This document shows, one piece after another, positions 1 to 36,784 of a stretch of DNA of 36,784 nucleotides. The notes under the pieces were generated by a model. That model was not told the origin of the DNA. It worked only from the letters and a program-made list of their open reading frames with translations, and made no database searches. The translations under genes were made by a program, and so were the position numbers. Position 1 is the first letter of the stretch; each line of letters opens with the position of its first letter. Source of the stretch: Myxococcaceae bacterium. GTDB taxonomy: Bacteria > Myxococcota > Myxococcia > Myxococcales > Myxococcaceae. Location: positions 1-36,784 of the forward strand of contig JAEUJQ010000003.1 of NCBI GenBank assembly GCA_016793095.1, written 5' to 3'.

Positions 1-107
1 GCTCAGGGGACAAGACGCGCCCGCTGGATCGCAGGCTCGTTTTCGGTGACTCTTACGTCGTCGCTCAGGTCAGACCCCCGGGGTCAATGCCTTTGAGAAG
101 CAGGGGG

Positions 108-443
108 TCAAAGGTGGTGAGAGCCGGCAGTCCAGTTCCAACGGTTACGCCACTCGAGCGCCTGCCGGTATCGACCAGCGGCGACATCAAGACACACGAA
201 CGAATTCAGAGCGTCACCTCTGAGCAGACCGGGCTTGAGCATTGTGGCGCGCTCCAGCAGCTCCGGATCCACCTCGCCGCGCAGGTAGTCGAGCCACAGA
301 ACTCCGGCCACTTCCAACGCGGTGCACCCACGCCAGTCCCCGCGTCGAAGGGCTGCGAGCTCGCGCTTGCGGAGCCAGTGCGCGAGCCACATTCCAGCAA
401 CGCCGAAGGCAGCAATCCCCAACCATGCGGCGACGAACGTCAT
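108..443 (-). CDS. small single-pass membrane protein, unknown function
   Basis: 111 residues. The ATG at 443 is preferred over an upstream in-frame TTG (482) because GGAG lies 8 nt upstream of the ATG. The N-terminus is one hydrophobic helix (about residues 2-24, FVAAWLGIAAFGVAGMWLAH) followed by a basic stop-transfer region (RKRELAALRRGDW). The soluble tail is short and helical, ending in a TPR-like pattern (AAGRYRQALEW). This suggests an inner-membrane protein with a cytoplasmic tail. I do not recognise a family. It is divergent from the large membrane protein at 645, with about 200 bp between the two starts. Reading frame and codon bias look real; function is unknown. Confidence 0.6.
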   Translation of the reverse strand: MTFVAAWLGIAAFGVAGMWLAHWLRKRELAALRRGDWRGCTALEVAGVLWLDYLRGEVDPELLERATMLKPGLLRGDALNSFVCLDVAAGRYRQALEWRNRWNWTAGSHHL

Positions 444-644
444 TGCTCTCGCTCCGATGCCGAGTGGCTCCACGTAGTTCAAGCGCAGGTGCTGCTGAAG
501 CGAATCTGCGGTCGGCGCTGTCGTGCGGGTGCGCTGAGCGTCCGACGGGAACGAAACGCAGGCCCCGCGACGTCTCTGGCGCGCCGCTCGCCGCTTTCCC
601 CTACAGTCCGCGCCGTCTTCGGCCCATCACAGAGGAGTCGCCTC

Positions 645-3600
645 ATGCGTCGCTCCGTCGTGTCGCTCGTCGTGCTGCTCTCCTCGTTCGCGGGAGCAGC
701 GCCGCCCAGGCCCGACCAGCTCCCCGCGGCGCTGAAGGACTGGCAGGCCTGGGTGCTGCACGCCGAGAAGGAGGCGGGGTGTCCCTTCTTGAACGGCGCC
801 GAGGCGCGCATCTGCGCGTGGCCGGGGCGCCTGGCGCTGTCGCTCGACGACAAGGGCGGCCGCTTCACCCAGGCCTTCCGCGTCTACCGCGAGGCGTGGC
901 TGTCGTTGCCAGGCGATCCGCGCCGCTGGCCGCAGGACGTGAAGGTGGACGGGAAGGCGGCGGTGGTGGTGCCTGGCGCGGACGGCCAGCCGACGGTGAA
1001 GCTCGTCGAGGGCGAACACCAGGTGACGGGCGACTTCGTCTGGGACGCGCTGCCCGAGGCGCTGCTGGTGCCGCGCGACACGGGGCTCGTCGCGCTGACG
1101 CTCAAGGGCGCCGAGGTCACGCTCCCCAACCGCGACGATGAGGGCCGCGTCTTCCTGCAGAAGGAGAGCACGGCGAAGGAGGAAGAGGACCTCGACCTCA
1201 CGGTGCACCGCCTGCTGTCCGATGACATCCCCGCGCGGCTCGTCACCCGCCTGTCGCTGCAGGTCTCGGGGAAGAGCCGCGAGGTGGTGCTCGGCCGCGC
1301 GCAGCCCGACGGCTTCGTGCCGATGGCGCTCTCGTCGACGCTGCCGGTGCGCCTCGAGCCCGACGGCAAGCTGCGGCTGCAGGTGCGGCCCGGGGCGTGG
1401 GTGGTGACGCTCGAGGCCCGCAGCGAGGGGCCGCTGAACGCCCTCAAGCGCCCCGACCCGCAGGGCGCGTGGATGGAAGGCGACGAGGTGTGGACGTTCG
1501 ACGCGCGGCCGTCGCTGCGGCAGGTGCTCGTCGAGGGCGTCAACCAGGTGGACCCGCAGCAGACGACGCTGCCCAACGAGTGGAAGCGCTTCCCCGCGTA
1601 CGCGATGGCGCTCACCGACGAGCTGCGCATGACGGAGCGCCGGCGCGGCGACGCCGACCCGTCGCCCGACTCGTTGACGCTGACGCGCACGCTGTGGCTC
1701 GACTTCGACGGCAAGGGCCTCACCGCGAACGACCGCATCTCGGGGCCGCTGCACCGCTCGTGGCGCCTCGACATGCAGAGCGGCACCGACCTCGGCCGCG
1801 TCGTCACCGCGGGCTCCGACCAGTTCATCACCCGCCTCGCCGCGGGGAAGCTCGCAGGCGTCGAGCTGCGCGAGGGCCAGCTCACCCTCGAGGCCGACAG
1901 CCGCATCACCGCGCCGCTCTCGGCCATTCCCGCCGTCTCGTGGGACGCGGACTTCACGCGGGTCAGCACGACGCTGCAGCTCCCGCCCGGCTGGACGCTG
2001 GTGAGCGCGGCTGGCGCGGACTCGGTGCCCGACACGTGGCTCCAGCGGTGGACCCTGCTCGACCTCTTCCTCGTCCTCATCATCTCCCTCGCCGTCGGCC
2101 GGCTCTTCGGCTGGCCCTTCGGCGCGCTGTCGCTGCTCGCGCTCATGCTGGGCTGGCAGGAGACCGACGCGCCGAAGCTCGTGTGGGTCGTCGTGCTGGT
2201 GCTCGAGGCGCTCTACCGCGTGCTGCCCGACAACTGGCTGAAGGCGACGTTCCGGTGGTCGCGCTTCGCCGCCTGGGCCGCGCTCGTCGTCATCGCCGTC
2301 AGCTTCATGGTCGACCACGTCCGCCACGGCATGTACCCGGCGCTCGCCCAGACGACCTCGTTCGGCGGCGTGCAGAGCTGGTCCGAGTACTCCACCGACA
2401 ACGAGCGCCAGTACCAGCGCAACCAGTACGACCAGAACGAGCTCGAGGAGGCGCCCTCGGGCTTCGCAGGCGACAAGGAGGTCGATGAAGACGGGTACGG
2501 GAGCATTCCGCTGCCCAGGAAGGCCGAGCCGCGGGCGCCCATGCAACAGCAGGTGCGCCGAAAGCAGCTCTCGGTGCGCGACTACGACAAGACGGTGCTG
2601 GTGCAGACCGGCCCCGGCCTGCCGCGGTGGAGCTGGAAGTCAGTCAACATCGGGTACTCGGGGCCGGTGGAGCGCAGCCAGACGCTGTCGCTCTTCCTCA
2701 TCGGCCCGACGGGCAACCTGCTGCTCGCCTTCCTCCGGGTGGTGCTGCTCGCGCTGCTGGTGCTGACGGTGCTCGGCTTCCCGGGCGCGTTCTGGCCGCC
2801 GGCGCTGAAGAAGCTGCTCCGGCCCGGCGCGACGGCTGGAGCGCTGCTGCTGGCGCTCCTCACGCCCGCCCTCGCGAGCGCGAACGAGGTGCCACCGGAG
2901 GCGACGCTGAATGAGCTCAAGACGCGGCTGCTCGAGCGGCCGGAGTGCGCTCCCCGCTGCGCGTCGTCGCCACGGCTGCTGCTCGAGGCCACGCCGACGC
3001 TGCTGCGCCTCAGGCTCGAGGTGCTCGCCGGCGCGACGACGGCGGTGCCGCTGCCGGGGAACGAGAAGCACTGGCTGCCGCGCACCGTGCTGGTGGACGG
3101 GCAGCCCGCCAACGCGCTCAAGCGGGGCGCTGACGGCGCGCTCCTGCTCGCGGTGACCGAAGGCGCGCACCAGGTCGTGCTCGAAGGGCCGCTGCCGCCG
3201 CGTGACACGGTGCAGGTGCCGTTGCCGCTCAAGTCCTACCGCGTGGAGTCGAAGGTGGACGGCTGGACGCTCGACGGGGTGCACGAGGACGGCGTCGCCG
3301 ACGAGAACCTGCAGCTCACCCGCAAGGCCGGAGGAGACAAGGCCACCGGCGCCGGCGCGGCGCTGCAGACGGGCACCCTGCCGCCCTTCGTGGTGGTGGA
3401 GCGCATGCTCGCGCTGGGCCTCACCTGGTCCGTCGAGACGACGGTGCGCCGGCTGACGCCGACCGGCTCTGCCGTGGTGCTCGAGGTGCCGCTGCTGCCT
3501 GGCGAGTCCGTCACCTCGAGTGAGGTGCGCGTGCAGAACGGCAAGGCGCTGGTGAACATGCCGGCCACCACCACCGACTTCTCGTGGACGAGCGTGCTCG

Positions 3601-4766
3601 AGGCGAAGTCGCCGCTCGCGCTCTCGGCGCCGAAGGGCCTGCCGTGGGTCGAGGTCTGGCGCATCGACGTGAGCCCGGTGTGGCACGCCGAGTGGTCCGG
3701 CATCCCCGTGGTGCACCAGCCCGACCAGCCCGGTGTCCGCGTGCCCGAGTGGCGCCCGTGGCCCGGCGAGGCCGTCACCATCGAGGTCGTCAAGCCAGAG
3801 GGCGTGCAGGGCCAGACGCTCACCATCGACCAGTCGCGGCTGGTGGTGAGCCCGGGCGTTCGCGCGACCGACGCGACCTTCACGGCGAACTTCCGCTCGT
3901 CGCGCGGCGGCCTGCACCCCTTCACCCTGCCCGGGGACGCGCAGCTGCAGAGCGTCGTCATCAACGGCCAGGCGCAACCCATTCGCCAGGAAGGCCGCGC
4001 GGTCGCGATTCCGCTGGTGCCCGGCTCGCAGTCGGTCGAGCTGGTGTGGCGGCAGACGGCGGGCGTCACCTCGTCGTGGACGACGCCGCCCCTGTCGATG
4101 GGCCTCACCACGGTGAACGCCGAGCTGCAGGTGCAGGTGCCCGCCGACCGCTGGGTGCTCTTCGTCACCGGGCCGCGCATGGGACCGGCGGTGCTCTTCT
4201 GGAGCTTCCTGCTGGTGCTGCTCGTCGTCTCGCTGGGCCTCGGCCGCGCGCGCTGGGCGCCGGTGAAGACGTACCAGTGGGTGCTGCTCGCGCTCGGGCT
4301 GTCGCAGCTGCCCATCTTCGCCATCGCCATCGTCTTCGGCTGGCTGCTCCTCCTCGGCTGGCGGGAGCGCGTGGCCATCGAGGGCACCCACTCGTTCAAC
4401 TTCCGGCAGTTCGCGGTGGTGATGGTGACGGCGATGGCCCTCATCGTGCTCGGCGTCAGCGTCTACGAGGGCCTCCTGGGTCAGCCTGAGATGCAGGTGC
4501 GCGGGAACGGCTCGTCGGCGTGGGCGCTGCGCTGGTTCCAGGACCGCACCACCACCGACTTCCCGCTGGCGTGGGTCTTCTCGGTGCCCATGCTCGTCTA
4601 CCGCGGCGCGATGCTGGCCTGGAGCCTGTGGATGGCGCTCGCGCTGCTCTCCTGGCTCAAGTGGGGCTGGAAGGCGTTCTCGACAGGCGGGCTGTGGAAG
4701 GCCTCCCCGAAGGTGCTGCGGCCGAGCGTGCCGACGACTCCGCCGCCGGGCGCGGCGCCGAAGTAG
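645..4766 (+). CDS. very large multipass membrane protein with repeated periplasmic beta-rich domains
   Basis: 1373 residues from the ATG at 645, which follows AGAGGAG by 7 nt; the frame is open further upstream but without a better start or signal sequence. The protein begins with a signal peptide (MRRSVVSLVVLLSSFAGAA). Membrane helices cluster near residues 465-560, 682-720 and 732-748, then near 1183, 1209, 1256 and 1322. Extracytoplasmic beta-rich blocks lie between them. Two blocks share the pattern VDGxxA...GADG...EGxHQV (near residues 99-127 and 815-845). A third, weaker one (VINGQAQ...IPLVPGSQSVEL) lies near 1105-1135, so the chain seems to have grown by domain duplication. A second signal-like helix ending TPALASANE precedes the second block. 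No catalytic motif is seen; envelope assembly or stress functions are guesses only. Confidence 0.85.
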   Translation: MRRSVVSLVVLLSSFAGAAPPRPDQLPAALKDWQAWVLHAEKEAGCPFLNGAEARICAWPGRLALSLDDKGGRFTQAFRVYREAWLSLPGDPRRWPQDVKVDGKAAVVVPGADGQPTVKLVEGEHQVTGDFVWDALPEALLVPRDTGLVALTLKGAEVTLPNRDDEGRVFLQKESTAKEEEDLDLTVHRLLSDDIPARLVTRLSLQVSGKSREVVLGRAQPDGFVPMALSSTLPVRLEPDGKLRLQVRPGAWVVTLEARSEGPLNALKRPDPQGAWMEGDEVWTFDARPSLRQVLVEGVNQVDPQQTTLPNEWKRFPAYAMALTDELRMTERRRGDADPSPDSLTLTRTLWLDFDGKGLTANDRISGPLHRSWRLDMQSGTDLGRVVTAGSDQFITRLAAGKLAGVELREGQLTLEADSRITAPLSAIPAVSWDADFTRVSTTLQLPPGWTLVSAAGADSVPDTWLQRWTLLDLFLVLIISLAVGRLFGWPFGALSLLALMLGWQETDAPKLVWVVVLVLEALYRVLPDNWLKATFRWSRFAAWAALVVIAVSFMVDHVRHGMYPALAQTTSFGGVQSWSEYSTDNERQYQRNQYDQNELEEAPSGFAGDKEVDEDGYGSIPLPRKAEPRAPMQQQVRRKQLSVRDYDKTVLVQTGPGLPRWSWKSVNIGYSGPVERSQTLSLFLIGPTGNLLLAFLRVVLLALLVLTVLGFPGAFWPPALKKLLRPGATAGALLLALLTPALASANEVPPEATLNELKTRLLERPECAPRCASSPRLLLEATPTLLRLRLEVLAGATTAVPLPGNEKHWLPRTVLVDGQPANALKRGADGALLLAVTEGAHQVVLEGPLPPRDTVQVPLPLKSYRVESKVDGWTLDGVHEDGVADENLQLTRKAGGDKATGAGAALQTGTLPPFVVVERMLALGLTWSVETTVRRLTPTGSAVVLEVPLLPGESVTSSEVRVQNGKALVNMPATTTDFSWTSVLEAKSPLALSAPKGLPWVEVWRIDVSPVWHAEWSGIPVVHQPDQPGVRVPEWRPWPGEAVTIEVVKPEGVQGQTLTIDQSRLVVSPGVRATDATFTANFRSSRGGLHPFTLPGDAQLQSVVINGQAQPIRQEGRAVAIPLVPGSQSVELVWRQTAGVTSSWTTPPLSMGLTTVNAELQVQVPADRWVLFVTGPRMGPAVLFWSFLLVLLVVSLGLGRARWAPVKTYQWVLLALGLSQLPIFAIAIVFGWLLLLGWRERVAIEGTHSFNFRQFAVVMVTAMALIVLGVSVYEGLLGQPEMQVRGNGSSAWALRWFQDRTTTDFPLAWVFSVPMLVYRGAMLAWSLWMALALLSWLKWGWKAFSTGGLWKASPKVLRPSVPTTPPPGAAPK

Positions 4767-4802
4767 GCGTTAAGAGCGGCACCTCGAAGACGGGGAGGCA
4801 CC

Positions 4803-6047
4803 ATGCACATCGCCATCATCGGCACGGGCAACGTGGGCTCGACGCTCGGCGCGGCGTTCGACAAGACCGGGCACCAGGTCTCCTTCGGGGCGAGGGATCC
4901 GGCGAAGCGCCCGGGCGCGGTCTCCATCGGCGACGCGGTGCGCGCCTCCGAGGTGGTGGTGCTGGCGACGCCCTGGGACGCGCTGAGCGACGTCATCGCC
5001 GCGACCGGGCCGATGGAGGGCAAGACGGTCATCGACGCGATGAACCCGCTCCTGCCAGGCCTCGTGCTCGCGGTGGGCCACTCGGACTCGGGCGCCGAGA
5101 CGCTGCAGCGGCTGCTGCCGAAGGCGCACGTCGTGAAGTGCTTCAACACCGTCGGCGTCGAGGTGATGGCGAACCCGAAGGTGGCGGGCCGCGCGGCGAC
5201 GATGCTCCTCTGCGGTGACGACGCCGGCGCCCGCGCGAAGGTGGCCTCGCTCGCGCGCGGCCTCGGCTTCGACGCGGTGGAGCTCGGCGGACTCAGGAAC
5301 GCGCGGCTGCTCGAGCCCGTGGCCGTGCTGTGGATTCACCTCGCGCTGGTGCAGAAGCTCGGGCGGCGCATCGCGCTCCGGCTCGAGGGAGAGGGCGCGA
5401 AGCCGGCGGCCATCGCCCCTTCGTCGCCAGCGCGGAAGGTGGCGGTGCTGGGCGCAGGGAACATCGGCGCGGGCCTCGTGCGGGCGTGGGCGAAGGCCGG
5501 CCACGCCGTCACCGTCGGCGCGCGCAGCCCGGGCGACGCCGAGGTGCAGGCGCTCGCGAAGGAGACCGGCGCGAAGGTGGCGAGCGTGCGCGACGCGGTG
5601 GAGGCGGGAGACGTGGTGGCCATCGCCATTCCGGCGCAGGCGGTCGACTCGCTCGTGGGGCTGCCGTTCGCGGGGAAGACGGTCATCGACTGCACCAACC
5701 ACGTCGGGCCGGGCTTCGCGTTGAGCTTCGGGCACTCGACGTCGTGGGCCGAGGAGCTCGCGAAGAAGCTGCCCGGTGCCCGCGTCTTCAAGTCCTTCAA
5801 CGCGCAGGGCGCCGAGAACCTGGCCGCGCCGCACTACACGACCGGGCCCGCGGCGAACTTCTTCTGCGGTGACGACACGACCGGGCGCGAGGTGGTGCGC
5901 CAGTTGGTCGCCGACGTCGGCTTCGCGCCGGTGTTCGCCGGTCCGCTGGCGAACGCACGGCTGCTCGAGCCGCTGATGATGGTGTGGGTGACGGCCGCCC
6001 GCGCGACGGGGAGCCGGTCACTGGGCTTCCAGCTGCTGCGCGAGTGA
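4803..6047 (+). CDS. tandem-duplicated NADPH-dependent F420 reductase-like protein
   Basis: 414 residues; GGGAGG lies just upstream of the ATG. It holds two consecutive copies of the roughly 200-residue F420_oxidored-type fold. Each copy opens with a Rossmann nucleotide loop (GTGNVGSTLG at residue 7; GAGNIGAGLV near 219), then GARxP, a KTVID(A/C)xN strand and the segment V(K/F)K(C/S)FN. Each copy also ends with GxLxNARLLEP. Single-copy members bind NADP(H) and reduce F420 or flavin-type or ferric substrates; the substrate here cannot be read. Both copies keep their glycine loops, so both may bind nucleotide. The start is 36 nt after the large membrane gene, so co-transcription is possible. 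The 3' end overlaps the next, convergent gene by 30 bp. Confidence 0.85.
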   Translation: MHIAIIGTGNVGSTLGAAFDKTGHQVSFGARDPAKRPGAVSIGDAVRASEVVVLATPWDALSDVIAATGPMEGKTVIDAMNPLLPGLVLAVGHSDSGAETLQRLLPKAHVVKCFNTVGVEVMANPKVAGRAATMLLCGDDAGARAKVASLARGLGFDAVELGGLRNARLLEPVAVLWIHLALVQKLGRRIALRLEGEGAKPAAIAPSSPARKVAVLGAGNIGAGLVRAWAKAGHAVTVGARSPGDAEVQALAKETGAKVASVRDAVEAGDVVAIAIPAQAVDSLVGLPFAGKTVIDCTNHVGPGFALSFGHSTSWAEELAKKLPGARVFKSFNAQGAENLAAPHYTTGPAANFFCGDDTTGREVVRQLVADVGFAPVFAGPLANARLLEPLMMVWVTAARATGSRSLGFQLLRE

Positions 6048-6356
6048 CCGCTCATGGGTGAGGGCCACGAGGACGCCGTCGCGTACGAGACGCTTCGCGA
6101 GGCGAGGCGGGTTCGCGCCCCAGGCCGCGAGCGCGGCCACCTGCGGCGGCGTGCGCAGAAAGACCGCCAGCCCCGTGCCCGGGAAGGCGAGGCCGAAAAC
6201 GACGAGCGGCACCGCCATGGCGATGCCGAACGCCGCCCTCGCTCTCGAGCGCAGCGCCAGCGACTTCGAAGAGAGCCAGCGCGGCGGGCGTGATGAAGCA
6301 GAGCGCTTCGAGGCGCTCACCGTGAAAGTGCTGTGCCGCTGGTCGAGGGAGCTCAT
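6018..6356 (-). CDS. small membrane protein, unknown function
   Basis: 112 residues from an ATG at 6356, preceded by GAGG 5 nt upstream. A longer in-frame upstream extension is low-complexity and is the shadow of the Cys-rich lipoprotein gene. The basic, Ser-rich N-terminus (about 40 residues) is followed by a hydrophobic segment, roughly residues 42-70 (FGIAMAVPLVVFGLAFPGTG), and a positively charged tail. This suggests one or two membrane passes. Its stop codon lies inside the 3' end of the tandem oxidoreductase gene (30-bp convergent overlap). No family is recognised. Confidence 0.55.
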   Translation of the reverse strand: MSSLDQRHSTFTVSASKRSASSRPPRWLSSKSLALRSRARAAFGIAMAVPLVVFGLAFPGTGLAVFLRTPPQVAALAAWGANPPRLAKRLVRDGVLVALTHERSLAQQLEAQ

Positions 6357-6379
6357 GCCTCCCTCGTCGGCGACCGCGG

Positions 6380-6751
6380 TCAGTTGCAGCCGGTGTCGGA
6401 CTTCGTGCCGACCTTGCACGTGAGGTTCAGCGTGCCCGAGCTGCCCGTCGTGCACTTGCCCTCGCAGGTGATGTTGCAGGTGCCGCCCGCGGCGCAGGAG
6501 ACCGTCGAGTTCGCGCCGACCGTGTGCGTGCAGGACTTGCCGTCGCACGAGATGGTGCAGTTGGCGCCGCAGGAGCCCGTGCAGGTCGCGTCCTTGTTGC
6601 AGGAGTACGAGCAGTTGCTCGTCGAGGCACTGCACGTGTCGAACCCGCAGGTCTGGCCCTCAGGACAGATGCACACGCCGGTGGTGCAGATGGCGGGCGA
6701 GCAGGCAGCGGCGAGGACCGAGAGCGACAACATCACGACGAGACGAACCAT
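6380..6751 (-). CDS. cysteine-rich lipoprotein
   Basis: 123 residues from the ATG at 6751, with GGAGG 5 nt upstream. A type II signal peptide ends in the lipobox LAAAC, with lipidated Cys17. The mature part is almost entirely short Cys-spaced, Ser/Thr/Asn-rich segments (such as CTGSCGANCTISC and CNITCEGKC) with regular C-x3-C and C-x7-C spacing. This looks like a disulfide-stapled beta-strand ladder of the kind common in myxobacterial surface lipoproteins. No enzymatic motif is present; the function is unknown, perhaps structural. It lies 89 nt downstream of the PII gene on the same strand, with its own ribosome binding site. Confidence 0.8.
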   Translation of the reverse strand: MVRLVVMLSLSVLAAACSPAICTTGVCICPEGQTCGFDTCSASTSNCSYSCNKDATCTGSCGANCTISCDGKSCTHTVGANSTVSCAAGGTCNITCEGKCTTGSSGTLNLTCKVGTKSDTGCN

Positions 6752-6840
6752 GAAGACCTCCGACGACGTGGGGAAGCCCATCCATAGCCGACGCGCCGTC
6801 GAAGGCCGCGCACGAAGAACCGATTGGCCGCATCAGGGAT

Positions 6841-7200
6841 TCAAATGGCGGACCCGCCGCGCTCACCGGTGCGGATGCGAACGACCTCCTCGAGCGGCAC
6901 CACGAAGATCTTCCCATCTCCCACGGCGCCGTTGGGCTCGGTGCGCGCGCCCTTCTGGATGGCGGCGATGGTCTTCTCGACGTACGCGTCGTTCACGCAG
7001 AGGGTGAGGCGCGTCTTCTGCACGTTGCGCACGTGCACCTCCTGCCCACGGAAGAGCTCGACCTCGCCTTCCTGCCGGCCGCGCCCTTCGACGGTGTCGA
7101 TGGTGATGCGGTAGTTGTCGCCCTCGTCGAGGACTCCGCCGAGCGCCTCTTCGACGGCCTCGAGCCGCTCGGGACGGATGATGGCGATGATCATCTTCAT
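6841..7200 (-). CDS. glnB/glnK-like: PII-family nitrogen regulatory protein
   Basis: 119 residues. The PII fold is clear: N-terminal MKMIIAIIRP, the T-loop base EGRGRQEG, the B-loop region VGDGKIFVVPLEEV that contacts ATP/ADP, and the C-loop RIRTGERGGSAI. PII trimers sense 2-oxoglutarate and adenylate energy state and dock on AmtB through the T-loop. Two features differ from E. coli GlnB. There are about 4 extra residues before the T-loop. The T-loop tyrosines Tyr46 and Tyr51 are Phe50 and Val55 here, so uridylylation by GlnD at Tyr51 is not possible. It starts 22 nt after the amtB stop, so it is second in an amtB-PII operon. A purine-rich GGGAG lies upstream of the ATG. Confidence 0.93.
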   Translation of the reverse strand: MKMIIAIIRPERLEAVEEALGGVLDEGDNYRITIDTVEGRGRQEGEVELFRGQEVHVRNVQKTRLTLCVNDAYVEKTIAAIQKGARTEPNGAVGDGKIFVVPLEEVVRIRTGERGGSAI

Positions 7201-7222
7201 GCGGTCGCTCTCCCTCTGACGC

Positions 7223-8476
7223 TCACGTCTGGTCGAAATGGTACCCGCGCTCGCCGTGCACGTGCAGGTCCTGCCCGTCGCGCTCCTCCTGCTCGGTCGC
7301 GCGCAGACCCATGGTCTTCTTGAGCACCGTGGCGATGAGGAAGGTGCCGCCGCCCGCGAAGACGAGCGCCACGCCGACGCCGAGCGCCTGCTTGCCGAGC
7401 TGGGAGAAGTCTCCGGCGAGCACGCCCTGTACGGGGGTGAAGCAGAACACGCCCGTCAGCAGCGCGCCGAGGATGCCTCCAACCCCGTGCACGCCGAAGG
7501 CGTCGAGGCTGTCGTCGTAGCCGAACCGGTTCTTCAGCTGCACGGCCCAGTAGCAGACGACGCTCGCCAGCGCGCCCATCACCATCGCGCTCACCGGCCG
7601 CACGTGGCCCGCGGCGGGAGTCACCGCCACCAGCCCCGCGACGAAGCCCGAGGCGAGGCCGAGCGACGTCACCTTCCCATGGTGCCAACGCTCCATCAGC
7701 ATCCACGCGAGGCCAGCGGCCGCCGCGGCGCTCTGCGTGGTGGTGAACGCAAGGCCCGCGGTCGCGCCTGCCGGGTGCTCGACGGCCACCGCGCTGCCCG
7801 CGTTGAAGCCGAACCACCCGAACCACAACAGCCCCGCGCCGGTGAGCGTCAGCACCAGGTTGTTGGGCAGGATCGCCGCCCGCTTGAAGTCGCGCCGGGG
7901 CCCGAGCATCACCGCCAGCACCAGCGCCGACACGCCGGCCGCGATGTGCACCACCGTCCCGCCCGCGAAGTCGAGCACGCCGCGCGTGAAGAGCCAGCCG
8001 TCCGCGGCCCAGACCCAGTGCGCGAGCGGGCAGTACACCAGCGTCGCCCACACCACGGTGAAGACCAGGTACGTGCGAAAGCGCATGCGCTCGGCGATGG
8101 CGCCGCTGATGAGCGCCGGCGTGATGATGGCGAACTTCCCCTGGAACATGACGAAGACGAGCTCGGGAATGCCCTTGTCCGAGTACGGCTTCGCCATGTC
8201 GATGCCAGAGAGCCCCACCAGCGCCGCGTCCCAGCCGATGAAGCCGCCCTGGGACGTCCCGAAGGCGAGCGCGTAGCCGACCAGCACCCACTGCACGCCG
8301 ATGACGGCCATCGCGACGAAGCTCATCATCATCGTCGTCAGCACGTTCTTCCGGCGAACCATGCCGCCGTAGAAGAGCGCCAGCCCCGGCACCATCAGCA
8401 GCACCAGCGCCGAGCTCGTCAGCATCCACGCAGTGCTCCCGGCGTCGAAGACTGAAGCCGTTCCTGTCGCGTCCAT
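7223..8476 (-). CDS. amtB: ammonium transporter AmtB
   Basis: 417 residues, typical Amt/Mep/Rh length, with about 11 hydrophobic helices. Conserved elements include GLALFYGGMVRRKN near residue 31, FQGKFAIITPALISGAIAER, and the signature LDFAGGTVVHIAAG with Asp169 and the first pore His177. The second pore histidine is His330 in DAFGVHGVGG. These match the twin-His conduction pathway of AmtB, so ammonium/ammonia transport across the inner membrane is expected. The C-terminal tail is short and His-rich. It is transcribed leftwards with the PII gene immediately downstream; PII is known to plug AmtB when nitrogen is plentiful. The upstream gap (8477-8603) holds an inverted repeat, described separately. 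Confidence 0.96.
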   Translation of the reverse strand: MDATGTASVFDAGSTAWMLTSSALVLLMVPGLALFYGGMVRRKNVLTTMMMSFVAMAVIGVQWVLVGYALAFGTSQGGFIGWDAALVGLSGIDMAKPYSDKGIPELVFVMFQGKFAIITPALISGAIAERMRFRTYLVFTVVWATLVYCPLAHWVWAADGWLFTRGVLDFAGGTVVHIAAGVSALVLAVMLGPRRDFKRAAILPNNLVLTLTGAGLLWFGWFGFNAGSAVAVEHPAGATAGLAFTTTQSAAAAAGLAWMLMERWHHGKVTSLGLASGFVAGLVAVTPAAGHVRPVSAMVMGALASVVCYWAVQLKNRFGYDDSLDAFGVHGVGGILGALLTGVFCFTPVQGVLAGDFSQLGKQALGVGVALVFAGGGTFLIATVLKKTMGLRATEQEERDGQDLHVHGERGYHFDQT

Positions 8477-8511
8477 GATTGCAGCCTTATACCTGAATCG
8501 ACAATCCGAAG

Positions 8512-8533
8512 GCTTAAGTCTTGGGGATTAAGC
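8512..8533. promoter_or_regulatory. inverted repeat in the amtB upstream region
   Basis: GCTTAA, 10 bp, TTAAGC: a perfect 6-bp dyad in the only A/T-rich part of the 127-bp gap between amtB (leftward) and the lipoprotein at 8604 (rightward). It lies about 35-57 bp upstream of the amtB start. Position and symmetry fit an operator for a dimeric regulator, but it does not resemble an NtrC site and no sigma-54 promoter is present in the gap. It could also be chance. Confidence 0.25.
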
Positions 8534-8603
8534 TCCCAGTGCCAGTATTTAATGGCTGATGGGTGGATGGCGGTGAGGGCTGCCGCTGGGCGATGCTGCA
8601 TTG

Positions 8604-9143
8604 ATGCGACTCTGGTGGTGGGGGTACGCGGCGTGCGTCATCGTCGCGGGGTGCCGGTGTGATGACGAGCCGGGCGCTCTGCCTGACAGTGCCACGGTGA
8701 CACGGCCTGCACCGCCCGCGGTCCGTGCCGTGCTGCCGCCGGCCCTGGCGGCGTCGCTGCCAAGGACCGACGGGGGTTTGCCGATTCTCTACTCGAACCC
8801 GGGTGAGGGCCGGGCCACCTTCGCGCTCGTCTTCGACGAGTCGCTCGACGACCCCATCGCGCGGTGGGGCGAGTGCGTCGATCGAGTCGTCGCCTGCTTC
8901 CGGGTGAACCCTTCGGCGCCGGTCGCGCCATGCGTGGCGCAGCTGGAGCGGTGCACGGACGCATCAGGTGGCCGCGGCTGCTGTCCCGCGCGATGCCTCG
9001 ACGAGTTCGCCTCGGCGACCTCGCGCGGCGTCGCGGCTCTCGACGCGCTCGACGAGACTGTGCTCGAGGGCACGTGTGTCGAAGGCTTCCGCGCACAGGT
9101 GGACGCCGAACTCGACGCCGGAGTGGACGGGGGCTTCCCATGA
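8604..9143 (+). CDS. lipoprotein, unknown function
   Basis: 179 residues from the ATG at 8604 (a TTG directly before it is also possible). The signal peptide has a Trp-rich n/h-region (MRLWWWGYAACVIVAGC) and a lipobox with Cys17. The mature part has a Pro-rich spacer and then a Cys-containing module with about ten cysteines (CVDRVVACF, CVAQLERCTD, GCCPARCLDE). The length and short helices suggest a disulfide-linked helical bundle. It ends with the DAGVDGG linker-like tail seen in myxobacterial lipoproteins. Its TGA overlaps the next ATG (ATGA at 9140-9143), so the two proteins are probably made together. No known family was recognised. Confidence 0.75.
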   Translation: MRLWWWGYAACVIVAGCRCDDEPGALPDSATVTRPAPPAVRAVLPPALAASLPRTDGGLPILYSNPGEGRATFALVFDESLDDPIARWGECVDRVVACFRVNPSAPVAPCVAQLERCTDASGGRGCCPARCLDEFASATSRGVAALDALDETVLEGTCVEGFRAQVDAELDAGVDGGFP

Positions 9144-11770
9144 GCGGGCGGGCCTTCGCTGTCCTCGTCGTCGCTTTCGCTGCCACGGCGCACGCGTGGG
9201 AATCGGAGTGCCGGCCCGACCCGTCGGGCGCGAGCGTGCGGGACTCGGTGACGATGAGTCGCTCCATCTGCGCCGGCATCGCCGACACCTTCTGCGTCGA
9301 AGGCCTCGACGCCGCGCGCGGCGCGATGCTGGGAGAGCACGCCCTCATCACCCGCCTCGCGATGCGGTGGGCGAACGTGCCGGCCACGCTCCTCGATGAC
9401 CAGGACGTGCTGCGCTATTACGGCGACGGCGCGATGGTGCACGGCGTGCCCAGCGTCGAGCCCGCCGCCGCCGGGAAGATGTCGACGCGCATCGGCCCAG
9501 CAGGGCTTCGCCGGCGCCTCACCATTCCCGAGTTCGCGCAGGTACCCGACGTCAGCCACTCGTTGTCCGACTTCCTCGCCGGCAACGAGCACTGTCCGCT
9601 CGCCTTCGCCGAGCTGCACGACGGCACCCGCGAAGCGCTCGACGCGTGCCACACCTTCGCGAAGCACATGGGTGTGGTGAACGCCGGCCACTTCGGCGAC
9701 CAGGTGAAGGAACTCTACCGCCAGTACCACTCGCACGCGCTCGACGTGGCGCGGAAGTGCAAGGAGATGAGTGACCTGTTCGCAGCAGCGCGAGACGGCG
9801 GCCACTTCGCGTCGCCTTCGATGGTGGAGGCCATTCCGGCGTGCGAGCGCGAGGCCATGGTGCTCGAGGCTGTCGCGAGCCACTTCCTCGCCGACGCCTG
9901 GTCAACCGGGCACATGTGGCAGCGCTGGGGCTCACCGGTGCAGCCAACAACGGTCGAGGCGTACCTGCGTGCGCACATGGTGGCGGCGGCATCGGGCATC
10001 ATCCACGGCTATCGCGCGGTCGCGCGCGGCTCCCTCTTCACGCGGGCCAACCAGCACGACCAGCTCTGCATGCCCGGCGCCTTTCCCGATGAGGCGGGCC
10101 AGAGCGTGCGCTTCGTGCAGCCGCAGCTGCGGTCCACCTCCTTCGAGGGCGGAGGCGACCTGTACGCGCTCGCGTGTCAGGCGCTCGACCCTGACGCGAT
10201 GCCGCCTGCCGCTGTCCTGCCGTTCACGCCTGTGACCGACTCCCAGCCGGCGACCGGCTTGGGTCTCGAGAGTACCGAGCGGCCATGGTCGTTCCAGTAC
10301 AAGCGAATGATGACGTGCCTGGCCCGCAGCGCGCGCGACGTCTACGCCGCTGGCCCGCGGCACGCGTCCGACGGGGAGCTTCGCCTCTGGGCCGTCACCA
10401 GCGCACAACTCGACACCTTCATCCGTGACTCCACCAACGACGTCGCGAACATCAGCGAGTGCTGGGGTGCGCGCGTCACCAATGCGTCGATGGTGCTGGG
10501 ATTGCGGCTCGGTGACGCCCAGCTCACGACCTCGCTCACCGGGCGCATGGCGATGAACCTCTTGCCGACGGCCGCGCAGCAGCGTGGCGACCCCGGCTTC
10601 TTCCAGACGCTCGCGGGCGTACTGCCAAAGCAGAACAACGCGCTGCGCGTGCAGCTCATCCGCTTCGAGGCGTTGGCCACTGCGCGCGCGGCCCGCAACC
10701 CCGAGGGCACGGACGTCGCCGAGCTGGCGGGTACGGGCGGGCTCGACGTGCTGCTCGGGTCGCGTGCCAACCGCGACGCGGTGCCGTTGGTGCGGCAGGG
10801 CGGCGTCGGCTACCTCGAGCGGCCCTCGCGCGCCCAGTGGAGCGATGAGGGAGCGCTGCAGTGCACCACCGACCGGGACTGCGCGCGGGCGGGCGCGACC
10901 GACCACGTGGTGTGCGACCGGTTCGGCCACTCCCCCGCCGACGGCGGCTTCGCTCCGCGGTGCACGAACGTCGAGGCCGCAACGCTGCGGGCGTTCCACT
11001 CGGCTGAGCTGCCGTACTACTGCGCCGCCGACACGCCCGAGCGCCTGCTGAAGGCGCGCGATGCGTGTCGCGGCAAGCCGGGCTCGAGCGTGGAGTGCCA
11101 GGCGTGCGCGGAGCTGCACCTGCCGCGGCTGCGCAACGCGTGCGACCCCGGCGAGGGCTTCATCGACTACGCGAAGCACCGCTCCGCCTGCGATGTGCTG
11201 CTCGACGGCGGCGTCTCAGCGCTCTATGCGCGCGAGAACGCGGTGCACGTTCCCTTCGAGCCTCGGGGCAACGAGACCCTCGCGGAGGCCGCACAGCGGA
11301 CGGCGCTCGCGGTCTGTCAGAGCGCTGGGGCCGAGCTCATTCAGCGTGCGCACGCCTATGGCTTCTCGGGACCCGATGCGGGCGTCTCCCTCATCGGCGG
11401 TGCCTGGTTCGGGAGCACCCGCACGATGGCGCTGTGCGGCCTGCTCGGCGGTGAGCACTGGGTGCACTACCGGTGGCAGTCGCCGATGGACCAGCGGCCG
11501 CTCCGCGTGCGCTTGTCGTCCGTGATGTTCCCTGCCTTCGGCTTCACGGCGCGCACGACGGACTTCGAGCTGGCGGTGCTCCCCGCGTGCGACCCCTCGT
11601 CACCCCAGGTGCAGCGCGTGAGCGGTGGGGGAGCCCCCATCGTCGATGGTGGTCCTCCGGCCGAGCTCACCCTGGGCGCAGTCGACCTGCCTGACTTCTG
11701 CATCCGCGTACGGCCGCTCAGCCGGACGATGCGCTCGGGCTTCGTCATGCGCGTGGAGTTCGACCTCTGA
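9140..11770 (+). CDS. secreted protein with zinc-phospholipase-C/P1-nuclease-like ligand pattern
   Basis: 876 residues; the start is fixed by the ATGA overlap with the upstream lipoprotein. A signal peptide should be cut after AHA19, leaving Trp20 as the new N-terminus. Residues 248-258 read HFLADAWSTGH, that is H-x3-D-x5-H. In zinc-dependent phospholipase C (Bacillus cereus type) the mature N-terminal Trp and the spaced ligands His118, Asp122 and His128 have exactly this arrangement. Other His/Asp candidates are GEHALI (His67), SHSLSDF and NAGHFG (His184). The remaining ~600 residues, with paired cysteines (for example VECQACAEL), have no recognised domain. The overall call is an inferred metallohydrolase fold; substrate is unknown. 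Confidence 0.7.
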   Translation: MSGRAFAVLVVAFAATAHAWESECRPDPSGASVRDSVTMSRSICAGIADTFCVEGLDAARGAMLGEHALITRLAMRWANVPATLLDDQDVLRYYGDGAMVHGVPSVEPAAAGKMSTRIGPAGLRRRLTIPEFAQVPDVSHSLSDFLAGNEHCPLAFAELHDGTREALDACHTFAKHMGVVNAGHFGDQVKELYRQYHSHALDVARKCKEMSDLFAAARDGGHFASPSMVEAIPACEREAMVLEAVASHFLADAWSTGHMWQRWGSPVQPTTVEAYLRAHMVAAASGIIHGYRAVARGSLFTRANQHDQLCMPGAFPDEAGQSVRFVQPQLRSTSFEGGGDLYALACQALDPDAMPPAAVLPFTPVTDSQPATGLGLESTERPWSFQYKRMMTCLARSARDVYAAGPRHASDGELRLWAVTSAQLDTFIRDSTNDVANISECWGARVTNASMVLGLRLGDAQLTTSLTGRMAMNLLPTAAQQRGDPGFFQTLAGVLPKQNNALRVQLIRFEALATARAARNPEGTDVAELAGTGGLDVLLGSRANRDAVPLVRQGGVGYLERPSRAQWSDEGALQCTTDRDCARAGATDHVVCDRFGHSPADGGFAPRCTNVEAATLRAFHSAELPYYCAADTPERLLKARDACRGKPGSSVECQACAELHLPRLRNACDPGEGFIDYAKHRSACDVLLDGGVSALYARENAVHVPFEPRGNETLAEAAQRTALAVCQSAGAELIQRAHAYGFSGPDAGVSLIGGAWFGSTRTMALCGLLGGEHWVHYRWQSPMDQRPLRVRLSSVMFPAFGFTARTTDFELAVLPACDPSSPQVQRVSGGGAPIVDGGPPAELTLGAVDLPDFCIRVRPLSRTMRSGFVMRVEFDL

Positions 11771-11827
11771 CCGGGGCAGAGCACGTCGCGCTCGATTCCG
11801 GCGCGGGAGCGGCGCAGGCTACGGACC

Positions 11828-12862
11828 GTGGCGTGGAAGCCGAGACCGAGAGCCGACGTCGACGTGCGGAGCCTGCCGCTTCGTCCGATCCAGGGCTTTC
11901 TGTTGTCGCGGCTCGACGGGGCCAGTGACGTCGCGGCGCTCGCGCAGGTGACGGGCCTGCCGCTGGAGCAGGTGACGACGATGCTCGGCGAGCTCGTCTC
12001 TCTGGGCGCGGTCGAGCCGGAGCCGGGCGACGCGCCCCCGGCAGAGGGGCCTCCGCCGGCCCGCCAGACGCCGGAGCAGTTGGAGCCGCTGCCTGAGCTG
12101 CCGGAGACGGAGCCGCACCTGCAGGCGCAGCACGAGGCCTCGAGCGACGAGCCGCCGCCGGAGGCCGAGCCGGAGACTGGGACCCACCGCGCGCTCTTCG
12201 AGTCGGCCCTGCACGACAAGCCCGTCGAGGAGCGCGTCGCGCTCGCGCACACCGCGACGGAGCCCACGCTGAGCGCGCTCTGCTTCGACCCGCAGCCGAA
12301 GGTGGTGGTGGCGTTGATGGAGAACCCGAACATGGGCCTCCAGCAGGCGCGGCTCGTCGCGAGACACCACCGCACGACGCCAGGGCTCGAGGCGCTGGTG
12401 AGCCGGCCCACCTTCGCGAACGACGCCGCCGTTCGTCACTGGCTGGTGCGCAACCCGCAGCTCGCGCCGCCGCTCTTCAAGCGGCTGTGGCAGGCGCGGC
12501 CGCTCCACGAGCAGTATGTGCTGGTCATCTCCCGGGAGCTGCCGCAGACGTCGAAGCGCATCGCGACCGAGCTGTTGCGCGCGCGCTTCGCCAACGGGCC
12601 GTCCGAGGAGCGCGTCCAGCTCATCGTGAAGACCGAGGCCCGGTGCCTCACCCACCTCACCGGCATCCCCATCGACAGCCGCACCACGGCGCTGCTGTGC
12701 GGCCGCACCTACGGCTCGACGACGTTCGTGCAGAACCTGGCCCGCTGGAGCGCCGCGCCGCCCGCCCTCATCGCCCACCTCTTCAAGCAGGACGTGGTGC
12801 GCCGCTCGCCGCAGCTGCGGCTGTTGCTGCAGCGGCACCCGAACGCCCCACGCGAGCGGTAG
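11828..12862 (+). CDS. winged-helix-like plus HEAT/LRV-like repeat protein
   Basis: 344 residues from a GTG at 11828; no strong ribosome binding site is seen. Residues about 13-62 (LPLRPIQGFLLSRLDG ... LGELVSLGAVE) have the spacing of a winged-helix domain, a layout common in myxobacterial cytoplasmic proteins. A Pro/Glu-rich linker covers about 65-125. From about 130 onward come helical repeats such as ALAHTATEPTLSALCFDP and HWLVRNPQLAPPLFKRLW, similar to leucine-rich-variant or HEAT repeats. No signal peptide is present. A protein-interaction role, possibly regulatory, is inferred. The 3' end abuts a decayed copy of the ALITENGK gene on the opposite strand. Confidence 0.7.
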   Translation: MAWKPRPRADVDVRSLPLRPIQGFLLSRLDGASDVAALAQVTGLPLEQVTTMLGELVSLGAVEPEPGDAPPAEGPPPARQTPEQLEPLPELPETEPHLQAQHEASSDEPPPEAEPETGTHRALFESALHDKPVEERVALAHTATEPTLSALCFDPQPKVVVALMENPNMGLQQARLVARHHRTTPGLEALVSRPTFANDAAVRHWLVRNPQLAPPLFKRLWQARPLHEQYVLVISRELPQTSKRIATELLRARFANGPSEERVQLIVKTEARCLTHLTGIPIDSRTTALLCGRTYGSTTFVQNLARWSAAPPALIAHLFKQDVVRRSPQLRLLLQRHPNAPRER

Positions 12863-12865
12863 CCG

Positions 12866-12922
12866 TCACGGCGCGCGCTGCGTGCCGTTCCCGGTGATGA
12901 GCGCCTTCTTCGCCGTCGGCAT
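12866..12922 (-). pseudogene. truncated duplicate of the ALITENGK-repeat gene 3' end
   Basis: An 18-codon frame runs from an ATG at 12922 to a TGA at 12868-12866. It encodes one KKALITGNG unit followed by TQRAP, the same terminal residues (QRAP, stop) as the intact gene beginning 60 bp away. At DNA level, 12863-12884 repeats 12979-13000 almost perfectly, offset by 116 bp, which is not a multiple of three. It therefore looks like a leftover from tandem duplication or slippage rather than a working gene, although a tiny ORF cannot be excluded. Confidence 0.5.
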
Positions 12923-12981
12923 CCCCTCGCCGCTTCTGAGTGCTGCTGCGAGGCCACCTGGCGCCCGGAGAGGGGTGGCCG

Positions 12982-13227
12982 TCACGGCGCGCGCTGCTTG
13001 CCGTCGATGATGAGCTTCTTCTTCGCGGCTGGCTTCGCTTTGCCGTTCTCGGTGATGAGCGCCTTCTCGGTGGCCGCGCCCTTGCCGTTCTCGGTGATGA
13101 GCGCCTTCTCTGCGCCAGCGCCCTTGCCGTTCTCGGTGATGAGGGCCCTCTTCTCCTGCGCTGCGGCCGGCTCGCCGGCGAAGGCGGTGAGGCTCGCTCC
13201 GATGAGGCAGGTGATGAGGACTCGCAT
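12982..13227 (-). CDS. small secreted protein of ALITENGK repeats
   Basis: 81 residues from the ATG at 13227, with GGGAG 6 nt upstream. Residues 1-24 form a signal peptide (MRVLITCLIGASLTAFAGEP, then AAAQ). The mature part is three near-identical units centred on ALITENGK (residues 28-35, 42-49 and 56-63, each preceded by KR or EK), then a variant KLIIDGK unit and a QRAP end. Unit spacing is 14 residues. Basic residues before each unit could be processing sites, but that is conjecture. It is 43 bp downstream of the TPR/transglutaminase-fold lipoprotein on the same strand, so probably co-transcribed. I recognise no family. A multi-unit peptide precursor or a simple extracytoplasmic binding protein are both possible. 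Confidence 0.75.
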   Translation of the reverse strand: MRVLITCLIGASLTAFAGEPAAAQEKRALITENGKGAGAEKALITENGKGAATEKALITENGKAKPAAKKKLIIDGKQRAP

Positions 13228-13270
13228 GGCACGCTCCCGCCCGCAGCGTAGCCGACGCACCCACGGTCCG

Positions 13271-16200
13271 TCAGGGTGTCGCGCCGCCGGTGCCGCCGCC
13301 GTCCTTCACCAGCAACACATCACGGCCCTGCAGCAGGTCAGCTTCTCCAGCGAACTGGCCGAAGCGCTCGTACTCCTTCACCGGCACGCGGCTCTGCACC
13401 AGGCGCGCCTCTTCCTCGACGGTGATGACGCGACCCTGCTGCGTCTCCTTGCGCGTGAAGTGTCCCCACGGGCACTGGGTCTTCGCTTCGGCCAGCGGTT
13501 CCTTGAGCTGCCAGCCTTCGGGCACGGTCAACGTCACCAGCGCCTTCGTCGACTCGCTGGCCTCGATGAAGAGCGGCGTCACGCGCTGGCCCAGCACCAG
13601 GTACCGCCGGCCCAGGTTCCACGGGAAGGTGAGCGCGCCGAGCACCATCGTCCCCGCGCCCTCCTTGCGACCGAAGCGCCCTGCCTTGAACGCGTACTTC
13701 ACCCTCACCTGCGCGCCGCCCTCGTCCTTCTTCGTGTCGACGTCCACGGACTCGAGGTCGGCGCCTCCGAACATGCGTGACAGCGCCTGCTCGAGCGCCT
13801 GCCTGCGCTGCTCTGGTGAGAGCTGCTCGAGCGCCTCGGACAACTGCGCCGCCTCGTACCCGACATACAGCTCCTCCCCTTCGCCCGAGAGCGCGCCCTC
13901 GTCGTCCAGCGTCGCCTTCAGCTTCACCGTCTTCGAGGGGCGCTCGCTGTGCTTTGGCGTCGTCGTCTTCTCGAGCGGCCGGCCCGGCGCTGGCAGCAGG
14001 TACGCCTCCCGCTCGCCGAGCGCGAACTCGGGCAGCTCGCCGAACGGAGCGAAGCGCACCATCGGGTCGAGCCACACGGGCTGCCCGTCCACCAGCACGC
14101 GGACGCAGACGTACGGGAAGAGCGCCTCGCTGGGGAAGACGTACGGCGCCGGGTCGGCTGTGAAGCCGCGCACCGCCACCAGCCGCGCGTCGAAGCCGAG
14201 CGCCACCAGCGAGGCCTGCAGGAGCCAGGTGCGAGAGCCGCGGTCCTGCCCGACGGTGGACGCCGCCGACATGCCCAGCCCCGCGTCGCGGCCCGAGAGC
14301 TTCTTCATCACCGCGCCGTACACGGCCTTCACGGCGTCGAGGCCCTTCGCCTCACCAGCCGCCGTGCGCGCGAACACCTCGACCTCATGCGTCACCTGGC
14401 CGCGGTCGAGGAAGGCGTCGGCGTACGCGCGGAGCACCCCCTCGTTGCCGCGCTGCCCGACGCCGACGCTCACGAAGGGCAGCCACTCGTTGCCCGACGG
14501 CGGCCCCTGGGGCTCGGGGATGTACGGGGGCACGCGCTTCTCCTCGTGGAAGAAGACCTCCTTGTCTCCTTCGACCCGCACGGGCGCGACGTCAGCCAGG
14601 TTGTGCGCGTCGACGGCCAGCCCCGAGCCCTTCGGCGCGAGGACCGTGTAGGTGCTCCAGTTGTTCGGCTGGCGCGCGACCTGGAAGTAGAAGGCCGACG
14701 CGGTGAAGCCGGGCTGGCCGGGGCCACGCGGCGGGTGCGCGAGCAGGTACTCGTACTCGACGAGGTCTCCGACCTGCACGCCGGGGAGGCTGACGGCGTC
14801 TTTGCCCTCGATGTTCTCGGGTTCGAGGCTGGTGCCATCGGCCTTCAGCGTGCGCAGCTTCAGCACCACCGCGCCCTGCGGGAGCTGCACCTCGGCCACC
14901 TCCTGCACACCAGCCTGGTCGAGCGCCTTCTGGATGATGTGCACCCGGTCCACCTGCGAGCCGTCGGCGAAGCCCTCGATGGCGGCGGCGTCGAGCAGGT
15001 ACGCCGCGTTCGCGTCTTCGCTGCCTGGCGCGGCCTCGTACGCCTTCAGCGCGGCCTCGGTGGAGATGGCGTGCGCGTCGAGCAGCTCGCGGCCCGTCTT
15101 CGCGCGCTCCACCGCGCGGCGCAGCGGCAGGTCGGCGCCGTCGAGGGCCAGGGCCCGCTCGCGGGCGGCCAGCGCCTCCTTCTGCTTGCCCGCCTGGTCG
15201 AGCACGTCGGCGAGCTGCTTCACGAGCTGCGCGTTGCGTGGCCACACCGCGGCGACCCGCTCGAGGGTGGCGACCGCCTCGTCGTAGCGGCGCAGCGACA
15301 CGAGCGTGTTCGCCAGCGCGGTCGCGACCTGAAGCTGGCTCTCGTCGCGTGACAGCTGCGCCTTCCAGATTCCGACGACGGCGTCGAGGCGCCCGCGCGT
15401 GCGCTCGTGTTCCGCCTGGCGCCAGGGCGCGTTGGGGCAGTGCTTCGTCTTGCTCACGAGCAGGTCGGCGTCGGCGATGGCGTCACGGCGCCGGGCGAGG
15501 TCGTACTGAAGCAGCAGCGCCTCGCAGTGTCCTGGCAGCGCGGCCTCGGCTTCCCGTGCGGTGATGGCGGCCTGAGCCTCGAGGCCCATGGTGAGCTCGA
15601 TGCGCGACTGCAGGAGCGCCACGGCCGCGGCCGGCGGGGCGTGGCTCGCCCGCGCCTGTCGTACGAGCTCGAGGGCGTCGACGTGCCGCGCGTCGTCGAG
15701 GGCGAGCTGGGCCGTGAGCAGCCGCGCCGCGACCAGGTCCTTGTCCTTCGCGAGCGCCGCCTCGAGGTCGCGGGTCGCGCGGCCGCGTGCGACCTTCGGC
15801 GCGAGCGAGCGATCGCCGAGGTCGAGCTGGGCGCGGAGGAGGTGGACGAACGCGCCGTCGAGCTGAGGCGCGAGGGCGGCCAGCAGCGCACGGGCGCCGT
15901 CCCGGTCGCGGCCCATGCCGTCGCGCAGGGCAACCACGCGGGCGAGCGCGTCGGACGCCTCGTCGGCGAGGGCGGCGTGCACACTGGCCGCCGTCGGCAT
16001 CACCTCGCCGTCGTCCACCACGGTGACGCCGTCCCACGCGGTGGGCGCACCGGCTGCGGGCCGGAAGGTGAGAGCGGACGGACGGCCGTCGAGGCGCTGC
16101 AGGGCGAGCTGCAGGTGGCCAGCGCCGTCTTCGCGGGCCGCGCGCACCAACAGCCGGTGGGTGCCAGCGGACAGCTTCACCACCCGCGACGAGAGCGTCG

Positions 16201-17083
16201 GCGCCGGCCGCTGCCACGTCAGCCGCGTCAGCACGGTGGTGCCGTCGATGAGGGCGACGTGGTCCATCGCGGTGATGGTGCGCAAGACGAACCTCGCGCT
16301 CTCAGGCACGTCGACGTCGACACCGAAGAGGTAGCCGTCGCCGGACGCCGGCTCGCCCGAGAGCGTCAGCCGCCCGTCGGCGAAGGTGAAGGTCCGTGGC
16401 GTGAGGGCGCCGAAGGGCCCCGGGCTCGAGGTGTCGAGCCGCCCGGTCTGCTCGGCGGAGGTCGGCTCGCCCATGGACAGCACGTGCCAGGGGCTCGTCG
16501 GGCCGAGGACGGTGAGGGTGGTGGGCACGCCCATGTCCGAGAGCACCGCCTTCACGGTGGCGGCGTCTCCGCGGGTCTCGGCGATGGCGACGAGGGTGGC
16601 GCGCAGCAGGTGCGCCGCGTCGGGGTGTGGAGCAGCGTCGAGGGCGGCACGCGCTCGTTGGAGGATGAGGTCGTCGGTCTGCGCGGCCTCGGTCGCGTGG
16701 TCGAGGAGGAAGCGCGCGGCGACGGCGGCGAGTGGGTGACCGGGCTGACGCTCGAGCAGGTCGAGCGCAGTGGAGACGGACCTCTCGGTGCGCGCCTGCC
16801 GCTCCGCGAGCAGCACCTGCCCCCACAGCGCCCACGGGTCGCTCGCGTCCTTCTGGACGGCAGTGTCGAGGTGTGCGCGCGCCTTCTCGGCGTCGGAGGA
16901 CACGAAGAGGGCGTGCAGGCCGGCGAGGGCCCACGCGCGGGCCCTGGCGTCTCCGTCAGCGACGTCGGCGAGCGCGTCGTCGAGCGCCTCGGTGGGTCCG
17001 GGGACGCGCCGCGGGCAGCCGGTTGCCACGAGCAACACCAGCGACGTGAGCAGCGCGGTTCGCGAACGAAAGGCGGACGTCAT
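13271..17083 (-). CDS. lipoprotein with TPRs, DUF3857-like region and degenerate transglutaminase fold
   Basis: 1270 residues. The ATG at 17083 was chosen because it gives a clean lipoprotein signal (TALLTSLVLLVATGC, Cys23); there is no obvious Shine-Dalgarno. Residues about 30-650 are TPR-like helical repeats with a beta-rich insert near 240-370. A DUF3857-like beta region covers about 690-870 (VGDLVEYEYLLAHPPRGPG). It is followed by a transglutaminase-like core near 900-1020, where the usual Cys of GDCKD is Asp947 (VGQDRGSRTWLL). The usual His of HAWVEV is also absent (FPYVCVRV), while LDPM keeps the Asp. It is thus probably non-catalytic. A beta-rich C-terminus follows. The role is probably in periplasmic protein or glycan binding; the ALITENGK gene follows it directly. 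Confidence 0.85.
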   Translation of the reverse strand: MTSAFRSRTALLTSLVLLVATGCPRRVPGPTEALDDALADVADGDARARAWALAGLHALFVSSDAEKARAHLDTAVQKDASDPWALWGQVLLAERQARTERSVSTALDLLERQPGHPLAAVAARFLLDHATEAAQTDDLILQRARAALDAAPHPDAAHLLRATLVAIAETRGDAATVKAVLSDMGVPTTLTVLGPTSPWHVLSMGEPTSAEQTGRLDTSSPGPFGALTPRTFTFADGRLTLSGEPASGDGYLFGVDVDVPESARFVLRTITAMDHVALIDGTTVLTRLTWQRPAPTLSSRVVKLSAGTHRLLVRAAREDGAGHLQLALQRLDGRPSALTFRPAAGAPTAWDGVTVVDDGEVMPTAASVHAALADEASDALARVVALRDGMGRDRDGARALLAALAPQLDGAFVHLLRAQLDLGDRSLAPKVARGRATRDLEAALAKDKDLVAARLLTAQLALDDARHVDALELVRQARASHAPPAAAVALLQSRIELTMGLEAQAAITAREAEAALPGHCEALLLQYDLARRRDAIADADLLVSKTKHCPNAPWRQAEHERTRGRLDAVVGIWKAQLSRDESQLQVATALANTLVSLRRYDEAVATLERVAAVWPRNAQLVKQLADVLDQAGKQKEALAARERALALDGADLPLRRAVERAKTGRELLDAHAISTEAALKAYEAAPGSEDANAAYLLDAAAIEGFADGSQVDRVHIIQKALDQAGVQEVAEVQLPQGAVVLKLRTLKADGTSLEPENIEGKDAVSLPGVQVGDLVEYEYLLAHPPRGPGQPGFTASAFYFQVARQPNNWSTYTVLAPKGSGLAVDAHNLADVAPVRVEGDKEVFFHEEKRVPPYIPEPQGPPSGNEWLPFVSVGVGQRGNEGVLRAYADAFLDRGQVTHEVEVFARTAAGEAKGLDAVKAVYGAVMKKLSGRDAGLGMSAASTVGQDRGSRTWLLQASLVALGFDARLVAVRGFTADPAPYVFPSEALFPYVCVRVLVDGQPVWLDPMVRFAPFGELPEFALGEREAYLLPAPGRPLEKTTTPKHSERPSKTVKLKATLDDEGALSGEGEELYVGYEAAQLSEALEQLSPEQRRQALEQALSRMFGGADLESVDVDTKKDEGGAQVRVKYAFKAGRFGRKEGAGTMVLGALTFPWNLGRRYLVLGQRVTPLFIEASESTKALVTLTVPEGWQLKEPLAEAKTQCPWGHFTRKETQQGRVITVEEEARLVQSRVPVKEYERFGQFAGEADLLQGRDVLLVKDGGGTGGATP

Positions 17084-17163
17084 GCGGGCGACATAGCGCA
17101 GCCGTCTGGGGCCGCCGCGGTTTCTTGGGCAGTCCGATGACGCGAGTGCCGCGCAGCGCGAAA

Positions 17164-17273
17164 GCGACATGGCAGCTCGCCCGTGTGCCCCCGGCCACGA
17201 CGCGCGGCGCACTGGAGCCCGGCTGGCACAGCGGCGACATGGCAGGTCGTCCGTGTGCCTCACGCCACGAGCA
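17164..17273. repeat. imperfect 40-bp direct repeat, 70 bp apart
   Basis: GCGACATGGCAGCTCGCCCG... at 17164-17203 recurs as GCGACATGGCAGGTCGTCCG... at 17234-17273, with a handful of mismatches. The pair fills most of the 239-bp gap between two divergent genes (the TPR lipoprotein leftward and aldehyde dehydrogenase rightward). This is a location where regulator binding sites or small duplications are both plausible. Nothing else recognisable is in this gap. Confidence 0.55.
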
Positions 17274-17322
17274 GACATCCAGACATGCGCTCAGGCCCGC
17301 GACCCGTTACCGTGCCGCCACC

Positions 17323-18711
17323 ATGCGTGACCCCGTGCGCCTCAACCCCATCCCCGCCCTCGTCGAGCGGGCACGCACGTACTTCCGCAGCGAGGTGACG
17401 CGGCCGCTGCAGTTCCGTCTCGAGCGCCTGCGCGCCCTCGAGGCCAGCATGCGCGCGCACGAACAGCAGGTGTTCGGCGCGCTGAAGGCAGACCTCGGCA
17501 AGTCGCCGCACGAGGCATACCCGGCAGAGATCGGCCTCGTGTACGCCGACCTCAAGCACGCGCGGAAGCACCTCAAGCAGTGGATGAAGCCCGCCCGCCA
17601 GTCGCTGCCGCTCACCTTCTGGCCCGGCTCGGCGTGGCAGTACTCCGAGCCGCTCGGCACTGCGCTCGTCATCAGCCCCTGGAACTACCCCTTCCAGCTC
17701 GGCACCTCGCCGCTCATCGGCGCGATCGCGGCGGGGTGCTCCATCGTGCACAAGCCCAGCGAGCTCGCGCCGCACACGAGCGCCGTCGTCGAGACCGTGC
17801 TCAAGCATGCCTTCGGCGACGACGGGTACGTCACCGTCGTGCAGGGCGGCGCCGAGACGAACCAGCAGCTGCTCGCCGAGCGCTTCGACGTCATCTTCTT
17901 CACCGGCTCGACCCGGGTCGGACAGATCGTGATGGAGGCCGCGGCGAAGCACCTCACGCCCGTCATCCTCGAGCTCGGCGGCAAATCTCCCTGTCTCATC
18001 GACGCCGACGCGGATCTCGCCGTCACGGCCCGGCGGATCATGTGGGCCAAGACGTACAACGCGGGCCAGACCTGCGTCGGCCCGGACTACGCGCTGGTGC
18101 ACCGCGAGGTGAAGGACCGCTTCATCGAGGCGTGCCGGGTCGAGCTCGCGTCGCTGTACGGGTCGGAGCCGAAGCAGAGCCCTGACTACGCTCGCATCAT
18201 CACGCCGCGCCATCACCAGCGGCTGGTCGCGCTGATGTCGGGAGGTCGTGCCGTCATCGGCGGGCAGCACGACGAGGCGTCGAAGTACCTCGCGCCGACG
18301 GTGCTGGTCGACGTCGACCCGGCTTCACCGCTGATGCGGGAGGAGATCTTCGGCCCCATCCTCCCGGTGCTCGAGGTCAAGGACATGGACGAGGCCATCG
18401 AGTTCGTGCGGGCGCGCCCCAAGCCGCTCGCCCTCTACGCCTTCACGAGCTCGTCGCAGACCGCCGAGCGCATACTCGCCCGGACGTCGAGCGGTGGCGC
18501 GATGGTGAACGACCTGCTGCTGCACGTCGCCTCCGGGCTGCCGTTCGGCGGCGTGGGCCAGTCGGGCATGGGCGCGTACCACGGCAAGGCGAGCTTCGAC
18601 GCGTTCTCACATCGGAAGTCGGTGCTGAAGAAGCCGTTCTTCATGGACCTCAAGGTGCGGTACCCGCCGTACAAGGTGTCGCTCGACCTCTTCCGTAAAC
18701 TGCTCGGGTAG
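17323..18711 (+). CDS. class-3-type aldehyde dehydrogenase
   Basis: 462 residues, the short length typical of the ALDH3 (fatty/aromatic aldehyde dehydrogenase) group. PWNYPF (Asn121, oxyanion hole), FTGSTRVGQIVMEAA (NAD binding), ELGGKSP with general base Glu217, NAGQTC with nucleophile Cys251, and EEIFGPI near residue 341 are all intact. It should oxidise an aldehyde to the acid with NAD(P)+. The C-terminus (FMDLKVRYPPYKVSLDLFRKLLG) matches the ALDH3 extension, without an obvious membrane anchor. The ATG at 17323 is preferred over the open upstream frame, whose residues lack homology-like character; a Shine-Dalgarno is weak or absent. The exact substrate cannot be read. Confidence 0.94.
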   Translation: MRDPVRLNPIPALVERARTYFRSEVTRPLQFRLERLRALEASMRAHEQQVFGALKADLGKSPHEAYPAEIGLVYADLKHARKHLKQWMKPARQSLPLTFWPGSAWQYSEPLGTALVISPWNYPFQLGTSPLIGAIAAGCSIVHKPSELAPHTSAVVETVLKHAFGDDGYVTVVQGGAETNQQLLAERFDVIFFTGSTRVGQIVMEAAAKHLTPVILELGGKSPCLIDADADLAVTARRIMWAKTYNAGQTCVGPDYALVHREVKDRFIEACRVELASLYGSEPKQSPDYARIITPRHHQRLVALMSGGRAVIGGQHDEASKYLAPTVLVDVDPASPLMREEIFGPILPVLEVKDMDEAIEFVRARPKPLALYAFTSSSQTAERILARTSSGGAMVNDLLLHVASGLPFGGVGQSGMGAYHGKASFDAFSHRKSVLKKPFFMDLKVRYPPYKVSLDLFRKLLG

Positions 18712-18730
18712 TGGCTTCGCCGCTGCAGGC

Positions 18731-18958
18731 TCAACGCCCGACGAGGCGCGTGAGCACTGCCTGCAGCTCGTCCACCGAGAGGTCCACCCGCTCCACGACG
18801 CGGCCGTAGAGGAGCGCCGTGGGGACGGAACGGCCACCGAGCTCTGCCTGGCACTCTGCGAGGGTCGTGAGCACCACCCGCTCGGTTCGCGTCAGGCCGT
18901 CGCGGACGTCCGGGAGTTCGGGAGGTCTCGCTCGCCGCCTGGTGGTCCGGGTGCTCAG
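18731..18958 (-). CDS. small conserved-looking protein with apparent CTG start
   Basis: An open frame from 19030 to the TGA at 18731 has no ATG. A CTG at 18958 preceded by GGAG with 5 nt spacing gives a 75-residue product. It has a basic N-terminus and a helical body (LTRTERVVLTTLAECQAELG, then GRSVPTALLYGRVVERVDLS and VDELQAVLTRLVGR). The periodic Leu/Val pattern looks like a winged-helix-type or small helical domain and is coherent over its entire length. GTG at codon 52 would leave only the last part. It is convergent with the aldehyde dehydrogenase (19-bp gap) and in the same frame as, and right after, the propeller lipoprotein stop. A recent ATG-to-CTG change or genuine CTG initiation are both possible. 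Confidence 0.5.
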   Translation of the reverse strand: MSTRTTRRRARPPELPDVRDGLTRTERVVLTTLAECQAELGGRSVPTALLYGRVVERVDLSVDELQAVLTRLVGR

Positions 18959-19030
18959 ATCGACTCCACGTCGTTCGGGCTGCGCTCGCCGGCGGACGGT
19001 CGGCTCGTCGTGTCCGCCCTCACCGCTCCG

Positions 19031-20014
19031 TCACGGGTTCCCGCCATCGACGCCGCCATCGGCCGCAGCCGGAGCCGCGACGTACGCAGGCTCGATGGCC
19101 AGCGGCACCGCGAGTGTCGGGTTCATCGAGCCGACCGCCTGCCGGTACACCTGGTCGTTGCCGCCCTCGTCCGAGGAGAACACGAAGGTCTGCGGGTTGA
19201 GCCACGAGGGAGCGCTGTCGTTCACTGCCGCGCTCGGCGACCGCTGGCGCACGCTCATGCGCGAGGCGAGGTCGAGCACGTAGATGCGCGAGACGCCGCT
19301 CGACACGCGCCCGTCGAACACCGCGCGCAGCCCGTCCGGGGACACGACGATGCGGCTCGCGATGCCCTGCACCTCGTTGTTGCCGATGGTGAGGTCGTTC
19401 GTCACCGGCGTCGGCGCGCCCGTCATCACGTTCACCTTCTCGACCTGCGTCTGCATCAGGCCCGCGTTGCCGGCCGACACGAGCAGCGACAGACCGTCCG
19501 GGAACCACGAGGGCGACGCATAGGCGAGGGCACTGCCGCCGATGACTTTGCGGAACCCCGAGCCGTCGACGTTCACCACGCCGATGGACGAGCTGGTCGC
19601 GTTCTCATCGAAGGCAAACGCGATGCGGGTGCCGTCAGGCGAGAAGGCGGGCGTCCGCAGGTTCTGCTGCGTCGCCGTGCTGCGCAGCACCGTCGTCGGC
19701 GTGCCGCCGCTGACCGCGACCACCTGCAGCTCCGAGTCCTGCCCCGACTTGCGCGCAAAGACGACCTGCCGACCGTCGCGGGAGAACGACGGCATCGACA
19801 CGCCACCTGTCGTGGTGAGCTGCACCGGCGAGTTCACGTCGCGCTCATCCGTGAGGAAGAGGTTGCGGTCGTCCTTGCGCACCGTCGCGAAGCCCGACGC
19901 GAAGGAGCCACCACCGCCGCCGCCACCGCCACCACCGCCGCCGAGGAGGAAACAACCCGACAGCCCGACCGCGACGGCTACGACAGCGACGCCAGACCTG
20001 GAAAGCCGACTCAT
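19031..20014 (-). CDS. TolB-like beta-propeller lipoprotein
   Basis: 327 residues; GGGAG lies 9 nt upstream of the ATG. The lipoprotein signal ends VGLSGC (Cys21), then a run of twelve glycines (encoded by a GCC/ACC-rich microsatellite, about 19905-19945). The rest is a series of PD40/WD40-like blades with the diagnostic motifs PSFSRDGRQVVFA, PAFSPDGTRIAFA, PSWFPDGLSLLVS and VVSPDGLRAVFD. Such propellers bind proteins or small ligands in the periplasm; enzymatic roles are not indicated. It ends AAADGGVDGGNP. No partner is adjacent (a ComEA-like gene or Tol genes are not next to it). Confidence 0.85.
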   Translation of the reverse strand: MSRLSRSGVAVVAVAVGLSGCFLLGGGGGGGGGGGGSFASGFATVRKDDRNLFLTDERDVNSPVQLTTTGGVSMPSFSRDGRQVVFARKSGQDSELQVVAVSGGTPTTVLRSTATQQNLRTPAFSPDGTRIAFAFDENATSSSIGVVNVDGSGFRKVIGGSALAYASPSWFPDGLSLLVSAGNAGLMQTQVEKVNVMTGAPTPVTNDLTIGNNEVQGIASRIVVSPDGLRAVFDGRVSSGVSRIYVLDLASRMSVRQRSPSAAVNDSAPSWLNPQTFVFSSDEGGNDQVYRQAVGSMNPTLAVPLAIEPAYVAAPAAADGGVDGGNP

Positions 20015-20104
20015 CGACGCAAACTCCCGCGAAGTCTCGTGAAGCGATGCAGCAGACGCACCGCACGCCTCACATGTTCACTTTCGGGGCCAGACGCAAG
20101 CCGC

Positions 20105-20629
20105 TCACACCCGCCGAATGCGGGCCAGCTCGTTGCGACAGTTGTTGCACAGCTGCATCTGCCGGCGATCGGCCTCGGCGAGGCTGGTGGCCAGCGACAT
20201 GATGCAGCGCGGGTCTTCGCAGTACGAGAGCCCCACGAGGTGGCCGGCGAGGTGCACCGCCTCCACCGCCACCCGCCGACGCGCGGCCTCGTTCTCGCCC
20301 TTGATGCGGAAGAGCGAGAGCAGCGACACGTGCGAGTCGCGGTCCGCCTCGCCGAAGACGAACGGCGTGTCGGGTGTGAAGAGGTCTCCGTCGGTGACAC
20401 CCATGATGTTGAGCGAACCCGCGTCGCGAATGGTCAGCAGTCGCCGCATGATGGCGGTCGTGTGGTACTGGTTGCGGTCCTTGTTGAAGGCGTAGTTCGG
20501 CGTTCCCAGGTTCACCTTGCCGAGGTACGTGCCGACGCCCAGCACCTGCTGAATGGGAGCCTCGAGGTCGCGCAAGAGCGCGGCTGACACCGAGCCCACC
20601 GCGACCAGCTGCAGCTCCTTCCCCGCCAT
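20105..20629 (-). CDS. archaemetzincin-like protein lacking the catalytic Glu
   Basis: 174 residues, usual length for the archaemetzincin (peptidase M54) family; a G-rich Shine-Dalgarno (GGGGGA) lies 7 nt upstream. The family signature is HExxHxxGxxHC-x4-CxM-x17-CxxC. Here residues 126-144 read HLAGHLVGLSYC, EDPR and CIM, with C161-NN-C164 at x16. The structural zinc cysteines (Cys137, 142, 161, 164) are all present. The base Glu is Leu127 and the third zinc His is Tyr136. It therefore keeps the fold, perhaps the Cys4 zinc site, but should not be an active metalloprotease; a binding or regulatory role is inferred. No signal peptide. Confidence 0.85.
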   Translation of the reverse strand: MAGKELQLVAVGSVSAALLRDLEAPIQQVLGVGTYLGKVNLGTPNYAFNKDRNQYHTTAIMRRLLTIRDAGSLNIMGVTDGDLFTPDTPFVFGEADRDSHVSLLSLFRIKGENEAARRRVAVEAVHLAGHLVGLSYCEDPRCIMSLATSLAEADRRQMQLCNNCRNELARIRRV

Positions 20630-20743
20630 GCAGCGTTCCCCCTGCGACTGCGGTGAGACTGCCGAACCTGAGCGAGTGTAGCGACTCCGCGGCTTCCGTC
20701 ACCGGAGGAAGTGCAGGCCGATGTATGCGCTGCGTCGGGGAAG

Positions 20744-20814
20744 CTGGGGCGCGTGGATTCGAACCACGATACTCAGAGTCAAAGTCTGATGTCCTACCCT
20801 TAGACGACGCCCCA
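20744..20814 (-). tRNA. trnQ: tRNA-Gln (anticodon UUG)
   Basis: 71-nt cloverleaf on the minus strand. The acceptor stem TGGGGCG/CGCCCCA has terminal U1-A72 and discriminator G73, as usual for tRNA-Gln. The anticodon stem TCAGA/TCTGA closes the loop CTTTGAC, giving anticodon TTG. The T arm CGTGG-TTCGAAT-CCACG is perfect and the D arm is GTCT/GGAC. The 3' CCA is not encoded (GCTT follows). Reads CAA, and CAG by wobble. Confidence 0.97.
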
Positions 20815-21082
20815 GTACGGCCGCGGACGCTCTCTTAAGGCGAAAACCGACCGCTTTCATCGGTTGTGATCTGCGCCCCGAAAGCCCCCAACTCCTCAGA
20901 ATCGCAGAAGTTGCGGCTTGCGCGAGCGCAATCCAGCCTGATTCCAAATGGTTGGGAGAACGCTGTGCACTGGTACGGCACTTGGAAGGATCAGGCCCCA
21001 GCATCGAAGGAAGATGCACATCTGGCGCGCCGGCTTCCCGCGGGGGTGAAGTCGGCGCGTCGTCTTTCCGGGCCTTGAAACC

Positions 21083-21580
21083 TCAGTACTCGATGGCGGC
21101 CCGTGCGCGGTGGCCAGCGATGGTGAAGTGGTTCAGCATGCCCAGGTTGATGAGGACGGCGGCGTCGACGACGTCGTAGCCGGCGCGGGTGCACAGCGTG
21201 ACGGCGGCCTGGAGCGTTCCACCGGTGGCCATCACGTCGTCCACCATGAGGGCGCGACCTGAGCCGGCCTTCAGCTCGTAGGTCGCTTCACCCCACTCGA
21301 GCTTGAAGCTCTGCCCCAGCACGGGAGGTGGCAGCTTGCCGGCGCGACGCATCGGCACGAAGCCCTTCTGGTGCATGGCCGCGAGGGCTGCGCCGAGGAT
21401 GAAGCCCCGCGACTCGAGGCCCACCACCACATCCACGTTCGCCCAGGAGACGTTGAGGCCCATCAGCTCGAGGGCACGCCGAAAGAGCGATGGGTCGGCG
21501 AGCACCGGGGTGATGTCGCGAAAGAGAATGCCCTTCCGCGGGAAGTCGGGCACGTCGATGACTGCGTCTTTGAGGTCCAC
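21083..21580 (-). CDS. apt: adenine phosphoribosyltransferase
   Basis: 165 residues from a GTG at 21580; no Shine-Dalgarno is evident but no better start exists in frame. The PRPP-binding loop is VDDVMATGGT (residues 113-122). The N-terminal FPRKGILFRDITPVL (residues 13-27) and the hood region VVGLESRGFILG (residues 52-63) are textbook Apt. It converts adenine and PRPP to AMP (purine salvage, cytoplasm). It sits alone on the minus strand, downstream of nothing obviously related, with a divergent outer-membrane protein gene 140 bp away. A long gap (20815-21082) separates its 3' end from the tRNA and holds no gene that I can see. Confidence 0.95.
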   Translation of the reverse strand: MDLKDAVIDVPDFPRKGILFRDITPVLADPSLFRRALELMGLNVSWANVDVVVGLESRGFILGAALAAMHQKGFVPMRRAGKLPPPVLGQSFKLEWGEATYELKAGSGRALMVDDVMATGGTLQAAVTLCTRAGYDVVDAAVLINLGMLNHFTIAGHRARAAIEY

Positions 21581-21720
21581 GCCGCGAGGCTACACAACCC
21601 TTCGAAGACAGGGCGGTTGAATCGTGACCTGCCGAGGTGGCCCGAATGAGGGATCAGCTTCTCGGAGCCGGGCAACCAACCCTCACAGCGGGTGTCGTGC
21701 GCCCGCGTGAGGAGTGGCCC

Positions 21721-22530
21721 ATGCGGAAGCTGCAGGCGGCGGTCGTTGTCTCGGTGTTGATGGTGGCAGGGGTGGCGAGCGCCCAGAGTCACGTCGAGCT
21801 CAACCTCTTCGGCAGCTCGTCCTCGTTGAGCTTCGGCTTCGGGGTGCATCACCACGCCCGACGGCGGGTCGTCGTCACGCCTCCGGCCGTCTATGTACAG
21901 CCCGCGCCCGTCTACGTTCAGCCGGCGCCCGTCTACGTGCCGCCACCGGTGGTGATGGCGCCGCCTCCGCCGCCGATGGTGCAGGCCCCTCCTGTCTCTG
22001 TCGCGCCGACGCCGGTCGTGGTGCAGCCGGCGCCGCCGGTTCGGGTGGAGACGCGGACGGTGACGGTGACGCAGCCGGCTCCCGAGCGGCCTGCCCTCAT
22101 CGGCGTGAAGTACACGCCCGGCCTGTCGGGCATCTTCACGGCCTCGAGCTCGTCGGTGGGCTTCAGCGGCGCGCGCTTCACCCACTCCGCTGGCCTCGAG
22201 GCGCGCCTGTCGCGCTGGGTCGCGCTGCGCAGTGACGTGGAGCTGCGAAACGACTCCCGCTCCTTCGACGTCATCGGCGCGAAGGTGTGGCTGGCCGGCG
22301 CTGACTGGAAGGTGAAGCCGTACCTCTCGGCGAGCCTGTCGGGCACGATGACGGACTCGCGGCCCAACGCGCTCAGCGTCGGGGTCGTCGGCGCGGGCGG
22401 GCTGAACGTCTTCTTCGGCAGGCACTTCTTCCTCGAGGCCGAGGTGCGCTACCGCGCCCTGCCGAACGCCTGCTGCAGCGAGGTGCCGCAGCTCACGGGC
22501 GTGGTCGGCGGCGGCGTGGCGTTCTTCTGA
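21721..22530 (+). CDS. predicted outer-membrane beta-barrel with Pro-rich linker
   Basis: 269 residues; GAGGAG lies 6 nt upstream of the ATG at 21721. A signal peptide ends near GVASAQ24. Residues about 45-120 are Pro/Val-rich, with repeated VYVQPAPVYVQPAPVYVPPP-type units. From about 125 onward are alternating amphipathic strands (GIFTASSSSVGFSG, LEARLSRWVALRSDVELR, VFFGRHFFLEAEVRYR) ending with a terminal Phe (GGGVAFF), typical of an OmpA/OmpW-like 8-stranded barrel. The Pro-rich part may span peptidoglycan. No partner gene is obvious; function unknown. A short GGCCG/CGGCC hairpin (22538-22552) follows the stop. Confidence 0.8.
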   Translation: MRKLQAAVVVSVLMVAGVASAQSHVELNLFGSSSSLSFGFGVHHHARRRVVVTPPAVYVQPAPVYVQPAPVYVPPPVVMAPPPPPMVQAPPVSVAPTPVVVQPAPPVRVETRTVTVTQPAPERPALIGVKYTPGLSGIFTASSSSVGFSGARFTHSAGLEARLSRWVALRSDVELRNDSRSFDVIGAKVWLAGADWKVKPYLSASLSGTMTDSRPNALSVGVVGAGGLNVFFGRHFFLEAEVRYRALPNACCSEVPQLTGVVGGGVAFF

Positions 22531-22567
22531 AAGCGTCGGCCGCTGCTCGGCCTGCGCTCGCCTCATC

Positions 22568-22801
22568 TCAGTTCGTCAGCCGCTGCCTCAGCTCGACGAG
22601 GCGCTTCTTCAAGTCGCCCAACACCTCGACCGAGACGATGGCCGCGCTGCTGAACGCGCGGTCGAGCTGTGGCTCGAGCTTCGTGAACTCGTCCTTCAAG
22701 TCCATGCCGGCCAGGTGCAGCTTGACGCGCACCTCGTCAGCGAGCGCACGCAGTTCCTTCTTCACATCAGGGGCATAGGGAGTCGGGGTGGTTTCGTTCA
22801 T
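22568..22801 (-). CDS. small helical protein, unknown function
   Basis: 77 residues from an ATG at 22801 with GGAGG 7 nt upstream. No signal peptide or membrane helix. The sequence is mostly amphipathic helix (PDVKKELRALADEVRVKLHL, then LKDEFTKLEPQLDRAF and LGDLKKRLVELRQRL), suggestive of a coiled-coil or a small protein-binding adaptor. The shape is often seen in small myxobacterial proteins of no known role. It is divergent from the outer-membrane porin at 22965 and convergent with the one ending 22530. Function cannot be inferred from sequence alone. Confidence 0.75.
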   Translation of the reverse strand: MNETTPTPYAPDVKKELRALADEVRVKLHLAGMDLKDEFTKLEPQLDRAFSSAAIVSVEVLGDLKKRLVELRQRLTN

Positions 22802-22964
22802 GGCCGTGCCTCCGCGGGAGAGGCATTCAAGGGCCATGCCTCCCCGACGCGCTGGAATCGACGAGCACGGCCTGGCGGGAGACCGCAGGGGTTGCGCGAT
22901 CAACCGCTTGATGCCGTCGTGATGTGCGGGCAGACGTGAGGTGCTTCCGAACACGGAGGTCCTC

Positions 22965-24260
22965 ATGACTCGCCGCTGCGCCGCCACACTCTTGCTGACC
23001 GTCGTCGCCTTCTCGGCGCCGGCCCTCGCGCAGGTGGATGGCGGGGGCCCTTCGGCCTCCGATGCGGGAGACGTCCTCAGCGGGGGCGATGGCGGGGCGC
23101 TCGACTTCTCACGTGAGACGGAGCGCCTGGGCGCAGCGTCAGCGGCGGCCCTCGTCGGCGGACCAACGGTCGCGCCCTCGGCGTTCGTGCTCGGCGGCTA
23201 CGCCGAGGCCTTCTACCAGTGGAACTTCAACCAGCCGTCAAACCAGCTCACCGCGCTGCGCGGCTTCGACAACCGGCACAACACCTTCACGCTCGCGAAC
23301 GTGGCGCTCGATGCGCAGTGGGACTTCGAGGACGTGGTGGGCCGCGTCACGCTCCAGGTCGGCCACACCGCCGATTCGTACTACTCGGCCGAGCCATCGC
23401 GCGAAGGCGGAGCGGGCGTCAACGCGACGTCGGCCTCGCTGTGGAAGTTCGTGCAACAGGGCTTCGTCGGCTACCGCTTCAAGCCGCTGGGCCGAACGTT
23501 GCTCGTGCAGGGCGGCCTCTTCCTCTCCCCCATCGGACCGGAGGCCATGGCGGTGCGCGACAACTGGACCTGGTCGCGCTCCAACCTGTTCTTCGGGCTC
23601 CCGTACTACCACACGGGGGTGCGGGCGACGCTGGCGCTCTCGGGGGAGTGGGCTGTCACGCTCGCCGGCTACAACGGGTGGAACAGCGTCACCGACAACA
23701 ACGAGGGCAAGTCGGTGTCGGTGCAGGTGACGTACGCGAAGCCCGACGTCGTCGCGCTCAGCCTCCTCTACTTCGGCGGGGTCGAGCGTTCGACGGGGGC
23801 CCTCGAAGGCCAGCCGTGGCGACATCTCTTCGACGCGCACGTCACCTGGAGCGCGAGCTCACGGCTCTCGCTGCTCGCCCACGCGAACGGCGGCGTCGAG
23901 CCCAACCGGTTCGGCCTGTCGGCGTGGGTCGGTGGCGCCGCCTACGCCCGCTACCAGGTGCTGACGCAGCTCTTCCTCGTGGCCCGCGCTGACGCCTTCT
24001 TCGAGCACCGTGCGGCGAACGCAGAGGGCGTGGCGAGCAGCTTGTTCTGGCCCGTGTCGTCAGTCGGGTCCGGCACGCTCACGGTCGACTTCCGGCCCCA
24101 CCCGCGGGTGTCGGCGCGGCTCGAGCTTCGCCACGACCGCGCGTCGGGCAACGCCTGGTTCGCGGGGGCCGTCGAAGGAGACGGCTCCATCATGACACCG
24201 TGGCTGCCGAATCGACCGACGCAGACGACGTTGACGGTGGGAGTCACCAGCTGGTTCTGA
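22965..24260 (+). CDS. outer-membrane porin, BBP2/OmpL-like
   Basis: 431 residues from the ATG at 22965 (GGAGG, 5 nt spacing; an upstream ATG at 22941 would only add eight residues before the signal peptide). The signal peptide ends ALA and is followed by a VDGGG linker. Residues from about 70 form repeated beta-strands with the typical start GGYAEAFYQWNFNQPSN and NRHNTFTLANVALDAQWDF. Later strands run up to the terminal Phe (GVTSWF). This is the pattern of the OmpL-like beta-barrel porin-2 family. It would permit diffusion of small solutes across the outer membrane. No neighbouring transport gene hints at a substrate. Confidence 0.88.
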   Translation: MTRRCAATLLLTVVAFSAPALAQVDGGGPSASDAGDVLSGGDGGALDFSRETERLGAASAAALVGGPTVAPSAFVLGGYAEAFYQWNFNQPSNQLTALRGFDNRHNTFTLANVALDAQWDFEDVVGRVTLQVGHTADSYYSAEPSREGGAGVNATSASLWKFVQQGFVGYRFKPLGRTLLVQGGLFLSPIGPEAMAVRDNWTWSRSNLFFGLPYYHTGVRATLALSGEWAVTLAGYNGWNSVTDNNEGKSVSVQVTYAKPDVVALSLLYFGGVERSTGALEGQPWRHLFDAHVTWSASSRLSLLAHANGGVEPNRFGLSAWVGGAAYARYQVLTQLFLVARADAFFEHRAANAEGVASSLFWPVSSVGSGTLTVDFRPHPRVSARLELRHDRASGNAWFAGAVEGDGSIMTPWLPNRPTQTTLTVGVTSWF

Positions 24261-24293
24261 CGAGAAGCGCGAGGAGCCGATGTCGGCGCCGTC

Positions 24294-25103
24294 TCAGAAC
24301 GATGGGTCTGGCGAACGCTCGCACGGGCCGGCCAGGAACTCCCGTCGGTCGCTGTGCTTCACGATGACCTGTCGACGCTCGATCGAGAGCAGCTCCGCCC
24401 CCTGAACGACGTCTCCCACCGAGTACGTCTGCGTCTTGAGCGTGAGGCAGTCTTGAATCGAGGCGATGGACGGTTCCGGCCCGGTCGCGATCAAGGTCCC
24501 CACGAGTCCGAGCCGCAGAGACGAGCGGACCGGCGGCGCTTCAGGGTCCACGGCGGGAGGCCCGGGCTCGACGAGGCTGGCCTCCGAATCGGCGACCCGG
24601 ATGATCTCGAAGGCAAGCGCCGCGAGTCGGCGCGGGCGCGGGTCGAGCGCCTTCAGCGTGCCTGTGAACCAACTCGAGAGCGTGCTCCAGCCTGGCGAGG
24701 TCGCGAGCGTCTGAAGCGTGGCGTGCGGTTCGCCCTCTTCCGCCTCACGGCCGAACGAGTGCTGCTTCCCATCGCAGACCAGCGTGATGGACACTTTGCT
24801 CAGGGTGCGAACGGTGGGCCTCGGCAGCAGCGGGGGCGACCGCAGACCGCGGAGCAGTGTCTCACGCTCGGCGCTCGTCAGCACCCGGGACTGACTTTCG
24901 AACACGCTCCGGCTCGTCAGGGTGTCGTCCTGGAGCGCGAGCGCGGCACCGAACGCGCCGTGCGCAATCCCAATCCCCGCGGTGGCGCTGAGCGCCGTGG
25001 GGTCACCTCCACCAGGGCACCGCAGCGGGTCGCGCGCAGCGACCGACCACACCAGTCCGGAGAGCATCGCGAGCAGACCGATTGCGGCGAGGAGCGCGCG
25101 CAT
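24294..25103 (-). CDS. GspC-like periplasmic protein
   Basis: 269 residues. An N-terminal hydrophobic helix (residues 3-22, ALLAAIGLLAMLSGLVWSVA) is followed by a short periplasmic region. Residues 197-258 (LRLGLVGTLIATGPEPSIAS, then IQDCLTLKTQTYSVGDVVQG and AELLSIERRQVIVKHSDRRE) match the homology-region domain of GspC/PilP: LxGTxxxxPxxSxAxIxD... VGDxVxGA.LxxI.xxxVxxxxxxRxE.L. In type II secretion GspC links the inner-membrane platform to secretin GspD. The other secretion genes are not in this window, so it is an orphan. The middle part (about 75-160) is unassigned. No clear Shine-Dalgarno precedes the ATG at 25103. Confidence 0.8.
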   Translation of the reverse strand: MRALLAAIGLLAMLSGLVWSVAARDPLRCPGGGDPTALSATAGIGIAHGAFGAALALQDDTLTSRSVFESQSRVLTSAERETLLRGLRSPPLLPRPTVRTLSKVSITLVCDGKQHSFGREAEEGEPHATLQTLATSPGWSTLSSWFTGTLKALDPRPRRLAALAFEIIRVADSEASLVEPGPPAVDPEAPPVRSSLRLGLVGTLIATGPEPSIASIQDCLTLKTQTYSVGDVVQGAELLSIERRQVIVKHSDRREFLAGPCERSPDPSF

Positions 25104-25326
25104 CGCGAAGCAGAACGCCGAGCCCGCGCTGCCATTCCAGCGCGGCGTTGCGCACGAACCTGCTCACCGAGCGCGAGATCGGCCATCGTGAACACCGGGC
25201 TCGAGTGCAGAGCGTGAAGGCAACGATCCAGCCAGGGTGGCGCTCAGACGAACATGTTCGGCGAGACGCGCGGACGGCGATGACTGACGCGCCCGTCACC
25301 CTCCGTTCGTCCAGGCTGCTACGCCA

Positions 25327-25405
25327 ACTTGATTCGATGCCGTCGAGTCGCCGCGGGCGCAGGTGTTCCATGCCGGTCGCGGCCGCGACGGAGATCGAAT
25401 CAAGT
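25327..25405. other. long imperfect hairpin in a gene-free stretch
   Basis: ACTTGATTCGAT (25327-25338) pairs perfectly with ATCGAATCAAGT (25394-25405). Within this stem, CCGTCG/CGACGG and GCCGCG/CGCGGC add two further paired blocks, giving about 24 base pairs with small bulges around a 22-nt loop. It lies 150 bp upstream of ddl, in a 452-bp region (25104-25555) with no convincing gene. No T-tract follows, so a simple terminator is unlikely. A structured RNA, a palindromic protein site or a small repeat element are candidates. Confidence 0.5.
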
Positions 25406-25555
25406 GGGCGGTGGAGTAGCAGTCCGCGGTCCGGACGAGCCGGTGTCAGGTGACGAAGTCCACCGGAGCGCTCGTGGTGAAGCAGCCGCGAGGCACCGCG
25501 TGCACAGGTCGAGCGGCCGGCTGCGAGTGAACCGATTCCGCGCTACGACGACTTC

Positions 25556-26608
25556 ATGTCGTCTTCCGACGTCGTCATTCTCTTCGGCGGCAGCTCGTCA
25601 GAGCGCCTCGTCTCGGTCGCCTCCGCGCAGAACGTCTCGCGCCTGCTGCCCGACGCCGCCTGCTGGTTCCTCTCGCCCGCCGGCGCGGTGCATCCGGTCT
25701 CCGCCGACGAGCTGGCCGCCCATCAGCGTCCTTTCGAGGCTGAGTTCGAGCCTCGCCAGGCGGCGCGCTTCGCCTCCATCGATGACGCCCTCGCAACGCC
25801 GGAGTCGAAACAGCTCGTCTTCTTCCTCGCGCTGCACGGCGGCGAAGGCGAGAACGGCGCTCTGCAGGCGCGCTTCGAGAGGGCGGGCGTCGCCTTCACG
25901 GGCTCGGGCTCGGCGGCGAGCGCGCGCGCGTTCGACAAGGCGGTGACGAAGGCGCTCGTCGGCGCGAAGGGGGCGAGGCTGGCGACGGCGCGTGTGGTGG
26001 AGGCGACCTCTGACGTGCGAGCGCTCGAGGCGACGCTCGCGGCGTTGTTCGACGACGCGCCACGCTGGGTGCTGAAGCCGGTGTCCGACGGCTCCAGCAC
26101 GGGGCTCGTGCACCTCACCTCGAAGGAGAAGGTGCCGCAGGCCGCCGGCACGCTCGCGGCGCTGAAGCTGCGCTACCTCGCCGAGGCCTTCGTAGCCGGG
26201 CGGGAGCTGACCGTCGGCGTGGTGGATGGACCGGACGGGCCCGTCGCGCTGCCGGTGTCCGAGGTGCGCACGGTGCCGGGCGGCGCCTTCGACTACGCCG
26301 GCAAGTACCTGGGCAAGGGCACCGAGGAGCTCACGCCCGCGCCCATCACGGACACCGAGCGGGAGGCTGCGCAGGCCCTCGGGCTGCTCGCGCACGAGGC
26401 GGTCGGCTGCACCGGCTACTCACGCACTGACATGATCCTCACTCCCGACGGGCCGGTCTTCCTCGAGATCAACACGCTGCCGGGCCTGACGAAGGCGTCG
26501 TTCATTCCGCAGCAGCTCGCGGCAGCGGGTCAGGACCTGCGCGCGTTTCTGGTGAGTCAGGTCCAGCTCGGACGGGCCCGCACAGCGAGCGTCACGGCCC
26601 CAGGTTGA
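25556..26608 (+). CDS. ddl: D-alanine--D-alanine ligase
   Basis: 350 residues, normal ATP-grasp ligase length. The order of motifs is right: GGSSSERLVSVASAQ (residues 11-25), ALHGGEGENGALQARF (the HG-x2-GE-x-G block), VLKPVSDGSSTGLVHL, FVAGRELTVGV, GAFDYAGKYLGKGTEEL, and the Mg/ATP site DGPVFLEINTLPGLTKASFI. It joins two D-alanines for peptidoglycan precursor synthesis in the cytoplasm. The usual YDY of the omega loop is FDY, which fits the Ala/Ala specificity group. There is no clear Shine-Dalgarno; the 3' end overlaps the convergent lipoprotein gene by 17 bp. No mur or fts genes are adjacent. Confidence 0.95.
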   Translation: MSSSDVVILFGGSSSERLVSVASAQNVSRLLPDAACWFLSPAGAVHPVSADELAAHQRPFEAEFEPRQAARFASIDDALATPESKQLVFFLALHGGEGENGALQARFERAGVAFTGSGSAASARAFDKAVTKALVGAKGARLATARVVEATSDVRALEATLAALFDDAPRWVLKPVSDGSSTGLVHLTSKEKVPQAAGTLAALKLRYLAEAFVAGRELTVGVVDGPDGPVALPVSEVRTVPGGAFDYAGKYLGKGTEELTPAPITDTEREAAQALGLLAHEAVGCTGYSRTDMILTPDGPVFLEINTLPGLTKASFIPQQLAAAGQDLRAFLVSQVQLGRARTASVTAPG

Positions 26609-27863
26609 CGTCGTCGATGACGAGCGACGAGGTCGCGTTGCCGGGCTGCTGCGGGAAGCTGGCCTCGGCGCGGAGCACGAGCGCGTCGAGCGCCTCCCCG
26701 TGGGGCAGCGTCTGGACCGTCGTGAACGTGGTGCTGGCGGCCGTGCGGAAGCGGACCTGGCCGCCGGACTCCTCGATGCGCAGATACCTCGGCCACGTTG
26801 TCGTCGGGCCCTGGGCCACGAACGAACCGGTGCCGCCATCCGAGAGCCGCCACGCCGCCACGAGGCCGCGCGAGTCCATGACCCATCGGAACGTCGGCGC
26901 GACCCCGCTCGCGGGCTGAAGTCCAATGAAGCCAGAGAAGTTGTCGGCGAGGTTCGGCTTGCCAGGCAGCTCGACGCTCACGCCACACCCCTGGAGCGGG
27001 AGCGCTGCGTTCGTCTGCGCTGAAGCCAGATCCGGCGACGTGTTGCGGCTCCTCACCGTGAGGTCGAGCGTGCCGGCCACGACCGCTCCGGTGAGCGTCC
27101 ACTGCGGCGCCCCCATCGTGAAGGAGTCGGTGAAGCCCGACCAGCAAGGGCGGCACATGGCCTGAGCGCTGCACGAGAAGCCAGCCGCGCAGCCGCCGTC
27201 CGTCGGACTGCACGACGTCGGGCATGAGGTCTGCTGGCCGGTGCAGGCGTAGGAGCCGCACGCGGTGCCGGCCGGCGCCACCACGCACCGGCCTCGCGAC
27301 GCGCTCAGGTTGCACACGTCGCAGGCTGCGGCGCACGAGTTCTCGCAACACACGCCATCAGCGCAGCTGAGCCCGCTCTGGCACGACGACGACGACGAAC
27401 ATGCGCCACCCTGGGGCGTTCCCGCGTCGACTGAGCCGCCACCGGTCGAACCACCACCGGTCGAACCACCACCGGTCGAACCACCACCGGTCGAGCCACC
27501 ACCCGTCGAGCCACCACCCGTCGAGCCGCCACCGGTCGAGCCGCCACCGGTCGAGCCGCCACCGGTCGAGCCCCCGCCGGTCGAGCCGCCGCCGGTCGAG
27601 CCGCCAGCCGTCGAGCCGCCACCCGTCGAGCCGCCACCGGTCGAGCCGCCACCGGTCGAGCCGCCGCCCGTCGAGCCGCCACCCGTCGAGCCACCGCCCT
27701 CACCGCCGGTTCGCACGCACTGCCCCTGCACGCAGGAGAAGCCGTCGGCACAATCACCCGCGGACACGCACGCGAAGGGAACGTCAACGAACGTCGGCGT
27801 GCGCTGACAGCCCCAACCCGCCAGCGTCACGGTCAGGCCGGCGAGCACGAAGGTGGACTTCAT
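26592..27863 (-). CDS. lipoprotein with (GGGST)n linker and Cys-rich region
   Basis: 423 residues; AGGGAG lies 4 nt upstream of the ATG. Lipobox GWGC (Cys19), then a small Cys module (CVSAGDCADGFSCVQGQC). A linker of about 18 GGGST units (27433-27700 in DNA) is followed by a Cys-rich module (residues about 155-230: CSSSSSCQSGLSCADGVCCE, CAAACDVCNLS). A beta-rich C-terminal part (about 235-423; FTDSFTMGAPQWTLTGAVV, WRLSDGGTGSF) resembles laminin-G/concanavalin-like sandwiches. It is likely surface-exposed, tethered by the flexible linker. Its ATG overlaps the stop of the upstream gene (ATGA, 27860-27863). No enzymatic motif is seen. Confidence 0.85.
   Translation of the reverse strand: MKSTFVLAGLTVTLAGWGCQRTPTFVDVPFACVSAGDCADGFSCVQGQCVRTGGEGGGSTGGGSTGGGSTGGGSTGGGSTGGGSTAGGSTGGGSTGGGSTGGGSTGGGSTGGGSTGGGSTGGGSTGGGSTGGGSTGGGSTGGGSVDAGTPQGGACSSSSSCQSGLSCADGVCCENSCAAACDVCNLSASRGRCVVAPAGTACGSYACTGQQTSCPTSCSPTDGGCAAGFSCSAQAMCRPCWSGFTDSFTMGAPQWTLTGAVVAGTLDLTVRSRNTSPDLASAQTNAALPLQGCGVSVELPGKPNLADNFSGFIGLQPASGVAPTFRWVMDSRGLVAAWRLSDGGTGSFVAQGPTTTWPRYLRIEESGGQVRFRTAASTTFTTVQTLPHGEALDALVLRAEASFPQQPGNATSSLVIDDVNLGP
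27433..27700. repeat. 15-bp tandem repeat encoding GGGST
   Basis: About 17-18 copies of a 15-bp unit, on the plus strand GAGCCGCCACCGGTC with synonymous variants such as GAACCACCACCGGTC, GAGCCACCACCCGTC and GAGCCCCCGCCGGTC. Copies differ mainly at third positions, which indicates selection for the GGGST peptide or old duplication. Being a multiple of 3 it can expand or contract without frameshift, so lineage length differences are likely. Confidence 0.95.
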
Positions 27864-28843
27864 GGGACTCCCTGGACGGCCGGCGCGAACAGCGCATCGA
27901 ACGGCACGAGCACCCCGACGCCGCCCGGGTGGGGAACGACGAGGACACGGTCGAGCACGAAGAGAGTGACTCCGGCAGCAGCCGCGACCGCCCCCACCCC
28001 GAGCAGCACCCCACCAAGCTGGTAGGAGCGCTGCGCGGCGGCGTCGAGCTCGAAGGCCTCCCGCTGGGTCGGTGAGGTGACGCGGTTGGTGGCGTCACGC
28101 ATCGCGGTGGCCAGCACCTGCACGGGCCGGTTCGAGTCGACGAGGAAGATCGCTCCGAGACCGAGGCCGACGAGCCCCACAGCGCCCGTCACGAGCCCCG
28201 CGACCCCCAGCGCGCGCAGCGGACGGGCGGCCGGCTCGGTCACCGGGCGAGGCGACTGCGTCACCACGCCGAAGAGAAACGGCTTCTCCGCCGAACCCCA
28301 GGTCGCGAGCACGGACTTGCCGGGCCCCAGCAGGGCGCCCCACGCCTCGACACGGCCCACCGACGGCCACGGCGGCTCGATGCGCGGGGCCGGCGCGACA
28401 GCCACGTTGCCCGCGGCTCCATCGGCGCGCCACGAGACCGACACCTCCTCGACGATGCCGAACCCGGCGCTGCCCATCACGAGCGCGCCCTTCTCCTCAG
28501 TCAGCGCTACGACCCCGGCGCGGGCTGCCGCGTCCTTCGCCTCGAGGAACATGGTCCGCACCCGGGGGCCGAACTGCTCGGGCAAGACGTAGGACGGCTC
28601 GAGGCTCAGGAGCTGCTTGAAGGTGAGCAACGCTTCGGCATCGCGCTTCACCGAGGCCAGCGCGAGCGCCCTCAAGGACAGTGCCTGGGCGACCTCGGCG
28701 CGGGTGAAGCCCTGCCACTCCGCCGCTGGCGGGAGCACCGCGAGCACCTGCTCATACTGAAGCTCGTCGAAGGCCGCGCGCGCGGGCGCGAGGCGGTCCG
28801 CCGGACTCGCCATCAGCATCATCGCCACCAGGACACCTGCCAC
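27860..28843 (-). CDS. TPR-like periplasmic membrane protein
   Basis: 327 residues from a GTG at 28843; the signal-like start (MAGVLVAMMLMAS) supports it, but no clear Shine-Dalgarno exists. Residues about 15-110 are TPR-like helices (AFDELQYEQVLAVLP, ALALASVKRDAEALLTFKQL). A beta-rich middle (about 115-205) is followed by two hydrophobic segments (LGVAGLVTGAVGLVGLGLGA and YQLGGVLLGVGAVAAAAGVT). It is coupled to the following (GGGST)n lipoprotein by an ATGA overlap and divergent from the Ser/Thr kinase, 83 bp apart. Such TPR/two-helix proteins are common next to myxobacterial kinases; a partner role is inferred. Confidence 0.75.
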   Translation of the reverse strand: MAGVLVAMMLMASPADRLAPARAAFDELQYEQVLAVLPPAAEWQGFTRAEVAQALSLRALALASVKRDAEALLTFKQLLSLEPSYVLPEQFGPRVRTMFLEAKDAAARAGVVALTEEKGALVMGSAGFGIVEEVSVSWRADGAAGNVAVAPAPRIEPPWPSVGRVEAWGALLGPGKSVLATWGSAEKPFLFGVVTQSPRPVTEPAARPLRALGVAGLVTGAVGLVGLGLGAIFLVDSNRPVQVLATAMRDATNRVTSPTQREAFELDAAAQRSYQLGGVLLGVGAVAAAAGVTLFVLDRVLVVPHPGGVGVLVPFDALFAPAVQGVP

Positions 28844-28926
28844 CGCGACAGCATAGCGCCGCCGCTCGCCGACGCGAGTCGCTGGACTTGACCGCTCGCC
28901 TTCCTGTCTCGAAAGTCCCGTGTCTC

Positions 28927-30459
28927 GTGGCTTACCTGTCGTGGCACCCTGGACAGCGCGTCGGGCAGTACACGCTCTCTCGCGTGGTCGCCTCAGGTGG
29001 CATGGCGGAGGTGTGGGAGGCTCGCCTCGATGGACCGGTCGGCTTCGCCAAGCGGGTCGCGCTGAAGCGCCTGATGCCGTCGATGGCCGAGGAGCCCCAG
29101 TTCCTCAACCTGTTCCTCGACGAGGCGCGCCTCATGGCCGCCCTCACCCACCCGCACATCTGTCAGGTCATCGAGCTCGGGCAGCACGAAGGTACCTGGT
29201 GGGTCGCGATGGAGTTCCTCGCAGGCCACACGGCCTACCAGCTCATGCGCGAGACGGTGAAGCGGGGCTGGCGGCTGCCGCTCGAGCTCGCCGTGTTGAT
29301 CGGTCGCGACACGGCCGAGGCCCTCGCCTACGCGCACGCGAAGCAGGACGAGAGCGGCCAGTCACTGGGCATCATCCACCGCGACGTGTCACCGCAGAAC
29401 ATCATGGTGACGTACGAGGGCGTGGTGAAGCTGGTGGACTTCGGCATCGCGAAGGCGGCGACACGCACCGTGCACACCGAGACCGGCCAGCTGCGCGGGA
29501 AGATGGCGTACATGCCGCCAGAGCAGGCACGCGGCGAGACGGTGGACAGCCGGGCGGACCAGTTCTCGCTGGGCGCGACCCTGTTCGAGCTGGCCACCCA
29601 CACCCGGCTCTACGGCAACCTGAAGGAGATGGACCTGTTCCGCGAGGTCGCGACCAACGCGGAGGCCCTGCCCCGGGCCCGCTCGCGCCTGCCAGAGCTG
29701 CCCGAGGCCCTCGACGACATTCTCGCGCGGATGCTCGAGCGTGAGCCTGACAAGCGCTTCCCGACGATGACGGCGGTGCGTGACGCGCTGACCCAGTTCC
29801 TCGCCGAGAACTCGACCTCCCTGCCCACGACCGAGGCGCTCGCGCGGTACATGACGTCGTGCTTCCCACCAGAGGAGCGACCCGCGCTCACGACGTTGAG
29901 CGGAGGGTCTCCAGCCTCGTTCCGCAGCTCCCACGACGTGCTGGCGACCCACCGGCGGAAGCGGTGGCTGATGGGTGGGCTCGTGGCCGTGCTGGCCGTC
30001 GGGGTCGCGGGTGCAGTGCTGGCAACCAGACCCGCCCCGCCGGCAGACGACCCGGCCGCGATGGAGGCCCGACCCGACGCCTCCGTCGTGGCGACGGCAG
30101 CGGCACCAGACGTCCCTCCTGAAGACGCTGGAGCGGCGAGCCTGGCCCCTGACGTGCTGGACGACGCGGGCGTCGAGCTCGCCGACGAGGAAGACACGCT
30201 GTCGCCCATCGCCCCGGGCAAGCGCCCTTCGCCGAAGGCCGTGGTGAAGAAGAAGCCGGGCTCGCTCTCCCTGCAGACGACTCCGTGGACCATCGTCTAC
30301 CTGGGCAAGAAGAACCTCGGTGAGACCCCCCTCGTGAACGTGCCCCTGCCACCGGGGCTCCACCGGCTGCGCCTGGTGAACGAAGAGAAGCGCCTGTCGA
30401 CGACCATCGAAGTGGAGATCAAGTCCGGCGCGGTGACGACGAAGCGCCTCAAGCTGTAG
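28927..30459 (+). CDS. Ser/Thr protein kinase with PEGA-like C-terminus
   Basis: 510 residues from GTG at 28927; an in-frame TTG at 28888 is an alternative. The kinase domain (about 15-275) is complete: glycine loop VASGGMAEV, VALK with Lys47, Glu66, catalytic loop HRDVSPQN (Asp153, Asn158), DFG 171-173 and PPEQA in place of APE. One membrane helix near residues 340-360 (WLMGGLVAVLAVGVAGAVLA) is followed by a Pro/Ala/Asp-rich spacer and a PEGA-like domain (LQTTPWTIVYLGKKNLGETP). Kinase inside the cytoplasm with an extracytoplasmic sensor tail is the expected topology. Substrates are unknown. It is divergent from the TPR-like gene and ends at a bidirectional terminator. Confidence 0.92.
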   Translation: MAYLSWHPGQRVGQYTLSRVVASGGMAEVWEARLDGPVGFAKRVALKRLMPSMAEEPQFLNLFLDEARLMAALTHPHICQVIELGQHEGTWWVAMEFLAGHTAYQLMRETVKRGWRLPLELAVLIGRDTAEALAYAHAKQDESGQSLGIIHRDVSPQNIMVTYEGVVKLVDFGIAKAATRTVHTETGQLRGKMAYMPPEQARGETVDSRADQFSLGATLFELATHTRLYGNLKEMDLFREVATNAEALPRARSRLPELPEALDDILARMLEREPDKRFPTMTAVRDALTQFLAENSTSLPTTEALARYMTSCFPPEERPALTTLSGGSPASFRSSHDVLATHRRKRWLMGGLVAVLAVGVAGAVLATRPAPPADDPAAMEARPDASVVATAAAPDVPPEDAGAASLAPDVLDDAGVELADEEDTLSPIAPGKRPSPKAVVKKKPGSLSLQTTPWTIVYLGKKNLGETPLVNVPLPPGLHRLRLVNEEKRLSTTIEVEIKSGAVTTKRLKL

Positions 30460-30472
30460 CGCGGGGCACCAA

Positions 30473-30514
30473 CACACGACGGCCGGAGCAGGTCTCCCCC
30501 GCTCCGGCCGTGTG
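30473..30514. terminator. bidirectional intrinsic-type terminator
   Basis: GGCCGGAGC (30481-30489) pairs perfectly with GCTCCGGCC (30501-30509) around an 11-nt loop. Flanking CACAC/GTGTG can pair beyond a 3-nt bulge. It lies between the convergent kinase (stop 30459) and ComEA-like gene (stop 30530), where a shared terminator would be expected. No clean T-tract follows on either strand, so Rho-independent strength is uncertain. Confidence 0.6.
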
Positions 30515-30529
30515 CTGTTGGCCGATGGC

Positions 30530-30943
30530 TCAGCGACGAGCCGGCGGGGCGCGGCCCTGCGCCTCCTGAGCACCCGCGGGCAGGCCGGCGGCCGCGGGCG
30601 GCTCGGCAGGCGTGGCGACGCGCTTGACGACCAGGGTGGTCGGCCCCGTCACCGAGAGGTTGCCCTTGAGCTTCTCGAACTTCTTCTTCCCGAAGCCCTT
30701 CACCTTCATCAGCTCCTCGGTCTTCGCGAACGGCGCCTTCGCGCGGTACTCGATGATGCGCTTCGCCGCCTTCTCACCCACGCCGGGCAGCTGGTCGAGC
30801 TGCGAGGCCGTCGCCGTGTTGAGGTTCAACTGCCCGGACATCTGGACCTGCGTCTTCGACTTCTTCTTCGCGGCGAGCGCCTCCCCCGACATGGCCAGGA
30901 ACGCCACCGCCATCACCGCCATCACCTTCGTTGCCGTCTTCAT
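30530..30943 (-). CDS. comEA-like: ComEA-like helix-hairpin-helix DNA-binding protein
   Basis: 137 residues from an ATG at 30943 with GAGGAG 7 nt upstream. A signal peptide or membrane anchor (residues 1-24, MAVMAVAFLAMSGEALA) and a basic stretch precede a helix-hairpin-helix pair: LNLNTATASQLDQLPGVGEK (hairpin LPGVG, 52-56) and MKVKGFGKKKFEKLKG (hairpin KGFG, about 82-85). This is the ComEA-type double-stranded DNA-binding module used in natural transformation to receive DNA in the periplasm. The Pro/Ala-rich tail is not in the family core. No other competence gene is in the window. Confidence 0.85.
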   Translation of the reverse strand: MKTATKVMAVMAVAFLAMSGEALAAKKKSKTQVQMSGQLNLNTATASQLDQLPGVGEKAAKRIIEYRAKAPFAKTEELMKVKGFGKKKFEKLKGNLSVTGPTTLVVKRVATPAEPPAAAGLPAGAQEAQGRAPPARR

Positions 30944-31034
30944 GTCATTGCTCCTCGTCTGTACTGCGTCTGGTTGAACGTTGGACTGCTGGTTGACCTG
31001 CGCTTCCACTGCTCCTTCACTCACTGCTGGTGCT

Positions 31035-31259
31035 TCAGACCGCGACCGCTTCGGTCGGCGAGCGCGCTTCATCACGCTTGTCCACCGCCTCGCGGACGTG
31101 GAGCTTCCCGTCGAGCGGGAGCACGTCGAGGTACACGTTGAAGCTGCCGTCGCGGTTCACCCACGCCGAGCCCGCGCGCACCCAGATCGACGTCAGCTTC
31201 CCGTCGGCCTGCTTCGTCTCCTTGATGCTGAACACCTGGTACCGCTTCCCCGTCGTCAT
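31035..31259 (-). CDS. small conserved-looking cytosolic protein
   Basis: 74 residues from the ATG at 31259, with GGAGG 5 nt upstream (a longer frame upstream has no ribosome binding site). It has no signal or membrane helix. The core reads YQVFSIKETKQADGKLTSIW, VRAGSAWVNRDGSFNVYLDV and LPLDGKLHVRE, that is a beta-rich pattern with GxAWxNxDGSxNVxLDxLPLDGxLHxRE. I remember this type of short protein from various bacteria but cannot assign a function. It is 91 nt upstream of the ComEA-like gene on the same strand. Confidence 0.75.
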   Translation of the reverse strand: MTTGKRYQVFSIKETKQADGKLTSIWVRAGSAWVNRDGSFNVYLDVLPLDGKLHVREAVDKRDEARSPTEAVAV

Positions 31260-31446
31260 CCACTCCCTCCGTTTCGCGCCGGCGTCATTGCCTGCGCGAG
31301 GCGGGGCAGAGCAGCGCGCGTGCCACGGGAGGATCAGCCGCGCGCGGCTGCGATTGAGCGCGGTTGCGCCCAGCGCCCGCATCCCACGGGTCGGACGAGC
31401 GTGGACACTCCAGTGGCTTCTCGAATCCCGAGAGCGACGGGCGCGC

Positions 31447-34400
31447 TCAGGGCACCTTCTTCGTCTCGCCGCTCAGCAGGTCGATGACCTTCGGCGCGAT
31501 CGGCGCCTCGTTCTCGGAGTCGCTGATGGCGACGACGTAGACCGACCAGCGGCCCGGCGGCAGGCCCTCGAGCCGCGCCGCGCCCGTCACGATCATCGCC
31601 ACCACCATCACGCGCTTCTGCCCACACAGGAGGTGCGCCGAGTCACCCGCCACGTCCACCGTGCGCAGCGGCGGGTGTTCGCCCTGCAGCGCGACCACGC
31701 GGCCGGGCAGCTTCGCGCCGACCTCGAGCGCGCCACCCTGAGCCGTGGGCCCGAGCTCGACGGACACGGGAGACGAGGTCACCTTCACGGGCGCCGCCCA
31801 CTCGATGCCCATCAAACCAGAGAGCTCGACCGACGCGCACAGGTCGCCCTCAGGCAGGCCGGTCGCGTCGAAGCGGCCCCGCTCGTTCGTCAGCGTGAAC
31901 TCGGTGAAGCGCGTGCCCGAGAGCTGCACGCTGCGCGCAGCGGCGGGCCGACCGGGGGAGCCGAACACCAGCCCTTCGAGGCGACCGCCCGCGGCCTTCA
32001 TCGTCACCTCGAGCGTCTCGGGCAGCCGGCCCTTCTCGAGCTTCACCTCCGGCGACTCGAAGCCAGCCTTCCGCGCGGCGACCGTGAGCTCCTCGTCCAC
32101 CAGCGACGTGAGCGTGCACACGCCGTCGGAGTGGGTGCTGCAGCTGTCTCCGCCCAGGCTGGGCTGGGTGCCGGAGATGCGCACGCCCTCGAGGGGCTTC
32201 CGGTCGGCTGTCACCGCCGTCACGCGCACCGATTTGCCCTTCGTGAGGGTGATGTCGCCGACGTCCTTCTCGGGCGCGTCCATCGTGACGGGCTTCGTCG
32301 TCGTGGCGTAGCCGGTCGCGCGCACCCGCACGTCGTCGTCGCGGCTCCAGGCCATCACCTCGAAGCGGCCATCGCCTGACGCGAAGTCGGTGCCGTTCAC
32401 CTCGAAGCGCGGCATCGGCCGCCCGCCCTCGTCGAGCACCCGCCCCTTCACACGCCCGCCGACGCGCTGGAGCGTCACCTGCACGCGGCTGCCCCTGGTG
32501 GCCTCCAGCTCGGCGTCACGGAAGCCGGCGGCAGACACGTCGAGCTTGAGCTCGGACACCGGCAACCCCTTGAGCTCGAAGCGCCCGTCGGCGTCGGAGA
32601 AGGCGGGCGACGGCATGAAGCGCAGGGCGTCGTCCATGCGGCCCTGCACCGCGTCGAGGAGAAGCGCGCTCATCGCGGCCTCCTCATCGACGGGGTCCCA
32701 CCGCACCCGCGCGCCGGGCACCGGCTGCTTGCGCTCGTCGAGCACCACGCCGCTGAGGTCCACCTTCGCCTCGACGATGATGACGAGGCCCTGCCGGTGC
32801 TGCCCTGGCTGGAGCACCACGACGTCGGACGGCGTGGTGGGCAGGGAGTTGCCGGTGACGGCGAGCACCCATCGCCCCGCGAGCAGCCCGGGCACCAGGA
32901 ACTGGCCCTGCGCGTCGGTGGTGGTCTTCGACGAGCCGCCCTCGAGCTCCTTGAGCAGGTCCTCGAGCATCGCGGGCACGCCCACCACCTCGGCGCCCGC
33001 CACAGGCCTGCCCTGGCCGTCCACGACGCGGCCCGAGATGGAGCCGCCAGCGTCGAGCACCACCGTCACGTCCTTCGCCGGCGCAGTGAGCGGCTGCTCG
33101 GCCGAGCGGTAGCGCTCGTGGGTCACCTTGAGCCGGTAGCTGCCCGCCGGCTGGTGCAACGTGAAGCGCCCGGCCGCGTCGGTGCCCACCGCCTCGGTGT
33201 GCTTCGGTGCCTGGAGCGTGACGACGGCGTTCGCGATGGGCGCGCCGTCGGCGTCGAGGACGATGCCCTCGACGGTCGCTTCGCAGCGCACCTTGAGGAG
33301 CAGGTGGTCGCCCATGCCCGGCTGGAGCGCGGTCGAGCGGTCGGCGTCACAGCCCTCGACGACGGCTTCCGGGTACACGTCGCGGGAGGCCTCCAGCGGC
33401 TCGGACTCGAAGCGGCCCCTGGCGTCGGTCTCGAGCGCCGCCGCGCCGAGCCCGCGCACGCGCCCGATGCGCGGCCCGCCCTTCTCGTCGACGATGGCGC
33501 CGCGAACGCGCACGCCCGCGCTCAAGCTGAGCTCGAGGCGCTGCGACGCGCCGGGCAGCGTCCACACGGCGGCCGTCCCGATCAGCTCGCCTTTGCGCGC
33601 GGTCACCCTCAGCCGCTCCCGGGTGGGCAGGTCCTTCACCAGCACCAGCCCCTGCTCGTCCGTCGTGCGTGGCGGCTCCTTGCCGACCGTCACCTCGGCG
33701 CCTGCCACGCCCTCACCGCGGTGCAGGGCTCTCACGGTGAGCTCGTACGGCTCGTCGAGGTCGAGCACGACGAGCGTTCCCGCCTCCGGCACCCGCTCGA
33801 GCATCACGGGCCGGCGGCCAGGCGCGACCACCAGGAAGAGCACCGCACCGCCCGGCAGGAGCGGCAGGGAGAAGCGCCCGGCGGCGTCGCTCGTCACCTC
33901 GCGAACCGTGAAGCCCGGCCGGAGCCAGGCGAGGATCCGCGCACCCTCGAGGCCCCGCTCCTGGGCGCGCACGAGGCCGGGCGTGGGCACCAGGTTGACG
34001 ACCTCGAGCGGCACCCAGGAGCCCGGCCGCACCTCCGGCGCCTCCTTCATCAGGGCGAGCCGGCCGTCTTCGTGTTCGCCCCACACCAGCCTGAAGGTCT
34101 TCGCCTCGAGGCCACACAGGCTGAAGGTGCCGTCCGCGCGAGAGGTGGTGCTCTTGACGGGGGCGAGCAGGCCGGCGCGTGGTTGAGCGACCAGCAGCTC
34201 GAGCCCCTCTGCACAGCGACAGCCGGCGCACGCGCAGGCGCCGCTCACCGACAGCACGTCATCAGGGATGGACACCTGCATGTCGGCGACCGGCGCGCCG
34301 TGGTCGAGCACCTGGCCGTGAACGCACGCCGTGGCGTCGGCCGCGACGACGGGCCGGGTGACGGCCTTCTCGAAGCGCTTCGGCGCCGCCACCGGCGCAC

Positions 34401-34536
34401 GCCCGACCTCAGCCTCGCGCAGCCTGCGGTGCTCGGCGCGCTGCACGAGCACGCGCGCCAGGGCGAAGGCGACGAGGAGCACGAACGCCACCAGCACGAG
34501 CCCCACCCAACGCAGCCACCCCCGCTTGCCCGTCAT
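31447..34536 (-). CDS. carboxypeptidase-regulatory-like (Ig-fold) repeat protein
   Basis: 1029 residues from the ATG at 34536. One membrane helix (about residues 7-28, WVGLVLVAFVLLVAFALARV) anchors it to the inner membrane. The rest comprises roughly ten repeats of a CarboxypepD_reg-like beta-sandwich, with the characteristic start G.VLDxxGxPVAGAxV and end TDAxGxFxLxxLPxGxYxLxVxA: for example ISGRVVDGQGRPVAGAEVVG, VKGRVLDEGGRPMPRFEVNG and VEGIVLDADGAPIANAVVTL. A Cys-rich stretch (CACAGCRC) occurs near residue 100. The function is extracytoplasmic binding or adhesion by inference. The stop of an upstream mini-ORF overlaps its start (ATGA, 34533-34536). Confidence 0.9.
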   Translation of the reverse strand: MTGKRGWLRWVGLVLVAFVLLVAFALARVLVQRAEHRRLREAEVGRAPVAAPKRFEKAVTRPVVAADATACVHGQVLDHGAPVADMQVSIPDDVLSVSGACACAGCRCAEGLELLVAQPRAGLLAPVKSTTSRADGTFSLCGLEAKTFRLVWGEHEDGRLALMKEAPEVRPGSWVPLEVVNLVPTPGLVRAQERGLEGARILAWLRPGFTVREVTSDAAGRFSLPLLPGGAVLFLVVAPGRRPVMLERVPEAGTLVVLDLDEPYELTVRALHRGEGVAGAEVTVGKEPPRTTDEQGLVLVKDLPTRERLRVTARKGELIGTAAVWTLPGASQRLELSLSAGVRVRGAIVDEKGGPRIGRVRGLGAAALETDARGRFESEPLEASRDVYPEAVVEGCDADRSTALQPGMGDHLLLKVRCEATVEGIVLDADGAPIANAVVTLQAPKHTEAVGTDAAGRFTLHQPAGSYRLKVTHERYRSAEQPLTAPAKDVTVVLDAGGSISGRVVDGQGRPVAGAEVVGVPAMLEDLLKELEGGSSKTTTDAQGQFLVPGLLAGRWVLAVTGNSLPTTPSDVVVLQPGQHRQGLVIIVEAKVDLSGVVLDERKQPVPGARVRWDPVDEEAAMSALLLDAVQGRMDDALRFMPSPAFSDADGRFELKGLPVSELKLDVSAAGFRDAELEATRGSRVQVTLQRVGGRVKGRVLDEGGRPMPRFEVNGTDFASGDGRFEVMAWSRDDDVRVRATGYATTTKPVTMDAPEKDVGDITLTKGKSVRVTAVTADRKPLEGVRISGTQPSLGGDSCSTHSDGVCTLTSLVDEELTVAARKAGFESPEVKLEKGRLPETLEVTMKAAGGRLEGLVFGSPGRPAAARSVQLSGTRFTEFTLTNERGRFDATGLPEGDLCASVELSGLMGIEWAAPVKVTSSPVSVELGPTAQGGALEVGAKLPGRVVALQGEHPPLRTVDVAGDSAHLLCGQKRVMVVAMIVTGAARLEGLPPGRWSVYVVAISDSENEAPIAPKVIDLLSGETKKVP

Positions 34537-34667
34537 GACTCGCAGTGTGACACGGGCTGGGCGCTGGGGCCGCAGGCTTCTCCGCGCAATCCGGCCCGTC
34601 CGGCGCACGGCGAACGGCCGACGACGACGGGGCACGTCCACGCCTTCCACCGGTCTGTCTTGCTCAT
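34533..34667 (-). CDS. possible 44-residue leader peptide coupled to the following gene
   Basis: ATG at 34667, starting MSKTDRWKAWTC and rich in Cys, Gly and Pro. Its TGA overlaps the ATG of the 1029-residue repeat protein (ATGA, 34533-34536), and it is itself overlapped at its start by the stop of the next upstream mini-ORF. It is the last of a series of copies of a short repeated start (see the DNA repeat). There is no strong Shine-Dalgarno, so translation is unproven; the repeat may simply happen to carry ATG codons. Confidence 0.3.
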   Translation of the reverse strand: MSKTDRWKAWTCPVVVGRSPCAGRAGLRGEACGPSAQPVSHCES

Positions 34668-34850
34668 GGCACGAACGGCGCCCGGTCCCTCACCACCGAC
34701 GACGATCGGCACGTCCACGCCTTCCGCGCGGTCTTGCTCATGGCACGAACGGCCCCGGTCCCTCACCGGTACGTCCACGCCTTCCGCGCGGTCCTGCTCA
34801 TGGCACGAACGGCCCCGGTCCCTCACCACCGACGACGCCCGGTACGTCCA
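34613..34850. repeat. tandem 60-77 bp repeat upstream of the Ig-fold protein
   Basis: The unit contains CACGTCCACGCCTTCC, then GCTCATGGCACGAACGG and GGTCCCTCACC. Copies begin at 34633, 34710 and 34770, with a partial one at 34843; an inserted ACCGACGACGA segment accounts for the length differences. It fills most of the 387-bp gap (34537-34923) between the leftward Ig-fold gene and rightward lipoprotein. Apart from the mini-ORFs on the minus strand nothing else is seen here. Confidence 0.85.
34664..34741 (-). CDS. possible 25-residue mini-ORF in the repeat array
   Basis: ATG at 34741, starting MSKTARKAWTC, stop TGA at 34664 overlapping the following ATG (ATGA, 34664-34667). The next unit upstream (ATG at 34801, MSRTARKAWTYR, stop 34763) is 12 residues. 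So three consecutive units share the same first dozen codons. Each starts after the conserved GGGGCCGTTCGTGCC context. Translation is uncertain and there is no function to suggest. Confidence 0.25.
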   Translation of the reverse strand: MSKTARKAWTCRSSSVVRDRAPFVP

Positions 34851-34923
34851 CCACGAAGGATGCGCGTGTTCGAGGCCGGTCCTCTTGTGCGACAGGAAGA
34901 CTGTGGTCTACGCCGCGCTCGTC

Positions 34924-35595
34924 ATGGGTGACTCACCGTCGACCGAAGCCCGGAGGACCTGGAACACCTTCGCGATCCTCGCCGGCATCGCCGCGCTGGC
35001 CTGCGTGTCGAGCTCGTCCATCGAGGCCCGCGGCGGCGCGAGCGCATACGCCCCGGTGAATGAGCGGCGTGGCGGCTCGCTGCGGTTCTACGAGGGCACC
35101 AAGACGCGCGAGGACGCCTACCAGGAGATGTTCACCTACTGCGGTGGGAACTACGAGATCGTCAATGAGCGCGACGTCAACCGCGGCATGACCACCTCGT
35201 ACAACCGCTACTCGTACAACACGACGACGACGACGATGATCGAGCACGTCATCGACTTCCGCTGCGTGGAGCAGCCCCGCTCGTCGGCTTCCGCCGTGCG
35301 CCTCTCGGGAGACGAGTGGCGGTTGTCACGTGACTACGTGGTGCAGCACAGCGGCTGTCCCTCTGCGAACGTCGAGCATGAGGTCGCCTCGCCTACGCCG
35401 GGCGCCAAGGGCTACGCCGTCTCAGCCTGCGGCCAGCGGTGGTTGTGCAGCGCTGGGAATGGCGTGGCCGTGTGCGGAGTCAATGGCGCCGGACAGCCCG
35501 TGGGCACACCGGTGGTGCAGCCGCAGCCGTACCAGCCCTCCTACCCGCAGCCTGCGCCCCAGCCAGCGTCGGACACGCCGCCGCCGTCGCTGTAG
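34924..35595 (+). CDS. lipoprotein, unknown function
   Basis: 223 residues from an ATG at 34924; the open frame extends far upstream, but there it is the shadow of the Ig-fold gene. The signal region (RRTWNTFAILAGIAALAC) ends with lipobox Cys27. The mature part has an alpha/beta module with paired Cys and Tyr (MFTYCGGNYEIVNERDVNRG, then a run of five Thr and FRCVEQ). A second module reads SRDYVVQHSGCPSANVEHEV, then SACGQRWLCSAG, and the protein ends in a Pro/Gln-rich tail (VQPQPYQPSYPQPAPQP). Two similar C...W/C modules suggest a disulfide-bearing extracytoplasmic protein. I do not recognise a family. Confidence 0.75.
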   Translation: MGDSPSTEARRTWNTFAILAGIAALACVSSSSIEARGGASAYAPVNERRGGSLRFYEGTKTREDAYQEMFTYCGGNYEIVNERDVNRGMTTSYNRYSYNTTTTTMIEHVIDFRCVEQPRSSASAVRLSGDEWRLSRDYVVQHSGCPSANVEHEVASPTPGAKGYAVSACGQRWLCSAGNGVAVCGVNGAGQPVGTPVVQPQPYQPSYPQPAPQPASDTPPPSL

Positions 35596-35672
35596 GTGTG
35601 ACACCTCCGTCAGGCGCGCCGCAGAATGCTGCGTGATTCTGAGGACTTTCGGAGTTTGCACACGGAGCGACG

Positions 35673-36149
35673 GTGACGGGTCTTCCGGGCGCCATGTTCT
35701 TCCGCGAGTTCTCGGTGGTGAAGGTGAAGCGGGCGGTGCGCCAGTCCTGGGAGTTCCCCTTCTCCATCGACGAGTGCCCCGAGTCCCCACTGGCCGGGCC
35801 GTTCTCGGAGGAGCAGCTCAAGGCGGTCGATCGCACGGTCGGCCACTTGCCGTTCTCGCAGCGCACGCACGACGGCCGCCGCGCCTGGAGCGTCGTCACG
35901 AAGCACGGCGAGCTCGACGTCTGGCTCACGAGCGACGGGAGCGTCTTCATCGAAGGCGAGACGTCGCTGAACCTGGTCTACGCGGTCTTCCTGCAGGTCC
36001 TCGAGGTCTGCCCCGACGTGGTGCTGGAGGACCGCATCACCGGTGAGCTGCATGACCGCGCGAGCCTCTTGCGCCTGGTGCGCCGTGACGAGCAGAAGAC
36101 GGTCTGGCGCCTGACCACCGCCGCGATGATGGCGACAGCCCAGGCCTGA
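35673..36149 (+). CDS. small alpha/beta protein, unknown function
   Basis: 158 residues from a GTG at 35673 preceded by GGAG with 5 nt spacing; the next ATG (35694) is less well placed. No signal peptide. Residues about 7-120 read as an alpha/beta domain (FFREFSVVKVKRAVRQSWEF, LDVWLTSDGSVFIEGETS, LQVLEVCPDVVLEDRITGEL). The C-terminus (LLRLVRRDEQKTVWRLTTAA) is Arg-rich. Its last about 80 bp form the first unit of the downstream degenerate repeat array. It might be a small immunity-type or regulatory protein, but nothing in the sequence supports a specific name. Confidence 0.6.
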   Translation: MTGLPGAMFFREFSVVKVKRAVRQSWEFPFSIDECPESPLAGPFSEEQLKAVDRTVGHLPFSQRTHDGRRAWSVVTKHGELDVWLTSDGSVFIEGETSLNLVYAVFLQVLEVCPDVVLEDRITGELHDRASLLRLVRRDEQKTVWRLTTAAMMATAQA

Positions 36150-36550
36150 CTCCCCAGAGCCGGTCCGGCGTTGCGCCTGGTGCGCGGGCGCCTGCTGGCC
36201 GCTGCGGCGATGATGGCGACTGGCCTCACTTGCTGCGTCCGGCCGGTGAGGGCCTGGTGCGCTGCCGCGATGACGCCGACTGGCCTCGCTCGCTCCGTCC
36301 GGCGGTGAGTGTCCTTGCGCCTCATGCGGCGGCGCCGCGATGCCTGACTGGTCGGGCGAGCCTCCATGGGCCTGGTGCGCGATCGACTGGCCGCTGCCGA
36401 TGATGGCCTCGCCACACCCGGTCGGGTGAGTGTCCCTGCGCCTGGTGCGCCGTCGCCTGGCCGCTGCGGGTGACGGCGACTGGCCTCGCTCGCTGCGTCC
36501 GGCGGGTGAGTGTCCTTGCGCCTCATGCGGCGGCGCCGCGATGCCTGACT
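36067..36550. repeat. degenerate tandem repeat array derived from a coding 3' end
   Basis: Units of roughly 50-105 bp share TTGCGCCTGGTGCGC, GCCGCTGCGGCGATGATGGC and GACTGGCCTCGCTCGCTGC followed by CCGGCGGGTGAGTGTC. They begin inside the last codons of the 158-residue gene (CTTGCGCCTGGTGCGC at 36067) and continue to about 36550. A 46-bp segment (36304-36349) recurs without mismatch at 36505-36550. It fills the 373-bp gap 36150-36522. No coding frame is maintained downstream of the gene, so this looks like slippage or repeat decay. Confidence 0.8.
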
Positions 36551-36784
36551 CGCCAGAGGCGGAACTCGCCCTCGGTGGCGGAGCTTCCGGGACTGAGCTG
36601 GGAGGCCCCGCGCTCGCTGGCGTCGGCTGCGACGTGTCCGATGACGATGACCTCGGCCACGACCAGCAGCACCGCGAGGCCCGCGAGGAACGGCGCCAGC
36701 GGCACCCGCGCGAACGACTGCTTCCCTTCGGCGAAGAGGCCCGTCATCGCGAGCCGCTCGACGCCGCCGCCCGCCTTCGCGACG
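36523..36784 (-). CDS. C-terminus of a membrane protein, cut at the window edge
   Basis: The frame is open to the window end (no start required at the ATG 36747). Visible residues are VAKAGGGVERLAMTGLF, then a soluble stretch and one hydrophobic helix (LAPFLAGLAVLLVVAEVIVI), ending in a hydrophilic tail. The GGGxE element followed by a terminal anchor resembles the end of VWA/BatA-type large membrane proteins, which is only a guess from about 85 residues. Its last 28 bp overlap the repeat array. Confidence 0.55.
   Translation of the reverse strand, partial: VAKAGGGVERLAMTGLFAEGKQSFARVPLAPFLAGLAVLLVVAEVIVIGHVAADASERGASQLSPGSSATEGEFRLWRVRHRGAAA

What the first reader, a model, noticed from the sequence alone, without database searches (positions are those of the whole stretch)
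12982..13227. Secreted mini-protein made of ALITENGK repeats
After a signal peptide the protein is three nearly identical 14-residue units (core ALITENGK, each with a basic or acidic/basic pair before it) plus a variant unit. This modular form is like multi-copy peptide precursors, or a repeat binding surface. I know of no family with this core. The Shine-Dalgarno and signal peptide are good, so it is likely expressed.
Basis: partly seen in the sequence, partly recalled or inferred. Interest (0 to 1): 0.7.

Follow-up and report, generated by a model that had tools for sequence, protein, structure and literature searches.

The report
Orphan secreted repeat mini-protein
A bacterial genome carries a short gene that looks protein-coding and whose product is probably exported and built of three near-identical 14-residue units, but no relative was found in the collections searched, so it is best read as an ordinary lineage-specific orphan protein of unproven function.

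Summary
Minus strand 13227-12982 encodes 81 residues: a signal-like N-terminus, three 14-residue units with core ALITENGK, and a variant fourth unit. It is very probably a real gene: its codon score is at the 94th percentile of 136 windows from neighbouring genes, and 0 of 680 off-frame windows reach it. It starts 43 bp after a DUF3857 protein gene on the same strand, with a Shine-Dalgarno-like GGGAG.

No relative was found: no Pfam, NCBIfam or PHROGs match up to E 1; none in plasmids, phages, viral or genome contigs; at E<=0.005 only its own genome of 195 in the phylum. Gene order around it differs in same-genus genomes.

The locus has thus changed by local duplication.

Best reading: a lineage-specific cationic exported repeat protein, perhaps binding an anionic envelope partner (inference). 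The multi-copy peptide-precursor idea has no support beyond the repeats themselves. Interest is low.

The parts
12982..13227 (-). 81-aa ORF: signal-like N-terminus plus repeat region; stop TGA at 12984-12982
   Evidence: coding score 0.866, at the 94th percentile of 136 real-gene windows and above all 680 off-frame windows
13159..13227 (-). signal-peptide-like segment, residues 1-23; possible cleavage after AFA (17) or AAA (23)
   Evidence: mean Kyte-Doolittle 2.18 over residues 3-17; cleavage sites inferred by the AxA rule, recalled
13027..13152 (-). three 42-bp/14-residue units, core ALITENGK
12985..13026 (-). variant fourth unit AKKKLIIDGKQRAP
12862..12922 (-). decayed copy of the gene's 3' end (reads MPTAKKALITGNGTQRAP then stop), probably not translated
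   Evidence: 48 of 61 columns identical to 12978-13035; local alignment score 90 versus at most 41 in 1000 base shuffles; longer alignment 109 versus at most 80 in 2000 dinucleotide shuffles
13228..13270 (-). 43-bp gap to the upstream same-strand gene, holding Shine-Dalgarno-like GGGAG
13271..17278 (-). upstream gene on the same strand: DUF3857 protein with sub-threshold TPR and DUF3858 matches; possible operon partner (start codon not settled)
   Evidence: Pfam PF12969 E 9.5e-7, above its cut-off; TPR_16 and DUF3858 below theirs; homologues in 59 of 60 genomes, own included

Best explanation
A real but lineage-specific gene for a small exported protein. Inferred: the Sec signal is removed, leaving a 58-64 residue cationic chain (pI 9.8-9.9, no Cys, no aromatic residue), whose repeated units (ALIT-ENGK, strand-like then turn-like by eye) act together as a flexible multivalent binder of an anionic partner in the periplasm or envelope. 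Shown: the frame is coding by codon statistics, the units are near-identical copies of one 42-bp DNA unit, and the locus has also duplicated its own 3' end. The gene has therefore changed by local duplication; descent from a known family was not detected.
For: Coding score at the 94th percentile of 136 real-gene windows, and 0 of 680 off-frame windows as high; the signal part alone (0.447) and the repeat part (1.042) both favour this frame over the other two on its strand. In the core, units 1-2 (9 codons) and 2-3 (8 codons) differ by one synonymous codon each and no non-synonymous one. The indel between the two 3'-end copies is 3 nt, so it keeps the frame. Ribosome-site-like GGGAG, and 43 bp to an upstream same-strand gene. 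Mature part: 13 K+R versus 7 or 8 D+E.
Against: No relative in any genome searched, so conservation gives no support. No like gene in the 31 loci fetched around the two neighbouring genes in other genomes. Over the whole 14 codons, non-synonymous differences outnumber synonymous ones (units 1-2: 4 against 2; 2-3: 4 against 1; 1-3: 5 against 3), and the core counts are too few for a selection test: young repeats look alike without selection. The structure model is of low confidence. No promoter- or terminator-like site was found around the gene. No ligand evidence exists; binding is inferred from charge and repetition.
Confidence: 0.4

Rival explanations
1. A young or transient orphan frame with no selected function: a tandem DNA repeat in GC-rich DNA that happens to extend a short exported frame.
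For: No relative in 194 other genomes of the phylum at E<=0.005; a decayed 3'-end copy shows an unstable locus; other tandem arrays occur in the same window; non-synonymous differences outnumber synonymous ones over whole units.
Against: Codon statistics are those of established genes, with a ribosome-site-like sequence at the expected place.
Confidence: 0.35
2. Fast-evolving member of an existing family whose relatives are too diverged for sequence search.
For: Short, low-complexity repeat proteins lose detectable similarity quickly (general knowledge). The last unit's LIIDGKQRAP resembles stretches such as LTIDGKK, ELDGKQRALP and VIIDGKPTG in three longer frames of the same genome (L054, L055, L056), two of which look PEGA-like to me (recalled, not tested).
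Against: No Pfam, NCBIfam or PHROGs match up to E 1; the likeness covers about 7-10 residues, and the DNA matches (E 2.2e-4 to 0.009) head a list of 41 non-self matches at E<=10, as chance in GC-rich DNA would give.
Confidence: 0.19
3. Multi-copy peptide precursor: proteases release several ALITENGK-type peptides as signals or antimicrobials.
For: Three near-identical units after an export-like signal.
Against: Pairs before the cores differ (KR, EK, EK, KK); no maturation enzyme recognised among the scanned frames; an export signal is unlike most bacterial modified-peptide leaders (recalled).
Confidence: 0.06

Closest known systems
Small lineage-specific (orphan) secreted repeat proteins, as a loose kind (recalled)
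   Same: Short, export-like signal, repeats from tandem DNA duplication, no detectable relatives
   Different: The core pattern was found in 2 of 146 other class genomes, once each and inside long unrelated frames
MORN_2 / YwqK-type repeats with an NGK turn (recalled)
   Same: An NGK stretch in a repeated unit
   Different: Period about 22-24 and aromatic residues there (recalled); here period 14 and no aromatic residue in the mature part, no Pfam match
PEGA domain
   Same: LIIDGK of the last unit resembles short stretches in longer frames that look PEGA-like (label recalled)
   Different: No Pfam match for this protein; only one short stretch
Multi-core modified-peptide precursors (recalled)
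   Same: Repeated core units
   Different: Export-like signal, no uniform pair before the units, no maturation enzyme recognised nearby

Membership tests
MORN_2 repeat proteins | Profile match to the family model | tested here: not met
   P0001 has 0 Pfam families at E<=1
PEGA domain | Profile match to PF08308 | tested here: not met
   P0001 has 0 Pfam families at E<=1
Multi-copy peptide precursor | Same processing site before each unit | tested here: not met
   KR, EK, EK, KK; sites of unknown proteases cannot be excluded
Multi-copy peptide precursor | Maturation or transport genes beside it | tested here: inconclusive
   22 other window frames scanned, none recognised as such; a D-Ala-D-Ala ligase with the ATP-grasp fold lies 12 kb away and sub-cut-off NCBIfam matches include a C39-peptidase model (on the TPR part) and a radical-SAM-associated lipoprotein model; small frames and the rest of the genome not scanned
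Multi-copy peptide precursor | Peptides released in the supernatant | not testable with these tools
   needs mass spectrometry
Sec-exported protein | Hydrophobic signal with cleavage site | tested here: inconclusive
   mean hydropathy 2.18 over residues 3-17; no signal predictor available; the basic n-region is only MR

The most novel reading that the evidence does not exclude
The three ALITENGK units are cut out of the exported chain and act as a small family of peptide signals or toxins peculiar to this lineage, with unit number changing by tandem duplication.
Probability: 0.05. Interest if true: 0.6.

Novelty: new member of a known kind. Interest (0 to 1): 0.2.

Why it matters
If expressed, it is a small clear example of how a repeat-protein gene is built from a 42-bp unit, with a rearrangement still visible beside it as a decayed 3'-end copy. 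It does not by itself open a new question: orphan small secreted proteins are common (general knowledge) and no function can be read from this one.

Tried and rejected
Relatives by sequence: of 60 genomes, 42 gave something at E<=1, own included, the best other at E 0.0144. In the class, five other genomes matched at E 0.014-0.039; the printed translations of four of the five (L004, L072, L073, L075) show no ALIT core and no repeat, and LIT.NG is in none of the five in six frames; not taken as relatives. Further own-genome matches had E 0.17 and 2.4. Two exact core-pattern hits elsewhere (L076, L077) are single copies in 836-codon frames, rejected. The best PDB sequence match was a coiled-coil M protein at E 4, rejected as chance.

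Transglutaminase-substrate idea: the upstream DUF3857 protein might cross-link a Gln- and Lys-bearing chain, but Pfam lists no transglutaminase domain for it at E<=1, and where I would expect the catalytic Cys (recalled) the two rows my pattern caught of 19 loci tried (L023, L028) read GQDRGSR. Rejected.

Terminator or RNA: no promoter- or terminator-like site; the stem after the stop folds no better than shuffles (z +1.43, 190 of 200 as good); no Rfam match in 12700-13500.

Is the stretch between the two 3'-end copies also a decayed unit? Its alignment to units 1-3 is no better than shuffles (665 of 2000 reach it); not claimed.

Literature: 'ALITENGK' anywhere in text, 0 papers. A five-term search (at least four terms) listed one paper on lichen peptides; I saw the listing only and did not use it.

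Full report
Observation. The minus strand 13227-12985 encodes 81 residues, with TGA at 12984-12982. After a hydrophobic stretch (mean Kyte-Doolittle 2.18 over residues 3-17) come three 14-residue units that share ALITENGK, then AKKKLIIDGKQRAP. The DNA repeat has period 42. No call names the organism.

Is it a gene? I trained codon frequencies on eight window frames: seven with Pfam matches, and 11828-12862, which has no Pfam match below E 0.01 but has homologues in two other same-genus genomes. Leave-one-out, 136 real windows of 81 codons scored 0.633 on average (minimum 0.064); the best of 680 off-frame windows scored 0.478, so the two sets overlap at the edge. This ORF scores 0.866, above every off-frame window; its two sister frames score -1.13 and -1.22, the best frame on the other strand 0.195. 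It begins 43 bp after the stop of a long same-strand gene with a DUF3857 match, and GGGAG precedes the ATG by 6 nt. I take it as coding, possibly co-transcribed with that gene (inference; no promoter-like site was found in 12800-13400).

Relatives. No family matched up to E 1 in Pfam, NCBIfam or PHROGs. No match in plasmids or phages up to E 1. No confirmed relative in viral contigs or genome contigs (32 and 180 pattern hits, none confirmed at E<=1e-3; a single protein query reaches close relatives only). In whole genomes, 1 of 195 in the phylum matched at E<=0.005, the own one; in the listed rows with many candidates, only part were scored (for example 28 of 42). At E<=0.05, 6 of 147 in the class matched, own included; the other five have 32-44% identity at E 0.014-0.039, and I do not take them as relatives. 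The exact core pattern occurs in 3 of 147 class genomes: four times here, and once each in two others inside 836-codon frames. The same-genus genomes are far apart (74-79% identity of the DUF3857 protein's C-terminus in five of six), so the gene's age cannot be told.

Synteny. The end of the DUF3857 gene could be read with downstream DNA in five of six other same-genus genomes (L024-L028; 293 to 1500 bp each); in the sixth, G002, the match is cut by the contig end. No like gene follows in those five. The convergent neighbour 11828-12862 has a homologue in two of six other genus genomes, with different genes after it. A six-frame scan for LIT.NG of all 31 loci fetched around these two genes in other genomes found none. 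In the genomes where they could be read the two neighbours are not adjacent, so the mini-gene sits at a junction not shared with them.

Local duplication. The gene's end (12978-13035) recurs at 12862-12922 with 48 of 61 columns identical and one 3-nt indel, both with QRAP-stop. The alignment scores 90 against at most 41 in 1000 base shuffles; a longer one 109 against at most 80 in 2000 dinucleotide shuffles. It runs on past the stop into the end of the convergent neighbour gene. The downstream copy reads ALITGNG, nearer the unit consensus than the LIIDG of the fourth unit. Of the codons that differ between the copies, six change the residue and one does not (my count from the strings), as expected if one copy is no longer translated. 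Whether the stretch between the copies is also a decayed unit cannot be shown.

Function. The mature chain has 13 basic and 7-8 acidic residues, pI 9.8-9.9, no cysteine and no aromatic residue. A single-sequence model has mean pLDDT 57 and pTM 0.18, a helix at residues 2-12, and two 2-residue bridges at 73-74 and 77-78 in the fourth unit, none in the three ALITENGK units; this neither shows nor excludes structure. A flexible cationic multivalent binder in the envelope is my leading guess; a frame without selected function is nearly as likely. The precursor idea lacks a uniform pair before the units, and no maturation gene was recognised among the frames scanned.

Verdict. A correct observation of a probably real, lineage-specific small exported repeat protein; ordinary in kind, function unproven.

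Noticed in passing
window 12862-12922: Decayed copy of the mini-gene's 3' end between it and the convergent neighbour gene.
   Followed up: yes
window 27433-27692: 15-bp tandem repeat, 17.3 copies, 93% matches, in a region with several overlapping long frames.
   Followed up: no
window 34618-34827: Two overlapping tandem arrays of 74 and 60 bp, two copies each, 88% and 96% matches.
   Followed up: no
window 28888-30459: Protein kinase domain with a C-terminal PEGA domain match above its cut-off.
   Followed up: no
window 13271-17278: DUF3857 protein without a Pfam transglutaminase match; possibly a non-catalytic version.
   Followed up: partly
window 22941-25103: BBP2-type porin frame beside a sub-cut-off type II secretion protein C match on the other strand.
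   Followed up: no
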